NCBI GenBank assembly: GCA_011390635.1
Contig: JAABSA010000004.1
Coordinates: 62,001 to 126,000, forward strand
Reading direction: 5' to 3'
Source: Desulfotignum sp.
Lineage (GTDB): Bacteria > Desulfobacterota > Desulfobacteria > Desulfobacterales > Desulfobacteraceae
DNA: 64,000 nt
In this document: positions 1 to 64,000 of the stretch, piece after piece
Numbering within the stretch: position 1 is the first letter of the stretch
Layout of the letters: the number at the start of each line of letters is the position of its first letter
Program-made: the position numbers and the translations under genes
Notes under the pieces: model-generated
Told to the model about the DNA's origin: nothing
The model's database searches: none
The model's input: the letters and a program-made list of their open reading frames with translations, nothing else

Positions 1-1
1 G

Positions 2-256
2 AGTGATCTTCTTGACAACAAAGAAGCTGCACAAGAGGCAGTCGTGGAATGGCTGAACAAAAAAGCCAAAACCAAATCCAAGTTTTATATCAAGGATTTT
101 TATAAGATTTTCCCGGATGACAAACCCAGAATGATTAAAAAAGTAGTCAATAAAATGGTGGAAGACGGAATCCTTGAATTCTGGTCTTCCGGTTCCACCA
201 CCATGTATGGTCTCAAAGGCGGGGGTATCCAGCACTCTTCTGAAGGTGAAAATTAA
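2..256 (+). CDS. dsrD: DsrD, dissimilatory sulfite reductase accessory protein (5' end outside window)
   Basis: The frame is open from base 2, and the true start lies just left of the window; the GTG at 44 is internal. About 84 residues are visible. The protein is small and basic, of winged-helix type, and its C-terminal half holds the run EFWSSGSTTMYGLKG, which I recognise as the DsrD signature. In sulfate reducers DsrD follows dsrAB and stimulates sulfite reduction by DsrAB in the cytoplasm. dsrA and dsrB would be expected immediately to the left. The next gene, dsrN, starts 23 bases downstream on the same strand, which fits a dsrABDN-type order. The identity is secure; only the first few residues are missing. 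Confidence 0.93.
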   Translation, partial: SDLLDNKEAAQEAVVEWLNKKAKTKSKFYIKDFYKIFPDDKPRMIKKVVNKMVEDGILEFWSSGSTTMYGLKGGGIQHSSEGEN

Positions 257-279
257 GATAAGATAAAAGAAACAAACCC

Positions 280-1743
280 ATGCAGGCAAGTTGTGAAAGT
301 GTCCCTGGCGTAGTGGTGGCAGGTCTCAGGGGTGGATCGGGCAAAACCATTATCTCCCTGGGGATCACCGCTGCATGGAAGCGCATGAATATTGCGGTCT
401 CCCCGTTTAAAAAAGGTCCTGATTATATTGATGCCGGCTGGCTTTCCCTGGCAGCCGGCCGCCCCTGCTACAATCTTGACACCTATCTGTGCGATTCTGC
501 TGTTGTGCAGCAATCCTATCTATCACACTCCCAATATTGCGACATCGCCCTTGTGGAAGGAAACCGCGGTCTTTATGACGGCATTGATACCGATGGTTCC
601 ACCTCCACGGCAGAACTGGCCAAACTGCTGAATTTGCCGGTGGTGCTGGTGCTGGACTGCACCAAAAGCACTCGGACCATGGCTGCGCTGCTGCTGGGGT
701 GCATGCATTTTGATCCACAGGTGCGCATTGCCGGGGTGATCCTCAACCAGGTGGCCGGCAAACGCCACCAGAAAAAAGTTGCGGCCAATATTGAACGGTT
801 CTGCAAAATACCGGTATTCGGTGCCGTTCCCAAACTGGGATCCGAAGATTTTCCCGAACGTCATATGGGGCTGGTACCATCGGCAGAACATGGGTCTTCT
901 CACAAAGCCCTTGCCGCAGTCGCAAAAATGGCCACTGACCACATTGATCTCAACGCCCTGTACCGGGCAATAATTGATGACTGCACAACCTGTGGGAAAC
1001 AAAAAATTCCGATTGCCCATCAACATCTTCTCGCCGGCCACAAGCCGACGGCCCCGGCAGTTTCAGTGCCGACAAAAAATCAGCAACCACAGAATCAGGT
1101 GGTTATTGGTGTCATCAGGGATTCTGCTTTCCAGTTTTACTATCCGGATAATCTGGAGGCATTGAAAAACCTGGGAGCCCACATTGTATTCATCAGTCCG
1201 CTAAACCAGAAAACCCTTCCTGATGTCGATGCACTTTACATGGGCGGGGGATTTCCGGAAACCCATGCGCCCCAGCTGGCAGAAAACACACATTTTCGGG
1301 ATCATCTCAAACGCCTTTCCCTGAAAGGACTGCCCATTTATGCTGAATGCGGCGGTTTGATTTTCCTGGGCCAAAGTATCAGCCTAAAAGACAAAGAATA
1401 CCCCATGTCCGGCATTCTGCCCATCTGGTTCGGTCTTTCCATAAAGCCCCAGGGCCATGGTTATACCCGGGTGCAAGTGAAGCATGAAAATCCATTTTAC
1501 CGCTTCGGGGAGATGTTAAAAGGCCATGAGTTCCGGTATTCAAAAATTTTGAAAATCGATTTTCAAGACCATGAAATGGCCTTTTCCATGGAACGGGGCA
1601 AGGGCATTCTGGATAAAAAAGATGGTTTTTTTAAAAACAATACCTTTGGTACCTATACCCACATCCATGCCCTGGGATCGGTTTCCTGGGCCCCTTCCCT
1701 GGTGGCAAACGCCAGGGCGTATAAAGCGAGGAGATATCCATGA
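280..1743 (+). CDS. dsrN: DsrN / cobyrinate a,c-diamide synthase family amidotransferase
   Basis: The 487-residue protein has the CobB/CbiA layout. An N-terminal ATP-binding domain carries the P-loop GLRGGSGKT at residues 15-23. From about residue 272 there is a class I glutamine amidotransferase domain with the nucleophile Cys357 in AECGG and a late THIH segment at 460-463. The family amidates tetrapyrrole carboxylates in an ATP- and glutamine-dependent way. Directly behind dsrD the likely substrate is siroheme, giving the amidated siroheme used by DsrAB. A role as cobyrinate synthase in B12 synthesis is the alternative, but no cobalamin genes are nearby. The stop overlaps the panC start (ATGA). 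Confidence 0.9.
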   Translation: MQASCESVPGVVVAGLRGGSGKTIISLGITAAWKRMNIAVSPFKKGPDYIDAGWLSLAAGRPCYNLDTYLCDSAVVQQSYLSHSQYCDIALVEGNRGLYDGIDTDGSTSTAELAKLLNLPVVLVLDCTKSTRTMAALLLGCMHFDPQVRIAGVILNQVAGKRHQKKVAANIERFCKIPVFGAVPKLGSEDFPERHMGLVPSAEHGSSHKALAAVAKMATDHIDLNALYRAIIDDCTTCGKQKIPIAHQHLLAGHKPTAPAVSVPTKNQQPQNQVVIGVIRDSAFQFYYPDNLEALKNLGAHIVFISPLNQKTLPDVDALYMGGGFPETHAPQLAENTHFRDHLKRLSLKGLPIYAECGGLIFLGQSISLKDKEYPMSGILPIWFGLSIKPQGHGYTRVQVKHENPFYRFGEMLKGHEFRYSKILKIDFQDHEMAFSMERGKGILDKKDGFFKNNTFGTYTHIHALGSVSWAPSLVANARAYKARRYP

Positions 1744-2591
1744 AGGTAATAGCAGCAATAGATGAAATGACCCGGTTTTCACAAAAGCTGCGATGCGATG
1801 GCCGAACCATCGCGTTTGTACCCACCATGGGATTTTTGCATGAAGGCCATCTGGCACTTATGACCGAAGGCAAAAATAAAGCCGATCACCTGGTGGTATC
1901 CATTTTTGTGAACCCGGCCCAGTTCGGTCCCAGCGAAGATCTTTCCACCTACCCCCGGGCGTTGGACCAGGACCTGGAAAAATGTCGGGATATCGGTGCC
2001 ACCGCCGTATTTACGCCGTCTGCAGATGATATGTATCCTAATGGTCATGAAACCTATGTGGTACTGGAAAAACTGCCATTCCATCTGTGCGGTCTGTCCA
2101 GGCCTGTCTTTTTCAAAGGGGTGGCCACGGTGGTGACCAAATTGTTTAACATTGTCAGACCCCATGCAGCCCTGTTCGGGGAAAAGGATTTTCAGCAGCT
2201 GGCCGTGATCCGGCGGCTGGTAGAGGATCTTTGTTTTGATATTGAGATTGTGGGGGTACCCATTGTCCGGGAACCGGATGGTTTGGCAATGAGCTCCAGA
2301 AACAAATACCTGACACCAAAACAGCGGCCCCATGCACTGCTGCTGCATCGCAGCCTTACAGCAGCCCAAAAAATGGTGGCAACAGGTGAATCAGATGCCG
2401 GCAAAATTGTGGCCCTTGCCAGAGAAGTTCTGACATCCTGCGCAGATATCCGGTTGGACTATGTATCCATATGTGATCCTGCCTCCCTGGATGAGATCGC
2501 CGTTGTTGAAGGTGCGGCACTCATGGCTATTGCCGTCTGGCTGGGAAAGACCCGCCTCATTGATAACCAAATGCTTGTGCCGGTGCCTTGA
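1740..2591 (+). CDS. panC: Pantothenate synthetase
   Basis: The 283-residue protein joins D-pantoate and beta-alanine using ATP, the last step of pantothenate synthesis, in the cytoplasm. The nucleotidyl-transferase motif PTMGFLHEGH sits at residues 28-37, with the HIGH-type signature HEGH. FVNPAQFGPSEDL and FGEKDFQQL follow, and MSSRN lies near residue 185; all are usual for PanC and the length is normal. The ATG overlaps the dsrN stop by four bases and has GAGGAG at 1728-1733 at good spacing inside dsrN, so the two are probably translationally coupled. The link to sulfite reduction looks positional rather than functional. panB and panD are not in the window. Confidence 0.97.
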   Translation: MKVIAAIDEMTRFSQKLRCDGRTIAFVPTMGFLHEGHLALMTEGKNKADHLVVSIFVNPAQFGPSEDLSTYPRALDQDLEKCRDIGATAVFTPSADDMYPNGHETYVVLEKLPFHLCGLSRPVFFKGVATVVTKLFNIVRPHAALFGEKDFQQLAVIRRLVEDLCFDIEIVGVPIVREPDGLAMSSRNKYLTPKQRPHALLLHRSLTAAQKMVATGESDAGKIVALAREVLTSCADIRLDYVSICDPASLDEIAVVEGAALMAIAVWLGKTRLIDNQMLVPVP

Positions 2592-2630
2592 AAATTAAAT
2601 CAGGTGCATTTTTTTTTGCTGAAGATACAA

Positions 2631-2677
2631 AAAGGGACAGTTTTTTCCGGCATAAAACCGTGCAAAACCGTCCCTTT
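2631..2677. repeat. Imperfect inverted repeat between convergent genes
   Basis: AAAGGGACAGTTTT (2631-2644) faces AAAACCGTCCCTTT (2664-2677), pairing at 13 of 14 positions around a 19-base loop. It lies between the ends of panC and the cytochrome c3 gene, so it could act as a bidirectional terminator or be a REP-like element. It lacks a clean T-run on either side. Confidence 0.5.
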
Positions 2678-2682
2678 AAATG

Positions 2683-2717
2683 TAACAATCTGCTGCGTGA
2701 ATCTAACAATCTGCCGC
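2683..2717. repeat. Two 14-base direct repeats with 21-base period
   Basis: TAACAATCTGCTGC at 2683-2696 and TAACAATCTGCCGC at 2704-2717 differ at one base and start 21 bases apart. The function is unknown. Confidence 0.55.
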
Positions 2718-2739
2718 ATTGAAAACGGTAGGTCTTACC

Positions 2740-3195
2740 TTACGCTTTTTCATGGCACTGGTTGCAGGAAGTGGGGGCGGGTCCTTTACGTCCCTTGGGA
2801 TCTCCAGCTTCTATATTGACTTCTTTGTGGCATTCTCTGCAGTTGCCATGCATGGCATTTTCATGGACCATGATGTCGGATCTGTTGTCCTGGGTTTTTT
2901 CAAAAATATTGTGGCATTCATAACAGGGGTGAACGTCATCGCCCATTGTAAGTTCCAGGGGTTCCCCGTTTTCATCATGGTGGCATTCACCACAGGAGAT
3001 ATTATATTCTTCAATATGTTTTTTATGGGTGAGGGTCACAGGTTTAAACTGGGGCTCCCCTTTTTTGCGGCTTTCATAACCAGGGGTTTGCAGTTGAAAG
3101 GTGTCATCCACTTGGGTTCCGGCCTGCAAGCCGGTTGTGATAAAAATGGCAGCAATTGCGGCAATCAGCAGCAGCAACATCAGTTTTTTGTTCAT
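2740..3195 (-). CDS. Class III tetraheme cytochrome c3
   Basis: A 151-residue exported protein. A signal peptide (about residues 1-26, basic start then a Leu/Ile/Ala-rich core) is followed by four CXXCH heme sites at residues 68-72, 91-95, 119-123 and 144-148. Extra histidines at 57, 60, 73, 89, 111 and 116 can supply the sixth ligands. This is the pattern of periplasmic tetraheme cytochrome c3, which takes electrons from periplasmic hydrogenase or formate dehydrogenase and passes them to membrane complexes. I chose the start at 3195 because AAAGGAG (3207-3213) precedes it and the signal peptide begins there; the frame stays open further upstream but has no signal. All four sites are CXXCH, with none of the CX4CH spacing seen in some c3 proteins. 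Confidence 0.92.
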   Translation of the reverse strand: MNKKLMLLLLIAAIAAIFITTGLQAGTQVDDTFQLQTPGYESRKKGEPQFKPVTLTHKKHIEEYNISCGECHHDENGEPLELTMGDDVHPCYECHNIFEKTQDNRSDIMVHENAMHGNCRECHKEVNIEAGDPKGRKGPAPTSCNQCHEKA

Positions 3196-3349
3196 AATGC
3201 GGTTTACTCCTTTGGCTGTTGAATACATTATTTGTTTTTTTGCCAGCACCGTTATCCGGCACCGGTTGGTTTTTATGGAAATAATTTTCCTGTTTTTTTC
3301 ATAACACCGGGACAAAGTCAATAAAAAAATATGGGTGCCTCCTGGGGGA

Positions 3350-4192
3350 TTACGTTGTGGTGTCGTCCTCCTTGTCCGGTGATGCATCCGATGGGCTGGG
3401 GACAGTGTCAGGGTCTTTGTCGGTATCGGTTTTTGGCGATTCATCCGTTTGTTCTTCATCAGACGGCGGTTTTTTGCCAAAAACCCGGGCACCGATAATG
3501 CTTATTTCATAGAGGATCATTAAGGGAACGGCCATCATGACCTGGGTGATCACATCCGGCGGGGTGATCAAAGCCGCACCCACAAAAAAGAGCAGCAGTG
3601 CATATTTTCGGTTCTTTTGTAAAAACGGCACCGTCACCAGGCCCATGCGCGCCATAAAAGTGAGCACCAGGGGCAGTTCGAAAACAAACCCGAAGGCCAA
3701 AAGCATTTTAGAGGCAAATGAAAGATACTCTTTCATGGAGGGCATGGCCTGGATGGTATCGGTGGCAAACCCGAGAAAAAACTGGAAACCATAGGGGAAT
3801 ACAATGAAATACCCGAAAGAAGATCCCAGAACAAAAAAGAAAATGGATAGCACCACCACCGGCAGCAGGTATTTTTTTTCATTCCGGTAGAGTCCGGGAG
3901 ACACAAACATCCAGAATTCGTAGAACAGTACAGGCGTTGCCACCACAATACCGGCCAGCAATGATACCTTAAGATAGGTGAAAAATGCCTCGGGCAGGCC
4001 GGTGAAAATCATTTTTGCATCACCACTGGCTTCCATGGCGGTTACCAGAGGTGCGGTGAGAATCTGAAACAGTTTTTCCTTGAAGGCATAAGCCCCGGCA
4101 AATCCCACACCAACCGCAATAAATGATCGGACAAGCCGGTCACGCAATTCCCCCAGATGTTCTGTAAACGGACTTTTGGTTTCGGTCTGCAT
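3350..4192 (-). CDS. tatC: Sec-independent protein translocase TatC
   Basis: The 280-residue integral membrane protein carries the TatC start signature (EHLGELRDRL near residue 10) and about six membrane segments up to residue 235. TatC binds twin-arginine signal peptides and, with TatB, forms the receptor of the folded-protein export route. The last 40 residues are a highly acidic, Asp/Ser/Pro/Thr-rich tail that is unusual in length and probably disordered in the cytoplasm. The start codon overlaps the tatB stop (TGATG), so the two are translationally coupled. Tat export suits a sulfate reducer, whose periplasmic hydrogenases and formate dehydrogenases are often Tat substrates. Confidence 0.96.
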   Translation of the reverse strand: MQTETKSPFTEHLGELRDRLVRSFIAVGVGFAGAYAFKEKLFQILTAPLVTAMEASGDAKMIFTGLPEAFFTYLKVSLLAGIVVATPVLFYEFWMFVSPGLYRNEKKYLLPVVVLSIFFFVLGSSFGYFIVFPYGFQFFLGFATDTIQAMPSMKEYLSFASKMLLAFGFVFELPLVLTFMARMGLVTVPFLQKNRKYALLLFFVGAALITPPDVITQVMMAVPLMILYEISIIGARVFGKKPPSDEEQTDESPKTDTDKDPDTVPSPSDASPDKEDDTTT

Positions 4193-4578
4193 CAGTTGTC
4201 TGCTTTTTTTGCGTCAGTGCCGCCATTTTTCCGAACATCATTTTCAGGTTCAGGCGGTTTTTGTAAATCATCGAGCGGTTCGTCCGGAGGGATCTGGTTT
4301 TTGTCCGAGTCTGGTTTTTCCGAATTTTTTTCCTTGTCTTTGTCTGTTTTCTCCCGACGGGATTTTCGGGTCACATCATTCAGGTCTTTGGCAGATGGTG
4401 TAACATCATGGAGGGTGGTTTCCATGTCAATGCTGCGCTTGAAATCCTGGGCTGACCGCTTGAATTCTCCCATGGCCCGTCCCAGTGTTTTGGCAAGTTC
4501 CGGCAGCTTTTTGGGGCCGATGACGATCAGGGCTATGGCCAGGATCAACAATATTTCGGGCATTCCAAGACCAAACAT
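4192..4578 (-). CDS. tatB: Twin-arginine translocase subunit TatB (TatA/B family)
   Basis: The 128-residue protein has one N-terminal membrane helix (about residues 5-21) opening MFGLGMPEILLI, a Gly-Pro hinge at about 21-22, an amphipathic helix to about residue 50, and a long charged tail rich in Lys, Asp and Pro. An acidic residue early in the helix, the GP hinge and the length point to TatB rather than the shorter TatA, although a bifunctional TatA/B cannot be ruled out from sequence. AAAGGAG lies seven bases before the ATG. It is the first gene of a tatB-tatC pair with a candidate promoter just upstream. Confidence 0.87.
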   Translation of the reverse strand: MFGLGMPEILLILAIALIVIGPKKLPELAKTLGRAMGEFKRSAQDFKRSIDMETTLHDVTPSAKDLNDVTRKSRREKTDKDKEKNSEKPDSDKNQIPPDEPLDDLQKPPEPENDVRKNGGTDAKKADN

Positions 4579-4626
4579 TTTATTTTATATCTCCTTTATG
4601 TGCAGCTTGCTCTACAGGTAAAAGGT

Positions 4627-4654
4627 TTTACACCGAATGTGCGGAGTGTGTCAA
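4627..4654 (-). promoter_or_regulatory. Candidate sigma70 promoter for tatBC
   Basis: On the minus strand TTGACA (4654-4649) and TGTAAA (4632-4627) are 16 bases apart, about 50 bases ahead of tatB. The -10 element overlaps the small palindrome GTAAAA-gg-TTTTAC (4618-4631). The -35 consensus is perfect. Confidence 0.5.
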
Positions 4655-4673
4655 CCTGAACAATAGTCAGGTT
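4653..4673. repeat. Hairpin at the end of the helicase gene
   Basis: AACCTGA (4653-4659) and TCAGGTT (4667-4673) form a 7-bp stem with a 7-base loop. In the plus direction it is followed by a T-run, but the flanking genes run on minus. It overlaps the helicase stop and the tatBC -35 element, so its role is unclear. Confidence 0.4.
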
Positions 4674-6259
4674 TTTTTGGTAAATTTTTTTGCCGGTCCG
4701 GGGCGCCGTCTTCTTTTTGGCCCGATTTTTGGCTGGGCCGGTTTCTGAGGCTGCCTGGGAAGGGGTTTGGGCAATGGCTGCTCTAAGGTTTCAGATGGGT
4801 ATTCACAATGGATTTTATGGCCCAGCACTTCTTCGATCTGGGGGATCTGAAAGGAACTCATTTCATCGGCAAAGGAAATGGAGGTGCCGGTGGCACCGGC
4901 CCGTCCGGTTCTTCCGATGCGATGAATATAATGTTCGGGTTCAAACGGCATGTCATAATTGACCACATGGCTGATGTTTTCAATGTGCAGTCCCCGGGCT
5001 GCCACATCCGTTGCCACCAGGATATTGATGGTGCCGTTCTTGAACTGGTTCAACACCTTGAACCGGTTGTCCTGGGAAACATCTCCTGACAACACCTTGC
5101 ATTTTTGCCGGTACCGGACCAGTTTGTCACATAAAAATTTTGCAGTATCCTTGCGGTTTACAAAAACAAGCACCCTGTCAAGTTTTTCCGATACAATGAG
5201 GTTGTAAACATGCTGGAATTTTTTATCTTCCGTGGTCAGGTAAACCACCTGGCGGATACTGTCTGCGGTGGTCTGCTCCGGATCAATTTCAATTTGAACC
5301 TTGTTTTTGGTGGTCCAAGAATCTGCCAGACGCAAAACCGCATCGGTCAGGGTGGCGGAAAAAAACAGGGTCTGTCGTTTGTCCTTGTGTGGTGTCATGT
5401 AAACCAGACGTCTGACATCCGGAATAAATCCCATGTCCAGCATCCGGTCCGCCTCATCGATGACCACGATTTCCACTTTGGATAAATTGATGCGTTTTTG
5501 CCGGATGAAATCCAAAAGCCTCCCCGGGGTGGCAATAATGACATCAACCGGATTGTCCTGGAGTATCTGCTGCTGTTTGGCATAACCGGTGCCCCCGTAA
5601 ACGGACACGATTTTTAACGCAGTATATTTGGCCAGATCATTGAAATCTTTTTCGATCTGGTGCACCAGTTCCCGGGTGGGCGCCAGAATCAGAGCCCTGG
5701 GAAATCCTTCTTTGTTTTTTGTCTGGTTTTGGGTAAACGTTTTGATCATGGCGATAATAAAGGTGGCGCTCTTTCCGGTTCCGGTCTGGGCTTTGGCTGT
5801 GGCATCCTTGCCTGCAAGGGTATGGGGTAAAAGCGCTGACTGGATATCCGTGCAATAGGAAAAGCCCAGGTCGGCTATGGCATGCATGAGGGTGTCAGGC
5901 AGATCCAGGTCATGGAAACGGGTCTTCCCCTCCTTAGGTTCCACCAAAAAATTTTCCACAGACCAGGGCTGCTGTCTGTTGTTTTTTTGGGGCGGCTCCC
6001 CCTGGGCACTTTTTTTTGCAGCGGTCTGACGGATTGGTTTTTTTTGTACCTGCTGGTCTGAATGGGATTCTGCAGGTGGTTTTAAAAATTCGGATTCAGA
6101 TGTGTTCTGCAATCTTGGGCCATTTTCTGCCCTGTCGGCCTGTTGCTGCTTTGGACCAGGTGTGATGGGTTTGTCAGCCAGGGTGTTGTTTGTCAGCTGA
6201 TCTTTTTTTGACCGGGGTTTTTGTAACAGCTGCTTGAAAAATGAGATAAGTGGTTTCAA
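4667..6259 (-). CDS. DEAD-box ATP-dependent RNA helicase, RhlB/RhlE-like
   Basis: The 530-residue protein has a complete two-domain helicase core. Motif I AQTGTGKS is at 166-173, PTRELV near 195, TPGRLLD near 245, DEAD at 268-271, SAT at 301-303, the ATDVAARG segment near 420 and HRIGRTGRAG at about 446-455. Such enzymes unwind short RNA duplexes in ribosome assembly or in mRNA decay. The first 110 residues are low-complexity, rich in Gln, Lys and Pro, and the C-terminus ends in a basic Pro/Arg/Lys tail; both probably bind RNA. The core resembles RhlB/RhlE rather than DbpA or CsdA, but the exact subfamily cannot be fixed by eye. It is transcribed alone. Confidence 0.92.
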   Translation of the reverse strand: MKPLISFFKQLLQKPRSKKDQLTNNTLADKPITPGPKQQQADRAENGPRLQNTSESEFLKPPAESHSDQQVQKKPIRQTAAKKSAQGEPPQKNNRQQPWSVENFLVEPKEGKTRFHDLDLPDTLMHAIADLGFSYCTDIQSALLPHTLAGKDATAKAQTGTGKSATFIIAMIKTFTQNQTKNKEGFPRALILAPTRELVHQIEKDFNDLAKYTALKIVSVYGGTGYAKQQQILQDNPVDVIIATPGRLLDFIRQKRINLSKVEIVVIDEADRMLDMGFIPDVRRLVYMTPHKDKRQTLFFSATLTDAVLRLADSWTTKNKVQIEIDPEQTTADSIRQVVYLTTEDKKFQHVYNLIVSEKLDRVLVFVNRKDTAKFLCDKLVRYRQKCKVLSGDVSQDNRFKVLNQFKNGTINILVATDVAARGLHIENISHVVNYDMPFEPEHYIHRIGRTGRAGATGTSISFADEMSSFQIPQIEEVLGHKIHCEYPSETLEQPLPKPLPRQPQKPAQPKIGPKRRRRPGPAKKFTKKT

Positions 6260-6289
6260 TAGTAGACTCTATGTTTGGGTTTGCAAATG

Positions 6290-6394
6290 ATAACTGCCTG
6301 TGTGTTATATGAAATAACCATACAGCCCGCATGATAATTTCATGATTTGTTGTGCCTGTCAGGGCATGGCCGTGAGTAGCAGACAGGCAGTTAT
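6290..6394. repeat. Long-range perfect 12-bp inverted repeat
   Basis: ATAACTGCCTGT (6290-6301) and ACAGGCAGTTAT (6383-6394) are exact inverse complements about 80 bases apart. Smaller dyads lie inside, for example GTTAT-ATGAA-ATAAC. The block fills the gap between the helicase start and the AOR-operon terminator. Confidence 0.6.
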
Positions 6395-6410
6395 TTGTGA
6401 AGCAAAATTT

Positions 6411-6446
6411 TGGCAGGGGGGTAACCTGCGGGTTACCCCCCTGCCA
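6411..6446 (-). terminator. Strong hairpin terminator of the AOR operon
   Basis: TGGCAGGGGGGTAACC (6411-6426) and its exact complement (6431-6446) form a 16-bp stem with a 4-base loop. On the minus strand it is followed by AAAATTTT, a modest T-run. It overlaps the stop codon of the MoaD/ThiS-like gene and closes that operon. Confidence 0.75.
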
Positions 6447-6630
6447 CCAACGGCAACAGGCGGATGATGGAACCATCAGGAATCGGTGTTTCATGAAATC
6501 TGGGACTGGAAACCAGTTTGCCGTTAAGGCGCACCACCGAACAGAACCCGACACCTTCCATCTGTTCCAGAAGATCAGCTATGGTCATGCCCTGGTGCCA
6601 TGTGACGGGTTTGTCATCCACCTGTATCAT
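6433..6630 (-). CDS. MoaD/ThiS-like ubiquitin-fold sulfur carrier
   Basis: The 65-residue protein has the length and ending of a beta-grasp sulfur carrier. It closes in LLPLVAGG, and the terminal Gly-Gly is the site of adenylation and thiocarboxylation. A central RLNGKLV segment fits the family. It begins seven bases after the stop of the aldehyde:ferredoxin oxidoreductase gene and shares its terminator. The likely job is to deliver sulfur for the pterin dithiolene of the tungsten or molybdenum cofactor of that enzyme. A role in thiamine or cysteine sulfur transfer cannot be excluded. No dedicated activating E1 enzyme is adjacent. Confidence 0.82.
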   Translation of the reverse strand: MIQVDDKPVTWHQGMTIADLLEQMEGVGFCSVVRLNGKLVSSPRFHETPIPDGSIIRLLPLVAGG

Positions 6631-6637
6631 AAAAGCG

Positions 6638-8776
6638 TTATTTTACCCCGTTTTTTTCCAGCACTTCCAGCACTTCGGGAAAATCAATGCCAAGACGTTT
6701 CACCGTTTCCTTGGTGGGGATACCGTTTTGAGTCCAGCCCCGGCGTTCATACACCGCACCCTTGAGCTGTTCATACTGGGCTTCGCGTTCCTTTCTCAGG
6801 GCCGCCACCTTGGTATCGGTATCCATATCGGAAATATTCATACCGTATTTTTCTATCAGCTGCTTGTCATAGCGTTCCTGGCGGCTTTCATATTCCTCTG
6901 CAGTGACAGGTCCCATGGCCCGGTAGGGGAGGGTGTCATGTTCCCGGGTGCCGTACCCCATCTTCAGGTTGAAGACACGCTGGAAATTATAGACCGCCTC
7001 GCTCATGGCAATCAGATCATCAGGGGTGGTTTTTTTTCCGGTAATGGCGGAAAAGAAATCCGCATACCATTGTATGTGTTTTTTGACTTTGGCGGGTTCT
7101 TCGGTTTGCTTGTTGTCTTCGGGTACAATATCGTTCCAGGGAAGCTTGCACAGGCCGCACAGGCCGAACCAGGTCCTGAACATGGGAAACCAGTGCAGGG
7201 CCTCCGCCTTGTTTTCAAATGTGGGCATGAAATTATGGACCATGTCCAGGAAAATCAGCCAGGCTTCATCATGCTGGGGGCCTTTGAGGGCCAGGCCGTA
7301 ACCGCCCTGCTGGGCCAGGCTTTCCTTGGTGATGTACTCGGAAAATTCCAGGCCCTTGGATTCCATGCCGATATCCTGCATAAAGGCCGCATCTGCGTTG
7401 AATTTTTCGGCAAAGATCTGTTTCATCTGCCGGATGCCCTTTCCCACAATGGCGCCGAATCCCTCACCCCTGGCCATCTGATGGATCAGTTCCAGGGTGT
7501 TGTACCGATTGCCAAAGCTCAGATCCATGCCGTCGGTATGGTCTGTGGTAATGAGTTTGTTTTCAAAGCATTCCATGACAAATCCGATGGAGGTGCCCAC
7601 GGAAATGGTGTCCAGTCCATAGGCATCACAGTAGAAATTGATTTCCAGGATAGTGTGGGCATCAAAAATTCCCAGGTTGGACCCGCACCCGGCAACGGTT
7701 TCATATTCCGGACCGTCTACAAACACTTTAGTGCCCTTGAAAGGACCGGTGAACGGAGAAAAATCCTTGACCCCATGGGAACAGGCCACGGCACATCCCC
7801 GCCAGCATCCGTCAAATCCCTTGTCAAAGATATGTTCATATACATCTTCGCCGATAACGGCTGCGCCGGGGTGGGATCCGAACTTGAAATTGTGGGTGGG
7901 CAGGCAGTCATGGTCGTTCATGATGGGGACCAGGTGGGTGGTTCCCACAAGGGCCATGCGGTTCTGTTTGGGATCCAGTTCATGGATTTCCTTGGCATGG
8001 GTCTTGGTGACAGTTTTAAGGGCCTCCAGGTCAGCCGGGTTGTTGGTTTTCATGGAAATAGCACCGAATCGTGCCACCACCGCCTTGATTTTTTTATCCG
8101 CAAAAACGGTGCCGATACCGCCCCGGCCGGCTTGTTTGTACCGGACTCTTTTGCGGCCTGCATCATACCAGGAAAAGTTCAGGCACCCGAAATAGGTGTT
8201 TTCAGCCCCGGGGCCTGCGGTGACAACCGACACGTTCACCGGTTTTTCTGCATCAAAATACCGGGTCAGTGCATCAGACATTTCATAGGAGTTATCCGGC
8301 AGATCGGAAGCGGTAAATATTTTGATGTTGCTTTCAATGCCGTCAATGAGAATAACCGTGTCCTGATCCGCCTTGCCCGTGAGTGTAATCACATCGAACC
8401 CGGAAAATTTTTTGTAGGGACCGAAGTAGCCGCCGACATTGGAGTCAATGGGAGCGCCGGTAAGCGGAGAAATGGCCGTTACAATGCTTTTACCCCCTCC
8501 CGGATACCCCGGGGTGCCCCCCAGAGGCCCTGCAGAAATGCAGACGGCGTTTTCAGGATCATCCCATTTGGTGGTGCCTTTGACGGCATTCCACATGTAC
8601 CACAAATCATAGCCTTTGCCGCCGATGAATTTTTCTTTTATGGCGGTATCAATGGGGGTGATACCGATGTCTGCCTTGTCCAGGTTGATGTGCAGGGATT
8701 GATCGGTATATCCCTTGTTGACATCAGCCCGCTCATAGGTGGTGGCCGCTATTTCTTTTAATTGCATGTGACCCAT
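6638..8776 (-). CDS. Aldehyde:ferredoxin oxidoreductase family tungsto/molybdoenzyme
   Basis: A 712-residue member of the AOR family, which oxidises aldehydes (or reduces acids or related substrates) with ferredoxin at a bis-pterin tungsten site. The N-terminal domain has FIGGKGYDLWYMW and AGPLGGTPGYPGG, typical of the AOR pterin-binding fold. Candidate [4Fe-4S] ligands are a cluster reading CWRGCAVAC (CX3CX3C, near residue 325) and a later cysteine in FGLCGLCK near residue 540. Classic archaeal AORs have CX2CX3C, so the spacing here is different. The start at 8776 has AAGGAG six bases upstream; an alternative ATG is at 8767. There is no ferredoxin-like partner gene, only the sulfur carrier downstream. 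The substrate is unknown. Confidence 0.9.
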   Translation of the reverse strand: MGHMQLKEIAATTYERADVNKGYTDQSLHINLDKADIGITPIDTAIKEKFIGGKGYDLWYMWNAVKGTTKWDDPENAVCISAGPLGGTPGYPGGGKSIVTAISPLTGAPIDSNVGGYFGPYKKFSGFDVITLTGKADQDTVILIDGIESNIKIFTASDLPDNSYEMSDALTRYFDAEKPVNVSVVTAGPGAENTYFGCLNFSWYDAGRKRVRYKQAGRGGIGTVFADKKIKAVVARFGAISMKTNNPADLEALKTVTKTHAKEIHELDPKQNRMALVGTTHLVPIMNDHDCLPTHNFKFGSHPGAAVIGEDVYEHIFDKGFDGCWRGCAVACSHGVKDFSPFTGPFKGTKVFVDGPEYETVAGCGSNLGIFDAHTILEINFYCDAYGLDTISVGTSIGFVMECFENKLITTDHTDGMDLSFGNRYNTLELIHQMARGEGFGAIVGKGIRQMKQIFAEKFNADAAFMQDIGMESKGLEFSEYITKESLAQQGGYGLALKGPQHDEAWLIFLDMVHNFMPTFENKAEALHWFPMFRTWFGLCGLCKLPWNDIVPEDNKQTEEPAKVKKHIQWYADFFSAITGKKTTPDDLIAMSEAVYNFQRVFNLKMGYGTREHDTLPYRAMGPVTAEEYESRQERYDKQLIEKYGMNISDMDTDTKVAALRKEREAQYEQLKGAVYERRGWTQNGIPTKETVKRLGIDFPEVLEVLEKNGVK

Positions 8777-8873
8777 TTTACACTCCTTGGCAATCTGGTT
8801 GGTTTGTGTTGAAGATCCGGCTGATAAAACCGGCGATGTCTGCAGCAGAAAATCTTGCTGTCAAATTTATATT

Positions 8874-8902
8874 GTATTATCATACTATATACAGCCGTTC
8901 AA
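8874..8902 (-). promoter_or_regulatory. Candidate promoter for the AOR operon
   Basis: On the minus strand TTGAAC (8902-8897) is followed either by TAATAC (8879-8874, spacer 17) or GATAAT (8881-8876, spacer 15). It sits about 100 bases upstream of the AOR start in a very A/T-rich stretch. Confidence 0.45.
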
Positions 8903-8910
8903 GTATATGC

Positions 8911-8966
8911 CGCATGAATACAGAAAACCTTTCTAATGGTCTAACCATTATTAACGGATTCATGCG
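8911..8966. promoter_or_regulatory. Nested inverted repeats, possible GntR/FadR-type operator
   Basis: The inner dyad TAATGGT-cta-ACCATTA (8934-8950) is perfect and carries the TGGT-N3-ACCA core used by many FadR-subfamily GntR regulators such as PdhR and LldR. The outer arms CGCATGAAT (8911-8919) and ATTCATGCG (8958-8966) are also perfect. It lies just upstream of the candidate AOR -35 element. Confidence 0.5.
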
Positions 8967-9110
8967 CGCCTGTCAAATGGTTTTTCACCCAATATTTTGG
9001 CAAAAATGTAACGGGGGCATCGGTACCTAACCAGGCAAAAAAACTTGATTTTTATCTGATTGCCTGATAACAACCCCCATAAAAGAAATTATGCGTGAAA
9101 GGATATGTGC

Positions 9111-9413
9111 ATGCTGATAGTGGCAAATTTTTTACAGGCAATCGCAGTGGTGCTTGATTATGGATTGACTTTCTACATGTGGATTGTCATTGCGGGTGCG
9201 GTTCTGTCCTGGGTCAGTCCGGATCCCTACAATCCCATTGTCCGGTTTATCAACACGGCAACAGAACCTGTATTTTATCAGATTCGAAAAAGACTGCCGG
9301 TGAATTTCGGTGGAATTGACATTTCCCCCATTGTTGTGATTTTGGCGATTGTGTTTCTCCAAACCTTTGTTGTGAACAGCCTTCACGGACTGGCACGGTC
9401 AATTTTATTATAA
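9111..9413 (+). CDS. YggT family membrane protein
   Basis: The 100-residue protein has two hydrophobic segments (about residues 3-33 and 70-95) separated by a short polar loop with SPDPYNPIVRFIN and a P-V-F-like motif, the YggT pattern. YggT proteins are small inner membrane proteins often found beside divIVA or cell-division genes; their exact role is not established. I chose the ATG at 9111 because AAAGGA (9098-9103) is seven bases from it but only one base from the ATG at 9105. It is the first gene of a long plus-strand series and is followed 17 bases later by a DivIVA-domain gene. Confidence 0.88.
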   Translation: MLIVANFLQAIAVVLDYGLTFYMWIVIAGAVLSWVSPDPYNPIVRFINTATEPVFYQIRKRLPVNFGGIDISPIVVILAIVFLQTFVVNSLHGLARSILL

Positions 9414-9430
9414 CAGATAAAGGATTTGCC

Positions 9431-9931
9431 ATGGGTATTACATCGCTGGTGGTCAAACAAAAGGAATTTAAAACCCGGTTCAGGGGTTTTGATGTGCAGG
9501 AAGTGGATGCATTCCTGGAAGATGTGGCAGCACAGCTGGAGTCCCTTGACCGGACGGTGCAGGGCCTGACTGAAGAAAAAAGGCGCCTGGACCTGGAAAA
9601 TCAGGGATACCGGAAAAGGGAAAATGCCATGAAAAATGCCATGATCCAGTCCCAGAAGGTGCTGGATCAGATGAAGGAAAATGCCAAAAAGACGTCCCAG
9701 AACATCATTGCCAATGCAGAGGTGGAAGCGGAGAAGATTTTGAGCCGTGCCCACAAACGGCTCTCCCAGCTCCACGGTGACATCATTGAATTGAAACGGC
9801 AGCGGATCCAGCTGGAAATGCAGGTCAGTGCAGTTCTGGAGTCCCATTCCAGGCTGCTGGAAATGACCAAAGAGGAAAACAAGGCTGCCGATGAAACCGA
9901 TGCAACCCTAAAATTTATCAACAGAGCCTGA
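9431..9931 (+). CDS. DivIVA domain-containing protein
   Basis: The 166-residue protein opens with the DivIVA N-terminal domain (residues 1-60), including FKTRFRGFDVQEVDAFLE, which binds curved membrane. A long heptad-rich coiled coil then runs to about residue 150. The family marks poles and division sites and recruits partners. In delta-type bacteria it is often paired with yggT, as here. AAAGGA precedes the ATG at normal spacing. Its place directly before pilT suggests a possible link between polar marking and pilus retraction, which is inference from context only. Confidence 0.9.
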   Translation: MGITSLVVKQKEFKTRFRGFDVQEVDAFLEDVAAQLESLDRTVQGLTEEKRRLDLENQGYRKRENAMKNAMIQSQKVLDQMKENAKKTSQNIIANAEVEAEKILSRAHKRLSQLHGDIIELKRQRIQLEMQVSAVLESHSRLLEMTKEENKAADETDATLKFINRA

Positions 9932-10003
9932 GCATCCTGTCACAACCTGTATACAAACATTGTGACCATGCTTTATTGACAACCATTTAGCCGGGGTACA
10001 CCA

Positions 10004-11086
10004 ATGGCTGATATTGATGCGTTTTTCAAACTTATGCACGAGCAGGGGGCATCCGACCTTCATCTTTCCTCTGGCCAGCAGCCGGCGTTGCGGATTAATG
10101 GAGATATTGAGCGTATCAAGTATGACCGGTTGACTTCAGACAAACTGCGGGGAATGCTCTACGAAATCACTTCCCAGGAAAAAATCAAGGTTTTTGAAGA
10201 AACCGGGGATGTTGATTTCGGGTATGAAATACCCGGTCTGGCCCGATACCGGGCCAATTATTTCATGCAGAAAAACGGTATATCAGCAGTGTTTCGGGAA
10301 ATTCCCTCGAGTATACTGACCGCAGAAAAGCTGGGACTGCCCCCGGTGATTTCCAAGCTGGCCGAGCTTCCCAGGGGACTGGTGCTGGTGACCGGGCCGA
10401 CAGGTTCGGGTAAATCCACCACCCTTGCCGCGATTATCGATCAGGCCAATAAAATCAGAAAAGACCACATTATCACAGTGGAAGATCCCATTGAGTTTGT
10501 CCATAAAAGCCATAACTGTATTGTGAACCACCGGGAGGTCGGACTCCACACCGAAACGTTTTCTGCGGCCCTGCGGGGGGCTTTGCGCGAAGACCCGGAT
10601 ATTATCCTGGTGGGGGAGCTGCGGGATCTGGAAACCATCTCTCTGGCCATTGAGGCCGCATCCACAGGTCACCTGGTTTTCGGTACCCTGCATACTTCCA
10701 GTGCCGCCAAAACCGTTGACCGGATCATTGAGGTGTTTCCTTCCACAGAGCAGGCCCAGATCCGGTCCACACTGTCCGACGGTCTCCGGGCCGTGGTGGC
10801 CCAGGTGCTGTTCAAGCGGGTTGATAAAAAAGGCCGGTGTGCGGCCCTGGAAATCCTGGTGGCAACCCCGGCGGTGCGCAACCTGATCAGAGAGTCAAAA
10901 ACCCATCAGATACCTTCCATGATACAGACGGGTAAACAATATGGGATGCAGCTTTTGGACGATGCCATCATGGGGTTGTATAAAAAAGGCTGGATCAGTG
11001 CTGATGAAGCCTATAGCAAGGCGAATAACAAAGGGATTTTCAGGCCCTTTCTTAAAAAAATACCATCGGATTTTACCGAAGCCTGA
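10004..11086 (+). CDS. pilT: Type IV pilus retraction ATPase PilT
   Basis: The 360-residue secretion ATPase has the PilT N-terminal opening (EQGASDLHLSSGQQPALRINGD). It then has Walker A GPTGSGKS at about 131-138, the Asp box EDPIEF, Walker B-region ILVGELRDLET and the His box GHLVFGTLHT. PilT is a cytoplasmic hexameric motor that depolymerises type IV pili and drives twitching. The core pilus assembly genes lie 15 kb away in this window (pilMNOPQ). The gene follows divIVA by about 70 bases and precedes a second PilT paralogue by 24 bases. Confidence 0.95.
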   Translation: MADIDAFFKLMHEQGASDLHLSSGQQPALRINGDIERIKYDRLTSDKLRGMLYEITSQEKIKVFEETGDVDFGYEIPGLARYRANYFMQKNGISAVFREIPSSILTAEKLGLPPVISKLAELPRGLVLVTGPTGSGKSTTLAAIIDQANKIRKDHIITVEDPIEFVHKSHNCIVNHREVGLHTETFSAALRGALREDPDIILVGELRDLETISLAIEAASTGHLVFGTLHTSSAAKTVDRIIEVFPSTEQAQIRSTLSDGLRAVVAQVLFKRVDKKGRCAALEILVATPAVRNLIRESKTHQIPSMIQTGKQYGMQLLDDAIMGLYKKGWISADEAYSKANNKGIFRPFLKKIPSDFTEA

Positions 11087-11110
11087 TCCATATTTCAGAA
11101 AGGGGGAGGC

Positions 11111-12277
11111 ATGAAAAAGCAGCAGATCGATCATATTCTGTCCATGATGCTGACATCCCATACCAATGTATCTGATTTGAACCTGACACCGGGCAAACCC
11201 CTTCAGGTGGAAAGTGACGGCCAACTGGTACCGGTGAAAATAGAACCTGATTTTCAGGTGTTGACTGCCTTCCATACCGAAGCCATTGCTTTGAATCTGA
11301 TCAACAATGACCGGAAACTTATCGAAACCCTTTTGCGGGAAGGGTCCTGCGATCTGTCTTACCAGCTGGATACCCGGGCAAGATTCCGGGTGAATATTTT
11401 TTCACGATCCGGCAAATATGCCATTGTGCTGCGGAAGCTGGAAACAAAAATTCCCACCATCAAAGACCTGAATCTGCCTGAACCGTTTTTCAAAATGGCT
11501 GAGGAGAAAAACGGAATTATATTTGTTACCGGTGCAACTGGTTCGGGTAAGACCACCTCACTGGCAGCCTTGCTGGATCAGATCAATGAGACCAAATCCG
11601 TGCATGTGATCACCCTGGAAGATCCTATCGAGTATCAGCATACCCAGAAATTCTCCACCTTTAACCAGCGTGAACTGGGGATGGATTTTGACTCTTTTGC
11701 CTCGGGTCTTCGGGCTGCTCTGCGCCAGGCCCCCAAAGTCATCCTGGTGGGGGAGATGCGGGACCGGGAAACAGTGGAAATCGGCCTGTCTGCTGCAGAA
11801 ACAGGACATCTGGTTCTGTCTACCCTCCACACAGTGGATGCAGGCCAGACCATCAACAGGGTTTTGGGGATGTTTTCAACCCAGGAAGAAAAACAGATCC
11901 GCATCCGCCTGGCGGATACCGTGCGGTGGGTGGTGGCCCAGCGGCTGCTGCCAAAATTGGGCGGCGGGCGGGTTGCGGCCTTTGAAATTATGGCCACCAA
12001 TCTGCGGGTAAGAGATTCCATTCTCAACGGGGAATCTGAAGGAAAAACCTTTACTGATATTATCATGGCAGGCAAAGCCCAGGGAATGGTTTCCTTTGAT
12101 GAATTCATCCTTTCCCTTTATAAAAAAGCCAATATTGATGAAACCGTTGCCATGGCCTATGCCTCCAGAAAAGATCTGGTGGGCAGGGGTCTGGACAGCA
12201 TTAAAAGTGCCCGGGGAGAAGCCACATCCAAGATTGATTCCCTTGAAATTGACCGGGGTTATAAAGGGGAAAAATAA
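11111..12277 (+). CDS. PilT/PilU-family twitching ATPase (second paralogue)
   Basis: The 388-residue protein is a second ATPase of the PilT family. Walker A GATGSGKT lies near 141-148, followed by EDPIEYQHT, ILVGEMRDRET and GHLVLSTLHT. The N-terminal 100 residues diverge from the upstream PilT, and the tail after residue 360 is longer and charged. Tandem pilT/pilU genes are common; PilU is an accessory retraction motor that works through PilT. By position and divergence this is the PilU-like partner, but the sequence alone does not separate PilU from a second PilT. GGGGGAGG precedes the ATG. Confidence 0.88.
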   Translation: MKKQQIDHILSMMLTSHTNVSDLNLTPGKPLQVESDGQLVPVKIEPDFQVLTAFHTEAIALNLINNDRKLIETLLREGSCDLSYQLDTRARFRVNIFSRSGKYAIVLRKLETKIPTIKDLNLPEPFFKMAEEKNGIIFVTGATGSGKTTSLAALLDQINETKSVHVITLEDPIEYQHTQKFSTFNQRELGMDFDSFASGLRAALRQAPKVILVGEMRDRETVEIGLSAAETGHLVLSTLHTVDAGQTINRVLGMFSTQEEKQIRIRLADTVRWVVAQRLLPKLGGGRVAAFEIMATNLRVRDSILNGESEGKTFTDIIMAGKAQGMVSFDEFILSLYKKANIDETVAMAYASRKDLVGRGLDSIKSARGEATSKIDSLEIDRGYKGEK

Positions 12278-12279
12278 AC

Positions 12280-12897
12280 ATGAATATCCGTTGCAGCCAT
12301 TGTAAATCCCAATTTAATATTCCGGATGATAAATTGCCAAAAAACAAGGATGCAGTGTTTACATGTCCAAAATGCAAGGAAAAAATCCAGATACCTTTGG
12401 CCAAAACGGTTGCCGGGGAAAAACCTGCAGATATGGGGACCCGGTTGTTGTCCGGATCAGACTTTTCCCTTCAGGGCCAGGAACGCGCCCTGGTTCTGGT
12501 TTCAGAAGGTCCTTTTCAAAAGCCCGCTCTTGCTGCTGTCCGGCAGTTGGGATATGGTGTGGAAACAGCTGCTGATCAGGTCGATGCGGCAAAAAAGATA
12601 GCATACCATGTCTATCCTCTGGTGGTTCTGGAGCGGGGGTTTGACCGTGGCCCTAAAAACATCCTGACGTATATGAATATGCTGGACATGTCCATCCGGC
12701 GGATGATCTGCCTGGTGTTGATGGGACAGCAGTTCAAAACAGGCGATCCCATGGCAGCGCTGCATGCAAGTGCCAATTATGTTGCAGGTCCTGACAGTCT
12801 CGGGCAGCTGTCGGCGGTTCTGTCTGCTGCAGTAAAGGCGCACAAAGATTTTTACCGGGTGTACATGGATGCCATGAAAACAGCCGGCAAGGCATAG
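12280..12897 (+). CDS. Zinc-ribbon protein with receiver-like domain
   Basis: A 205-residue protein. Residues 1-38 form an MJ0042-type zinc ribbon: CSHC at about 5-8 and CPKC at about 30-33, separated by NIPDDKLP. From about residue 70 to the end the predicted strands and helices resemble a response-regulator fold (ALVLVSEG, GYGVETAADQVDAAKKI, YPLVVLERG). The phosphoacceptor aspartate position reads Glu-Arg, so phosphorylation is unlikely. It starts two bases after the PilU-like gene and is probably co-translated. The function is unknown; a signalling or scaffold role in pilus or wall control is inferred from context. Confidence 0.7.
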   Translation: MNIRCSHCKSQFNIPDDKLPKNKDAVFTCPKCKEKIQIPLAKTVAGEKPADMGTRLLSGSDFSLQGQERALVLVSEGPFQKPALAAVRQLGYGVETAADQVDAAKKIAYHVYPLVVLERGFDRGPKNILTYMNMLDMSIRRMICLVLMGQQFKTGDPMAALHASANYVAGPDSLGQLSAVLSAAVKAHKDFYRVYMDAMKTAGKA

Positions 12898-12904
12898 TGG
12901 TATC

Positions 12905-13780
12905 ATGATTTTCAGCTGGTATGAACCCCTTGATTTCCAGGAAAGGGTGAAGCGCACGTTCTCGTTTCTAAACCTGGGCATACTTATTTTTTCTGCTGTT
13001 ATCATATTCTCAGAATTCCGATATGACTGGTGTGAGCGATTACTGGGGAACTTTGTGGCTTCCACTAATGACACAAGACCTGAAAAAGGGGCTATATGGG
13101 AACTTGGGCAAGATACCATCAGCGCCCATGAATCTTTACATAAAATCATCAGCCGTAAAACCGATACCCATCAGTTTGCCCAGAGGGCGGATTCTTTTTC
13201 CCATCTCAGCGCCCGCCTGATACCTGGAGAATGGGTGATTCTGGATACAAACCAGTTCAAGCGTCTCTACCGGTCACTGCCCCTGACCCATGCCCGGCAG
13301 ATTATGGAACCGGCCCGCCTGATTTGGCTGCTCAACGGAGATGTGACAGACCGGATCTTCTGCGAAGGGCTGAAAAACGGTATGAAAATTTATTTTATCA
13401 ATGCTGAAAACAGGGTGGTGGCGCACATTGATCTCAAAGAAAACACCCTTGCAGCCATTGCAGAAAAGCGATATCTGGAGCCCGGCAGACTGGAGAAATT
13501 CCAGGGATTTGACGGCCGCATTTATCCAGCGGAACAGTTTTTCACCGGGGTTTTCAAACTGCCAAAGGAGATGATCCCCGACCTTTTGCCCGATACTGAT
13601 CTGATACTGGATCAGGACGGCACCATTTTGCGTATCGGTATCTGGAATGAAGCCCAGGATGGATTTATTCAGCTGGGGTTTGAATTTTTGCACCAGGGCC
13701 AGCCCCGGGTGTTGTTTGTCAGGGCCAGAGAATGGGCTGTCTGGCAGCTGGGGCTTGTTCTCAAAGGAGAACACCCATGA
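12905..13780 (+). CDS. Unknown single-pass membrane protein upstream of PBP
   Basis: I do not recognise this 291-residue protein. A hydrophobic helix near residues 22-38 follows a short cytoplasmic start, suggesting N-in anchoring with about 250 residues outside the cytoplasm. The soluble part has a mixed alpha/beta pattern, no cysteine pairs and no known catalytic motif that I can see. It begins seven bases after the zinc-ribbon gene, and its stop overlaps the start of the class A PBP by four bases. A partner or regulator of that PBP is the natural guess. It might also be a sensor domain lacking its output module. Confidence 0.6.
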   Translation: MIFSWYEPLDFQERVKRTFSFLNLGILIFSAVIIFSEFRYDWCERLLGNFVASTNDTRPEKGAIWELGQDTISAHESLHKIISRKTDTHQFAQRADSFSHLSARLIPGEWVILDTNQFKRLYRSLPLTHARQIMEPARLIWLLNGDVTDRIFCEGLKNGMKIYFINAENRVVAHIDLKENTLAAIAEKRYLEPGRLEKFQGFDGRIYPAEQFFTGVFKLPKEMIPDLLPDTDLILDQDGTILRIGIWNEAQDGFIQLGFEFLHQGQPRVLFVRAREWAVWQLGLVLKGEHP

Positions 13781-15774
13781 GCTATCTGCCGGGTGTTCTG
13801 GCCATCTGCCGGTTTGTCTTTTTTACCGGGATAATTATTATCTGTGTTGCCATGTTCAGTGTCATGTTTCTGGTCTTTTATACGGTCCCGTCCCTGCCCA
13901 AACTGCCTCAGGATGTAAGCCAGATTATTGAAACCCCCAAGAGTATCGTGTATGCATCTTCGGGCCAGGTGCTCATGCGGCTGGGAGAACGGGAAAGTGT
14001 TCCCCTTTCCCGGGTGTCTGCTGACTTTATCAATGCCATACTGGCTACCGAGGACCATCTTTTTTTTCAGCACCATGGGATTAACAAACTGCGCACCCTG
14101 AAGGCATTGTATGTCACCCTGTGTAAGCCGGGCCGGGTGGAAGGGGCATCCACCATTACCCAGCAGCTGGCCAAAAATTTATTTTTTTCCTTTGAACAGT
14201 CCTATGCCAGAAAATTCAATGAGTTGCTGGTGGCATTTCAGATCGAGGCCACCACCGCCAAAGAAGAGATTCTGGAAGCCTATATCAACCAGATTTACTT
14301 TGGGGCAGGTGCCCAGGGGGTTGAAAAGGCTGCCAACACTTTTTTTGGAAAATCCGCCCGGGAATTGACCCTGCCTGAAGCAGCCCTGCTGGCAGGCCTG
14401 CCCAAATCCCCCACTGCATATAATCCGTTTATCCATTATGACAGGGCACTGGAACGGCGGAATCTGGTATTGGATCGAATGGCTAAGACCGGTTTTATTT
14501 CACCAGATCAGGCAGCGGCGGCACGGGCAGAAAAACCGTTGCTGCACAGGAAAAAAAGCAATGCCAAAAGCGGCAGTTATTTTCTGGATGCCCTGCTCAA
14601 AGAACTGGTACGGATTTATGGGGAGAATGTGGTATACCACGGTGGTATCCGGGTCCATACCACCCTTGATTCCCGCCTCCAGGAACTGGCTGAAACCTCA
14701 CTGAAACAAGGGCTTGAAAAACTGGATACCATGATGGCCCTCCCCCCCGGGACAACCCCGCGGCCTCAGGGAGCCCTGGTGGCCATTGAAACCGTAACCG
14801 GTGCGGTGCGGGCCATGGCAGGGGGACGTGATTATTTTGACAGTGAATTCAACCGGGCCACCAGTGCCCGAAGACAGGCCGGCAGCGGATTCAAACCCTT
14901 TGTGTATTATACGGCATTTGCCAGGGCCGGTTATCATCCCGGAACAGTTATGACCGACCAGCCGGTGACCATTCCTGTTGTGGGGGCCCCTGACTGGCGG
15001 CCGCAAAATTTTGCACGCCGGTTCACAGGGAAGATGGTATTAAAATCCGCCCTGACCCATTCAGTCAATACCATTGCAGCCCAGCTGGTCCAGATTACAG
15101 GTCCTGAAGCGGTTGTGGAAACTGCTCAAACATGCGGCATAAAAAGCCCTATGGAAAATGTTTTTTCCATTGCTCTGGGCAGTGCCGGCGTAACCCCCAT
15201 GGAAATGGCCGAGGCTTTTTGTGTGTTTGCCAACCTGGGCAGGCACCATGAACCGTTTTTATTTTGGCGGGTGGAGGACGCTTTTGGCCGGATCCTGTTT
15301 GAGCGTATCGTCCAGGATCACCAGGCCCTTGATCCGGCAATTTCCTATCAGGTCGTGGATATGATGAAAGCGGTTGTGGAAAATGGTTCAGGCCGATCGA
15401 TACGGGAACAGGGTTTTAAACGTCCATGCGCAGGTAAGACCGGCACCACCGATAATTATAATGATGCCTGGTTTACCGGGTTTACTCCCACCTTGTGTAC
15501 GTCTGTGTGGACCGGATTTGACAGAAAGCAGCGTATGGAAGATAAAAACGGCACAGGCATTACCGGCGGCAGGGGGGCTGCCCCCATCTGGGCGGACTTC
15601 ATGCTCCAGGCGTTGGCCGGAGAACCGGAGCGAAATTTTCCTATTCCCGAAAATATCCGATTTGAACAGGTAGATCCTGATACCGGGTGCCGGACCAGAT
15701 CCCCTGATAACATGACTGACATCCGCATCGCTTTGAAAGCCGGCCAGACAATTTGTGTGCAGGATGCCCCATGA
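13777..15774 (+). CDS. Penicillin-binding protein 1A-type transglycosylase/transpeptidase
   Basis: A 665-residue bifunctional class A PBP. One membrane helix (about 9-36) is followed by a GT51 transglycosylase domain with ATEDHLFFQHHGI (Glu92 catalytic) and EGASTITQQLAKN. The transpeptidase domain carries SxxK at Ser370 (SGFK), SVN at 429-431 and KTG at 554-556, so both activities appear intact. It polymerises and cross-links peptidoglycan in the periplasm. The ATG at 13777 was chosen because AAGGAG (13764-13769) is well spaced and it overlaps the previous stop. The next gene, with a SPOR domain, overlaps its stop. Confidence 0.95.
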   Translation: MSYLPGVLAICRFVFFTGIIIICVAMFSVMFLVFYTVPSLPKLPQDVSQIIETPKSIVYASSGQVLMRLGERESVPLSRVSADFINAILATEDHLFFQHHGINKLRTLKALYVTLCKPGRVEGASTITQQLAKNLFFSFEQSYARKFNELLVAFQIEATTAKEEILEAYINQIYFGAGAQGVEKAANTFFGKSARELTLPEAALLAGLPKSPTAYNPFIHYDRALERRNLVLDRMAKTGFISPDQAAAARAEKPLLHRKKSNAKSGSYFLDALLKELVRIYGENVVYHGGIRVHTTLDSRLQELAETSLKQGLEKLDTMMALPPGTTPRPQGALVAIETVTGAVRAMAGGRDYFDSEFNRATSARRQAGSGFKPFVYYTAFARAGYHPGTVMTDQPVTIPVVGAPDWRPQNFARRFTGKMVLKSALTHSVNTIAAQLVQITGPEAVVETAQTCGIKSPMENVFSIALGSAGVTPMEMAEAFCVFANLGRHHEPFLFWRVEDAFGRILFERIVQDHQALDPAISYQVVDMMKAVVENGSGRSIREQGFKRPCAGKTGTTDNYNDAWFTGFTPTLCTSVWTGFDRKQRMEDKNGTGITGGRGAAPIWADFMLQALAGEPERNFPIPENIRFEQVDPDTGCRTRSPDNMTDIRIALKAGQTICVQDAP

Positions 15775-17057
15775 TCTGGTGTGTGCGTAATATCAGTGTC
15801 AGACTCTGGGTAACGACCCTTTTGGCAATCCCTTTCTGCTTTTATGTGATGCCCGGGATCAGGCAGATTTTTCCGGATATGGGTTTTGTTTTTTTGGGCC
15901 TGGGGGTGGCAGCTGTCTGTTATGGAGTGGTTGATTTTCTGATGCATTTTCTGGGCAGAAAAATGATCCTGAGGCTAATCCGGGAAGCAGAGATGTGGGA
16001 GCGGGCTGCAATTCACAACCGGTCCAGAAAAAATTACCTCCGGGCTGTCAGAATATACGATTCGTTTTTATTGTCTCCATTGTCTGCTGGAAAAATACAT
16101 ACCCGTTTAACCGGGTCTCTGGCCAGATTTTCTCTGACATTTGACAGAGATAGCCACATTTTCAGACAGGCATCCATTGCCTATCTTCAGCGTAATCCAT
16201 GGGATGATACCCTGACCGCTCTCTGGCTCAAAAGGCTTTTCAGAAACGGTGCAGTGGGTGATCAGGAGCAGGATCTGCTGACCCGCCTGGCAGATATCCA
16301 TCATGCCAATATGACATTGGTGCCTTTGCTTACCAGGCTTTTTTTGCATTTGGAACGTCTGGACTTTACCGCCAAGCAAATATATGCCCGTGCCATGGAA
16401 GATGCGCAATTAAAAAAAGAATATGGGAAAAAGATTCATCTTCTTTTGAAAGAACCCCAACAGGTTTTTGATGATGATGCTGCATACCCGGTTCAGAACA
16501 TGCAGCCGCAATCCAGACCTTTCATTGACAGACAGAAAATATCCGATTTGGGCAAAGTTCTTTTCACAGGCATCCGAAATCCGGTAAGGTATGGTTGGAT
16601 GCTGCTGGTGTCTGGATGGGGTTTTGTAAGACAGTATTCAGGCCTTGTTGTGATGCGCATACAGACGGAAAACAGGTGGCGTGTTTACGTGAAGGCCTGC
16701 GCCCTGGGGTTATTGTCATTGTGGCTGCTGGTGTTTGTGTACAATACCATTTCTCACCTGCAAAAATCCAAAGCAGTGGATGAAGTTGAAGTCATCATTG
16801 AAAAAATTGAAAAAAAGGCTCCCAAACCCTTTACCATCCAAGTGGCCGCCTATTTGAAACAGTCCCATGCAGACCATTATCTCAAGGTTCTCAAGCAGGA
16901 AGGGATAGCAGCCCGTATAAAAAAAACAGATGGCGGCGGCAAAACCTGGTATCTTATCCAGGTGTCTGAATTTGCTGACAGGGCAGCAGCCACAGCCTAT
17001 GGCAACCAACTGAAAGCACAGAAGCTTATTGAAGATTTTTTTGTCAGTAATACATAA
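15771..17057 (+). CDS. Multi-pass membrane protein with C-terminal SPOR domain
   Basis: A 428-residue protein with two hydrophobic segments near residues 10-55, a long helical soluble region with repeated Leu/Ala patterns (TPR-like, about 70-240), a third membrane helix near 315-335 and a SPOR domain at about 350-428 (PFTIQVAAYLKQSHADHYLKVL, KTWYLIQVSEFADRAAA). SPOR domains bind denuded septal glycans. The topology would place SPOR in the periplasm. Overlap of its ATG with the PBP stop suggests joint work on the wall. The full architecture is not one I can name. Confidence 0.75.
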   Translation: MIWCVRNISVRLWVTTLLAIPFCFYVMPGIRQIFPDMGFVFLGLGVAAVCYGVVDFLMHFLGRKMILRLIREAEMWERAAIHNRSRKNYLRAVRIYDSFLLSPLSAGKIHTRLTGSLARFSLTFDRDSHIFRQASIAYLQRNPWDDTLTALWLKRLFRNGAVGDQEQDLLTRLADIHHANMTLVPLLTRLFLHLERLDFTAKQIYARAMEDAQLKKEYGKKIHLLLKEPQQVFDDDAAYPVQNMQPQSRPFIDRQKISDLGKVLFTGIRNPVRYGWMLLVSGWGFVRQYSGLVVMRIQTENRWRVYVKACALGLLSLWLLVFVYNTISHLQKSKAVDEVEVIIEKIEKKAPKPFTIQVAAYLKQSHADHYLKVLKQEGIAARIKKTDGGGKTWYLIQVSEFADRAAATAYGNQLKAQKLIEDFFVSNT

Positions 17058-17076
17058 CTATTTATGGAGGCAGATG

Positions 17077-17373
17077 ATGATTATTATTTCCAATGTTACC
17101 TATCCCCCTGAAAGTACCCGTGAGATAGCCAACCGGTATCTCAAGGCACCGGTCCTGCCGGATTTTATTACCAAAAAAGGCCCTTATATTTCAGCCAGCA
17201 GGCAGTCAGGCATGCATTCCATCACCTATTATGAGCTGGAAAACAGCCGTCTGGCTGAAGGACTTCAGGCCATTGGAGAAAGTCTGGCCATTTACTTTGG
17301 AGTGCCTGGATACCAGTATGAAATAAAACCATATTTTGAACTGGAAGAAGGGTTGACCATACTGGGTCTGTAG
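17077..17373 (+). CDS. Small conserved-looking protein of unknown function
   Basis: A 98-residue soluble protein with no signal, membrane helix or cysteine motif. GGAGG (17066-17070) is six bases from the ATG at 17077 and three from the ATG at 17074, so I use 17077. The pattern of short strands and helices would suit a small alpha/beta ferredoxin-like fold. I do not recognise the family. It closes the plus-strand series that begins with yggT and is followed by a convergent Dus gene. Confidence 0.7.
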   Translation: MIIISNVTYPPESTREIANRYLKAPVLPDFITKKGPYISASRQSGMHSITYYELENSRLAEGLQAIGESLAIYFGVPGYQYEIKPYFELEEGLTILGL

Positions 17374-17462
17374 AAATTTTCCCGGCGGGACAACTTTCGG
17401 GCCTTTACCAGAGCTGCGTTTTTTTGGCCTGAGCCGGGGCTGCGGTTTTCTCAACGCACGGA

Positions 17463-18494
17463 TCATACAAAAAAATTGCGGTTGGGTATAGACAAAATGG
17501 CAGGGCACGGGTCTAAAAGTTTGTGAATGTTGTCTTTGAGTTCTTCCATGTTCCTGGCCTGGTTCAGCTGTTTTAGTAAAAAATGGGAAAACTTGAAATT
17601 GGCACAGAAATAGGGCGAGAATTTTTTGAACAGTTTCAGACTGAAGGGCATGTCATAGTGGTGCTCCAGCAGGGATGCCATGCGTATGGCGGTTGCATGG
17701 TAAATGCTGTGGTCAAAAAACATTCCTTTCGTCCATTGGGCAAAAATCCAGGGCCGGGCCACAGCCATGCGGCCCAGGGCAAGGCCGTGGCAGGTGGTTT
17801 GTGCCAAAATCCTTGTGCCGTCCTGGATGGTGAAAATATTACCGTTGCCAAAGACTGGAATAGTGACGGCTTTTGTGACCCTGGTGATGATATCCCATTT
17901 AGGAGGACGGCTGCGTCTGTCCGGGGCCACCCGGGGGTGGAAAGTCAGGGCATCTGCCCCGGCTGATTCAAAGCGTTTTGCCATGTCTTCGGCATATGCC
18001 GGATCATCCGACCACCCGGTGCGAAATTTTACAAATACCGGAAAAGAGACAGCAGCCCGCACTGCTGCCACAATCTCTGCAGCCTGGTCCGGGGTTTTCA
18101 ACAAGGCTGCACCGCAGCCTTGTTTACAGATGGCTGCCACGGAACATCCGAAGTTCAAGTCCACCCCGAAAAAGCCTTCCTGCTCAATGCGGCGGGCAGC
18201 CTGTGCCATGGTATCAGCAGTTGCACCAAAGATCTGGCAGACAGTGTATGGCAGTTCTTTTTTGCGCCAGCAAAACACCGTTGAAACTGCCGGGTTTTCA
18301 TGGGGAACCGCTTTGGCTGAGCACATGCCGGTGAACAAGAGTCCGAACCCCCCGAATTGCGCCACCAGTTCCCGGAAGGCAATATGGCCCAGGCCGGCCA
18401 TGGGTGCCAGCACCATCCGGCCGGCAGCCACCTTTTTGCCGATGGGCAAAGGGGTATTCAGGTATCGGGCAAAGGCATCGGCATCCATGGGCAT
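17463..18494 (-). CDS. tRNA-dihydrouridine synthase family protein
   Basis: A 343-residue FMN-dependent TIM-barrel enzyme that reduces uridine to dihydrouridine in tRNA D-loops. The flavin-site start MVLAPMAG, the VDLNFGCSV segment and the catalytic Cys in KQGCGAALL are present, with GNGNIFT and GLALGRMAVARPW later. AAAGGAG (18501-18507) fixes the start at 18494. The canonical N-terminal motif is APMxGVTD; here it reads APMAGLGHIAF, a divergence seen in Dus-like subgroups, so I do not assign DusA, B or C. It is divergent from the fur-feo operon. Confidence 0.88.
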   Translation of the reverse strand: MPMDADAFARYLNTPLPIGKKVAAGRMVLAPMAGLGHIAFRELVAQFGGFGLLFTGMCSAKAVPHENPAVSTVFCWRKKELPYTVCQIFGATADTMAQAARRIEQEGFFGVDLNFGCSVAAICKQGCGAALLKTPDQAAEIVAAVRAAVSFPVFVKFRTGWSDDPAYAEDMAKRFESAGADALTFHPRVAPDRRSRPPKWDIITRVTKAVTIPVFGNGNIFTIQDGTRILAQTTCHGLALGRMAVARPWIFAQWTKGMFFDHSIYHATAIRMASLLEHHYDMPFSLKLFKKFSPYFCANFKFSHFLLKQLNQARNMEELKDNIHKLLDPCPAILSIPNRNFFV

Positions 18495-18543
18495 ATAGTG
18501 CTCCTTTCCAGTAAGGCAAATATGTAAGACAAAGAATCCAACC

Positions 18544-18572
18544 TTGACATACCAGGGCGGCTATCATATCTT
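18544..18572 (+). promoter_or_regulatory. Sigma70 promoter of the fur-feoA-feoB operon
   Basis: TTGACA (18544-18549), 17-base spacer, TATCTT (18567-18572), about 30 bases before the ATG at 18601. No classic 19-bp Fur box is visible between the Dus start and this gene. Confidence 0.65.
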
Positions 18573-18600
18573 AGTGTGTTATTTTACAGGATTAAAAAGA

Positions 18601-19584
18601 ATGATCAATACCCACGAACAGGAAAAAAAACAGTTCATCAGACTGTTTAAGGAACAGGGACTGGACCGGTTTGACGAACGGTTTCAGGTCCTTGAAGCTT
18701 TTTTACAGCTGGACCATCACGTGACCCAGGCAGATATAGCGGGGCAGTTACAAAAAGGCGGGAAACAGCTGGACGATGCGTTTGTGTTTTCCTCCATGGA
18801 GCATCTTTGCCGGTTCGGATTTGCTGAAAAGGTTGAATTCGATCAGGGAGAAACCCTGTATGAGCACCGGCACATTGGTATTCATCATGACCATATGATC
18901 TGCACAAAATGCGGCACTATTCTGGAATTCAAAGATGAGGCCCTGGAAAGACAACAAAAAAAGGTCGCCCAGGCCTATGGGTTTCACCTGCTCCAGCACC
19001 GCATGGAAATGTATGGGCTTTGCGCTGCCTGCATGGCCCAGCGGCAAACCCTGGTCCCTTTACACAAAGCCAAACAGGGAGAGCGGTTGCTTGTGAAGCA
19101 ATTGGAAGCCGGCAAACAAATGCAGCTGCGTATTTCCTCCATGGGCCTGAGAACCGGTGATGAGATTGAAGTGGTATCCAATGGATTCGGCGGACAGGTC
19201 GTGATCGCAGCCGGTGATAACCGCCTGGTAATCGGCAGCGGAATGGCACAGAAAATCTGGGTGCAACCTGTGGACATTTCCACAGATATGCACAAAAACG
19301 GGAAAGATGCCATCCTGCCGGAGCCGGAAAGCACAAGAGTGCTGTTGTGTGATATGAAAGCCGGCCAGGAAGGAACCATTGTGCGGGTATCTGGTGAAAC
19401 TGTTTTGCGGCGGCGGCTGCTGGAGATGGGTATCAACAGGGGAGCACTTGTGTATGTGGAAAAATATGCGCCGTTAAGAGATCCCCTTGAAATGGTCGTC
19501 AAAGGCTATCATGTGTCTCTCCGGGTGGAAGAGGCGGCCCAGATTCTGGTTGAAAATGTGACAACCCGGAAACGGTCAACATGA
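18601..19584 (+). CDS. Fusion of Fur-family regulator with two FeoA domains
   Basis: The 327-residue protein joins three modules. Residues 1-150 are a Fur-type repressor: a winged helix, then HHDHMICTKCG with Cys101/Cys104 and a second pair Cys141/Cys144 forming the structural zinc site. Residues about 151-225 and 244-320 are two FeoA-like SH3 domains; each has a basic, methionine-led strand pattern (RISSMGLRTGDEIEVV; RLLEMGINRGALVYV). FeoA normally is a separate small protein that supports the FeoB iron transporter. The ATG at 18601 follows a promoter; upstream in-frame codons lack support. Its stop overlaps the feoB start. The architecture suggests iron sensing and transporter control in one chain. 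Confidence 0.9.
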   Translation: MINTHEQEKKQFIRLFKEQGLDRFDERFQVLEAFLQLDHHVTQADIAGQLQKGGKQLDDAFVFSSMEHLCRFGFAEKVEFDQGETLYEHRHIGIHHDHMICTKCGTILEFKDEALERQQKKVAQAYGFHLLQHRMEMYGLCAACMAQRQTLVPLHKAKQGERLLVKQLEAGKQMQLRISSMGLRTGDEIEVVSNGFGGQVVIAAGDNRLVIGSGMAQKIWVQPVDISTDMHKNGKDAILPEPESTRVLLCDMKAGQEGTIVRVSGETVLRRRLLEMGINRGALVYVEKYAPLRDPLEMVVKGYHVSLRVEEAAQILVENVTTRKRST

Positions 19585-21752
19585 AACAGGAGCTGACCAT
19601 TGCCCTGGCGGGAAATCCCAACTGCGGCAAAACCACCATTTTCAACAATCTTACCGGGGCACGCCAGAAAGTGGGCAACTGGCCCGGGGTCACCATTGAA
19701 AAAAAAGAAGGGTTTCTCAGGTATAAGCAGTATTCTCTGCGGGTGGTGGATCTGCCCGGTACCTACAGTTTGACCCCGTTTTCCATTGAAGAAATAACAA
19801 CCAGGGATTTTATTGTCCAGGGAAATCCGGATATTGTGATCAGTATCATTGATGCATCCAATCTGGAAAGAAGCCTGTTTCTTGCGCTCCAGATCATGGA
19901 GCTGGGATGTCCGGTACTGTTTGTGCTGAACATGGCGGATATGGCCCAGGCCCGTGGGATACGCATCAATGAAAAAAAATTATCCACCCTGCTGGACCTG
20001 CCGGTGGTGTTTACGGTGGGAAATAAAAACAAGGGTACAGACCGCCTCATCGAAGCAGCTATCCAGGAAAGCCTGGCCTTTGACAGGGGCAAAAAACCCA
20101 GGGTTATCCGGTATGGGAATGAAACAGAGGCATGTATCAGTCGTGTGGAGGCCTTGATCCATAAGGCCCGGACCGATGTGGACCAAACACTGGTCCGGTG
20201 GCATGCGATCAAACTGCTGGAAGATGATGCCATCGAAAAACAAAAGATTCTGGACTGCCTGCCCCGGGATGGTGCCGGTATAATCGATGCTGCCGCAAAC
20301 TGCCGCCAACGAATATTTGATCTGTTCCAGGATGATTTTGAGATTGTGCTCACCGAAGACAGGTACGGGGTGATAGCCGGCATACTCAAGGAAACCGTCA
20401 CCAATTCCGCCAAAAAGCGCATCGATATGTCCCGGAACATTGATCTGGTTTTAACAGACCGTTTCCTGGGAATTCCGGTATTTATTTTTTTCATCTGGGC
20501 CATGTTTCAGACCACCTTTGTTTTGGGAGCTTATCCCATGGCCTGGATTGAATCGGGGGTGGGGTTTTTGTCTTTCTGGCTGGATCGGCTTATGCCGGCA
20601 TCCCTTTTCAAATCAATGCTATTGGACGGCATTGTCGCCGGCATCGGTTCCGTGATTGTCTTTCTTCCCAATATTCTGATTCTGTTTTTCTGTATTGCCC
20701 TGTTTGAAGACACCGGATATATGGCCCGGGCTGCGTTTCTCATGGACCGGGTCATGCATACCGCAGGACTGCATGGCAAATCCTTTATTCCCATGCTCAT
20801 GGGCTTTGGTTGCAATGTGCCTGCCATCATGGCTGCCAGGACTCTGGAACACCAGAAAGACCGGATTCTCACCATCTTGATGACCCCGTTCATGTCCTGT
20901 TCCGCCAGGCTGCCGGTGTATATTGTACTGGCCGGCAGCTTTTTCGCCCACAGGGCCGGAACGGTTATTTTCGGGCTCTATGCTGCCGGGATTATCATTG
21001 CCATCGTGTCTGGACGGATATTGCGGGCCCTTTTCTTTAAAGGAGAGGATGCCCCGTTTGTCATGGAACTGCCCCCTTACCGTATGCCTATGTTCAAAAG
21101 TCTGTTGATTCACATGTGGGACAGAAGCAAAATGTTTTTGCGCAAAATGGGCGGGGTGATTCTGGTGGGATCTATTGTGATATGGGCGTTGTCGAGTTTT
21201 CCCAGAGACATTACCTATTCACAGGATTACCGGGCCAAAGAAGCTGATATCCGGTCCCGATTTGCTCGCAGTCTTGAAACAGCGGATGCTGATCAACAAT
21301 CTGTTTTACATGAAAAACTTGCGGCAGAAATACGACAGATGCACACGCTGAAAGAGCAGGAAAGAGTTTCCAAGTCCTATATCGGCAGAATCGGCCATGC
21401 CCTGGAACCCTTGTTCGCCCCCATCGGTATCGGGTGGCAGGCCAGTGTAGCCCTTGTGACAGGGTTTGTGGCCAAGGAAGTTGTGGTCAGCACCATGGGG
21501 GTGCTTTACGGGGTGGGGGGGAATGAAGGCCAGGCGTTGACCATGGCATTGAAACAATCGGGAATGACACCGCTGTCTGCTCTTTCCATGATGGTATTTG
21601 TGCTGCTGTACGTTCCGTGTTTTGCCACAGTGGCTGTAATATACAGGGAAGTGTCTTTTAAATGGGCCTGCTTTAACATTATTTATACGACCATGGTTGC
21701 ATGGACCCTGTCTTTTCTGGTATATCAAACAGGAATGATGTTACGTGGATGA
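19581..21752 (+). CDS. feoB: Ferrous iron transporter FeoB
   Basis: A 723-residue full-length FeoB. The N-terminal G domain has G1 GNPNCGKT at 11-18, G3 in DLPGTYSL and G4 NMAD. A helical GDI-like spacer extends to about 270, then a polytopic membrane region contains two Gate domains, with the cysteine-containing segments MGFGCNVPAI and YVPCFATVAVI. It imports Fe2+ across the inner membrane. The ATG overlaps the Fur-FeoA-FeoA stop (ATGA). Under anoxic, sulfidic conditions Fe2+ is the relevant iron form. No feoC is visible; the fused regulator may take its place. Confidence 0.97.
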   Translation: MKQELTIALAGNPNCGKTTIFNNLTGARQKVGNWPGVTIEKKEGFLRYKQYSLRVVDLPGTYSLTPFSIEEITTRDFIVQGNPDIVISIIDASNLERSLFLALQIMELGCPVLFVLNMADMAQARGIRINEKKLSTLLDLPVVFTVGNKNKGTDRLIEAAIQESLAFDRGKKPRVIRYGNETEACISRVEALIHKARTDVDQTLVRWHAIKLLEDDAIEKQKILDCLPRDGAGIIDAAANCRQRIFDLFQDDFEIVLTEDRYGVIAGILKETVTNSAKKRIDMSRNIDLVLTDRFLGIPVFIFFIWAMFQTTFVLGAYPMAWIESGVGFLSFWLDRLMPASLFKSMLLDGIVAGIGSVIVFLPNILILFFCIALFEDTGYMARAAFLMDRVMHTAGLHGKSFIPMLMGFGCNVPAIMAARTLEHQKDRILTILMTPFMSCSARLPVYIVLAGSFFAHRAGTVIFGLYAAGIIIAIVSGRILRALFFKGEDAPFVMELPPYRMPMFKSLLIHMWDRSKMFLRKMGGVILVGSIVIWALSSFPRDITYSQDYRAKEADIRSRFARSLETADADQQSVLHEKLAAEIRQMHTLKEQERVSKSYIGRIGHALEPLFAPIGIGWQASVALVTGFVAKEVVVSTMGVLYGVGGNEGQALTMALKQSGMTPLSALSMMVFVLLYVPCFATVAVIYREVSFKWACFNIIYTTMVAWTLSFLVYQTGMMLRG

Positions 21753-21772
21753 TGGAAAAAGGGAGGTCATAA

Positions 21773-22234
21773 ATGATACAAAAGCGATCGGGAAATTTAT
21801 CTTCTATCATACTGGTCCTTGCAGTTTTTTATCTGACTGCCGGCGGCGCTGCTGCCACTGCTGCCGAACGGGTGGTAGTCAAGTCCAGTATTGCCAATAT
21901 GCGGTCAGGACCAGGCACCAATTATGAAGTTCTCTGGCAGGTGGAGAAATATCACCCGTTTCTTGTGAAGGAAAAAAAAGGCAACTGGTTCAAAATACAG
22001 GATTTTGAAGGAGACATGGCCTGGATTCATTCTTCTCTTCTGGAAAAGATGGAAGGGGTTATTACCAGCAAATCCAAGTGCAATGTCCGGTCTGAACCCA
22101 ACACGGACAGCAGGGTTTTGTTCACCGTTGAACGGGGGGTCCCCTTTAAGGTAATTAAACGAGACGGCAATTGGATACGTATTGAACATGCAGATGGTGA
22201 AAAAGGGTGGATATACAAAACCCTTGTCTGGTAG
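21773..22234 (+). CDS. Exported protein with two bacterial SH3 domains
   Basis: A 153-residue protein. A signal peptide (about 1-30, ending AAATAA) precedes two SH3b repeats, about 33-92 and 95-153; each has an N-M/V-R-S-x-P segment (NMRSGPGTNYEVL; NVRSEPNTDSRVL) and ends W-I-H/Y. SH3b domains often bind peptidoglycan or proteins in the periplasm. GGAGG (21761-21765) precedes the ATG. It lies 20 bases behind feoB and before the TPR gene, so it is probably in the feo transcript, though no functional link to iron is evident. Confidence 0.85.
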   Translation: MIQKRSGNLSSIILVLAVFYLTAGGAAATAAERVVVKSSIANMRSGPGTNYEVLWQVEKYHPFLVKEKKGNWFKIQDFEGDMAWIHSSLLEKMEGVITSKSKCNVRSEPNTDSRVLFTVERGVPFKVIKRDGNWIRIEHADGEKGWIYKTLVW

Positions 22235-22269
22235 TGTGGTCATAATTTCTTATAAAAAAAGGTGCATCA

Positions 22270-22968
22270 ATGGTACATCAAGGTATCTCCAATGAGCGGA
22301 GAAAAGAACTGGAACAACTGGATCCTTTACAGAAAAACCTTTTAAAAGCCATGGCCTATGCCGGGATATACAAAAAACAATTGTTGCTGATTTTAGGGGC
22401 TGTGGTGGTCGTGGCAGTGTTGTTCGCCGGTATTATGATCAGTTTTCAGCGCTCTGAAAACGAGGCTTCCAACCTGCTTGCCCAGGCGACCGCCCGCTAT
22501 AACAGCCTGGCACAATATCCCCAAAAGGCGTACCAAGAGGTAAAGCAGGACTTTGAAACCGTATTGAACAAGTATGCCAATACCAATGCCGGTAAAATGG
22601 CCCGGATCACATATGCCGGTATATGTATGGAGGCAGGTGAGTATGATACGGCGGGCGCTTTGTATGAAAAAGCATTGGACAGCTTTGAAGACCAGGCTGC
22701 CATGCGCAATTTTCTGCTTTCATCCCTGGGCCACGCATGGCTGGCAAGAAATGATCTGGACCGGGCAAAAACCTATTTTCAACAGATTGAAACGGGAAAT
22801 TTGGATCTGCTCAAGGATGAATCGCGGTTTGTTCTGGCACAGATCTATGCATCTGAGCAAAAAATGGATGCAAGCCAAAAAATGTATGAAAAGCTTGTTG
22901 CAGAAAACCAAAATTCCATATACACAAGCCTGGCCCAGGACAAGTTGGGAACCGGGCCTGTTCAATAG
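22270..22968 (+). CDS. YfgM-like single-pass TPR protein
   Basis: A 232-residue protein with a cytoplasmic start (about 1-38), one membrane helix (39-60, LLLILGAVVVVAVLFAGIM) and a periplasmic part of tetratricopeptide-like helices (Ala/Tyr/Leu spaced as in GKMARITYAGICMEAGEYDTA). This is the layout of YfgM/PF09976-type ancillary proteins that work with the Sec machinery and periplasmic chaperones. The assignment is by architecture; other inner membrane TPR proteins look similar. It is the last gene before the terminator at 22995-23030. Confidence 0.75.
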   Translation: MVHQGISNERRKELEQLDPLQKNLLKAMAYAGIYKKQLLLILGAVVVVAVLFAGIMISFQRSENEASNLLAQATARYNSLAQYPQKAYQEVKQDFETVLNKYANTNAGKMARITYAGICMEAGEYDTAGALYEKALDSFEDQAAMRNFLLSSLGHAWLARNDLDRAKTYFQQIETGNLDLLKDESRFVLAQIYASEQKMDASQKMYEKLVAENQNSIYTSLAQDKLGTGPVQ

Positions 22969-22994
22969 GGCTGTTTTGTGCATGATACGGTAAA

Positions 22995-23030
22995 CCAAAA
23001 AAGGCTGCCGTTGCGGGCAGCCTTTTTTGG
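22995..23030 (+). terminator. Perfect rho-independent terminator
   Basis: CCAAAAAAGGCTGCC (22995-23009) and its exact complement (23016-23030) form a 15-bp stem around a 6-base loop, with A-run and T-run arms. It ends the fur-feo transcript and could work in both directions. Confidence 0.93.
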
Positions 23031-23378
23031 AAAAGGAAAAAAAGATGAAAAAATTAACCTGTGGTCAACTTGACATAACTATAATGCAATTGTTTTGCCA
23101 CAGATAATAATTTTTAGATATTTTTTTTATAACTGTCTGAAAACAATATATTTATAAAAATGAAAAAAATTGCTCATTGGCCGAAGCAAGGGAACTTGTC
23201 ACTTTTGCCGGTCCAAAAGTTCAAAATTATAAACCCTTTTCAGGGACCGGCACACAATAAACACATATAATATATTGAAATCATATGCTTTTTGTTGGAT
23301 TTATTATCGTGAACCCGTAAAACCAAATCGTGAACCCGGAAAAACCAAGGATGTGTGAAGTTACACCTGCTGATCATT
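23031..23378. other. 348-base intergenic region with repeats, no gene seen
   Basis: A/T-rich sequence between a terminator and the stop of a response regulator. It contains an inverted repeat, TGCCGGTCC (23206-23214) with GGACCGGCA (23244-23252), and a tandem direct repeat at 23306-23348. TTGACA at 23070 and TATAAT at 23080 are only four bases apart and not a promoter. I see no ORF with a ribosome site. Confidence 0.7.
23306..23348. repeat. Tandem direct repeat, two ~21-base units
   Basis: ATCGTGAACCCGTAAAACC (from 23306) is followed without gap by ATCGTGAACCCGGAAAAACC (from 23327). The units differ by one substitution and one extra A. It lies about 30 bases beyond the 3' end of the response regulator gene. 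Confidence 0.7.
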
Positions 23379-24767
23379 TTATTCTCTGATGGATAACGCT
23401 TTGTCCAGGTTATATTTTTTTAATTTCTGGTTCAGTCCGCTTTTTCCGATGCCCAGAATTTGTGCGGCTTTTGTCTGGACATTCCCCGATAAATGCATGG
23501 CCCGCTGGATCATGCGTTTTTCAACGGCTGCAAGGGTTTCCGCCAGGCCCACCCCTTCTGGAATGCCTGCCAGATCCAGCGTGCTGCCCTGGGTCTGCCG
23601 AATCTGGGAAGGCAGATCTGCGGGGGTGATACATTCGCTGGATGCAAAAATTACAGCCCTTTCAATGACGTTTTCAAGTTCTCTGACATTTCCGTTCCAG
23701 GGATGGTCACACAGGATCTGGGCGGCATCTCGGCTTATGCCTGTAACCCGGCCCGCAGACCCCGATTCTTGGGAAAATTTTTTGATAAAATGGTGCATCA
23801 GCAAAGGGATGTCTTCCTGGCGCTCCCGCAATGGTGGAATCACCGCTTTTACGACATTCAGACGATAATACAGATCTTCCCGGAAATTTTTTTTTGCAAC
23901 CTCATCTTCAAGTGTTTTATTGGTGGCGGCAATAAGCCGGAAGTCAACGGATATGGAACTGGTGCCCCCTACCCGTTCGATGGTTTTTTCCTGGAGAACC
24001 CGCAGGAGTTTTACTTGGAGAGGCATGGGCAGTTCTCCTATTTCATCCAGAAACAAGGTGCCTTTGTCCGCCAGCTCAAACCGGCCTTTTTTCATGGCCG
24101 TAGCACCGGTGAATGCGCCTTTTTCATGGCCGAACAATTCACTTTCCAGCAACGATTGGGCAAACGCCGCGCAATTGACTGCCACCATGGAACTGTCCCT
24201 GCGCAGGCTGTTGTAATGGATGGATTTGGCCACCAGCTCCTTGCCGGTACCGCTTTCTCCTTCCAGAAGAACAGAAGCATTGGTGGGAGACACTTTTTGG
24301 ATAATTTCGTATAGTTTTTGCATGGGCTTGCTTTTGCCTATGATATTGCCAAAATGATAGCGTGTCTGGATGGCATCCCGGAGACGGGCATTTTCCTGGA
24401 CTACCCGGTACATGGATATGGATTTGGCGATGTGGGCAATCAGGGTTTCGTTTTCAAAAGGTTTCAAAATAAAGGTATAAGCCCCTTTGTGCATGGCTTC
24501 CACTGCTTTTTCAACACTGCCGTATGCCGTCATGATGATTACCGGCAGATCAGGTGTGATTTCCTTGATTTTTTCCAAAAGATCAATGCCTGTCATCCCC
24601 GGCATCTTAACATCGGTCAAAACCAGATCAATGACCTGGGATTTGAGCAAATCCAACGCTTCCATGCCGCTGGCAGCGGTGAAAGAAGCATATCCCTCTT
24701 CCTGGAGTACTTCACTTAGAACCAGGCGGTAGTGTTTTTCATCATCAACAATTAATATGGTTTCCAT
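23379..24767 (-). CDS. NtrC-family sigma54-dependent response regulator
   Basis: A 462-residue protein in three parts. A receiver domain has the phosphoacceptor Asp52 in LTDVKMPGMTG. A sigma54-activator AAA+ domain follows, with Walker A GESGTGKE at 170-177, an intact GAFTGA loop at 217-222 and GTLFLDEIGELP. A Fis-type helix-turn-helix closes the protein near 415-455. It would activate sigma54 promoters after phosphorylation by the kinase encoded 12 bases upstream. The pair is divergent from pilM, so control of pili (PilR-like) is possible, but the kinase has a periplasmic sensor more like AtoS/ZraS. The target is unknown. Confidence 0.92.
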   Translation of the reverse strand: METILIVDDEKHYRLVLSEVLQEEGYASFTAASGMEALDLLKSQVIDLVLTDVKMPGMTGIDLLEKIKEITPDLPVIIMTAYGSVEKAVEAMHKGAYTFILKPFENETLIAHIAKSISMYRVVQENARLRDAIQTRYHFGNIIGKSKPMQKLYEIIQKVSPTNASVLLEGESGTGKELVAKSIHYNSLRRDSSMVAVNCAAFAQSLLESELFGHEKGAFTGATAMKKGRFELADKGTLFLDEIGELPMPLQVKLLRVLQEKTIERVGGTSSISVDFRLIAATNKTLEDEVAKKNFREDLYYRLNVVKAVIPPLRERQEDIPLLMHHFIKKFSQESGSAGRVTGISRDAAQILCDHPWNGNVRELENVIERAVIFASSECITPADLPSQIRQTQGSTLDLAGIPEGVGLAETLAAVEKRMIQRAMHLSGNVQTKAAQILGIGKSGLNQKLKKYNLDKALSIRE

Positions 24768-24779
24768 AGAATCGTTATC

Positions 24780-26204
24780 CTAAATTGGCAGGGCAATGTC
24801 AACAACCGTGCCGGACGGCTCTGCATTGGAAATGGTGATGGTCCCGTTGTGGGCTTCTATGATATTTTTCACAATGCCAAGCCCAAGGCCGGTACCGGTA
24901 TCTTTGGTGGTAAAAAACGGGGTCCATATTTTTTTTATCACATCTTCACCAATACCATTGCCATTATCTGCAAACGAAATATACACATTGTGTGCATCAC
25001 ACCGGGTGGAAATGGTTATGGTTCCATTTTTATTCACAGCCTGAAAGCTGTTGATCAGGATATTTAAAAATGCCTGGTAAAGCATATCAGGGTCTGCCTG
25101 CATCGCTGGCATTTTATGGTGAAACTCTCTGGTAATGGAAATCCCCTGTTCCTGGATCTGGGTTCCAAGAAAAGACAGATTTTTTTCAATCACATCAGTA
25201 ATGCTGCAGGGGCGCAGGTTTGCCTGCTTGGGTTTGGCGAAATCCAGAAAATCGGTAATAATGTTATTGAGTCTCCGGGATTCTTCTATGATGATATCGG
25301 GTATATTGGATTCGGCATCCAGCCTGGCCATTTTCTTTTTCATCAACTGGGCCGAGCTTTTGATAATACCAAGAGGATTTCTGATTTCGTGGGAAACGCC
25401 GGCAGTCATTTCTCCGATGGCAGACAGATGCTCTGCCTGGCGCAGTTTTTCCTCCAGACGAAGCCGCTCTTCAGCCCGTTTTTCGATGATTTTTTCCCCA
25501 TGTTTTACAACGAATCGCAGGACAATGAACAAAATAGCCATCACAGCGGCACAGGAGGCTACAATAAGGCCCTGCAGTTTAAATACCTGCTGGTAATCAT
25601 GGGAAATATCTCTGACAATCTCAATGACCCCTATTACTGCTTTTTCTTCGACCCTGGAAAGCTGCATTTCCTGCACCAGAGGGGCAAAGGTAACGATTTT
25701 GGTTTCTTCGGGAAACCAGAACAAAAGTTCAAGAAAACTGCCTTTCTGGATCAATTTAGATGTGGTTTCTTTTTTCATGGCTTTTTCATACAGAACACCG
25801 CCGGCATTTTCCTCGCCAACACGGCTGTTATCAAAGCTGTACCCGATGATATTGTCGGTGCCGTAGATATTGACCATTTCCACATGAAAGCTGTGCAGGG
25901 TGGAGGTAATGACCGCATCTAAAAGCCTGTGTTGTTCCGGCTCCCTCAATTTTATCTCTCCGTATTTAAATGCAACCGGGGCGGCAAACCGTAAAAAGAT
26001 CTGGTGATTCAAGTTTTCCACAAGCAAAGAATTATACTCTTTACTTTTTTCCAAAAGAAGGTTTCTGACCCAATGGGCATTCAATGCGGCAATAACAATG
26101 GTTGCTGTCAGCATGACGATAAGGCTGGAGAAAGTAAATGCCTTGACCAGAACAAAAGGTCTCCCCCCCTGGAAATCGGGTTGGGTTTGGAAAGTTTTTT
26201 TCAC
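24780..26204 (-). CDS. Membrane sensor histidine kinase
   Basis: A 474-residue kinase. Membrane helices at about 20-45 and 215-237 enclose a periplasmic sensor of roughly 170 residues without cysteines. The HisKA H-box is SHEIRNPLG, the phosphorylated His being near residue 270. The HATPase region has ILINSFQAVN, DNGNGIG, FFTTKDTGTGLGL and ends at residue 474. It has no HAMP or PAS domain that I can see. It should phosphorylate the sigma54-type regulator encoded directly downstream. The signal is unknown. The PilS type has six helices and a PAS domain, so this is not a standard PilS. Confidence 0.9.
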   Translation of the reverse strand: MKKTFQTQPDFQGGRPFVLVKAFTFSSLIVMLTATIVIAALNAHWVRNLLLEKSKEYNSLLVENLNHQIFLRFAAPVAFKYGEIKLREPEQHRLLDAVITSTLHSFHVEMVNIYGTDNIIGYSFDNSRVGEENAGGVLYEKAMKKETTSKLIQKGSFLELLFWFPEETKIVTFAPLVQEMQLSRVEEKAVIGVIEIVRDISHDYQQVFKLQGLIVASCAAVMAILFIVLRFVVKHGEKIIEKRAEERLRLEEKLRQAEHLSAIGEMTAGVSHEIRNPLGIIKSSAQLMKKKMARLDAESNIPDIIIEESRRLNNIITDFLDFAKPKQANLRPCSITDVIEKNLSFLGTQIQEQGISITREFHHKMPAMQADPDMLYQAFLNILINSFQAVNKNGTITISTRCDAHNVYISFADNGNGIGEDVIKKIWTPFFTTKDTGTGLGLGIVKNIIEAHNGTITISNAEPSGTVVDIALPI

Positions 26205-26257
26205 AATTTTCCTTTATTTATGTAATAAATTTCATCTTTATTTTGTTTTTTGGTTTG

Positions 26258-26321
26258 ACAAATGGATATCATTTGTTTATTCAAGTATAAAACATATGAT
26301 AATACTTGACATTCCAAGTAT
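26258..26321. promoter_or_regulatory. Operator-like dyads between the kinase gene and pilM
   Basis: ACAAAT-N7-ATTTGT spans 26258-26276. The heptamer CAAGTAT occurs at 26282-26288 and 26315-26321, with its complement ATACTTG at 26302-26308, giving a perfect ATACTTG-N6-CAAGTAT palindrome. TTGACA hexamers overlap at 26255-26260 and 26306-26311, but neither has a good -10 partner. Confidence 0.45.
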
Positions 26322-26435
26322 TTCGTATCAGAGTATAGTAATATTGGTGCAGGTTATCAACATAAAAAAAACAGGGAACGGGCCGCCTGAACATTGCATG
26401 CAATAATATATCTGAAGATGTAAGGATGAACGGCT

Positions 26436-27494
26436 ATGGTATTTAGTAAAAAAGATCATCTCGTAGGTCTAGATATCGGATCTTCCTTCATCAAGGTTGC
26501 TGAGCTTCAGATATCCCCCAAAAAGAAAATTTTGAAAAAATTCGGCATAACACCGCTTGCACCCGGGGCCATTGTGGATGGTCGCATCATGGACGTTGAA
26601 ACAGTGGCAAAAACCATCCGTGCCTTGTTCCGGTCCCAGAAAATTCGAAAAAAAGATGTGGCCATTTCAACAGGCGGTCATTCCGTGGTCATCAAGACCA
26701 TCAACACGGCGAAAGTCTCTGAAAAAAACCTCCAGGAAAGCATCATGGCCGAGGCGGAACAGTATATCCCCTATGATATCGAGGATGTCAATATTGACTA
26801 CCAGATCCTGGGGGAAAGCCAGTTTTCTCCGGACCAGATGAATGTGCTGCTGGTGGCAGTCAAAAAAGATATCGTTGCTGAATACATGGATCTGACAACC
26901 ATGGCAGGCCTGAATGCCAAAATTATTGACGTGGATACATTTGCGTTGCAAAATATTTATGAAACCCTTCCCGATCAGAATCCGGAGGACATAGTCCTTC
27001 TACTGGATGTGGGGGCATCAAAGACATCACTCAATATTCTCAAGGACAACGCCTCCATGATGATGCGAGATAACGATTCAGGCATCCACCAGCTCCTTGA
27101 AAAAATAAGCACCCAGTTTGAAACCGATATCCAGGGGGCTGAAAAAATATTGCAGGCCCCTGTGGCAAATGCGCCGGATCCCAGGCGCATGACAATGATG
27201 TTACATGAGGTTGCCAATGCCTGGTGTTCAGAAATCTGTGAGGTGGTCAATACGTTTCAGTCCAATACCAATGATACACTGGTTACAAAAGTTGTATTGA
27301 GCGGCGGGGGAAATTATATCCCCGGATTTGCAGACAACATCAGATCGGAACTGGAGGCTGAAGTGTTCACCATTGCTCCCTTCACGGGATTGCAAGTGGA
27401 CGAAAAAAAATTTTCATCCACATTCATATCCCGGGTCGGTCCCCAGGCGCCCATTGCGTTGGGGCTTGCCTTGAGAAGGGTGGATGATAAATGA
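26436..27494 (+). CDS. pilM: Type IV pilus assembly protein PilM
   Basis: The 352-residue protein is an actin-like ATPase of the inner-face pilus platform. The phosphate-1 segment LVGLDIGSSFIKVAEL is at the N-terminus, VLLLDVGASKTSLNI is in the middle, and LSGGGNYIPGFADNI is the adenosine motif near 290-305. PilM binds the cytoplasmic tail of PilN and aligns the PilNOP complex with the secretin. TAAGGA (26421-26426) sits nine bases ahead. Its stop overlaps the pilN start (ATGA). First gene of pilMNOPQ. Confidence 0.96.
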   Translation: MVFSKKDHLVGLDIGSSFIKVAELQISPKKKILKKFGITPLAPGAIVDGRIMDVETVAKTIRALFRSQKIRKKDVAISTGGHSVVIKTINTAKVSEKNLQESIMAEAEQYIPYDIEDVNIDYQILGESQFSPDQMNVLLVAVKKDIVAEYMDLTTMAGLNAKIIDVDTFALQNIYETLPDQNPEDIVLLLDVGASKTSLNILKDNASMMMRDNDSGIHQLLEKISTQFETDIQGAEKILQAPVANAPDPRRMTMMLHEVANAWCSEICEVVNTFQSNTNDTLVTKVVLSGGGNYIPGFADNIRSELEAEVFTIAPFTGLQVDEKKFSSTFISRVGPQAPIALGLALRRVDDK

Positions 27495-28066
27495 TACGCA
27501 TTAATTTATTGCCTTTCAGGCTGGCCAGGAAGAAAGAAAATATCCGTCGACAGGTATCGATATTTTTTCTTTCCATTCTTTTGCTGGTGTCGGTATTAAC
27601 CTGGTACACCCTGGGTATAAAAAATGCCATTGAAGAAAAACAGCGTGAAACCGATCGTGTAAATGCCCAAATCGCCATTTACAAGGAAAAAGCCGACAGG
27701 GTTTCTGAGATTCAAAAACGCCTCAAGATCCTGGAAGATAAATTACAAATAGTTGAATCTCTCAAACAAAAAAGAGATGAGCAGCTGGTACTTTTAGAAG
27801 ATCTTCAGGTGCGCCTGGTACCTGAACAGATGTGGATTGAAACCCTTGATGCTGATGAAAGATCCGTGACGTTGACGGGCATTGCCTTTGACAACCCAAC
27901 CATAGCAAATTTCATGAAACGCCTGGAGGCATCGAATCTTTTCCAGGAAATCGATCTGAAACAGACCAGAATAAAAAAATTTGACGAGGGCACCAACTTG
28001 AAAGCGTTTGAGTTGAAGTGTCAAAAACGTTCTGTCACAGCGGAAACAACTGCAAAAGGTACATAA
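27491..28066 (+). CDS. pilN: Type IV pilus assembly protein PilN
   Basis: The 191-residue protein opens MIRINLLPFR, the conserved cytoplasmic PilN peptide that docks on PilM. One membrane helix spans about 22-42, a coiled coil follows to about 95, and a ferredoxin-like periplasmic domain reaches the end. PilN dimerises with PilO to form the alignment complex between the inner membrane platform and PilP/PilQ. It overlaps pilM by four bases and pilO by one base. Confidence 0.95.
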   Translation: MIRINLLPFRLARKKENIRRQVSIFFLSILLLVSVLTWYTLGIKNAIEEKQRETDRVNAQIAIYKEKADRVSEIQKRLKILEDKLQIVESLKQKRDEQLVLLEDLQVRLVPEQMWIETLDADERSVTLTGIAFDNPTIANFMKRLEASNLFQEIDLKQTRIKKFDEGTNLKAFELKCQKRSVTAETTAKGT

Positions 28067-28725
28067 TGGCTGAAGGAAAAAAACCAACCAGGTCGGACAA
28101 GATAAAAACACAGACCAGCAAAATGTTTGAAAGTGTGGGTCAATTGAGCCGGCTTCAGCGTTTGCTGATCTGCCTTGTCACCTTTGCAGTAATCGGGGGC
28201 GGCTATTATTACTTTATTTTTATGCCGGAACACCGGAAACTGCAGCAGGTCACAAAGGTTTTTCAAGCCCAGTCCAACAAATTGGATGTCGTGAAACGCC
28301 AGGCCAGTGATCTGGAAAAATGGGAAGCCAAAATGACCGAGGTGGAACAGGCATTTTACGTTGCCACCAGGGCGTTGCCTGATAAAAAAGAAGTTCCTTC
28401 CCTTTTGACGGAAATATCAGTTGCCGGCAGCAATGCAGGTCTTACTTTTTTGCTGTTTCAGCCTGAACCAGCAGTGAACAAAGAGTTTTATAATGAAATT
28501 CCATTGTCCATGAAAGTAGAAGGAAATTACCTTCAGATTGCGGATTTCTTTTTTCAGGTATCCAGACTGAACAGGATTGTCAACATTAAAAATATCTCCA
28601 TGAGAAAAAACAAAACCATCCCGGACATAATAGACATGAGCTGCAGTGCGGTTACCTATATGTTTGTGGAAGCTGTCCAGGAACAAAAACCAGACAAAAA
28701 GAAACAAAAGGGCAAGAAAGGCTGA
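28066..28725 (+). CDS. pilO: Type IV pilus assembly protein PilO
   Basis: The 219-residue protein has a short cytoplasmic start, a membrane helix at about 42-62 (LLICLVTFAVIGGGYYYFI), a coiled coil and a periplasmic ferredoxin-like domain containing ADFFFQVSRLNRIVNIKNI, typical of PilO. The ATG at 28066 shares a base with the pilN stop (TAATG); 48 bases of upstream frame lie inside pilN and were excluded. The C-terminus is Lys-rich. It pairs with PilN. Confidence 0.94.
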   Translation: MAEGKKPTRSDKIKTQTSKMFESVGQLSRLQRLLICLVTFAVIGGGYYYFIFMPEHRKLQQVTKVFQAQSNKLDVVKRQASDLEKWEAKMTEVEQAFYVATRALPDKKEVPSLLTEISVAGSNAGLTFLLFQPEPAVNKEFYNEIPLSMKVEGNYLQIADFFFQVSRLNRIVNIKNISMRKNKTIPDIIDMSCSAVTYMFVEAVQEQKPDKKKQKGKKG

Positions 28726-28736
28726 TGTAAGAAATT

Positions 28737-29489
28737 ATGAAAAATCAGGGGAATCAGAGAAATAGATGGATGATACTTGTCTGCACAGTGCTGGTGATGC
28801 TGATTTCGTCATGTGAAAAACCAGCCAAGAAAGAATCCCGACAGCCATCTTCTCCTGTTGTTTCAAAGTCGATACCCCAGCAGCAGCCGTCTGAAAACTC
28901 AACAGATCCAAAAAAAGCGGTATCGCCCCAGGCTTCCGCTGTGAACCTTACCGTGTCCACACCAGCAGATCCTTCCGGGGAAAAAATCCCTGTAAAAAAT
29001 GACAAAAATCTGCAAAATGAAGACAAAAAAATTCCGGGACAGGTGCCTGAAACACTGGTAAAGCTGGAACAGGCTGGTATGGCTGCGACCCTTTCTTTTA
29101 CAGATACTGCGATCCGGGAATATGCTGCCAAAAGCGCGTTGGATCCGTTTAAGCCGCTGATTCAGGAGAAAAAGGAAACCAGCGCCCCTGAAATTCAAAA
29201 ACCGAATAAACCTTTGCGGATGTTGACCCCCCTGGAAAAAATGGAATTAAGCCAGATCAAACTGGTCGCAGTTGTGATCATGGAGGACCGCAAAATAGCC
29301 ATGGTTGAAGATGCTACCGGAAAAGGGTATGAGGTGGGCATTGGTACCTACATGGGAAAAAATGAAGGACAGGTCATACAAATCGCATTTGACAGCATTG
29401 TTGTAAAAGAAATTGTAACAGATTATAAAGGCAATGAAACGGCACGCCTCCAGGAAATAAAACTTCATAAAGATGACAGTGGAGAATAA
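28737..29489 (+). CDS. pilP: Type IV pilus lipoprotein PilP
   Basis: A 250-residue lipoprotein. Its signal ends in the lipobox LISSC with Cys26. A long Ser/Pro/Lys-rich linker runs to about 125, then comes the PilP domain (YAAKSALDPFKPL, LEKMELSQIKLVAVV, KGYEVGIGTYMGKNEGQV). PilP links PilNO to the N-domains of PilQ. The linker is longer than in pseudomonads. The pilQ start lies two bases after its stop. Confidence 0.93.
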   Translation: MKNQGNQRNRWMILVCTVLVMLISSCEKPAKKESRQPSSPVVSKSIPQQQPSENSTDPKKAVSPQASAVNLTVSTPADPSGEKIPVKNDKNLQNEDKKIPGQVPETLVKLEQAGMAATLSFTDTAIREYAAKSALDPFKPLIQEKKETSAPEIQKPNKPLRMLTPLEKMELSQIKLVAVVIMEDRKIAMVEDATGKGYEVGIGTYMGKNEGQVIQIAFDSIVVKEIVTDYKGNETARLQEIKLHKDDSGE

Positions 29490-29490
29490 T

Positions 29491-31863
29491 ATGTTTTTTT
29501 TTCGGTTTAACAAGATCAACTATCGGGTTATGGCCAGTGTTCTGATCCTGGCTGGCGCACTTGCAGCCGGGTGCAATTCCCTGAAAACTGAAAAATCCAG
29601 ACCGGTTGATGCCACAGTCCAGGATGATTCCCAGAGCAGTTCTGCCCAGAAAGGCAACCGGATTTATGCGGTTGAATTGCAGCCTTTGGACGAAAATATG
29701 GGTATTCTTATCAGGGGCAAAGCCAAACTGGCCTATACCTCTATCAAACAAGATTTCCCTTTTGGTGTGGCTATTTACCTGCCTGAAACCGACATTGAAC
29801 CGAATTTTACGCTTCCAGCTGCTGTGGCAGATCCCGTGGAGTCAGTCAGAGCCGTTTATGCCGACCAGAAGCAGACAACCGCAAAAGTTGAAATTCTGTT
29901 GAACCAGGACATTGCCTATGAGGTCAAAGAGCAGGGAAATGATTTGCAAGTAGTCCTGTTCACGGATCCTGCCAGACAGGTCCATACAGCAGAACAGGCT
30001 GTGAAAGAAACTGCTCCGAAAGCTTGGAAACCGTCCTCGGAAATGCCTGATGCGACAGAAACAATGACGGCAGCACCAGGGGATTCGCACACATCCGCTG
30101 TGATGACCGGTATTTCCTTTGATACGACGGAATCGGGCCATGCACGAATCCAGGTTGATACCAGCCATCCGGTTCAATATGAAACACTATGGCAGAGCCC
30201 GGACCAGCTGGACGTAACATTGTATAATACCCGGATACCCGAACACCATCAGCGGCCTTTGCTGACAAAATATTTTACGGCCGCTGTTGAACGGATACTG
30301 CCCAAACCCGGCCCGGATAATGGCACGGATGCAAAAATTGAAATCATGATCCGGGAAAAAGTGCCCTTCCGAGTGGTACAGAATCAGGACCGGATTTCTC
30401 TGCTCTTTGATCCTGCAACCATTGAACCGCCCCGGTTTGAAAAGCCGGTAACCATGGTATCGGGCGGATCAGACCAAATGAATTCTACAGAAAGTGGTGA
30501 TACACCATCAGCCATGCAGCCGATAATGACACCATCAGTCGGCCAAACTGCATCACCCGGTAACGTGGTGACCCTGGCGGATGAATGGAAAGCGGTTTTA
30601 GGGCAGGACCAGCCTAAATATACCGGAGAAAAGATCAAGCTGGATTTTTATGACACCGATATCAAAAATGTCTTTAGGATACTCAGAAGTGTCAGTGGTT
30701 TAAACTTTGCAGTGGACAAGGATGTACAGGGAAAAGTGACCATGACCCTGGAAAAACCGATTCCCTGGGATCAGGTTTTGGATCTTGTCCTTAAAATGAA
30801 CGGCCTGGGTAAAAAGATGGAAGGCGATGTGGTGCGCATTGCCACCGTGCAGACCCTGAAACAGGAAGAGCAGGATCTTCAGGATGCCATTTCCGCCCGA
30901 AAAAAGAGTCTGGAGCAGAAAAAAAGCCTGGAACCTTTGGTAACAGAATATATACCCATCAATTATTCTTCTGCCCAGACAGATATTCAACCCCATATAA
31001 CGTCTCTTTTGACACCGGACAGGGGCAATATTTCTGTGGACCAGCGTACCAATATGATCATTGTTACCGATACCAGGGAAAAGGTTGACCAGATCCAAAA
31101 AATGATTTATCGCCTGGACACGGTAACCCCCCAGATCATGATCGAGGCCAGGGTGGTCGAGGTAACCAAAGATTTTTCCCAGAGTATCGGCGTAGGATGG
31201 AACCTCACCAATGATGCTGTTATTTCATCCGGATTTGTAAATGATACCAATGTGTCGGTGAACAATCCAACCGGTTCCGGAATAAGTGGAGATTTTTCAT
31301 TTTTCAGATTGTTCGGTTCATCCAGCATGGCCCTGAATGCGAAGCTGGAAGCATCAGAAGCCCAGGGGGATGTCCGGATTGTTTCTTCTCCACGCATACT
31401 GACCCTGGACAACAAAAAAGCCAGGATCAAGCAGGGACTTGAGGTTGCATACCTGGAAAGAGATGATGCCGGCGGCTCCTCGGTGCAGTTTAAAAATGTC
31501 GATCTCCTGCTGGAGGTAACGCCCCACGTGACTCCGGACAAACGGATTTCCCTGCAGGTGTTTTTGACCAAAAATGATATTTCCGGCATCAGTTCCACCG
31601 GTGTGCCCACCCTTGCCACAAATGAGACGGAAACCGAGCTGCTGGTGAACGACAATGATACCGTGGTCATCGGGGGTATTGTCAAAACCACCACAAGCCA
31701 GGATGTAGACGGCCTGCCATTTCTGACAGGAATTCCGATTCTGGGAAATCTGCTTTTTGGTACCACCCGGAAAGAGGACAATCGAAATGAGCTGCTTATT
31801 TTCCTGACCCCATCCATTGTACAATTGGAGCAGAAACGCAATATCAGCCAGTCTGATAATTAA
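29491..31863 (+). CDS. pilQ: Type IV pilus secretin PilQ, predicted lipoprotein
   Basis: A 790-residue outer membrane secretin. After a signal with lipobox LAAGC (Cys near 29) come two AMIN-like regions (about 55-160 and 205-310), a secretin/TonB short N domain (about 385-440, KIKLDFYDTDIKNVFRILRS), an N1 domain (about 490-550) and the secretin core (about 555-780) with VPTLATNETETELLV and a PFLTGIPILGNLF-type motif. It forms the pilus exit pore. GGAG at 29481-29484 supports the start at 29491 over an earlier in-frame ATG inside pilP. Classical PilQ has an ordinary signal peptide; lipidation is inferred from the lipobox. The stop overlaps a convergent gene. Confidence 0.95.
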   Translation: MFFFRFNKINYRVMASVLILAGALAAGCNSLKTEKSRPVDATVQDDSQSSSAQKGNRIYAVELQPLDENMGILIRGKAKLAYTSIKQDFPFGVAIYLPETDIEPNFTLPAAVADPVESVRAVYADQKQTTAKVEILLNQDIAYEVKEQGNDLQVVLFTDPARQVHTAEQAVKETAPKAWKPSSEMPDATETMTAAPGDSHTSAVMTGISFDTTESGHARIQVDTSHPVQYETLWQSPDQLDVTLYNTRIPEHHQRPLLTKYFTAAVERILPKPGPDNGTDAKIEIMIREKVPFRVVQNQDRISLLFDPATIEPPRFEKPVTMVSGGSDQMNSTESGDTPSAMQPIMTPSVGQTASPGNVVTLADEWKAVLGQDQPKYTGEKIKLDFYDTDIKNVFRILRSVSGLNFAVDKDVQGKVTMTLEKPIPWDQVLDLVLKMNGLGKKMEGDVVRIATVQTLKQEEQDLQDAISARKKSLEQKKSLEPLVTEYIPINYSSAQTDIQPHITSLLTPDRGNISVDQRTNMIIVTDTREKVDQIQKMIYRLDTVTPQIMIEARVVEVTKDFSQSIGVGWNLTNDAVISSGFVNDTNVSVNNPTGSGISGDFSFFRLFGSSSMALNAKLEASEAQGDVRIVSSPRILTLDNKKARIKQGLEVAYLERDDAGGSSVQFKNVDLLLEVTPHVTPDKRISLQVFLTKNDISGISSTGVPTLATNETETELLVNDNDTVVIGGIVKTTTSQDVDGLPFLTGIPILGNLLFGTTRKEDNRNELLIFLTPSIVQLEQKRNISQSDN

Positions 31864-32621
31864 TCTCCCTCAGACAGCTTTTTTCTCGCTGTCTGACCCA
31901 GCTCTGAATTTTCCCGGGCATATCGGCTCACCTTTTGCCAGGCTTCTCTGGCCCTGGCGGTCTGGCCTTTGGATTCATATGCCCGGGCCAGGTCTGCGTG
32001 AAGAATGGCATTGTGGGGAAGCCTGCGAAGGGCGTTCGTAAGAAAATCAATGGCCTCATCCACCTGCCGGGATGCAAGATATACCTGGGCCAGTCCATGG
32101 GAGGCAGTAACAAATCCGGGCATAACATCCAGTGCCTGTAGAAAATAAGATTCCGCCAGCTGATAATTTTGTTTCTCAAAATAGACCCGTCCCAGGTTGG
32201 ACAGCGGGAATTGGGGGGTTGGGTATAACAGATCTTGTAGCACTTTTTCAAAAGCCGGTATGGCCAGATCCCATTTTTTTTGGCGCAGATATGCGACCCC
32301 CAGGTTGTTGAGGGCTTCGGTGTAATCAGGCTTTATCGTCAGTGCTGTTTGAAAATATGGTTCTGCCAGGTCATCCCGGTTTTTTCCCATATAGGCCAGC
32401 CCCAGGCTGTTGAGCAGATAAGGGTTACCGGGTATCATTTTGCGGGCCTCCAGGAGCCTGGACAGGGCTGCCGTGTAATCTCCCTGCACCAGTAGGGCCT
32501 CCCCCTGCATTTTAACAGCCTCTGCCAGTCTTGCATCATCCTGTTTCTGACTGGTACTTGAACTGGTGCAGGCTGATATCAAAAAACCGGATAAAAGGAC
32601 CCACATCAGCGTTTGTTTCAT
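31860..32621 (-). CDS. TPR lipoprotein, PilF/PilW-like
   Basis: A 253-residue lipoprotein: the signal has lipobox LISAC (Cys18), and about five tetratricopeptide repeats fill residues 35-235 (for example LLNSLGLAYMGKNRDDLAEPYFQTAL). This is the architecture of PilF/PilW, the pilotin that helps assemble PilQ in the outer membrane. It converges on pilQ with a four-base overlap of the two stops, which strengthens the assignment. AAAGGA precedes the ATG. General TPR lipoproteins look alike, so the pilotin role is inferred. Confidence 0.85.
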   Translation of the reverse strand: MKQTLMWVLLSGFLISACTSSSTSQKQDDARLAEAVKMQGEALLVQGDYTAALSRLLEARKMIPGNPYLLNSLGLAYMGKNRDDLAEPYFQTALTIKPDYTEALNNLGVAYLRQKKWDLAIPAFEKVLQDLLYPTPQFPLSNLGRVYFEKQNYQLAESYFLQALDVMPGFVTASHGLAQVYLASRQVDEAIDFLTNALRRLPHNAILHADLARAYESKGQTARAREAWQKVSRYARENSELGQTARKKLSEGD

Positions 32622-32655
32622 GATTCATCCTTTGACAGGTAATAGTGTTGCATGT

Positions 32656-34155
32656 TTATTCTTTCAGGTGAATATACCGGATCTGCTCATGTTTTAAAAA
32701 GGTGCCGGCAACAGATGTCAACGGATATTGAGAAATAAACAGACGATCGGGTGGCAGCTCTCCATACAGGCCTTCCAAAGTTTTTACCATTTTTTGGTGG
32801 CTGAATGAAGGATTTTTCCAGGTGCTGTAACCCAGAGAGGACAGCACCTGCTGTATCTGGTCCTTCCAGGATACGTCCGGGAAAAAGGATAAAACTTTAA
32901 ATCCCATGTCCTGGATGGTCGTAATTGCTGTGCCGTAAACATTGCCGAAGTTAATAAGCAGATCAACATGCCCGGGCCGTTTCACCCGCCCGAATGTGGC
33001 TGACATGGGAATATCATTGATAAAAAATTCGATTCTTTCTTCAGGAATATACGCAAATGATGGATTGGAAAGAATGTCTGTCATATGGTGCTGTATCACA
33101 GACAAAGAGACTGGTTGTGGTGTGTGCAGCCCGATTTTTTGGATGGCGGATGCGATCTGTTCGGTTTTTAACTGGTGCCAGTGGGATTTTATGGTCTGGA
33201 TCAGCTGCCTGTCCAAAATAGCACCTGTCCAGCCGCCGGGAATGAGCAGGATTTTTTCATCATGATCATGGGTTTCAATCAGCGGGGTTTGCGAAAGGTC
33301 AATCTGAAAATGGGTTTCATCCTCTTTGGAGGGGAAATACATTTTTCCCTGATGGACCAGGGTGCCTTTGAGCAGGGCTGCATATTGCTGCAATTGCTGG
33401 ATCTGGTAAGCGGAAATTTTTGGTATAATCTTTTGGGGTATAGGGCCGGAAGCCTCAGCATGGGTGGGAACAGTGGTCTGTTTTGCCCGGGATGCCGCTG
33501 TTACTCTGCCATGGGCAAGAAACGATGGAAACCAGGGCTGGGACAAAATGGAAGATTCAGGAATTGTCACCTTTGTGTCCTGGTAAATCACATGTATGTT
33601 CGTGATATCAGGATTCAGGCGGTAAAACAGCTGGCGGCCTTCTGATGTAACACCGCCTCCTTTTTGTAAAAATGCCTTGTCCAGAAGATCTGACACCGTG
33701 TCATTTGGCTGGATGATATGTTCCCGTATATGCGGTGTCAGATCAAGGGGCTCAGAAATGTCTGAAAACTGCACCACAGGTACTTCCACCATGCCTTTAT
33801 CATCAAGTCTGTATGCCTGTCTGTTTACCTTTTGCAACGGTATGAGGATTTGAATTCCAGGGGATATGGTATCAATGTTGTGGATCTGGGGGTTGATTTC
33901 TTTGAATATAGCTATAAAAAGGGGAAAATTTTGTTCAGAAATTTCACCTTTCTGCCTGAAAATTTTATAGAGCCAGTCATCTTTTTTGACGATATAGGGT
34001 TCACACAGGATATCCTGGTCCTGATAGGTGAAGATGGAATAATGCTTGTAGGAGGTTTTCACCCCGCTGGCAGCCGGACTGTCAAGGTGGCATGTTAGCA
34101 TCATGCAGACACAGGCCAGGACCGCCAGATTTTTAAAGCCGTGAAAGTCCATCAT
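32656..34155 (-). CDS. Secreted protein with two divergent LysM-like domains, unknown function
   Basis: A 499-residue protein with a signal peptide (about 1-30). Two LysM-like segments, about 53-108 (PYIVKKDDWLYKIFRQKG, then INPQIHNIDTISPGIQILIP) and 145-205 (HIIQPNDTVSDLLDKAF, then LNPDITNIHVIYQDTKVTIP), suggest glycan binding. The remaining 290 residues form an alpha/beta region that I do not recognise, with ILLIPGGWTG and VDLLINFGNVYG. The ATG overlaps the thrC stop (ATGA). It lies next to a PilF-like gene and pilQ, so a wall-anchoring role for the secretin, like TsaP, is conceivable but unproven. Confidence 0.65.
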   Translation of the reverse strand: MMDFHGFKNLAVLACVCMMLTCHLDSPAASGVKTSYKHYSIFTYQDQDILCEPYIVKKDDWLYKIFRQKGEISEQNFPLFIAIFKEINPQIHNIDTISPGIQILIPLQKVNRQAYRLDDKGMVEVPVVQFSDISEPLDLTPHIREHIIQPNDTVSDLLDKAFLQKGGGVTSEGRQLFYRLNPDITNIHVIYQDTKVTIPESSILSQPWFPSFLAHGRVTAASRAKQTTVPTHAEASGPIPQKIIPKISAYQIQQLQQYAALLKGTLVHQGKMYFPSKEDETHFQIDLSQTPLIETHDHDEKILLIPGGWTGAILDRQLIQTIKSHWHQLKTEQIASAIQKIGLHTPQPVSLSVIQHHMTDILSNPSFAYIPEERIEFFINDIPMSATFGRVKRPGHVDLLINFGNVYGTAITTIQDMGFKVLSFFPDVSWKDQIQQVLSSLGYSTWKNPSFSHQKMVKTLEGLYGELPPDRLFISQYPLTSVAGTFLKHEQIRYIHLKE

Positions 34156-35660
34156 TCTGAAGAGGCGGTCAGGTGCATTTTTTTGGCAATTTTTCCAGAT
34201 ATTTCCTGGATGAATTGGTCAAGTTCAGATTTTGTCAACCGCTTTTCCTGGGATGGTGACAGAGCTGGATTATCAGATGTGATCAGTTCCGGCAGATTAA
34301 TTCGGTCAGGATCAGGTACGATGTGATACGGGGCAGGGATCTGGTTTTTAAAATACAGGTCCTGGAATTCAGAAAATTTAATGGCATGGGCGGTGGCATC
34401 CAGTACAGCAGTTTCATTGGAGGAAACCAGACCCATGGCCCTGGCCGTTACAAGACCGGCCAGGCATTCTCCTCCCTGGGTGCATGCGATGTGACCATTC
34501 TGGTTGGCGGTGAGCTGCCAGTCCATAATGGCCTGTTCCGTCACCTGGACAAAAAAGACATTGTCCTGTCCGGATTCCCGGTTGTATTCTTTTGCCAGGA
34601 CAACCACCCGGGGCATTGACACCGGATTGCCAATCATGGCAGCCTGGGCCACACTGGGTTTCGTATCCACCGGCGTAAATACCCGCTTTGCTTCAACCGG
34701 CTCCAGATAGTATTGATACACTGGATCTGCATGTTCTGACTGCACCCCGATGATTTTGGGAAGCTGGTCTATAATACCGGCCTTGAAAAATTTTAAAAAA
34801 CCATTCATGATCGCAGAAATGTTGCCGGCATTGCCAATGGGAACCACCACCACTTTATGGGCCATGTCCCAGTCAAAATCCTGGGCGATTTCATAGGAAT
34901 ACGATTCCTGACCCAGAATCCGCCAGGCATTTTTGGAATTGAGCAGTGCCACAGGATAGTTGCTGGACAGATGTTCCACAATTTTCATGCAGTCATCGAA
35001 CACACCCGGTATTTCAAATACCCTGGCACCGCTGCCCAAAGGCTGGGACAACTGCTGGACGGTGACTTTCTTGTGGGGCAGAAGAACCGCCGACCTGATC
35101 AGAGGACCCAGGTATGAGGCGTACAATGCGGCTGCTGCTGAGGTATCTCCGGTGGATGCGCACACCGCAATTATATCGGAGACAAGGTTTTGGTCAATAA
35201 GGTATTTGATGCTGGAAAAAGCTGATGCCATACCCCGGTCTTTGAATGAAGCGCTGGGGTTCTGGCCGTCGTTTTTAAAAAAGAAGTCAAGTCCGACCTT
35301 TTCCTTGAGAAATTGTGATGCCGCCACCACCGGGGTATGTCCCTCTCCAAGGTAAACAATGGATTCCAGAGGAATGACCGGGCCGATGAATTCATGGTAC
35401 CTGTAAATGCCCTTCAGCGCGGGTATTTTTAACATCCTGCGGTAATCAAAGATTTGCTGCCATGTTGATCCCTCAATCTTGTGAAGGTCTGCCTGGTTCC
35501 GGTTATGGAGCATCAGGACCGCATTACACTCGGGGCAGACATACAGCAGTTTTTCCACTGGATACTCGGCATCGCAGCCCAGACATCGGTAAAAGAGTTC
35601 TCCTTTGGGTTGGGGAATCAGATGGGGCCGGATATGCTCCGGAAACAGATCATTTTTCAT
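34152..35660 (-). CDS. thrC: Threonine synthase
   Basis: A 502-residue PLP enzyme that converts O-phospho-homoserine to threonine. The N-terminus has a rubredoxin-like CxxC pair ([20 protein letters not shown]), then [10 protein letters not shown], the PLP lysine in SASFKDRG (near 140) and [12 protein letters not shown] for phosphate binding. I use the ATG at 35660. A TTG six bases earlier is nearer to the GGAGG-like site, and either fits. It overlaps serS by about 11 bases, so the two are coupled. The zinc-binding-type N-terminal ribbon is found in several bacterial and archaeal ThrC proteins. Confidence 0.93.
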
Positions 35661-36930
35661 TTTCAATTATTTTCTGACCTCCCATATATGGTACCAGGAC
35701 ATCGGGTATCTTGACCGTTCCATCCGGTTGCTGATAGTTTTCAAGGATTGCGGCAAAGGTTCGTCCCACGGCAAGGCCTGATCCATTCAAGGTATGGCAG
35801 AATTCCGGTTTTTTTGCGTTTTCCCGCTTAAAGCGGATATTGGCACGTCGGGCCTGGAAGTCGAGGCAGTTGCTGCAAGAGGAAATTTCCCTGTACTTGT
35901 CCTGTCCCGGCATCCATACTTCTATGTCATAGGTCTTGGTGGCGGAAAATCCCAAGTCTCCGGTGCACAGGGTAAGCACCTGATAGGGCAGTTCCAGGCG
36001 CTGGAGTATGGTTTCCGCATTGGCCAGAAGGGATTCCAGTTCATCAAAGGAGGATTCCGGTGTGGTGATTTTTACCATTTCCACCTTGTTGAACTGGTGC
36101 TGCCGGATCAGTCCTTTGGTATCCCGGCCGTAAGAGCCGGCTTCAGATCTGAAACACGGGGTAAAGGCCGTAAATTTAAAGGGCATATCTTCCTCTTGCA
36201 GTATTTCGCCGGCATAAATATTGGTCACCGGTACTTCTGAAGTGGGAATCAGATAATAATCCCAGCCTTCCAGCTTGAACAGATCCGCTTCAAATTTGGG
36301 CAGCTGGCCTGTGCCAGTCATGGTGGCCCTGTTAACGATGAAGGGGGGAAGTGTTTCCTTGTATCCATGCTCTTTGGTGTGGATGTCCAGCATGAAATTG
36401 ATCAAAGCCCTTTCCAGTCTGGCACCTGATCCCATGTACAAAGGAAAACGGGCGCCTGCCAGTTTGGTGGCCCGGGCAAGATCCAGAATGCCCAAAGCGT
36501 CTCCGATATCAGCATGGTCCTGGACAGGAAAATCAAAGACACGGGGGGAGCCGTGGGTTTTCTCTAAACGGTTCTGGGAATCATCTTTTCCTTTGGGTAC
36601 ATCATCATGGGGGAGGTTGGGCAGGGTGATCAAAAAGGTGTGGATGGCACTTTCTGTTTCAACAAGGTCTTTGTCCAGCATTTTTATGCTTTCAGAAACA
36701 GACCGCATTCTGTCAATGCTTTGTTTGGCATCTTTACCGGACCTTTTCATTTTGGCAATGTCATCGGAAACTACATTGCGCTGATGCCGTAACGCTTCGA
36801 TTTCCAGCAGCAGTGTTTTTCTTTTTTCCTCATTTTCCAAAAGCAGTGAGAAATCAATTTCTGTGCCGCGTTTTTCCATTCCTTTCTGAACGGTTGTCAG
36901 GTTATGTATAATATATTTTACATCCAGCAT
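35650..36930 (-). CDS. serS: Seryl-tRNA synthetase
   Basis: The 426-residue class II synthetase charges tRNA-Ser with serine. It has the N-terminal coiled-coil arm (about 25-105) that binds the long variable arm of the tRNA. Motif 2 is near [21 protein letters not shown], and motif 3 is in [18 protein letters not shown]. The length is normal and it begins [11 protein letters not shown]. It is the first gene of serS-thrC-LysM-like-pilF-like on the minus strand. Confidence 0.97.
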
Positions 36931-37041
36931 TGTTATACCTGTTTTTGCCTGGTTGGGGTTTGATAAACCTGTAATTTACATGTCTTTTATTATTGTAACC
37001 AAATAGCATGGGCCTTATGAACAGTCAATGATTATTGCAGG

Positions 37042-37067
37042 TTGACAATGTGTCACTTGTGTATAAT
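37042..37067 (+). promoter_or_regulatory. Promoter-like hexamers with a 14-base spacer and a TGACA dyad
   Basis: TTGACA (37042-37047) and TATAAT (37062-37067) are both perfect but only 14 bases apart; TAATAT (37064-37069) gives 16. TGACA-atg-TGTCA (37043-37055) overlaps the -35. Such a short spacer usually needs an activator or is regulated. Confidence 0.4.
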
Positions 37068-37102
37068 ATTTTGGTAAATTTTTTTTGTAACCATAGGGAA
37101 AA

Positions 37103-37696
37103 ATGATTATGGAAGAGGTGAAAGATACGAAAACCAGCATTCTGGCGCAGGTGGCCCGGCGGATGGATGCCTTTGAAAAACAAGAGCGGGAAACCAAATA
37201 CTACAAAATTGAGACCAAGGTATTTGAGTTTGCCAATTTCATGGAAGCCCAGGTGTCGTTCATGCACACCGGCGGCAATACAGAAATACCCATGGAAAGT
37301 ATCATACGAAAAGCACTTCAAATTGAAAAGACCATTGTCCTGCCGGTGTTTACAGATGTAAAAAATGCGTTTCATCTTTGTAAAATCAGTGACTATGACA
37401 AAGATCTGGTGCTGAATGCCAGTGACGTGCTGGAGCCGAATCCTGAAAAATGCAAAAAAGTTTCTCTGGATGAGATCGACATCGCCTTTATTCCAGGACT
37501 GGCTTTTGATGACAAAGGGGGGCGCATTGGATTCGGAAACAACTATTATACGAAATTTATCACAAAGTTGCCCGAAACCTGCCGCAAGGTTTCCCTCGCG
37601 TTTGAAGAACAGATCGTTGACCAGATCCAGATGGATTCCAGAAAACATACTGTGGATATTATCATTACGGATAAACGGGTCATCTATAAAATCTAA
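37103..37696 (+). CDS. 5-formyltetrahydrofolate cyclo-ligase family protein
   Basis: A 197-residue enzyme of the 5-FCL/MTHFS family, which converts 5-formyl-THF to 5,10-methenyl-THF with ATP. The signature is PGLAFDDKGGRIGFGNNYYTKF (about 133-154), near the C-terminal ITDKRVI motif. In the usual family text this reads FDxxGxRLGYGxGYYD, so the final Asp is replaced by Thr. AGGGA sits three bases from ATG 37103 and nine from ATG 37109; the start is therefore 37103 or 37109. It is alone on its strand, separated from the pcm gene by 213 to 225 bases. Confidence 0.88.
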   Translation: MIMEEVKDTKTSILAQVARRMDAFEKQERETKYYKIETKVFEFANFMEAQVSFMHTGGNTEIPMESIIRKALQIEKTIVLPVFTDVKNAFHLCKISDYDKDLVLNASDVLEPNPEKCKKVSLDEIDIAFIPGLAFDDKGGRIGFGNNYYTKFITKLPETCRKVSLAFEEQIVDQIQMDSRKHTVDIIITDKRVIYKI

Positions 37697-37723
37697 CGCA
37701 AGAAACCCGTAACCCAAAAGTCC

Positions 37724-37760
37724 CTCCTCATTTTCTTTTTTTTTGACAGGAAATGAGGAG
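37724..37760. repeat. Perfect 10-bp inverted repeat behind the cyclo-ligase gene
   Basis: CTCCTCATTT (37724-37733) and AAATGAGGAG (37751-37760) frame a T-rich 17-base loop. The T-run is in the loop rather than after the stem, so this is not a standard terminator. Confidence 0.45.
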
Positions 37761-37921
37761 TAAACACCAAAATCGTTGTTCCGTTCACAGGAAACCTCCA
37801 GGGGCGGGCCTTTGGCCAAGACACTGCAGGGGACGATCATAAACCGGCCCACCTAAGGCAAATATCCAGATACAACGGTATCTGCTTGACGGAACCCGGA
37901 CATGCTGGTATGAAGGGTTTC

Positions 37922-38578
37922 ATGAATGACGAACCCAAAAAATTTGCCCGGTGGCGCAAGGATATGGTGGACCGCCAGATTATTGCCAGGGGGGTGACCG
38001 ATCCTTTGGTGATCAGGGCCATGACTGAGGTGCCCCGGCATCTGTTTGTGAGCGAGGCCCTTGTGGATAGTGCGTATGGGGATTTTCCCCTTCCCATTGG
38101 CGAGGGCCAGACCATTTCCCAGCCCTATATTATTGCAGAAATGACCCAGAGTCTGGAACTTAAAGGGTCTGAGCGGGTTCTGGAGATCGGTACCGGGTCC
38201 GGATACCAGGCCGCCATTCTGGCACATATGGTGTACCGGGTGTATACCATCGAACGGAATCACTCCCTTTTTTTACAGACCAGGCAGTTGTTTGACCGGC
38301 TCAGGATTCACAATGTCGTGACCCGGTATTCCGACGGCACCCAGGGCTGGAAGGAAGAAAGTCCCTTTGATGCCATCATTGTAACGGCCGGAGGAAACAA
38401 AATTCCCTCACCCCTGGTGGACCAGCTGGCCCCGGGCGGGCGACTGGTCCTGCCGGTGGGCGGACATTTTTCCCAGGAACTGATCAAGCTCACCAGAACC
38501 GACACCGGCATCAAGCAGGAAAATCTTGGGGGATGCCGTTTTGTCAAGCTCATCGGTCAGCACGGGTGGAATGAATAA
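37922..38578 (+). CDS. pcm: Protein-L-isoaspartate O-methyltransferase
   Basis: A 218-residue SAM-dependent enzyme that methylates isoaspartyl residues so that damaged proteins can be repaired. The SAM motif I is [16 protein letters not shown], preceded by the [15 protein letters not shown] signature, with [11 protein letters not shown] later. ATG 37922 has AAGGG four bases ahead; ATG 37910 in the same frame is an alternative. It is coupled to the DUF368 gene, whose start lies inside its last codons. Confidence 0.93.
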
Positions 38579-39698
38579 GAGCCGATCCATGCCGGTTTTG
38601 GTGAATGAGCTGCTCATGGGATTCTGCCTGGGAGCGGCCAATATTATTCCAGGGGTTTCCGGTGGTACTTTTTTGTTGATTTTCAATATTTACGGACGGG
38701 TTTTCGGCATTTTAAACCGTATCAACAAATCCTGCTTTTTCCGGGCCGCAGGCCTGGGCGGGCGGTTTTTGAAACACCTGGGACAAAAGGGCACCACCCG
38801 GGCCGTTACCGGTTTTCTGGTGGAAAATGATTTTTTGTTCCTGTTCAAACTGCTGACAGGGGCCGCCATCGCCATCCTGGGACTTTCTACTTTGATGACC
38901 CACCTGTTGACCCATTATTTTTCTTTGACCTATGCGCTTTTTTTCGGCCTGATTCTGGTATCTGTCATGATACCTGTAAAACTGTTCCGGCAGGTCCGGG
39001 CCTATCTGCTGCTTTTTGTGCTTCTGGGGGCGGGCATCACCGTGATGGTATATCTCCAGGTCAACCCCTATGACAAGATGAAACACAAATCCGCCCTTTA
39101 CCAGGTGCAGTATGAAAACCAAATTACCGGGCAGGAGGGGGAGACGGGTAATGAAACCAAACCGCATGGGCTGCCGGCACCTGGTGCACAATACCTGTAT
39201 GCGGCTTTTTGCGGGGCGGTATCCATTTCCGCCATGGTGCTGCCCGGCATCAGCGGATCTTTGGTGTTGATCCTTATGGGGGCCTATTATGACGTGCTTT
39301 CCGCCATATCTGCCCTGCCATATTTTGATATGGATGCCGTGGTGTATCTGGGATGTTTCAGCCTGGGGATTGTCCTTGGCGGACTGGTGTTCGCCCGGCT
39401 GGTGAACTATGTTTTCAAACGGTACTATGATGCCACCATGGCGGTTTTGCTGGGGTTGATGGTGGGATCTTTGTGGGCCTTGTGGCCCTTTAAGCAGGCG
39501 GCGGTACTGGACCGGCATTTTGTAAAAGAGAACGGGAGTGTCATCATGCTTGAAAATGTCCGGGTGTACACCAATGTCAATGTACTGCCGCCGGTTGATG
39601 TGCAGCTGCTGTGGGCCTTTGCCCTGTTTGTTTTGGGATGCGGCATCATGTATGGATTTTTGCGCTCCCGGGACGTTGCGCCCTCTTCATCTACCTGA
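38571..39698 (+). CDS. DUF368 membrane protein, PopT-type undecaprenyl-phosphate translocase family
   Basis: A 375-residue polytopic protein with roughly 8-9 membrane segments. The family signatures [13 protein letters not shown] (about 21-33) and [12 protein letters not shown] near 240 are clear. DUF368 proteins have recently been shown to recycle undecaprenyl phosphate across the inner membrane, so this is probably a lipid-carrier translocase for wall and polysaccharide synthesis. A periplasmic or cytoplasmic loop at about 180-220 is polar and insertion-like. The ATG at 38571 overlaps the pcm stop by eight bases. Confidence 0.88.
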
Positions 39699-39724
39699 GA
39701 AAAGTTCCGGTTTTTTTTGGGCGG

Positions 39725-40648
39725 TCAACAAGCCTCCGGGGTGAATGCCACCACCTGATCAATGCTGGCAGCATCGGCAAAGAGCATGACAAGCCGATCA
39801 ACACCTAAAGCGATGCCGGCACATTCAGGCAGGGCATCCAGTTGCGAAAGAAAGGCTTCCGGCAGGGGCAGCGCCTGCCGGCCCTGACTGGTCCGGATTT
39901 GATTTTCCTTCTCAAACCGCCGGCGCTGGGTCCGTGCATCGGTTAATTCAGAAAATCCGTTGGCCAGTTCAATACCGGCCATGTAAAATTCGCAACGCTG
40001 GGCCAGGGACGGATCTGTCGGATGCAGCGCTGCCAAACTGGCCAAAGAGACGGGGTAATCCATGAGAAACAACGGCCGCTCAGTGCCCAGGCAGGGTTCC
40101 ACGTCAAACCCCATGGTTTCATTGAAGCTGCCGTCTGCCAGGGCCTGGTCACAGGATTTCTGTGCAAAGGCCTCAAATGCCTTGTGCACTGTCATACGGT
40201 CAAAAGGCTGTGCCAGATCCAGGGTCATTCCCTGATAGGACAGGCGTTCATCCATGCCCAGTCCCCGGGCAACATACCGGACCAGTGCCTGACACTGGTC
40301 CATGAGATCAAAGTAGGTATGGCCTGTCCCATACCATTCCAGCAGGGTAAGTTCAGGCAGATGCAGATCTCCCCTTTCATTTTTGCGAAAACATCTGCAG
40401 ATTTGAAATATTTTTGGATATCCTCTGACCAGCAGCTGCTTCATATAGAGCTCCGGGGATGCCATGAGAAATTGGTTTTCAGCGAATACCGGATCAATAT
40501 GGGCTTCGGGAATGATAGCAGGGCTTCTGACAGGGGTTTCCACTTCCAGATAAAGGCGCTGGTGGAAAAAATTCCGGATGAGCCGGATCACACGGTACCG
40601 GGTTTCAAGGTATGGACTGCGGTGATTAAGGGGCAGGGCCTGGGCCAT
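39725..40648 (-). CDS. epmA: EF-P beta-lysylation protein EpmA (GenX/PoxA)
   Basis: A 307-residue stand-alone class II lysyl-tRNA synthetase-like core. Motif 2 reads FRKNERGDLHLPELTLLEWY near 105-125 and motif 3 GIALGVDRLVML near 280-292; the N-terminal anticodon-binding domain of LysRS is missing. EpmA attaches (R)-beta-lysine to elongation factor P. EpmB (the 2,3-aminomutase) and efp are not in the window. Its ATG follows the stop of the deacetylase-like gene without a gap, so it is translated after it. The identity is by motif and length; a housekeeping lysyl-tRNA synthetase is excluded by size. Confidence 0.93.
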   Translation of the reverse strand: MAQALPLNHRSPYLETRYRVIRLIRNFFHQRLYLEVETPVRSPAIIPEAHIDPVFAENQFLMASPELYMKQLLVRGYPKIFQICRCFRKNERGDLHLPELTLLEWYGTGHTYFDLMDQCQALVRYVARGLGMDERLSYQGMTLDLAQPFDRMTVHKAFEAFAQKSCDQALADGSFNETMGFDVEPCLGTERPLFLMDYPVSLASLAALHPTDPSLAQRCEFYMAGIELANGFSELTDARTQRRRFEKENQIRTSQGRQALPLPEAFLSQLDALPECAGIALGVDRLVMLFADAASIDQVVAFTPEAC

Positions 40649-41959
40649 CTATTTCACATGATAGGAATCTTTGGGCCGGTCCATTAGATAAATGCGGTCA
40701 TATTTGCCGCCTGGTGCGGTTTCATAAAATTCATATCCTTTTTCAATGCAGTTTTTGCAGGCATTGATGGGAATATGCACCCCCAGGATGTGCAGGCCCG
40801 GCATGGCCCTGGAATCAATTTCAAAGCTGCCGCCGCAATCGGCACATATCCTGACCCTTTCCTTTTGCCGTTCAAATATATTGTCTGTGTCATAATAGAT
40901 TTCTTTGTGCCGCACCTGCAGTTCACCCGGCGTGCCGGCGGCCTCCCGCAGCTGATGCCGCTGTGCCCAGAAACTGTTGATCTGGTCAATGGTTTTTTTG
41001 ATTTTGTCGGTGATGCTCACAGACTGTTTGAGCTTTTCTGGGTTGTAATCAGGTTCCACCACACCGCTGTAGTCAACACCGGCCATGGCCAGAATGATAC
41101 CCAGGTTGACATAGGGCAGGGCCCCCTCAATGGCATATCCGCCTTCCAGAACGGCAATGTCCGGTTTCAGCAGCGTGGTCAGCTGGGCATATCCCTGGGC
41201 ACAGAAATTCATATTGGTCAAGGGGTCTGTATAATGGTTGTCCTGACCGGCGGAATTGATCACCAGATCGGGTTTGAATTCATCCAACACCGGCAGCACA
41301 CAATTGTTGATCACATACAGATATCCTTCGGTGGAGGTGCCCGGCGGCAAAGGGATGTTCAGATTGGAGCCCTTGGCATTGGGTCCTCCCAGTTCACCGG
41401 GAAATCCGGTTCCCGGGAACATGGTGCGACCGTCCTGGTGCATGGAGATAAAGAGCACATCCGGATCATGCCAGAAAATATTATCAGTGCCGTCCCCGTG
41501 GTGGCAGTCGGTATCTATGATGGCGATGCGTTTGACACCGTAACGGGTGCGGATATATTCCACCATGATGGCTTCAATGTTGATGTGACAAAACCCCCTG
41601 CCCCCGTGGGAAACCCGCATGGAATGGTGCCCCGGCGGCCGGACCAGGGCAAATCCGTTCTTGACTTCCTTGCCCATGACCGCATCGGCAATGACCTTGG
41701 CGCCGCCGGCACTTATGAGATGAGATTCGGTGGTGATGGACGCTTCGTCCGGTACACAGAACTGTGCGCGCTGGATGTCTTTGGCGGTTGCCAGTACCGG
41801 TTTGTACTCAATAATACCCGGGATATCAAACACCCCTTCTTCCGTAACCTGGTCCTGGGTATACAGCAACCGTTCTTCACGTTCCGGATGGGTGGGATCA
41901 ATGGCCCAGTCAAAGGCGGGAAAAAATACCAGTCCTGTCTTATGTATTGCTTTTAACAT
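40649..41959 (-). CDS. Histone deacetylase-family protein with C-terminal zinc ribbon
   Basis: A 436-residue member of the HDAC/AcuC/APAH superfamily of zinc deacylases. RPPGHHSM (near 112-119), DTDCHHGDGT (near 148-157), the GQDNHYTDP segment carrying the second zinc aspartate, and LEGGY carrying the catalytic Tyr are all present. After residue 350 there is an extra tail with CADCGG and CKNCIEKGYEFYE, a probable zinc ribbon not typical of the family. AAGGGGAA fixes the ATG at 41959; the longer reading has no ribosome site. It sits between a hydantoinase A-like gene and epmA. The substrate, an acyl-lysine or a polyamine, is unknown. Confidence 0.9.
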   Translation of the reverse strand: MLKAIHKTGLVFFPAFDWAIDPTHPEREERLLYTQDQVTEEGVFDIPGIIEYKPVLATAKDIQRAQFCVPDEASITTESHLISAGGAKVIADAVMGKEVKNGFALVRPPGHHSMRVSHGGRGFCHINIEAIMVEYIRTRYGVKRIAIIDTDCHHGDGTDNIFWHDPDVLFISMHQDGRTMFPGTGFPGELGGPNAKGSNLNIPLPPGTSTEGYLYVINNCVLPVLDEFKPDLVINSAGQDNHYTDPLTNMNFCAQGYAQLTTLLKPDIAVLEGGYAIEGALPYVNLGIILAMAGVDYSGVVEPDYNPEKLKQSVSITDKIKKTIDQINSFWAQRHQLREAAGTPGELQVRHKEIYYDTDNIFERQKERVRICADCGGSFEIDSRAMPGLHILGVHIPINACKNCIEKGYEFYETAPGGKYDRIYLMDRPKDSYHVK

Positions 41960-41969
41960 GATTTCCCCT

Positions 41970-43643
41970 TTAGTGTAACAACGTTTCATAGCCTTTGATC
42001 AGGCCCGGTTTCAATTGCATTTTGGTACGAAAAATTTTTCCCCTGGGTGAGAAATTTCTCACGATATTGAATTTCTGGTATTCCACCACTTCCACCTCAT
42101 CCATATTCTCAGGGTCAGCACCGGAATTTATGGCTTTTTCTTTGAGTAGATTATAGGCGGTTTCCATGAGGTCATCTTCGGAAAAGGTTTTTGAGATGGG
42201 TTCGGCAAAATCTTCTTCATGGGCTGTTACAATGCCCTGTTCCGTGTCGGCGTACAAAGACACCTCACAGGTGGTTCTGGCCAGAGCGGCACCTACTGCG
42301 TTGGCAACGGCGGAGTTCGGGACCGCAAAAGTGTCTATCTGGTAAAGGTCTTCAATCTTTTGGGCAAAATAGGGGGCAGGCCCCCCCAGTACCAGAATTT
42401 TCTGGGGGCTGAGTTTGTATCCCTCCAGAAAATCATGCACCGTGTAAACCGGCTGGGAATTGATTTGATCGATCATTTCAAAGGTTTTTTTCAAAATGAT
42501 GGTGCAGCAGGTTTTAAAGACTTTTTCAGCGGCCTGTTCATCGGAAAGCCCCAGTCCTTTGGCAATGGTATGAATGCCGGCCAAAGATTTTTCCGGATTG
42601 GCCGAATCCATAACCCCCAGCACCACCATGGCATCCGTTGGGGTGGGCAACGGTCCGCCAAAGGCCATGGCAGGTCCCTGCCGGTCCGGCCCGATGGTGA
42701 GATTGCCATCAATGACCCGCAGGGCACTGTCACCGCCGATCCCTTTTGAATCGGTGCGCAAAGATCGGATCAGGCTTCTGTAGCGGCCCCTTTGAATACC
42801 TACCGGCTCCAGCAGCGGGGCCTTGTCCACCAGGAAGGCGATATCCGTGGTGGTACCACCGATATCCAGAACAATGGCATCCTGGCCTTCGGGGGCGTAT
42901 GGAATGGCGCCCATGATACTGGCAGCCGGCCCTGATAATACGGTTTGACCGGGAAAATGCATGGACGCTTCCAGGCTCATGGTACCGCCGTCAGCTTTGA
43001 GAATCTGGATGGGAACGGTCAACCCTTTTTCATTCAGGCTTTTTTTCACCGCTTCAAAAAAGGATTTGTGCAGGGAAAATACGGCTGCGTTCAGATGGGT
43101 GGTGGCGATCCGCCTGGGAAAGTTGAGATTTCCCGATACATGGTGGCCCAGAAAAACCTTTTTGAAATATTTGTGAATGATCCGTTTTATCAGAATTTCA
43201 TGGCTTGGGTTTCGCACACAGAATTTGCTTACCACACCCACGTATTCAATACCGGCAGCGACCAGTTTTTGTGAGATATCCTTGATCTGTATTTCATTGA
43301 CCGGGGCTTTTTCCCTGCCTCTGTGGTTGATGGATCCGGATACCGGATAATACTGTTCCCCCGTACGAAAAAATTCCGGATCTAGGCCTGGTCCGGCCGA
43401 AACAATCATACCCACCGGTTCCATGGTCTGCTGGACGATCGCATTGGTGGTAAGTGTGGTGGAAATAACCGCACGTTTGATCCGGCTGGGATCTACGGAT
43501 TCAAGGAGCTGGGTAAAACCTGAAAGAACGGTGTTAAAAAGATCCGCATGATCTGTGGTAACCTTAACACTTTTTTCAATACCCCTGTTGCTGAGAAGAA
43601 CGGTATAGGTGTGTGTGCCGCCAACATCCAATCCTATTATCAT
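41970..43643 (-). CDS. Hydantoinase A/oxoprolinase family protein
   Basis: A 557-residue ATP-dependent hydrolase-type protein of the ASKHA fold. MIIGLDVGGTHTYTVLL is the N-terminal phosphate loop, IVLDIGGTTTDIAFLV the second (near 265), and TTLTTNAIVQQ and SGPAASIMGA are also typical of HyuA. The family cleaves cyclic amides such as hydantoins or 5-oxoproline, or carboxylates acetone or acetophenone, usually with a HyuB partner. No HyuB is next to it. The deacetylase-like gene starts ten bases downstream, and the three genes appear to form one operon. The reaction cannot be told from sequence. Confidence 0.88.
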   Translation of the reverse strand: MIIGLDVGGTHTYTVLLSNRGIEKSVKVTTDHADLFNTVLSGFTQLLESVDPSRIKRAVISTTLTTNAIVQQTMEPVGMIVSAGPGLDPEFFRTGEQYYPVSGSINHRGREKAPVNEIQIKDISQKLVAAGIEYVGVVSKFCVRNPSHEILIKRIIHKYFKKVFLGHHVSGNLNFPRRIATTHLNAAVFSLHKSFFEAVKKSLNEKGLTVPIQILKADGGTMSLEASMHFPGQTVLSGPAASIMGAIPYAPEGQDAIVLDIGGTTTDIAFLVDKAPLLEPVGIQRGRYRSLIRSLRTDSKGIGGDSALRVIDGNLTIGPDRQGPAMAFGGPLPTPTDAMVVLGVMDSANPEKSLAGIHTIAKGLGLSDEQAAEKVFKTCCTIILKKTFEMIDQINSQPVYTVHDFLEGYKLSPQKILVLGGPAPYFAQKIEDLYQIDTFAVPNSAVANAVGAALARTTCEVSLYADTEQGIVTAHEEDFAEPISKTFSEDDLMETAYNLLKEKAINSGADPENMDEVEVVEYQKFNIVRNFSPRGKIFRTKMQLKPGLIKGYETLLH

Positions 43644-43777
43644 GGCGTATTCCTGTTGCTAAATGATTGTGTTCAGCCTTTATATTTATCTGTCATATCA
43701 AGGGGAAGCTTGTCAGAAAACACCAGGGTTGTCAATGACGTTTTTGCTGTAAAAAAGGTTGGCCGGCAAGTAGTGGA

Positions 43778-44677
43778 TCAGGTGTTTGGAAGGTGTTGCT
43801 GGGCAAAGGCGATAAATTTTTTACAGATGGGAGACTGGGTGCGTTTTCTGGCCCATGTCAAATAAAAAAAACGATTCAGGTCCAGTCCGTTCACCGCCAG
43901 GGCTGACAGCCTTCCTTTTGCCAGATCATCAGCCACAGCTATGGTGGAGAGAATGGAAATTCCCACATGGTTGAGTATTCCCTGGAGTACGGAGACAGAA
44001 GAACCCATGGTCATGCAGGTATGCAGTTTTTCCGGGTTATATCCGGCGGTTGCCATGCTTTTGCAGATGCTCTGCCAGGTGCCGGAACCGGGCTCCCTTG
44101 CAATAAACGGCTCATCAGTCAATTTGTTGCAGTCAATGTCAGACAGGTGCGCCCATTTGTGCCCTTGTGGTACAATCAGCTTCATTTCATCTGCTACCAG
44201 CACTTTCTGGGCAATGGCTGGATCTTTTGTCAGGGCGCCCACCACCCCCAGTTCCACCCGGCCGTTTTTGACATCTTCAATTATCTGACGGGTGTCTCCC
44301 GCATGCAAAGACACCGCAACATCAGGATAAGCCTGGGCAAAAGGTCCCATGAGTCTGGGAAGAATATAGCCGGCTGGTATTGTGCTGCCGCCGATAATCA
44401 GACTGCCTTTGGTACACCCGATAAAATCGAGCATGGCGGATTCGGTCCTGTCCCGGAGGGCCAGCATCTTTTTTGCATGTTCCAGCAGTATTAAGCCGGC
44501 CTGTGTGGGCACTGTTTTTTTGCCCAGCCGGTCCAGAAGCCGGCATTGAAAATGGCGCTCCAGATCCTTTATATGAGAAGATACGGTGGGCTGGGACAGA
44601 TTGATGATATGGGAAGCTTTTGAAAAACTATTTTCTTCCACAACAGTGACAAAAATCTGCAGCTGCCAGAGATCCAT
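43778..44677 (-). CDS. LysR-family transcriptional regulator
   Basis: A 299-residue regulator with an N-terminal winged HTH (about 1-60, SFSKASHIINLSQPTVSSHIKDLE) and a LysR substrate domain (about 88-295). Its form, MDLWQLQIF followed by PTVSSHIKDLERHF, resembles the LysR group tied to selenium metabolism in delta-type bacteria; that is recollection, not a search. The GTG at 44683 would overlap the coaD stop by four bases and the ATG at 44677 lies three bases beyond it; I use the ATG. The target genes are unknown. Confidence 0.88.
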   Translation of the reverse strand: MDLWQLQIFVTVVEENSFSKASHIINLSQPTVSSHIKDLERHFQCRLLDRLGKKTVPTQAGLILLEHAKKMLALRDRTESAMLDFIGCTKGSLIIGGSTIPAGYILPRLMGPFAQAYPDVAVSLHAGDTRQIIEDVKNGRVELGVVGALTKDPAIAQKVLVADEMKLIVPQGHKWAHLSDIDCNKLTDEPFIAREPGSGTWQSICKSMATAGYNPEKLHTCMTMGSSVSVLQGILNHVGISILSTIAVADDLAKGRLSALAVNGLDLNRFFYLTWARKRTQSPICKKFIAFAQQHLPNT

Positions 44678-44679
44678 AT

Positions 44680-45216
44680 TCACCGGGTGCCTTTTTTGGT
44701 CGGATTCCGGCGCAATTCATCCCCGAGCAGCGGAAATTTTTCCATAAGTTTTATTTTCACCGGTTCCGGTACCATATCCGATATATCCCCACCGAACTGG
44801 GCAGCTTCCTTGATAATGGAAGAAGAGGTGAAAATCCATCTCAGCCCTGTCATAAGAAACACTGACTGCACATCTTTATACAGTTTTCTGTTCATCAGAG
44901 CCATCTGAAATTCACTTTCAAAATCAGATATGGCCCGCATTCCCCGGATAATGGCAACCGCTTCTTTGATGCGGGCATATTCCACCAGAAGCCCGTCAAA
45001 GCAATCCACTTTCAACGCATCATTGCCGTTGAAAGTGTGCTGAATCATTTCCAGTCTTTCGGCAGTGGAAAAAAGCGATTTTTTGGAAGGATTCCGGAGT
45101 ATTGCCACAATTACTTCATCAAAAATTTCCAGGGCCCGCTGGATCACATCCATATGGCCGTTTGTCAAGGGGTCGAATGACCCGGGATAGATGGCTATTC
45201 TTTTTTTTGGCGGCAT
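44680..45216 (-). CDS. coaD: Phosphopantetheine adenylyltransferase
   Basis: A 178-residue nucleotidyltransferase that makes dephospho-CoA from 4'-phosphopantetheine and ATP. The TxGH-type site is GSFDPLTNGH at about 12-21, with IIRGMRAISDFESEFQMALMN near 90-110 and the C-terminal SSSIIKEAA. It is about 15 residues longer than the usual 160, with extra length at the C-terminus. It follows rsmD with eight bases between, the usual rsmD-coaD order. Confidence 0.96.
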   Translation of the reverse strand: MPPKKRIAIYPGSFDPLTNGHMDVIQRALEIFDEVIVAILRNPSKKSLFSTAERLEMIQHTFNGNDALKVDCFDGLLVEYARIKEAVAIIRGMRAISDFESEFQMALMNRKLYKDVQSVFLMTGLRWIFTSSSIIKEAAQFGGDISDMVPEPVKIKLMEKFPLLGDELRRNPTKKGTR

Positions 45217-45224
45217 TATTTTCC

Positions 45225-45788
45225 TTATGGTTGGTGCTGTGTTCTGGTTAAAAAGGAAATGGTTGTCCTTGAGTATTTTTTTTGCCGGAAAATGTCAAGT
45301 CCGTTCAGGGTATGGGGCAGGATTTCTTTGGTTGCATGCTCGGCAACAACGATGCCCCCATCAGATAAAAGAGGGGAAATGTTTTGGTTTTCAAGGATTT
45401 TTCTCACATAATCCCGGTCATAGGGCGGGTCCATGAAAATCAGGTCAAAGCCGTCGCCCATGACGGATGGAGGAAGCAGGCCATTGAAAATGTCATGGCG
45501 GATCAGCCTGGATTTTTCACAAAACCTGCAGTTGTCGATATTGTGCTGGATAATGTTACAGGCGGCAGCAGATATATCCACAAACACGGTATGGGCGGCC
45601 CCCCGGCTCAGGGCCTCAAGGCCCAGGGCTCCGGTACCGGCAAAAAGATCCAGCACCATTGCCTTTTTTACCTGTGGTCCCAGGATGTTGAACACGGTTT
45701 CTTTTATCCTGTCTGATGTGGGGCGGATATCTAAGCCTTCCATCGAAGAAAGTTTTCTGCCCCTGCAGGTGCCGCTGATGATTCTCAT
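45225..45788 (-). CDS. rsmD: 16S rRNA (guanine(966)-N(2))-methyltransferase RsmD
   Basis: A 187-residue SAM-dependent methyltransferase. RIISGTCRGRKL and DIRPTSDRIKETVFNIL are the RsmD N-terminal signatures, VLDLFAGTGALGLEAL is motif I and FMDPPYDRDY is the catalytic motif IV (N/DPPY). It methylates G966 in small-subunit rRNA. It precedes coaD with eight bases between and follows the NtrX-like gene by 13. Confidence 0.96.
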   Translation of the reverse strand: MRIISGTCRGRKLSSMEGLDIRPTSDRIKETVFNILGPQVKKAMVLDLFAGTGALGLEALSRGAAHTVFVDISAAACNIIQHNIDNCRFCEKSRLIRHDIFNGLLPPSVMGDGFDLIFMDPPYDRDYVRKILENQNISPLLSDGGIVVAEHATKEILPHTLNGLDIFRQKKYSRTTISFLTRTQHQP

Positions 45789-45801
45789 GGGATGGTCCGG
45801 G

Positions 45802-47148
45802 TCATGTCAGCTGTTTTTTAATAAACCGGGTACTGGTGCCCAGTGCTTTAGCCACGGCCGGGATATTGCCGTGGGCCTGCTCCACCTTGCTTTTGACATA
45901 TTCTTTTTCAAAAGCTGTCCTGGCCTTATCCAGATTATTGATGGAGAACAGATGTCTGCGTTCTTTGGTCGGGGTGGTTTCAAATTGCGGATTATAGGGG
46001 TCGGGCAGGTCTGTGACGTCAATGCGGTTTCCCCGGACCATAATGGACAGACGTTCCACCAGATTTTTGAGTTCTCTGACATTTCCCGGCCAGGGATAAT
46101 CGGCCAGCAGATCCAGGGCAGGGTCTGAAATGGATTTTTTTGGATCTGACGACTGCAGAGACAGCTTGTCTAAAAAGGTATCCACCAGCAATGGAATGTC
46201 TTCTTTTCTTTCCCGCAAAGGCGGGACATGGATGGGAATGACATTCAGGCGGAAAAAAAGATCCTGACGGAAATTACCGTTTTCTATTTGCGCGGCAAGA
46301 TCCTTGTTGGTGGAAGCGATGATCCGAACATCCATGTGGATGGTTCTGCCACTGCCGATGCGTTGAAATGTCTTGGATTCCAGAGCCCGCAGGATTTTTG
46401 CCTGGGTGTTGATATTCATGTCACCGATCTCATCCAGGAACAGGGTACCGCCGGAGGCCAGCTCGAATTTTCCCATGTTTTTGGAAAAAGCATTGTCAAA
46501 AGCACCTTTTTCATGGCCGAATAATTCACTGTCAATGGTTTCTTCAGGTATGGCCGCACAATTGATAATGATAAAAGGCTCTTCCGGTCGCAAACTGAAC
46601 TGATGGATAGTTCTGGCAACCATCTCTTTACCGGTGCCGTTTTCTCCGGTGATCAAAATGGAGGCATCAGAAGGGGATGCCGCCATCACCTGTTGGTATA
46701 GTTTTTGAACCGCCGGACTGGTGCCGGTAATGGAATTTTTTTCAATGGTTTTTTTGCGCAGATAAATGTTTTCTTCTTCCAGTTTTCTGAAATTTAAGGC
46801 GTTGTTGATGGTGACCATGACCTTGTCTATGGACAAAGGTTTTTCCAGAAAGTCATAGGCCCCTGATTTGGTAGCGTCCACTGCCGATTCAATTGAGCCG
46901 TGGCCGGTGATCATCACCACCGGAATATTGGGAAACCCTTTTTTAATTTCTTTCAGGGTTTCGATCCCGTCCATTCCCGGCATCCAGATATCCAGCAGCA
47001 CAATATCCGGGGATTCGGCTTCAATTTTTTGTAGTGCCTCGTATCCGTTAAAGGCATGCATTACTTCAAATCCGTCATCTGAAAGTATGCCTTCAAGGGA
47101 CTCTATGATGGTAATCTCATCATCAACGATTAAAACAGCCGGATACAT
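45802..47148 (-). CDS. NtrX-like response regulator with degenerate GAFTGA loop
   Basis: A 448-residue regulator: receiver domain with Asp53, AAA+ domain with Walker A GENGTGKE at 168-175, and a C-terminal Fis-type HTH at about 418-446 (GNIPAVAKALGTSTRFIKKQL). In the position of GAFTGA it reads GAFDNA (215-220), so contact with sigma54 is probably lost or changed. The upstream gene 47204-49420 is an NtrY-like kinase and 56 bases separate the two. It may bind DNA and act with sigma70, or be a repressor. It is otherwise full length, with no frame damage. Confidence 0.9.
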   Translation of the reverse strand: MYPAVLIVDDEITIIESLEGILSDDGFEVMHAFNGYEALQKIEAESPDIVLLDIWMPGMDGIETLKEIKKGFPNIPVVMITGHGSIESAVDATKSGAYDFLEKPLSIDKVMVTINNALNFRKLEEENIYLRKKTIEKNSITGTSPAVQKLYQQVMAASPSDASILITGENGTGKEMVARTIHQFSLRPEEPFIIINCAAIPEETIDSELFGHEKGAFDNAFSKNMGKFELASGGTLFLDEIGDMNINTQAKILRALESKTFQRIGSGRTIHMDVRIIASTNKDLAAQIENGNFRQDLFFRLNVIPIHVPPLRERKEDIPLLVDTFLDKLSLQSSDPKKSISDPALDLLADYPWPGNVRELKNLVERLSIMVRGNRIDVTDLPDPYNPQFETTPTKERRHLFSINNLDKARTAFEKEYVKSKVEQAHGNIPAVAKALGTSTRFIKKQLT

Positions 47149-47203
47149 ACAATAATTCCTTTCTTTTTTTGTTCAGACAGCGCTTGTCGCAGGCCAAGCG
47201 GGG

Positions 47204-49420
47204 TCAGGCGGTCGGAAGTTCAATAATAAATTTTGCCCCCCGGGGCTGGTTGTCCTGAACCCGTATGACCCCGTTGTGGTCGGCAATGATAGAATTGACA
47301 ATGGCAAGCCCCAATCCCATTCCGGTTTTTTTGGTGGAAAAGTAGGGCTCGAATAATTTGGTTTTTTCCTTATCAGAGATGCCTTTCCCGTTGTCGGCGA
47401 TTTCAATTCTCACAATTTTCAATATGGTATCAAAAGATACATCAATGACAATAGTCCCGTTTTTGTTGACCGCGGATACCGCATTGTCAATAAGATTGAT
47501 GAACGCCTGTTTCATATGCTGGTGATCCAGTCTGAGTGTGGGCAGATTTTCTTCAAATCTGGATATGATATTGACGGTTTCCAGTCCTTCCCGGTAAAGG
47601 GCAATGGTTTCTAAAATGATATTTTCAATTCTTGCCTGGGAGAAATTTACATCCGGAAATTTGGCAAACGTTGAAAACTGGTTTACCAGGTTCCGGATCA
47701 GATCCACATGTTCCACAATGGTATCGGCACAATTTGTAAACACCTCATCATTGATTTCTTTTCCGTATTTGCGCTTGAGGCGCTGGGCAGACAGTTTGAT
47801 GGGGGTTAACGGATTTTTTACCTCATGGGCGATACGCCGGGCAACTTCCCGCCATGCAGCCATTCGCTGGGCTTTTTCCAGTTCCGTGACATCATCGAAC
47901 ACCAGGACCGCACCAATGTTGCGGCCGGCATCATCTTTCAGGGTGCTGTAGTGCAAAGAAAAATGCTTGGGAGTGCCGGAGATTGTTGCAGAAATGGGCA
48001 GTTGAATATAATCCTGGCCGGCAGTGGCCTGTTCATGAATTTTGTCAGCCATTTGAAGGTATTCCCCCGTGAGAATCTGCCTGACATGACAGCCGATGAT
48101 ATGCTGTTTTTTAATGGCCAGCATGGATTCAGCTGATTTGTTTATGGTGGTGACGGAACCTGTGTCATTAATGGAGATAACACCGGCAGAAATGTTTTGT
48201 AAAACGATCTCAATATACTGCCTGCTTTTTTCCAGTTCCATATTCTGCTGTTTGAGCATTTCTCTGGATAAAGCAATCTGTTCTCTGCCAGCAGCCAGCT
48301 GGGTGGTCATGGAATTAAAAGATTTGATCAGGGTACCGATTTCATCATCGGTTTCAAAATCGATCTGGTAATTAAGGTCACCTTTTGCGATCCGCTGTGT
48401 ACCTTCGGCAAATTTCATAATGGGAACAGTGATGGATTTGGCCAGTTGAAACCCGAACCAGATGGCACAGAATACAACCAGCAGTGCCACTATGGACAGG
48501 GCAATATAATAGGAAATCTGGGCTGGTTTTTTGGTCAGTTTGAGCTGATGGTATTCTTCCATTCCATCTAGAATGGCAGTGAGATTGTCAGAAAGATCCT
48601 TTGAAATCAACGTGGTTATGACAATATATCCCAATACTTTTTCTGGTGAAGAATCAAAGGGAATGGTGGACACGGTGCGCAAAAACTCTCCCTGGTCTAT
48701 TGGCTGATAAATGGTGGTACTGGTTTTGTTTTCAGAAATTTTGTTCAGATCGGAAGTGGTCAGCAGTCCAAAATAAAGGGGTTCCAGTTCATTGGCCAAA
48801 GACAGGCTGACCCGTTTGGCATCCGGGGTATATACCTCCACGGCATGGCGGTTGAATGCCCGCTGGATCACCTGGGTATACCGGCTCAATTCGTTGTGAT
48901 TTTCTTTTTCCAGAAGTTTTCTGGAATCAATCTGAAAAGCAGCCCGTTTGGCAAAAAACACATCTTTTTCTTCGATATAACTGTATAATTTTTGCCCCAC
49001 CCCGAGAGAGCTTTCGAGGGTCTGTTCCACCGGGGCATTGAACCAGAATGCAATGGAGGTGGAGATAAACTGAATGGAGAAAAAGAACAAAACGGTGGTT
49101 GGAACCAGAGCCAAAATCACAAAAGAGGTTATCAGCCGAGTTTTCAGCTTGGAGCCGAAGACATTGTTTTTTTTTTCGTAGTACAGTTTTGCCAGGTTCC
49201 GGAATACCAGCAGCAGCAATGTCAAAAGCAAAAGCAGATTGATATTGATGAGAATGAACATCAATACCGTGCTGGAAAGGGGAAAATCAGTGCCAAAAGG
49301 GGTGATTCTTGTCTCAATCAGCGTAAGGAAGGCCACGGCAACCAGGATAAGGAGGATAAAAAGCCCTTCTTTTTTCCGCCGGGACCGTTTTTGCTTATGA
49401 TTTTCTATGGCATCTGTCAT
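47204..49420 (-). CDS. NtrY-like membrane histidine kinase
   Basis: A 738-residue kinase with about four membrane helices: two near 20-75, one near 95-120 and one near 305-325. A periplasmic domain of some 180 residues lies before the last one. HAMP (about 330-385), PAS (about 400-500), HisKA with ARRIAHEVKNPLTPIKLSAQRLK (phospho-His near 532) and HATPase with DNGKGISDKEK and STKKTGMGLGLAIV follow. The layout is that of NtrY. Its partner is the NtrX-like gene immediately downstream. The signal is unknown. Confidence 0.92.
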   Translation of the reverse strand: MTDAIENHKQKRSRRKKEGLFILLILVAVAFLTLIETRITPFGTDFPLSSTVLMFILININLLLLLTLLLLVFRNLAKLYYEKKNNVFGSKLKTRLITSFVILALVPTTVLFFFSIQFISTSIAFWFNAPVEQTLESSLGVGQKLYSYIEEKDVFFAKRAAFQIDSRKLLEKENHNELSRYTQVIQRAFNRHAVEVYTPDAKRVSLSLANELEPLYFGLLTTSDLNKISENKTSTTIYQPIDQGEFLRTVSTIPFDSSPEKVLGYIVITTLISKDLSDNLTAILDGMEEYHQLKLTKKPAQISYYIALSIVALLVVFCAIWFGFQLAKSITVPIMKFAEGTQRIAKGDLNYQIDFETDDEIGTLIKSFNSMTTQLAAGREQIALSREMLKQQNMELEKSRQYIEIVLQNISAGVISINDTGSVTTINKSAESMLAIKKQHIIGCHVRQILTGEYLQMADKIHEQATAGQDYIQLPISATISGTPKHFSLHYSTLKDDAGRNIGAVLVFDDVTELEKAQRMAAWREVARRIAHEVKNPLTPIKLSAQRLKRKYGKEINDEVFTNCADTIVEHVDLIRNLVNQFSTFAKFPDVNFSQARIENIILETIALYREGLETVNIISRFEENLPTLRLDHQHMKQAFINLIDNAVSAVNKNGTIVIDVSFDTILKIVRIEIADNGKGISDKEKTKLFEPYFSTKKTGMGLGLAIVNSIIADHNGVIRVQDNQPRGAKFIIELPTA

Positions 49421-49449
49421 GGGGCAGCCAAAGATGGTGACAATAGGGG

Positions 49450-50040
49450 TTAATAGGTGAAATTAATCAGGTACCAGTCTGTTTCAACATCCCAGAAAGA
49501 TACAAAGAAGAAAACATAATGCAAAGAGAAGGGAAGGGTTATTCTGGTTAGTTTTGCCTTGATCCTGATCTGGTATTTTTCTGCTTTGACCAGATTTTCC
49601 AAAGGAATCACCTGCAGGTTATCGACATCTGTCATCCAGTCCCGGGCCTTTTCAAAGGACTGGGTAACAGACGGTTTTTCATTTTTCCAGGGTCGAAAAA
49701 CCGCATATTCCTGTTTCAGTGAATTATATTTTATGGTGGATGTGATTTCAATATCAGCTATTTTTTTGTCCAGCCAGGAGTCACTGGTTTTGTAAAGGGA
49801 TACATAAAAGGTAAATGTTTTGGGAATACCGTTTTGGACCGCCTGGGTAATTTTGTCGGTAAATGCATTTTTTATCTCAAAATAGGTGAGTAGATCATCC
49901 CGTGTGTTCGCCAGCTTGATATTGGCCAAAACCGGGGTGTTATCAGCCTGGATGGCAAGCGGTGCAAGCAGGTGAACCAGAACAGTGAGAATCAGAAAAA
50001 AACAGGCCGGTTTTGCATTGTATATTAGTGGTGTCCTCAT
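49450..50040 (-). CDS. DUF4390 exported protein
   Basis: A 196-residue protein with an N-terminal signal or anchor (about 12-32) and a periplasmic domain of beta-strand character. LANIKLANTRDDLLTYFEIKNAFTDKITQAVQNGIPKTFTF is the DUF4390 signature as I recall it. DUF4390 genes commonly sit directly upstream of ntrY-type kinases, as here, so it may act as a periplasmic partner of the sensor. The start codon overlaps the lpxC stop by four bases (50037-50040). Confidence 0.82.
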   Translation of the reverse strand: MRTPLIYNAKPACFFLILTVLVHLLAPLAIQADNTPVLANIKLANTRDDLLTYFEIKNAFTDKITQAVQNGIPKTFTFYVSLYKTSDSWLDKKIADIEITSTIKYNSLKQEYAVFRPWKNEKPSVTQSFEKARDWMTDVDNLQVIPLENLVKAEKYQIRIKAKLTRITLPFSLHYVFFFVSFWDVETDWYLINFTY

Positions 50041-50924
50041 GTCCCGGTATCCAGTTCCATGGTTGCAGGCCCGGTTTCCCAGGCGGTTTTGTTGTTCAGC
50101 AGTTCTTGGATGAACATGTGGTTCAGGGTATGGCCGGATTTGTGGGTGACAATGTGTCCCTGAATGGGCATGCCCAGCAGGGAAAAATCCCCTAAACTGT
50201 CCAGTAGCTTGTGCCGGACAAATTCATCCGGATACCGCAATCCTTCCGGGTTCAAGATTCTATCTTTATCAACCACAATGGCGTTTTCAAGGCTTCCGCC
50301 TTTACCCAGGCTGAATTTTTTCAATAATTCAAAATCCTGGATAAAACCGAAGGTTCGGGCATGGCTGATCTCTTTTTCAAAATTATGTTTTGTCCGGTCA
50401 AAGGTAAGGCATTGTTTTCCAATGAAACACTGGTCAAAATCAATAGAGCAGGTGATCTTGAAACAGGGCTCGGGCCGGACCTCTACAAATTTATCCTGGT
50501 CCTGTACCCGGATGGTTTTTTTTACAATGATAAAATGTTTGGGCAGGCGCTGGGGCACAATACCGGCTGCTGTAAAAGCCCGGGTGAATTCTTTTGCACT
50601 GCCGTCCATAATAGGCATTTCATATTCATCCATTTCCACCAGGGCGTTGTCTATACCGAGTCCTGCAAAGCTGGCCATGAGGTGTTCGATGGTGGAGACA
50701 ATGGCGCCGTTTATTCCCAGAACCGTTGCCAGACTGGTATCCACGACCCGTTTGAAAAGGGCTGGTATTTCCTGGGTTCCGGGCAGGTCCACCCGCTTGA
50801 ATTTGATACCATGGTTTTCCATGGCCGGCCTGACCATGATATTGTTTTTTTTGCCTGAATGAACCCCGGTCCCGGACAGGGCAACATTCTGTGCCAGGGT
50901 CTGCTGCCTGAAGGCTGTATCCAT
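50037..50924 (-). CDS. lpxC: UDP-3-O-acyl-N-acetylglucosamine deacetylase
   Basis: A 295-residue zinc enzyme for the committed step of lipid A synthesis. Zinc ligands appear as His81 (STIEHLMA), His238 and Asp242 (HKLLDSLGD), with His265 in KSGHTLNH as the catalytic base. The ATG at 50924 gives the usual N-terminus; the extra 35 upstream residues of the open frame have no ribosome site. A Gram-negative outer membrane with LPS follows. A promoter candidate lies upstream. Confidence 0.96.
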   Translation of the reverse strand: MDTAFRQQTLAQNVALSGTGVHSGKKNNIMVRPAMENHGIKFKRVDLPGTQEIPALFKRVVDTSLATVLGINGAIVSTIEHLMASFAGLGIDNALVEMDEYEMPIMDGSAKEFTRAFTAAGIVPQRLPKHFIIVKKTIRVQDQDKFVEVRPEPCFKITCSIDFDQCFIGKQCLTFDRTKHNFEKEISHARTFGFIQDFELLKKFSLGKGGSLENAIVVDKDRILNPEGLRYPDEFVRHKLLDSLGDFSLLGMPIQGHIVTHKSGHTLNHMFIQELLNNKTAWETGPATMELDTGT

Positions 50925-50963
50925 AAGTGTTTTCTTACAATTTAAGGGTCTGTGAAAATGTGT

Positions 50964-50998
50964 GGTATATATACCTGATTTTAATATACAAAGCAAAA
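50964..50998 (-). promoter_or_regulatory. Candidate promoter for lpxC with TATA palindrome
   Basis: On minus, TTGCTT (50998-50993) and TATATA lie 17 bases apart. The -10 is inside the perfect palindrome GGTATATATACC (50964-50975), about 45 bases from the lpxC start. Confidence 0.4.
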
Positions 50999-51135
50999 CA
51001 AATAAGAATTTTCTTTGGTTCAGGGACAAATTCTGGTAAACACCAATAAAGAGAGCAACTTTTGGAGTTGGCTGACCTTGTTTACCAACGCTGAAGTCAG
51101 AAAGTTAAGGAAAAAGATAAGATGTAAGGTGATCC

Positions 51136-52671
51136 GTGATCGCAAAAACAAGTTCCTGCTCCCTGAACGGGATTGACGCATTTGTGGTGGACGTGGAAGT
51201 GGATATTTCCCTGGGCCTGCCGGTTTTCCAAATGGTGGGCCTGGCAGAAGCCTCTGTCAGGGAGAGCAAGGAACGGGTGCGGGCTGCGGTGAACAATTCC
51301 GGGTACAGCTTTCCTTTGGACCGGGTGGTGGTGAACCTGGCACCGGCTGATGTACAAAAAAGTGGTTCCGGACTGGATCTGCCCGTGGCTGTGGCCATTC
51401 TTGCAGCTTCTGGCCTGATTCCGGCCGATACCATGGAACCGTATCTGCTGTCCGGGGAATTGTCTCTGGATGGCAGGATAAAGCCTGTGCGGGGTGTTCT
51501 GCCCCTGGCACTCACAGCCCGGGAAATGGGGTTCAAGGGATTGCTGGTGCCAAAGGAAAATGCAGAAGAGGCTGCCATGGTGGGCGGGCTTGATGTGCTG
51601 CCTGTCACCTGCCTGAGCCAGGTAGTGGATTTTTTCAGCGGACATGCGGCCATTGTTCCCTGGATCCGGGATGAAACATACCTGCAGAAAACCTTTGCCA
51701 GGGCTGCAGATGGGGACCTGTCCGAAGTACAGGGCCAGGCCCATGCGAAACGGGCCCTGGAAATTGCGGCTGCCGGCGGACATCATCTTATGATGACCGG
51801 TCCTCCCGGGTCCGGCAAAAGCATGCTGGCCAAGCGCATGGCAACGATTCTCCCCCTGTTGTCCTTTGCAGAAATTCTGGAAGTGGCCCGCATTTATTCG
51901 GTGGTGGGGGGACTGGAAACCTGGAAAAAAGAATCTGCAAACCGGCCCTTTAGAGCCCCCCATCACACCATTTCAGATGCCGGACTGGTGGGCGGCGGCT
52001 CCAGACCGCTTCCCGGTGAGATCAGTCTGGCCCACCACGGGGTTCTTTTCATGGATGAACTGCCGGAGTTCAAGAAAAACGCATTGGAAGTCCTGCGTCA
52101 ACCCCTGGAAGACGGAAAAGTGACCATTGCAAGGGCAGGCATCAAAGCGGTTTTTCCCTGTCAGTTTATGCTGGTGGCTGCCATGAATCCCTGTCCATGC
52201 GGATATTTTTCCGAGCCCGGTAATGCTTGTACCTGCAGCCAGACCCAGATCCAGGCCTACAGGTCCAAAATATCGGGGCCCCTGGTGGATCGGCTGGATA
52301 TTCAGGTGGCAGTGCCCCGGGTGGAATTTGCGGCCCTTGTCAATCCGAAAAAGGCTGAGAGTTCTGCTGTTGTCCGCAACCGGGTGGAGAAAGCACGGCA
52401 GATACAGGCACAACGCTTTGCCGATAGAGAGATCTTCTGCAATGCCCGCATGGGCAGCCAGGATATCCGCCAATGCTGCCGTGTGGACAAACATGGCCAG
52501 AATCTGCTGGCACAGGCATCAGAAAGCCTGATGCTCTCGGCCAGGGCATGCCATTCCATTTTAAAGGTGGCCAGGACCATTGCCGATCTTGACAACGCAT
52601 CGGATATCCGGACTGGACATCTGGCAGAGGCCATCCAGTATCGGGGGTTTGACCGGGGGATAATTTTTTGA
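51136..52671 (+). CDS. YifB/ComM family Mg-chelatase-like AAA+ ATPase
   Basis: A 511-residue protein with the three ComM parts. The N-terminal Lon-protease-like fold (about 1-190) has DISLGLPVFQMVGLAEASVRESKERV. The AAA+ core has Walker A GPPGSGKS at about 223-230 and DELPEF. A C-terminal Mg_chelatase domain ends near 500, with the cysteine set NPCPCGYFSEPGNACTC. ComM promotes branch migration in recombination during natural transformation. The GTG at 51136 has AAGGTGA ahead. The type IV pili in this window would also be needed for DNA uptake, but other competence genes are not seen here. Confidence 0.93.
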   Translation: MIAKTSSCSLNGIDAFVVDVEVDISLGLPVFQMVGLAEASVRESKERVRAAVNNSGYSFPLDRVVVNLAPADVQKSGSGLDLPVAVAILAASGLIPADTMEPYLLSGELSLDGRIKPVRGVLPLALTAREMGFKGLLVPKENAEEAAMVGGLDVLPVTCLSQVVDFFSGHAAIVPWIRDETYLQKTFARAADGDLSEVQGQAHAKRALEIAAAGGHHLMMTGPPGSGKSMLAKRMATILPLLSFAEILEVARIYSVVGGLETWKKESANRPFRAPHHTISDAGLVGGGSRPLPGEISLAHHGVLFMDELPEFKKNALEVLRQPLEDGKVTIARAGIKAVFPCQFMLVAAMNPCPCGYFSEPGNACTCSQTQIQAYRSKISGPLVDRLDIQVAVPRVEFAALVNPKKAESSAVVRNRVEKARQIQAQRFADREIFCNARMGSQDIRQCCRVDKHGQNLLAQASESLMLSARACHSILKVARTIADLDNASDIRTGHLAEAIQYRGFDRGIIF

Positions 52672-52750
52672 GCACGTTACATCTTATACCCGAAAACGGC
52701 CCAATATTATTGGGATGAAAAAGAAAAATTTGAAAAACCAAGAGTTTTCC

Positions 52751-52778
52751 TTGCAAAAACGTATAATTCTATTATAAA
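52751..52778 (+). promoter_or_regulatory. Promoter for the His-rich gene and iorAB
   Basis: TTGCAA (52751-52756), 16-base spacer, TATAAA (52773-52778). It leaves a leader of roughly 115 bases before the first ATG at 52903. Confidence 0.5.
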
Positions 52779-52791
52779 TACCGGTAAGGGT

Positions 52792-52881
52792 ATAGCCATA
52801 AGATGGCTGTAATAAAGCTACATGGCAGTATTCTGCTGTAACATGCACTGTACGTTGGAAAAAATTATCACAGCCTGTGAT
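52792..52881 (+). promoter_or_regulatory. Structured leader with three hairpins
   Basis: AGCCAT-aag-ATGGCT (52794-52808), ATGGCAG-tatt-CTGCTGT (52822-52839, with wobble pairs) and ATCACA-gcc-TGTGAT (52867-52881) follow one another between the promoter and the ribosome site at 52889-52894. No known riboswitch is recognised. Confidence 0.45.
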
Positions 52882-52902
52882 GTAAAATGAGAGGTGCCAT
52901 TC

Positions 52903-53202
52903 ATGTGTAACCACACCCATGATCATTCCCATAACCATTCTCCTGCCCTTGTTCAGATTATGCCTGTATCCACCCCGCTTTTTGCGGTGTTTCAGTCAAC
53001 CCGGCCACCGGCATGTGCCGTTGAAACCGGAAAATCCGATATCAGCCTGGTGCCGGTGCTGTTCATGGGGCTGATCCGTCATGGGGAAAAAAGCATGGTG
53101 GAAGGTTTTTTTGCTTTCGGTGCCATACAGTCATGCGAAGATATTGACGGGTTCAAGGGATATGCTGCGTCCCTTGAAATCGCAGAAAAGCTATACGCGT
53201 AA
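52903..53202 (+). CDS. Small protein with His-rich N-terminus, unknown
   Basis: A 99-residue protein. It begins MCNHTHDHSHNHS, with five histidines in 12 residues beside a Cys: a plausible metal-binding tail for Ni, Zn or Co. The rest is a neutral alpha/beta stretch ending EIAEKLYA, without membrane helix or further cysteine motif except one Cys near 37 and one near 78. GAGAGG (52889-52894) is eight bases from the ATG. It starts the transcript that carries iorAB, and no gap suggests another gene between. I do not recognise it; a metallochaperone is a guess. Confidence 0.7.
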   Translation: MCNHTHDHSHNHSPALVQIMPVSTPLFAVFQSTRPPACAVETGKSDISLVPVLFMGLIRHGEKSMVEGFFAFGAIQSCEDIDGFKGYAASLEIAEKLYA

Positions 53203-53230
53203 AAATTTACGTTTAAACCAAGGAGGACCA

Positions 53231-55084
53231 ATGCACAAACTTTTACAGGACAGCCCGGGCGAGAAAATCATGCTCCTGGGAAACGAAGCCATTGCAAGAG
53301 GGGCTGTGGAAGCAGGAGTGGCCTTTGCCACCACCTATCCGGGTACCCCTTCATCTGAAATCTCTCTGAACCTTTTCCAGATGTCCCGGGAAACCGATCT
53401 GTATTTTGAATACAGCACCAATGAAAAGGTGGCTCTGGAAGTGGCGGCAGCTGCTGCCAACTCCGGTCTTCGCACCTTTTGCATGATGAAGCATGTGGGG
53501 ATCAACGTGGCGGCGGATCCGTTGATGACCCTGGCCTATGTGGGGGTTACTGCGGGCATGGTAATTCTCAGTGCTGATGATCCGGCCATGTTTTCCAGCC
53601 AGAATGAACAGGACAACCGGTATTATGCCAAGTTCGGCGGTCTGCCCATGCTGGAGCCTTCATCAGTGGCCGAAGCCAAAGATATGATCAAAGCTGCGTT
53701 TGACCTGTCTGAAACCTTGAAACAGCCGGTGCTGCTGCGCACCACCACACGGATCAACCATTCCAATGCATTTGTTACCTTTGGTGAAATAACCCCCCGC
53801 AAGACAAAGGGGCATTTTGTTCGTGATCCCCAGCGATGCGTCACCGTGCCTGCGGTGTCACGGGGCCTGCATGTCAAACTGCTGGAAAAATTGCAAAAAG
53901 CCGGGCAATTATCCGAAACATCCGCATTTAATCTCATACAAGGAGAGGGCCCCCTGGGTATTATTGCCAACGGGGTAAGCTTTTATTATGCTGCGGATGC
54001 GGTGAAAGATCTGGGACTGGAAGACCGGGCCAAAATTTTGCGCATGGGGTTTTCCAATCCCATGCCCGAGAAAATGATCAAGGATTTTCTGGCCGGATGT
54101 GAACGGGTCCTGGTGGTGGAAGAAGGAGAGCCCTTTATGGAAGAGGCGGTCAAGGCCTTTGCCCAGGAAGTCGGGATTGTTATTCCCATCAAGGGAAAAT
54201 CCGATGATCTGTTCTCCCGGCTTTTTGAATATGATCCGGCCATGGTAAGGGAAAAAATGGCGGCTTTTTTCAATGTGGCCTATACTCCCGGACCGGCCGT
54301 GGATACCTCTGACATACCGGAAATTCCCATGCGGCCCCCGAATCTGTGTTCCGGCTGTTCCCACCGGGCCACGTTCTATGAGATCAAACAGGCTGCCAAA
54401 GACATGGACGTGATCTGCCCTACGGACATCGGATGTTATACACTGGGATTTTTACCGCCTTTGAGCACTGGTGATTTTGTTATCTGTATGGGATCATCCG
54501 TCAGTTCCTCCTGTGGATTCAGCAAAGCCACGGACCAGAAAGTGGTATCTTTCATCGGTGATTCCACATTTTTCCATTCCGGGATCACCGGGCTGGTCAA
54601 TGCCGTGTTCAACAACCATAATTTTACCCTGGTCATCCTGGAAAATGATATCACCGCCATGACCGGCCACCAGCCCCATCCAGGGGTGGATATGGAATTG
54701 TTCGGCCTGTCGGGACATGGCCGGATCAATATTGAAAAACTGGTCCGGGCCCTGGGGGTGCAGCATGTGTCGGTCATCAAGCCGTTCAAGGTGCAAAAAA
54801 GCATTGATACCATCAAAGAGGCCCTGGCTTTCAAGGGTGTGTCTGTGATCATTTCACAGGAACCCTGTGCCCTGTATACCAAGAGTCTGAAACTGAAAAC
54901 CGCCCGGCCCTTTGTGGTATCAAGCAAATGTGTGGATCACAAAGACTGTATCACCACCATTGCCTGTCCTTCTTTTTACCTGGATGCAGACAACCGGGTG
55001 GCCATTGATGCAAATACCTGTGTGGGGTGCGCAGTATGCGCCCAAATCTGTCCTGAAAATGCCATCAGGCCCTTGAAAAAATAA
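53231..55084 (+). CDS. iorA: Indolepyruvate:ferredoxin oxidoreductase, alpha subunit
   Basis: A 617-residue TPP-dependent subunit that oxidatively decarboxylates aryl-pyruvates to acyl-CoA with ferredoxin. The N-terminal domain has NEAIARGAVEAGVAFATTYPGTPSSEI; the TPP domain has CSGCSHRATFYEI, TDIGCYTLG and the GDSTFFHSGITGLVNAVFN region. The C-terminus carries ferredoxin-type clusters: KCVDHKDCITTIACP and CVGCAVCAQICP. AGGAGG (53221-53226) is the best ribosome site in the window and sets the start at 53231. It pairs with iorB 27 bases downstream. Amino acid fermentation or phenylacetate-type use is likely. Confidence 0.95.
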   Translation: MHKLLQDSPGEKIMLLGNEAIARGAVEAGVAFATTYPGTPSSEISLNLFQMSRETDLYFEYSTNEKVALEVAAAAANSGLRTFCMMKHVGINVAADPLMTLAYVGVTAGMVILSADDPAMFSSQNEQDNRYYAKFGGLPMLEPSSVAEAKDMIKAAFDLSETLKQPVLLRTTTRINHSNAFVTFGEITPRKTKGHFVRDPQRCVTVPAVSRGLHVKLLEKLQKAGQLSETSAFNLIQGEGPLGIIANGVSFYYAADAVKDLGLEDRAKILRMGFSNPMPEKMIKDFLAGCERVLVVEEGEPFMEEAVKAFAQEVGIVIPIKGKSDDLFSRLFEYDPAMVREKMAAFFNVAYTPGPAVDTSDIPEIPMRPPNLCSGCSHRATFYEIKQAAKDMDVICPTDIGCYTLGFLPPLSTGDFVICMGSSVSSSCGFSKATDQKVVSFIGDSTFFHSGITGLVNAVFNNHNFTLVILENDITAMTGHQPHPGVDMELFGLSGHGRINIEKLVRALGVQHVSVIKPFKVQKSIDTIKEALAFKGVSVIISQEPCALYTKSLKLKTARPFVVSSKCVDHKDCITTIACPSFYLDADNRVAIDANTCVGCAVCAQICPENAIRPLKK

Positions 55085-55111
55085 TGTTCAAACACGTAAG
55101 GATGCGAACGA

Positions 55112-55705
55112 ATGGAAACAACCAGATTAATCATCGTAGCAGTTGGCGGACAAGGCAATCTTCTTGCGTCCAAGGTGCTTGGCGAGGCAGCCTTGATTGC
55201 CGGGGTACCGGTGCGCATGAGTGAAATTCACGGCATGGCCCAGCGGGGCGGTGTGGTGGAATCGGCCATTGTATTCGGAGAAGCCCAAAGCTCCATTATT
55301 TCAGACGGTGAAGCTGATATCCTGCTGGGGTTTGAGCCGGCCGAAACCCTGCGGGCCATCAAGCGGTGCAGCAAAAATACCCAGGTTATCACCAACACAG
55401 CCCCTGTGCCACCATTTACTGTGTCCGTGGGGTTGGGGACCTACCCGGATGTGGAAGAGATAAAAAAATTGATAAAAGCCAAGACAGCCGGACTGGTGGC
55501 CATTGATGCCATGGCCCTGGCCAGGGAAGCGGGCAGTCCCATGAGCGTCAATATCGTGCTGTTGGGTGCACTGCTCCAGACCGGAGCCCTGGGCTTTGCC
55601 AGAGATGTTGTGGAAGAGGCCATCAAACGCCGTGTCAAGCCGGCGTTTCTGGATGTAAACCTGAAAGCCTTTGATCTGGGCTTTACGGCAGCAGCCAATG
55701 CCTGA
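55112..55705 (+). CDS. iorB: Indolepyruvate:ferredoxin oxidoreductase, beta subunit
   Basis: A 197-residue gamma-type domain of the 2-oxoacid:acceptor oxidoreductase family. VAVGGQGNLLASKVLGEAALIAG is the N-terminal signature, with SEIHGMAQRGGVVESAI following. It combines with IorA to make the active enzyme. AAGGA precedes the ATG. Its last eight bases overlap the aroQ start. Confidence 0.95.
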   Translation: METTRLIIVAVGGQGNLLASKVLGEAALIAGVPVRMSEIHGMAQRGGVVESAIVFGEAQSSIISDGEADILLGFEPAETLRAIKRCSKNTQVITNTAPVPPFTVSVGLGTYPDVEEIKKLIKAKTAGLVAIDAMALAREAGSPMSVNIVLLGALLQTGALGFARDVVEEAIKRRVKPAFLDVNLKAFDLGFTAAANA

Positions 55706-56138
55706 TATTTTTGTTATAAACGGTCCCAATTTGAATATGCTGGGAAAACGGGAGCCGGAGGTTTACGGCTCCCAAACCCTGGATATAATAAACCGGGAAC
55801 TGACAGCAACAGCAGAACCCCTGGGGCTGTCCCTTTATTTTTTTCAGTCCAACCACGAAGGGGCACTTGTGGACCGGATTCACCAGATGGTGGACCAGCC
55901 CCCTGCAGGGGTGATCATCAATCCGGGGGGGCTGACCCATACCAGCGTTGTTTTAAGAGATGCCCTGGTGATGCTTTCCTGCCCGAAGGTGGAGGTGCAT
56001 CTGTCCAATATCTACAAAAGAGAACCTTTCCGCCACACCTCCCTGCTGTCGGATATCGTTACAGGCCAGATCACCGGATTCGGACATTTCGGGTACCATA
56101 TGGCTCTGTTGTCCCTTCACCACCATCTGTCATCGTGA
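55698..56138 (+). CDS. aroQ: 3-dehydroquinate dehydratase, type II
   Basis: A 146-residue enzyme of the shikimate pathway. NGPNLNMLGKREPEVYG is the type II signature with the active-site Tyr; FFQSNHEGALVDRIH and INPGGLTHTSVVLRDAL are also family marks. The ATG at 55698 lies inside the end of iorB. It makes 3-dehydroshikimate, on the route that also feeds chorismate to menaquinone through the futalosine pathway (mqnB next). Confidence 0.96.
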   Translation: MPDIFVINGPNLNMLGKREPEVYGSQTLDIINRELTATAEPLGLSLYFFQSNHEGALVDRIHQMVDQPPAGVIINPGGLTHTSVVLRDALVMLSCPKVEVHLSNIYKREPFRHTSLLSDIVTGQITGFGHFGYHMALLSLHHHLSS

Positions 56139-56142
56139 TGCC

Positions 56143-57009
56143 ATGGCAGGCCGGATTCTGATTCTCTGTGCCACCCGGCTGGAAATGGCGGCATTTTTTG
56201 ATCGAAACCCGGCCGGTTTTACAGAAGAATCCGACAAAGGCCTTACGAAGTTTTCCAGCCCGGATCAATCCTGGGACCTGGTCATATCCGGGCCGGGGGT
56301 ATTCAATGCAGCCCGGGCACTTACCGTCTGCCTGGAACGGTTTCAGCCCGAATTCATCATTCACACGGGCATTGCCGGAATGTTCGACAGCGTCGGCCTG
56401 AACCTGGGCGATGCTGCAGTGGCTGTCACAGATACCTATATTCATACCGGGGTGGATTTCTGCCGGCCAGGCACGGGCCAGACAGCTGACACAGATCCAA
56501 AAATCATGCAAATCGGTCCGGATCACCAGGCTTTCAAAATATCCAAAGACCATTCAGCTGGCATAGATGCCCTGTCCGCTCTGGTGCCTCAATCTTGTGC
56601 TCTTGGCTATCAGATGCCGCTGGATCCTCTGCCCTTTGACCTGGTTGACGGACAAAAAATGACCAGACAGGGCGTTTATATACTGGATCCGGACCTGGCT
56701 GGATCCAGCAGAGATCTGCTGGACCGGTCCCTGGGATGCAGGGTGATCCATGGACCGTTTGTTACGGTATCCTCCATTACCGGTTCATATGAAAAAGCCG
56801 CTGCCCTGTCACAGGCCTTTTCCCCTGTAATGGAATCCATGGAAGGGGCTGCCGCAGCCCATGTGGCTGCCCTGTATCAGGTACCCATGGTGGAGATCCG
56901 GGCTGTTTCCAACCGGGTAGGAGAAAGGGATAAAAACCGGTGGGACATAGGAAAAGCCGTACAGCGTGTGGCTGATATATGTGAAATAATTCTCAAGGAA
57001 AGAACCTGA
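56143..57009 (+). CDS. mqnB: Futalosine hydrolase
   Basis: A 288-residue nucleosidase of the MTAN/PNP fold. It releases hypoxanthine from futalosine in the mqn menaquinone route. HTGIAGMFDSVGLNLGDAAVA is near 90-110, MESMEGAAAAHVA holds the catalytic Glu, and EIRAVSNRVGERD is the futalosine-hydrolase ending. It is four bases after aroQ and two before tatD, so it is in the same transcript. mqnA, C and D are not in the window, but menG/ubiE is at the right edge. Confidence 0.93.
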   Translation: MAGRILILCATRLEMAAFFDRNPAGFTEESDKGLTKFSSPDQSWDLVISGPGVFNAARALTVCLERFQPEFIIHTGIAGMFDSVGLNLGDAAVAVTDTYIHTGVDFCRPGTGQTADTDPKIMQIGPDHQAFKISKDHSAGIDALSALVPQSCALGYQMPLDPLPFDLVDGQKMTRQGVYILDPDLAGSSRDLLDRSLGCRVIHGPFVTVSSITGSYEKAAALSQAFSPVMESMEGAAAAHVAALYQVPMVEIRAVSNRVGERDKNRWDIGKAVQRVADICEIILKERT

Positions 57010-57011
57010 TC

Positions 57012-57854
57012 ATGGCATCAGAATCATCGGAACAAATCCTGCAGTATGTGGATGCTCATTGTCATCTGCATGATCACAGGATTGCACAGGATATTCCCGG
57101 TATTGTGCTACGGGCCTCAGATGCCGGGGTGACCCGTATGGTGACCTGCGCCACCATGGAGGCGAATTTCGGGGCCACCGCAACGCTGGCCAGCAAATAC
57201 CCGGCCATTGTCCCCTGCTACGGCATCCATCCCTGGTTTCTGGAGTCTCTGTCACCCGGCTGGCAGCAGGTGCTGGGCGACCGGGTGGCAGCCACTGCCA
57301 GCGGCGTGGGGGAAACCGGGCTGGATTTTATGGACAAAAGCGCAGACCGAGACCGTCAGATAGAGGTGTTTGCCAATCACCTGTCTTTGGCCCGGGATCT
57401 GGAACGGCCCATCAACATTCATATCAGAAAGGCCTGGGATGCCTTTATCACGCTGTTGAAAAAAACAGGCCCGCTGAAGACACCGGGACTTGTGCATTCT
57501 TTTTCCGGGTCAGCAGATTTGGCAGTGCTGCTGGAGCGATACAACCTGTATATTTCCTTTTCCGGATCCGTAACCCGGCCCGGGGCGAAAAAAGTGGTGA
57601 ATGCCCTGAAGGCGGTATCCCGAAACCGGTATCTGCTGGAAACCGATACCCCTGATATATACCCCAGCATACCTGATCCGGATGCGCACGGTCTCAATGA
57701 ACCCAAAAACCTGCCGGTCATCGCCCGGATCGCCGCGTCCCGGTCCGGTGTGCCTGTTCCGGATTTTGTCCGCCAGGCCTATGCCAATGCCCGGGAGGTG
57801 TTTGCGCCGATCATTTCTGCAGTGCCACACGGGTTGCGGCTTAGAAAAAAATGA
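57012..57854 (+). CDS. TatD family hydrolase
   Basis: A 280-residue metal-dependent TIM-barrel hydrolase. YVDAHCHLHDHR carries the first HxH metal site, GVGETGLDF the Glu, NIHIRKAW and LVHSFSGSADLAVLLER further His residues, and LETDTPD the last Asp. TatD proteins are 3'-5' DNases involved in DNA quality control. It is somewhat longer than the E. coli form (260). It is two bases after mqnB. Confidence 0.92.
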   Translation: MASESSEQILQYVDAHCHLHDHRIAQDIPGIVLRASDAGVTRMVTCATMEANFGATATLASKYPAIVPCYGIHPWFLESLSPGWQQVLGDRVAATASGVGETGLDFMDKSADRDRQIEVFANHLSLARDLERPINIHIRKAWDAFITLLKKTGPLKTPGLVHSFSGSADLAVLLERYNLYISFSGSVTRPGAKKVVNALKAVSRNRYLLETDTPDIYPSIPDPDAHGLNEPKNLPVIARIAASRSGVPVPDFVRQAYANAREVFAPIISAVPHGLRLRKK

Positions 57855-57973
57855 AAATCAAACATATATTGGATTGAGCAATATGGCACAAGAAAAAAAT
57901 GAAGAACAATTTGCGCTCTCTACTCAACGAAGCCCGGAAAACGATGTATGAAGCGTCCTGACAACAGGTGCAC

Positions 57974-58729
57974 ATGCGGGACCTAACCCAGTTTGACAGA
58001 ACCGTTCGCCTGATGGGCAAAGATGCCGTGGAAAGACTTGGCCAGGCCAGGATCGCGGTGTTCGGCCTGGGAGCGGTGGGATCGTTTGCCACTGAGGCCC
58101 TGGCCAGGGCCGGGGTGGGGTATCTGCGCCTGGTGGATTTTGACCGGGTGGATATCACCAATATCAACCGGCAGCTTTTTGCCCTGCACTCCACCTTGGG
58201 CCAGAAAAAGGCAGAGATAGCCAGATCCCGAATCCTGGACATTCATCCTGCCTGTCATGTGGAAATCCGTGATACTTTTATCAATGCTGACAGCCTTGCC
58301 GATCTGTTGTCGCCAGACCTGGACGTTGTGGTGGATGCCATAGACGGTCTTAATTCCAAGGTCAACCTGCTGGTTGCGGCCAGGCAGATGGACCTTACGG
58401 TGGTATCTTCCATGGGGGCCGGTGGCCGGATGGATGTATCACGGATCAGAACCGGGGATATCGCTGATACCAGTGTCTGCCCTCTGGCCCGGGTGGTGCG
58501 CCGGCGGCTGCACCGCCGGGGGGTGTTCACGGGGATCCGGTGCGTGTACTCCCTTGAACACCCGGTTCTGTCACCGGATGCCCATGCCCTGCCTGACGAA
58601 GGCGCACTGGATTCGGGGAACGGCACCGGTCATGGCCGTAAACGGACCACCATAGGCACCGTCCCCTGGACACCAGGAATTTTCGGACTGACCCTGGCAG
58701 CAGAGGCAGTCCATATCATCACCCGCTGA
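57974..58729 (+). CDS. tcdA: tRNA threonylcarbamoyladenosine dehydratase-like (TcdA/CsdL)
   Basis: A 251-residue ThiF/MoeB/HesA-type adenylating enzyme. FDRTVRLMGKDAVERLGQARIAVFGLGAVGSFATEALARAG has the nucleotide-binding GxGxxG site, followed by LVDFDRVDITNINRQ and AIDGLNSKVNL. The arrangement with VVSSMGAGGRMD and a Cys in DTSVCPLARVVRRRL is that of TcdA, which cyclises t6A in tRNA. The ATG at 57974 is used; GTG 57968 is in frame. Convergent overlap with the fatty acyl-CoA ligase is 11 bases. Confidence 0.9.
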   Translation: MRDLTQFDRTVRLMGKDAVERLGQARIAVFGLGAVGSFATEALARAGVGYLRLVDFDRVDITNINRQLFALHSTLGQKKAEIARSRILDIHPACHVEIRDTFINADSLADLLSPDLDVVVDAIDGLNSKVNLLVAARQMDLTVVSSMGAGGRMDVSRIRTGDIADTSVCPLARVVRRRLHRRGVFTGIRCVYSLEHPVLSPDAHALPDEGALDSGNGTGHGRKRTTIGTVPWTPGIFGLTLAAEAVHIITR

Positions 58730-60452
58730 CTTCTTCGTCCCGCAGCACCCGGCGCAGTACCTTGCCTACATTGGATACAGGGATTTCCTCTCTGAATTCA
58801 ATGTATCTGGGCCGTTTGTATCCAGCCATGTTTTCTTTGCAGAAGGCATCAATTTCTTCTTTTGTGGCGGTCTGCCCCTGTTTGCATTTGATAAATGCCT
58901 TGACCTTTTCCCCGCTTTTTTCATCAGGCACCCCCACCACCGCCACTAGCTCCACCTTGGGATGGGTGTACAGGATATCTTCCACTTCCCTGGGATATAC
59001 ATTGAACCCACCCACAATGATCATATCTTTTTTGCGGTCAGTGATGGTGATATACCCATCCTTGTCAATGTTGCCGATATCTCCTGTGAGAAAATAGCGG
59101 TTGCCGTCAATCATTACAAACACCTCTTCATTGGCATCCGGTCTTTTCCAGTATCCTTTCATGACCTGGGGACCGCAGATGGCCAGTTCCCCGTCTTCTC
59201 CTTTAGATACTTCCCGGGTGCTGTCATCCAGGGCAACTATTTTGACATCTGTGCCCGGCAAAGGAAAACCGATGGAACCGATCTTGCGGGTTTCCTTGAA
59301 TGAGGGATTGATGCAGGCGGCAGGTGCGGTTTCCGTCAGCCCATAGGCCTCAAAAATAATGGAACCGGTTTTTTCTTCAAACTGCCGGCACACTTCAGGT
59401 GGAAGCGGCGCACCACCTGACAGGCATCCCATGATGGAGGTAATATCATATTTATCCAGATGGGGATGGTTGGTGAAAGCCACAAAGATGGTGGGAACCG
59501 CTGTAATAAAGGTGGGCCGGTATTTTTGAACCGCTTCCAGAACGCCGGTAAAAGGCGGGTTGCCTGCCCGGGGATCCGGTATGCAAATGAGCCGGCTGCC
59601 GGATAATGCGGAAAAAAGCAGGGCACTGGTGATGCCGAAGCTGTGATACCAGGGCAGCACACCCAGATATGTATGGAAACCGCCATGGCGCATTTTTTCC
59701 GCTTTGGCGCCCGGTTCATGGACCAGTCTGAAATATTCTTCACAGGCTTCCAGGTTATAGGTAAAATTGGTGTGGGTGAGCTCCGCTCCTTTGGGTACTC
59801 CGGTTGTGCCACCTGTGTAAAGCATTACCGCTGTTTCTTTATCAGGGACAATATTAATTTTCGGCGGATTCGGGCTGGATGCTGCCACAATATCATCAAA
59901 CATCAGATGTCCGGGCGCATGCTTTTCCGCCTTGGGGATTTTTCCCAGAAGTCCACCCAGAAATGCCTTTATTTTCGGCAGATAGGATTTGATATTGCAG
60001 ACAATGACGGTTTCAATCGGGGTGCCTTTTATTGCCTCAACCGTGTTGGCATAGAACATGGGATGGTCCATGCAGAATACCATTTTTGATTCAGAATCCG
60101 AAAGCTGGTAATTGAGTTCTTTGGGGGTGTATACCGGATTGCAGTTGACCGCCACAGCCCCGGCTTTGAGTATCCCAAAAAGAATTTCAGGAAAATGCGG
60201 TATGTTGGGAAGAAAAATAGCCACTTTATCCCCTTTTTTTATCCCCTTTCCGGCAAGAAAATTGGCTATTCTGTCGGCTGTATCCTTTACCTGGGCATAG
60301 GTCCTGGAAGCGCCGTTAAAAATAGTATACACATTATCAGGATATTTTTGGGCGGTGTTGTCAAGGATTTGGGTCAGAGGGTAGTGGTAATTGGTCACAT
60401 CATGTGCCACACCTTCCGGCCAGTAAGGGGTCTGCCATTTAGGGGTCTGCAT
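58719..60452 (-). CDS. Long-chain fatty acyl-CoA ligase (AMP-forming)
   Basis: A 577-residue ANL-family enzyme that activates carboxylic acids to acyl-CoA. LYTGGTTGVPKGAELTH is motif I (near 210), AYGLTETAP is the adenylate-binding core, and YFLTGDIGNIDKDGYITITDRKKDMIIVGGFNVYPREVE holds the hinge; the catalytic lysine is in NVGKVLRR near the end. The size and layout match FadD. AAGGAGA is six bases from the ATG at 60452, and an ATG three bases earlier is possible. Chain-length preference cannot be told. Confidence 0.93.
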   Translation of the reverse strand: MQTPKWQTPYWPEGVAHDVTNYHYPLTQILDNTAQKYPDNVYTIFNGASRTYAQVKDTADRIANFLAGKGIKKGDKVAIFLPNIPHFPEILFGILKAGAVAVNCNPVYTPKELNYQLSDSESKMVFCMDHPMFYANTVEAIKGTPIETVIVCNIKSYLPKIKAFLGGLLGKIPKAEKHAPGHLMFDDIVAASSPNPPKINIVPDKETAVMLYTGGTTGVPKGAELTHTNFTYNLEACEEYFRLVHEPGAKAEKMRHGGFHTYLGVLPWYHSFGITSALLFSALSGSRLICIPDPRAGNPPFTGVLEAVQKYRPTFITAVPTIFVAFTNHPHLDKYDITSIMGCLSGGAPLPPEVCRQFEEKTGSIIFEAYGLTETAPAACINPSFKETRKIGSIGFPLPGTDVKIVALDDSTREVSKGEDGELAICGPQVMKGYWKRPDANEEVFVMIDGNRYFLTGDIGNIDKDGYITITDRKKDMIIVGGFNVYPREVEDILYTHPKVELVAVVGVPDEKSGEKVKAFIKCKQGQTATKEEIDAFCKENMAGYKRPRYIEFREEIPVSNVGKVLRRVLRDEEVSG

Positions 60453-60707
60453 CATACATCTCCTTTTTTTGGGGGATACTGCTGTTGTGAAGCCTTGCCA
60501 GCAAGCTCCTGTTTTTTTACGTAACCTGTGTTATTATCTGTTTATATGCATATCTTTCCCAAGTTTAAAATGATTTTCGTGTTTTGGGAGATAAAAAGTT
60601 GCGATGATCTTGTGACAAATATCCGGACAAAAGGTATTTGCGGTTGATAAAGCAAAACTGCAATGGTAATGGATAATACAAACGATTATAAAATCAGGAC
60701 AGGAGAA

Positions 60708-61328
60708 ATGTTAGGTACCATGACAAAATCGATCAGAATATTTGTTGTTATCTGTTTATGGGGATGGGCATCTGTGACATCTGCCCAGGTAGTGTATGTG
60801 AGCCCGATTACCAAGATTACCATGCGCACAGGGCCTGGTGTGGAGCATAAGATTGTGGCCATGCTGGTATCCGGCACCAGACTGGAGATTGTAGAGTACC
60901 AGGAAGATTGGTCCCGGGTCCGGACTGACGACCAAAAAGAAGGCTGGGTGTTGACCCGTTTTCTCACCGAAGAAAAACCGTTGACTATCCAGGTTGAAAA
61001 CCTGGGCCGGGAAAATGAACGCCTGGCAGCAGCCCTTGAGAAAAGCCGGGAGGAAAATCATGCCCTTGTCCAAAAAAATGCTGCTCTGGTGGACATTGAA
61101 AAAAAATTTCACAAACTGGAACAGGAATCAGCCGGGTTTCTCAAACTTGATAAGGAATATAAGGCCCTTGTCAAATTGTCTGAAGATCAGAAACAGCAGA
61201 TAGAGGCCTTAAAGGAAAATCTGAATAATGAGCAAATTTTATGGTTCCTCAGCGGGGCAGGCGTATTCATCGTTGGGTTGATTCTCGGACTGAGTACCCG
61301 CAAAAAGAAAAAACGTTCATTGCTATGA
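60708..61328 (+). CDS. SH3b domain protein with C-terminal membrane anchor
   Basis: A 206-residue protein. A signal peptide (about 1-28) is followed by one SH3b domain (about 30-90, ITMRTGPGVEHKIVAML ... EGWVLTRFL), a coiled coil (about 95-175, heptads of Leu/Glu/Lys) and a C-terminal membrane helix (about 176-196) with a basic tail RKKKKR. This is the TIGR04211 / YgiM-like architecture. AGGAG is only two bases from this ATG; starts at 60663 and 60720 are in frame, so the exact start is uncertain. It is coupled to nadB, whose start overlaps its stop. Confidence 0.82.
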   Translation: MLGTMTKSIRIFVVICLWGWASVTSAQVVYVSPITKITMRTGPGVEHKIVAMLVSGTRLEIVEYQEDWSRVRTDDQKEGWVLTRFLTEEKPLTIQVENLGRENERLAAALEKSREENHALVQKNAALVDIEKKFHKLEQESAGFLKLDKEYKALVKLSEDQKQQIEALKENLNNEQILWFLSGAGVFIVGLILGLSTRKKKKRSLL

Positions 61329-62944
61329 TTCAGAAAACCGATTTTTTGGTCATCGGCAGCGGCATTGCCGGGTTGAGCTATGCATTGAAGGCAGCCCGGT
61401 CCGGAAGGGTCACCATTATTACCAAAAAACAGATCCAGCAGAGCAATACCGCCCTGGCGCAGGGCGGTGTGGCCGCCGTGTTCGGGGAAAAGGATTGCTT
61501 TGCTTTGCACATGGAAGATACCATGAAGGCAGGGGATGGCCTGTGCAACCCGGATGTGGTGAAAATGGTGGTGGAAAAGGGGCCTGAAAGAATACGTGAT
61601 CTGGTGGACCAGGGTGCCCGGTTCAACAAGGCCGGCAGAGGAAAATATGATTTTGCCCTGGGCAGAGAAGGGGGACATTCCGCCAAGCGCATTGTATACG
61701 CCCATGATCTGACAGGAAAAGAAATCGAAGATGCTCTGGTGGCAAAGGCAAAAAAACATGACAATATTACCATTCTTGAGGACCATGTCGCAGTAAACCT
61801 GATCACCTTTTCTTCTTCGGTCAGAAGCGGGGTCTTGGTGACCCAGTACGAGAATATCTGCTGCGGAGCATATGTTCTGAATAAAAAAACCGGTAAAGTG
61901 GAAACGTTCCATGCTGCCATTACCCTGCTTGCAACCGGCGGGGCCGGCAAAGTGTATCTGTATACCTCCAATCCGGATATCGCCACCGGAGACGGGATTG
62001 CCATGGCTTACAGGGCCGGTGCATCTGTGGCAAATCTTGAATTTGTCCAGTTTCATCCCACTTGTCTGTATCACCCAAAGGCCAAAAACTTTCTGATTTC
62101 CGAGGCGGTGCGCGGAGAAGGGGGCAGGCTGCTGGATGCTGAGGGCCGGCGGTTTATGGAGGATTATACCCCTGACAGGGAGCTGGCCTGCAGGGATGTA
62201 GTGGCCAGGGCCATTGACAGTGAATTAAAGAAAACCGGGGCTGAATCAGTTTTCCTGGATATTTCCCACAAGGATGCCGCATTTGTGAAACAGCGGTTTC
62301 CCAATATTTATGCCCGGTGCCTGGAATATGGCATTGATATTACAACAGATCCGATTCCGGTGGTGCCTGCAGCCCACTACATGTGCGGAGGGGTGGCAAC
62401 GGATTTGAACGGAAAAACAGATATTGCGCGCCTGTATGCAGTGGGAGAGACGGCCTGTACCGGTCTTCACGGTGCCAACCGCCTGGCATCCAATTCTTTG
62501 CTGGAAGCGCTGGTGTATGCCCACAATGCCTGTCTGGATTCGGTAAAGCAATTTTGTGCCATCAAAAACACGGTTGATATCACCCTTGATCCCTGGGATG
62601 AAACCAACACAACCGACAGTGACGAGGCCATTGTGGTGTCCCACAACTGGGATGAGATCCGGCGCCTCATGTGGAATTATGTGGGGATTGTCAGGTCGGA
62701 TAAACGGTTGCAGCGTGCCGCCCGGCGCATTAAAACCATCCAGGATGAGATCAATGAATATTATTGGGATTTTAAGCTTACATCAAACCTGGTGGAGTTG
62801 CGAAACATTGCCACGGTGGCAAAACTTGTGATCAGATCCGCCCTCATGCGCAAAGAAAGCCGGGGGTTGCACTATAATATCGGTTATCCCCGGCGGGATG
62901 ACCAACATTTTCTGGCCCACACCATATTAAAGAAACGGTTTTAG
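61325..62944 (+). CDS. nadB: L-aspartate oxidase
   Basis: A 539-residue flavoenzyme that makes iminoaspartate for NAD synthesis (with NadA). The FAD site VIGSGIAGLSYALKA is at the N-terminus. QGGVAAVFGEKD, LATGGAGKVYLYTSNPDIATGDGIAMAYRAGA, EFVQFHPT and HGANRLASNSLLEALVYA are typical of NadB. The C-terminal helical domain (from about 430) is complete. The ATG at 61325 shares four bases with the previous stop. Under anoxia the flavin would use fumarate as acceptor. nadA and nadC are not in the window. Confidence 0.95.
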   Translation: MIQKTDFLVIGSGIAGLSYALKAARSGRVTIITKKQIQQSNTALAQGGVAAVFGEKDCFALHMEDTMKAGDGLCNPDVVKMVVEKGPERIRDLVDQGARFNKAGRGKYDFALGREGGHSAKRIVYAHDLTGKEIEDALVAKAKKHDNITILEDHVAVNLITFSSSVRSGVLVTQYENICCGAYVLNKKTGKVETFHAAITLLATGGAGKVYLYTSNPDIATGDGIAMAYRAGASVANLEFVQFHPTCLYHPKAKNFLISEAVRGEGGRLLDAEGRRFMEDYTPDRELACRDVVARAIDSELKKTGAESVFLDISHKDAAFVKQRFPNIYARCLEYGIDITTDPIPVVPAAHYMCGGVATDLNGKTDIARLYAVGETACTGLHGANRLASNSLLEALVYAHNACLDSVKQFCAIKNTVDITLDPWDETNTTDSDEAIVVSHNWDEIRRLMWNYVGIVRSDKRLQRAARRIKTIQDEINEYYWDFKLTSNLVELRNIATVAKLVIRSALMRKESRGLHYNIGYPRRDDQHFLAHTILKKRF

Positions 62945-63011
62945 ATGGAAAAGACAGCGCAAAAATTTCAGGGGTCAATATGGCAGATGCACTTGTGAAA
63001 CGCTTTTGTGC

Positions 63012-63680
63012 CTATTGATCAATGTGGTTTTTTTTGCTGATGGTTTTAATAAACCGCCGGATTGTTTTTATGTAGGGGATAAGCACCAGGATGAGGAGGA
63101 CAGCGAAGATATACTGGATCATTTGAAAGCGCTGGTCAAGAAAATCAAAAAACTGGTACCAGAGAATGATAGCGGTCAATGTGCCCAGAAAGGTGGCGGA
63201 AAAATTTTTCAGGAGACTGAGTCGGATCATGTAGCCGATGATGGAACCTACCACCGGTCCTGTTACCGGTAACGGAATCATGACAAAAAGAAAAATGCCG
63301 ATCCAGCCGAACCGTTCGATTTTCTTTTTTTGTGTAAAAGCGGTTACGGCAATCCGCTCCATGGCCCGGGTGACCCATTCCACCCGCAGATAATTGGTGG
63401 TGGTCAATACAAAAGCGGAATAGGTAAAAAGCACCACCATCACTTCCAGGTAAAAATTATAAAAAATGGTGGAAAATGCCCCTAATTCCTGAATAATGCA
63501 CAACCCGACCCCAACAGACCTGCCTCCGAAGGTGTTAGCAAAAAAGACCAGGATAAGTGTTTTTGCAGTTTCGGTATCAGTGGCCACATAGAATCCGATT
63601 GCTCCCGTAAGCAGCAATGTCAAAAAAATTCCGGCCAGGAGGAGTTTTCCCTCGAGGGTTTTAAATACGCTGTCTTGCAT
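63012..63680 (-). CDS. Small multi-drug export family membrane protein (PF06695)
   Basis: A 222-residue integral membrane protein with about five membrane segments. The motif FVMIPLPVTGPVVGSIIGYMI near 137-157, with Pro-Leu-Pro and Gly-rich helix breaks, is that of the small multi-drug export family. The function in bacteria is not established. The ATG at 63680 has a promoter 50 bases upstream. It converges on nadB, 67 bases apart, with no clear terminator between. Confidence 0.82.
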   Translation of the reverse strand: MQDSVFKTLEGKLLLAGIFLTLLLTGAIGFYVATDTETAKTLILVFFANTFGGRSVGVGLCIIQELGAFSTIFYNFYLEVMVVLFTYSAFVLTTTNYLRVEWVTRAMERIAVTAFTQKKKIERFGWIGIFLFVMIPLPVTGPVVGSIIGYMIRLSLLKNFSATFLGTLTAIILWYQFFDFLDQRFQMIQYIFAVLLILVLIPYIKTIRRFIKTISKKNHIDQ

Positions 63681-63727
63681 TCAGTTTATGGTACTTTTTT
63701 TTGGGGGGTCATCGGATCCAGGCATTT

Positions 63728-63756
63728 CTTATAAAAGAAAGCATAAAGCTTGTCAA
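63728..63756 (-). promoter_or_regulatory. Strong sigma70 promoter for the small exporter gene
   Basis: On minus, TTGACA (63756-63751), 17-base spacer and TATAAG (63733-63728), about 50 bases before the ATG at 63680. This is the best hexamer pair in the window. Confidence 0.7.
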
Positions 63757-63813
63757 GACACCGATACCCGCGCCAAATTTTTGCTGCAGGTCCAAGGTGA
63801 CGGGATGAATGAA

Positions 63814-64000
63814 TCATTTGCTGGTGCCCACAAACAAAGTTACAATCCCAAAGGTCATCTGTTTGAACCGTACATGGCTAAATCCTGTATCGGACATGAG
63901 GGATGCAAATGCAGTGGGGGGCGGAAAATATAAAACCGATGCCGGCAGATAATGGTAGGCATGGGAATCCTTTGAAAACAGGGCACCGATAAGTGGCAGA
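63814..64000 (-). CDS. menG: Demethylmenaquinone methyltransferase MenG/UbiE, C-terminal part
   Basis: The frame on minus runs from the right edge of the window to a TGA at 63816-63814, giving 61 residues. They read LPLIGALFSKDSHAYHYLPASV and onward to MTFGIVTLFVGTSK. YHYLPASVLYFPP, SDTGFSHVRF and GIVTLFVG are the C-terminal signatures of UbiE/MenG, which adds the last methyl of menaquinone. The N-terminal SAM-binding part lies outside. With mqnB in the window, this points to menaquinone as the quinone. The gene ends 133 bases before the small exporter gene on the same strand. Confidence 0.88.
   Translation of the reverse strand, partial: LPLIGALFSKDSHAYHYLPASVLYFPPPTAFASLMSDTGFSHVRFKQMTFGIVTLFVGTSK

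Follow-up and report, generated by a model that had tools for sequence, protein, structure and literature searches.

Fur–FeoA fusion proteins form a clade that keeps the Fur iron-sensing site, has lost the DNA-reading residues of Fur and is frequently linked to feoB

Introduction

Two partners of the Fe(II) transporter FeoB and two kinds of metal-responsive regulators (Fur and the DtxR type) provide the closest described systems for the locus analyzed here; the papers cited below by PMC number are quoted from extracts of their text. Bacteroides fragilis FeoA interacts with the G domain of FeoB and stabilizes its GTP form (PMC8980893), and FeoC shields FeoB from FtsH (PMC10710835). Magnetospirillum gryphiswaldense Fur reads DNA with Lys15, Tyr56 and Arg57: the Y56A variant gave a very weak signal, K15A bound about tenfold more weakly, and no binding was detected for R57A (PMC4506495). 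FeoA has been described in fused form as well. In the extract of PMC8749426 the only fusions named are FeoA–FeoB, and the FeoA-fusion survey in PMC8980893, as far as its extract goes, admitted FeoA joined to FeoB only and removed proteins in which FeoA accompanies DtxR or other non-Feo parts. This exclusion may be one reason why Fur–FeoA proteins were passed over. Our literature search covered titles and the opening lines of abstracts, with most subscription journals and preprints outside its coverage, and found no description of a Fur–FeoA fusion.

Here we describe such a protein in a 64,000-nucleotide stretch of DNA (the window) from the draft genome (4.09 Mb) of a Desulfotignum sp. A first-pass annotation, made from the sequence alone, had read the gene as an intact Fur repressor carried on one chain with two FeoA domains. 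The comparisons below suggest another picture: a conserved clade of Fur proteins in which DNA seems to have been given up for the Feo transporter.

Results

Architecture of the fusion and its neighborhood

The gene encodes a single chain of Fur and two FeoA domains, placed directly before feoB (Table 1). Translation and Pfam agree with the first-pass annotation on this architecture, both CxxC pairs and the HHDHMICTKCG motif that it listed are present in the translation, and the ATGA coupling to feoB holds. The FUR match covers residues 25–138 (PF01475; 83.5 bits, cut-off 23.1), two stretches match FeoA (PF04023), with a whole-protein score of 121.5 bits (cut-off 23), and the adjacent FeoB reaches 646.2 bits against TIGR00437 (cut-off 315.65). 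Neither the DtxR metal-binding/dimerization domain (PF02742) nor FeoC (PF09012) is among the Pfam matches of the fusion up to an E-value of 0.1. As for a phage origin, the only PHROGs match was to phrog_13084, a viral family of unknown function. It took in the Fur part alone (window 18616–19044, 2e-22), a hint that phages carry Fur-like proteins.

Table 1. Coordinates of the fusion gene, its domains, flanking genes and upstream elements in the window
Feature	Position	Strand	Remarks
Dihydrouridine-synthase gene	17463–18494	opposite	reads away from the fusion
Sigma70-type promoter, TTGACA-17-TATCTT	18544–18572	+	both boxes evident when 24 feoB-linked loci, the window's own among them, are reduced to an 80% consensus
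GTTATTTT element	18578–18585	+	just 3' of the -10 hexamer; also part of that 80% consensus (the same 24 family loci); a few differ by 1–2 bases
Fur–FeoA1–FeoA2 open reading frame	18601–19584	+	327 aa, no internal stop
Fur winged-helix domain	18601–18858	+	residues 1–86; DNA-reading residues lost, Fe ligand H40 kept
Fur dimerization and metal domain	18859–19041	+	residues 87–147; E88, H95, H96, D97, H98, E109, E116, H133, C101/C104/C141/C144
FeoA1	19048–19272	+	residues 150–224; Pfam and VIA-align; SH3-type, resembles FeoA and the C-terminal domain of the DtxR family
Linker	19273–19338	+	residues 225–246; pLDDT <50 at residues 229–241
FeoA2	19339–19560	+	residues 247–320; Pfam; typical FeoB-partner FeoA
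feoB	19581–21752	+	complete, 723 aa; start overlaps the fusion stop (ATGA)
SH3-domain gene	21773–22234		after feoB

In a model of the full chain (pLDDT 84, pTM 0.37) the domains were mostly confident and their orientation was not fixed, which was also the case in a model of residues 1–228 built on a deeper alignment (pLDDT 89, pTM 0.69). The Fur part of the shorter model superposed on Helicobacter pylori Fur (2xig) over 144 residues at 2.1 Å (Z 16.2), indicating at the level of the model that the Fur fold is kept. FeoC was not among the structural matches listed for the fusion models, which counts neither way. The two FeoA domains proved unlike. Compared with B. fragilis FeoA (7r7b), FeoA2 shows 39% identity and an rmsd of 0.9 Å over 74 residues, and FeoA1 shows 19% identity. 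The first model of FeoA1 placed the MntR-type structure 5zr6 at the top (Z 13.4), and the second tied FeoA 3e19 (13.7) with 5zr4 (13.4). Because of this tie FeoA1 is taken to fit FeoA and DtxR-type domains about equally, and its classification as specifically a DtxR-type SH3 domain was dropped.

Distribution and descent

A search of 145 relatives returned matches in 139, many of them to a single domain only. By hand count, matches across all three domains were present in 61 of the 86 genomes of the window's family, its own included. Outside the family the chain mostly stops after the first FeoA, and in other families of the order this Fur–FeoA1 form is often followed by feoB and by FeoA as a gene of its own. 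Among the matches listed for 395 genomes sampled over the phylum, a hand count gave Fur–FeoA in at least 68, many outside the order; most of the weaker matches listed were Fur alone. The fused form thus occurs in dozens of genomes and, since the three-domain form recurs in the family and the Fur–FeoA core beyond the order, a frameshift or assembly artefact joining two genes is ruled out. Removal of identical sequences reduced the proteins from 121 to 96 and the Fur cores from 163 to 156. We then compared 76 fusion Fur domains (75 drawn at random plus the window's) with 47 other Fur domains in a tree of 147 columns, in which some long rows and the columns differing between the groups were kept. 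A single branch, with support 99/98 and present in 98% of bootstrap trees, separated all fusion Fur domains from the others, and they form one clade in this sampled tree.

A conserved iron-sensing site

In the alignment, the window protein carries all Fe(II) ligands and the structural CxxC pairs. H33, E81, H88, D89, H90 and the four cysteines were found in 156/156 distinct fusion Fur cores, E101 in 155, H125 in 149, and H87 and E108 in 142 each; H87, E108 and H125 are slightly looser than the other ligands, and the second-site ligands span 142–156 of the 156. Judged by this alignment, the primary Fe(II) ligands and the four structural cysteines are essentially invariant. The invariant H33 of Escherichia coli Fur, H40 in the window protein, sits on the winged-helix domain. 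Conservation specific to the fusions was seen in the N-terminal helix (H5 in 138/156, Q11 in 123/156) and after E88, where H91 adds a histidine beside the metal sites in 146/156; the commonest residue there in Fur-only proteins is Tyr (22/44). Invariant ligands and this extra histidine would suit an Fe(II) acceptor or chaperone that docks on FeoB through FeoA, takes the incoming ion and hands it on with no regulatory part. We consider such a role improbable: having a ligand on the winged helix favors a conformational switch, and known Fur sites act as sensors.

Loss of the DNA-reading residues

At the positions of K14, T16, T54, Y56 and R57 in E. coli Fur, the window protein has D22, F24, F61, F63 and S64. 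The loss extends over nearly all fusions: K/R14 remains in 4/155 and T/S16 in 10/155 (one row has unread bases at these two positions), T/S54 in 8/156, Y56 in 0/156 and R57 in 3/156, versus 44/44, 44/44, 44/44, 43/44 and 44/44 for Fur-only controls from this phylum, a non-random set made up of 22 solo frames in fusion loci, L211, L212 and 20 hand-picked regions. An acidic residue occupies position 57 in 76/156 fusions and position 14 in 120. The exceptions are R57 in L019, L109 and L157, K57 in four proteins and K/R14 in four, none of which has two of the three contacts. Mean entropy at Thr54, Tyr56 and Arg57 was 2.44 bits in fusions versus 0.39 in Fur-only proteins. Net charge over the winged-helix domain averaged -4.3 in fusions versus +2.7 in the 44 Fur-only proteins, by itself a soft argument because E. 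coli Fur and the C9 Fur homolog of the window's own genome are both at -1 over the same stretch (the C11 homolog is at +5).

On the sequence comparison the fusion is a Fur homolog by descent and, because Lys14/15, Tyr56 and Arg57 are missing, is not filed as a Fur repressor; annotation by domain would give that label, probably wrongly, to the whole clade. The finding bears directly on the first-pass annotation, which took the repressor for intact, suggested that it might shuttle between DNA and FeoB, and named missing DNA-contact residues as a ground for refutation. Domain architecture and gene overlap speak for a functional repressor shuttling between its promoter and FeoB, but the alignment, with the DNA-contact residues replaced in the window protein and in nearly all members, largely refutes it. 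The behavior of R57A in M. gryphiswaldense Fur (PMC4506495, extract) also speaks against it, and we rate it as highly improbable. The idea of an iron-responsive link to FeoB on one chain survives through architecture, gene overlap and conservation; its repressor half is lost with the DNA contacts.

The upstream region

Next to the promoter, GTTATTTT is possibly an operator or start-site element (Table 1). It was absent by eye from ten loci without feoB in the group g8. In the window's own genome, an extended GTTATTTT pattern with up to three mismatches matched the window site and no further copy, and a regulon sharing the element was dropped as a candidate. Visual inspection of the upstream alignments showed no clear palindrome. 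Measured against the 17-position delta-proteobacterial Fur box (PMC545781), the region upstream of the window gene scores 12 or less, in line with the earlier statement that it lacks a classic Fur box; of the 94 order-set loci whose upstream sequence was long enough, three (L069, L074, L084) reached 15/17 or more.

These features touch on whether the fusion might still bind DNA with a new specificity, its remodeled recognition helix and L1 loop reading another operator, perhaps its own GTTATTTT region. The winged-helix fold is kept in the models; helix 4 is not random in the short-form members of the order, because it often reads R-(E/D)-T; and GTTATTTT is conserved beside the feoB-linked family fusions and not seen at the feoB-less g8 loci. 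Against this, the minor- and major-groove contacts are both lost, the domain is acidic on average, residues 54, 56 and 57, which face the DNA, are much more variable than in Fur-only proteins, and the promoter element is a single-copy site without a clear palindrome, leaving this reading unlikely.

Linkage to feoB and decay of FeoA2

feoB lies within 1.5 kb downstream on the same strand at 94 of the 154 fusion loci with enough sequence, a count that leaves out L064, L071 and L208 as too short and six phylum loci repeating order loci. Of the 60 genomes without a nearby feoB, 57 have a FeoB_C match elsewhere, which is weak evidence because FeoB is so common; no FeoB_C match was found in G126 (97% complete), G117 (91%) or G116 (65%). 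With 60 of 154 loci lacking a nearby feoB, a purely local role at FeoB fails for Fur–FeoA1.

Group g8 allows the domains to be followed separately. Ten of its loci (L118–L127) carry the fusion without feoB, and three g8 genomes (L019, L026, L109) keep feoB. Forty linked relatives served to define conserved positions. Among the 5 of 10 feoB-less g8 proteins that are in alignment A1, FeoA2 retained 48% of these positions, and the winged helix, dimer domain and FeoA1 retained 86%, 94% and 88%. Only FeoA2 has thus decayed here, and, judging from these sequences, it appears to be held by the neighboring FeoB and Fur–FeoA1 by something else, in cis or in trans. Unequal decay, the dissimilarity of the two domains and the predominance of chains ending after FeoA1 outside the family leave the earlier suggestion that a duplicated FeoA part bridges two FeoB protomers without support. 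Downstream of the fusion, the SH3 and TPR genes are retained at the six feoB-less g8 loci inspected. At L125:2671–4030, two open reading frames that look transposase-like by eye separate these two genes in a neighborhood that is otherwise conserved.

Coexisting Fur proteins and Feo genes

The window's own genome has three Fur-family matches and, by inspection, no second HHDH-type Fur among them; FeoC gave no match over the cut-off in this genome. A second feoA–feoB pair (G000:C28:126102–127382; L003, L136) has a divergently oriented small gene of the DtxR family beside it, which lacks a FeoA domain and is perhaps the actual metal regulator of that pair. The only PF02742 match of the genome belongs to another gene than the fusion, at C28. 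In the phylum set, 13 of 61 fusion loci (L144, L146, L159, L168, L173–L178, L183, L184, L188) have a Fur-only frame that precedes the fusion on the same strand, either overlapping it or at a distance of up to about 400 bases, with R57 in 13/13 and HHCH in place of the HHDH of iron Fur in 12/13; at these loci, therefore, both kinds of Fur coexist. Such pairing would fit a fusion that acts as an Fe(II)-dependent inhibitor of true Fur, forming heterodimers through the conserved dimerization domain and taking Fur off DNA. For a Desulfovibrio desulfuricans Fur that lacks the DNA-binding domain, the extract of PMC545781 raises inactive heterodimers among other possibilities. The other two Fur-family matches of the window's genome lack the HHDH motif by inspection, and the FeoA domains would be left unexplained; we judge the heterodimer quite improbable.

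Discussion

The reading we favor, to which we would give about an even chance, is that a Fur paralog has come off DNA and now serves the Feo importer from the cytosol as a regulatory subunit that responds to Fe(II). Sequence supports it through the kept Fe(II)/Zn sites, the lost DNA readers, the single clade, the frequent linkage to feoB and a constraint on FeoA2 that tracks feoB. In the mechanism that we envisage, the Fur part would dimerize, and Fe(II) binding would swing the winged-helix domain, which carries the ligand H40; the moved winged helix would then present a protein-contact face in place of a DNA reader. The FeoA domains would place Fur at FeoB, FeoA2 in cis and Fur–FeoA1 perhaps in trans, and the swing might alter how FeoA1/FeoA2, or the winged helix itself, is seated on the FeoB G domain. 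Fe(II) import would be damped as a result when the cytosol is replete. Inhibition of FeoB by Fe(II) would be a simpler feedback than stabilization. The small protein FeoC of enterobacteria offers a precedent: the fusion would take its part at FeoB and bring its own iron sensor. With somewhat greater reserve, we propose that the Fur winged helix has itself turned effector on a membrane transporter, the Fe(II)-loaded Fur–FeoA protein binding FeoB and switching its G domain.

If true, Fur would be serving iron homeostasis here without acting on transcription, and would do so in a clade found through much of the phylum to which the window's sulfate reducer belongs. It would bear on the role of FeoA and on how bacteria lacking FeoC tune FeoB once it has been made. 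With an iron sensor tied to FeoA and the DNA reader removed, direct Fe(II) feedback on FeoB becomes testable with soluble proteins.

Among known systems, FeoC, a small protein, shares a winged helix with the fusion. Its action on FeoB is to keep FtsH from degrading it (PMC10710835, extract); where FeoC has a [4Fe-4S] cluster (PMC8749426, extract), the fusion has a Fur-type Fe(II) site. With FeoA, including the FeoAB fusions of Bacteroidota, the protein shares a typical FeoA in FeoA2 and the joining of FeoA to another part; it differs in that the partner is Fur, not FeoB, and in having two unlike copies. Regulators of the DtxR/IdeR/MntR type likewise place a metal-sensing winged helix before an SH3/FeoA domain, and FeoA1 fits MntR-/IdeR-type domains about as well as FeoA, whereas the sensor here is a Fur with another metal domain and without the DNA contacts, making the architecture a parallel one. 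Fur itself, from H. pylori, E. coli and M. gryphiswaldense, has the same fold, dimerization domain, structural zinc cysteines and primary Fe(II) ligands; unlike it, the fusion lacks the DNA-reading Lys, Tyr and Arg, has a winged helix that is acidic on average and carries one or more FeoA domains.
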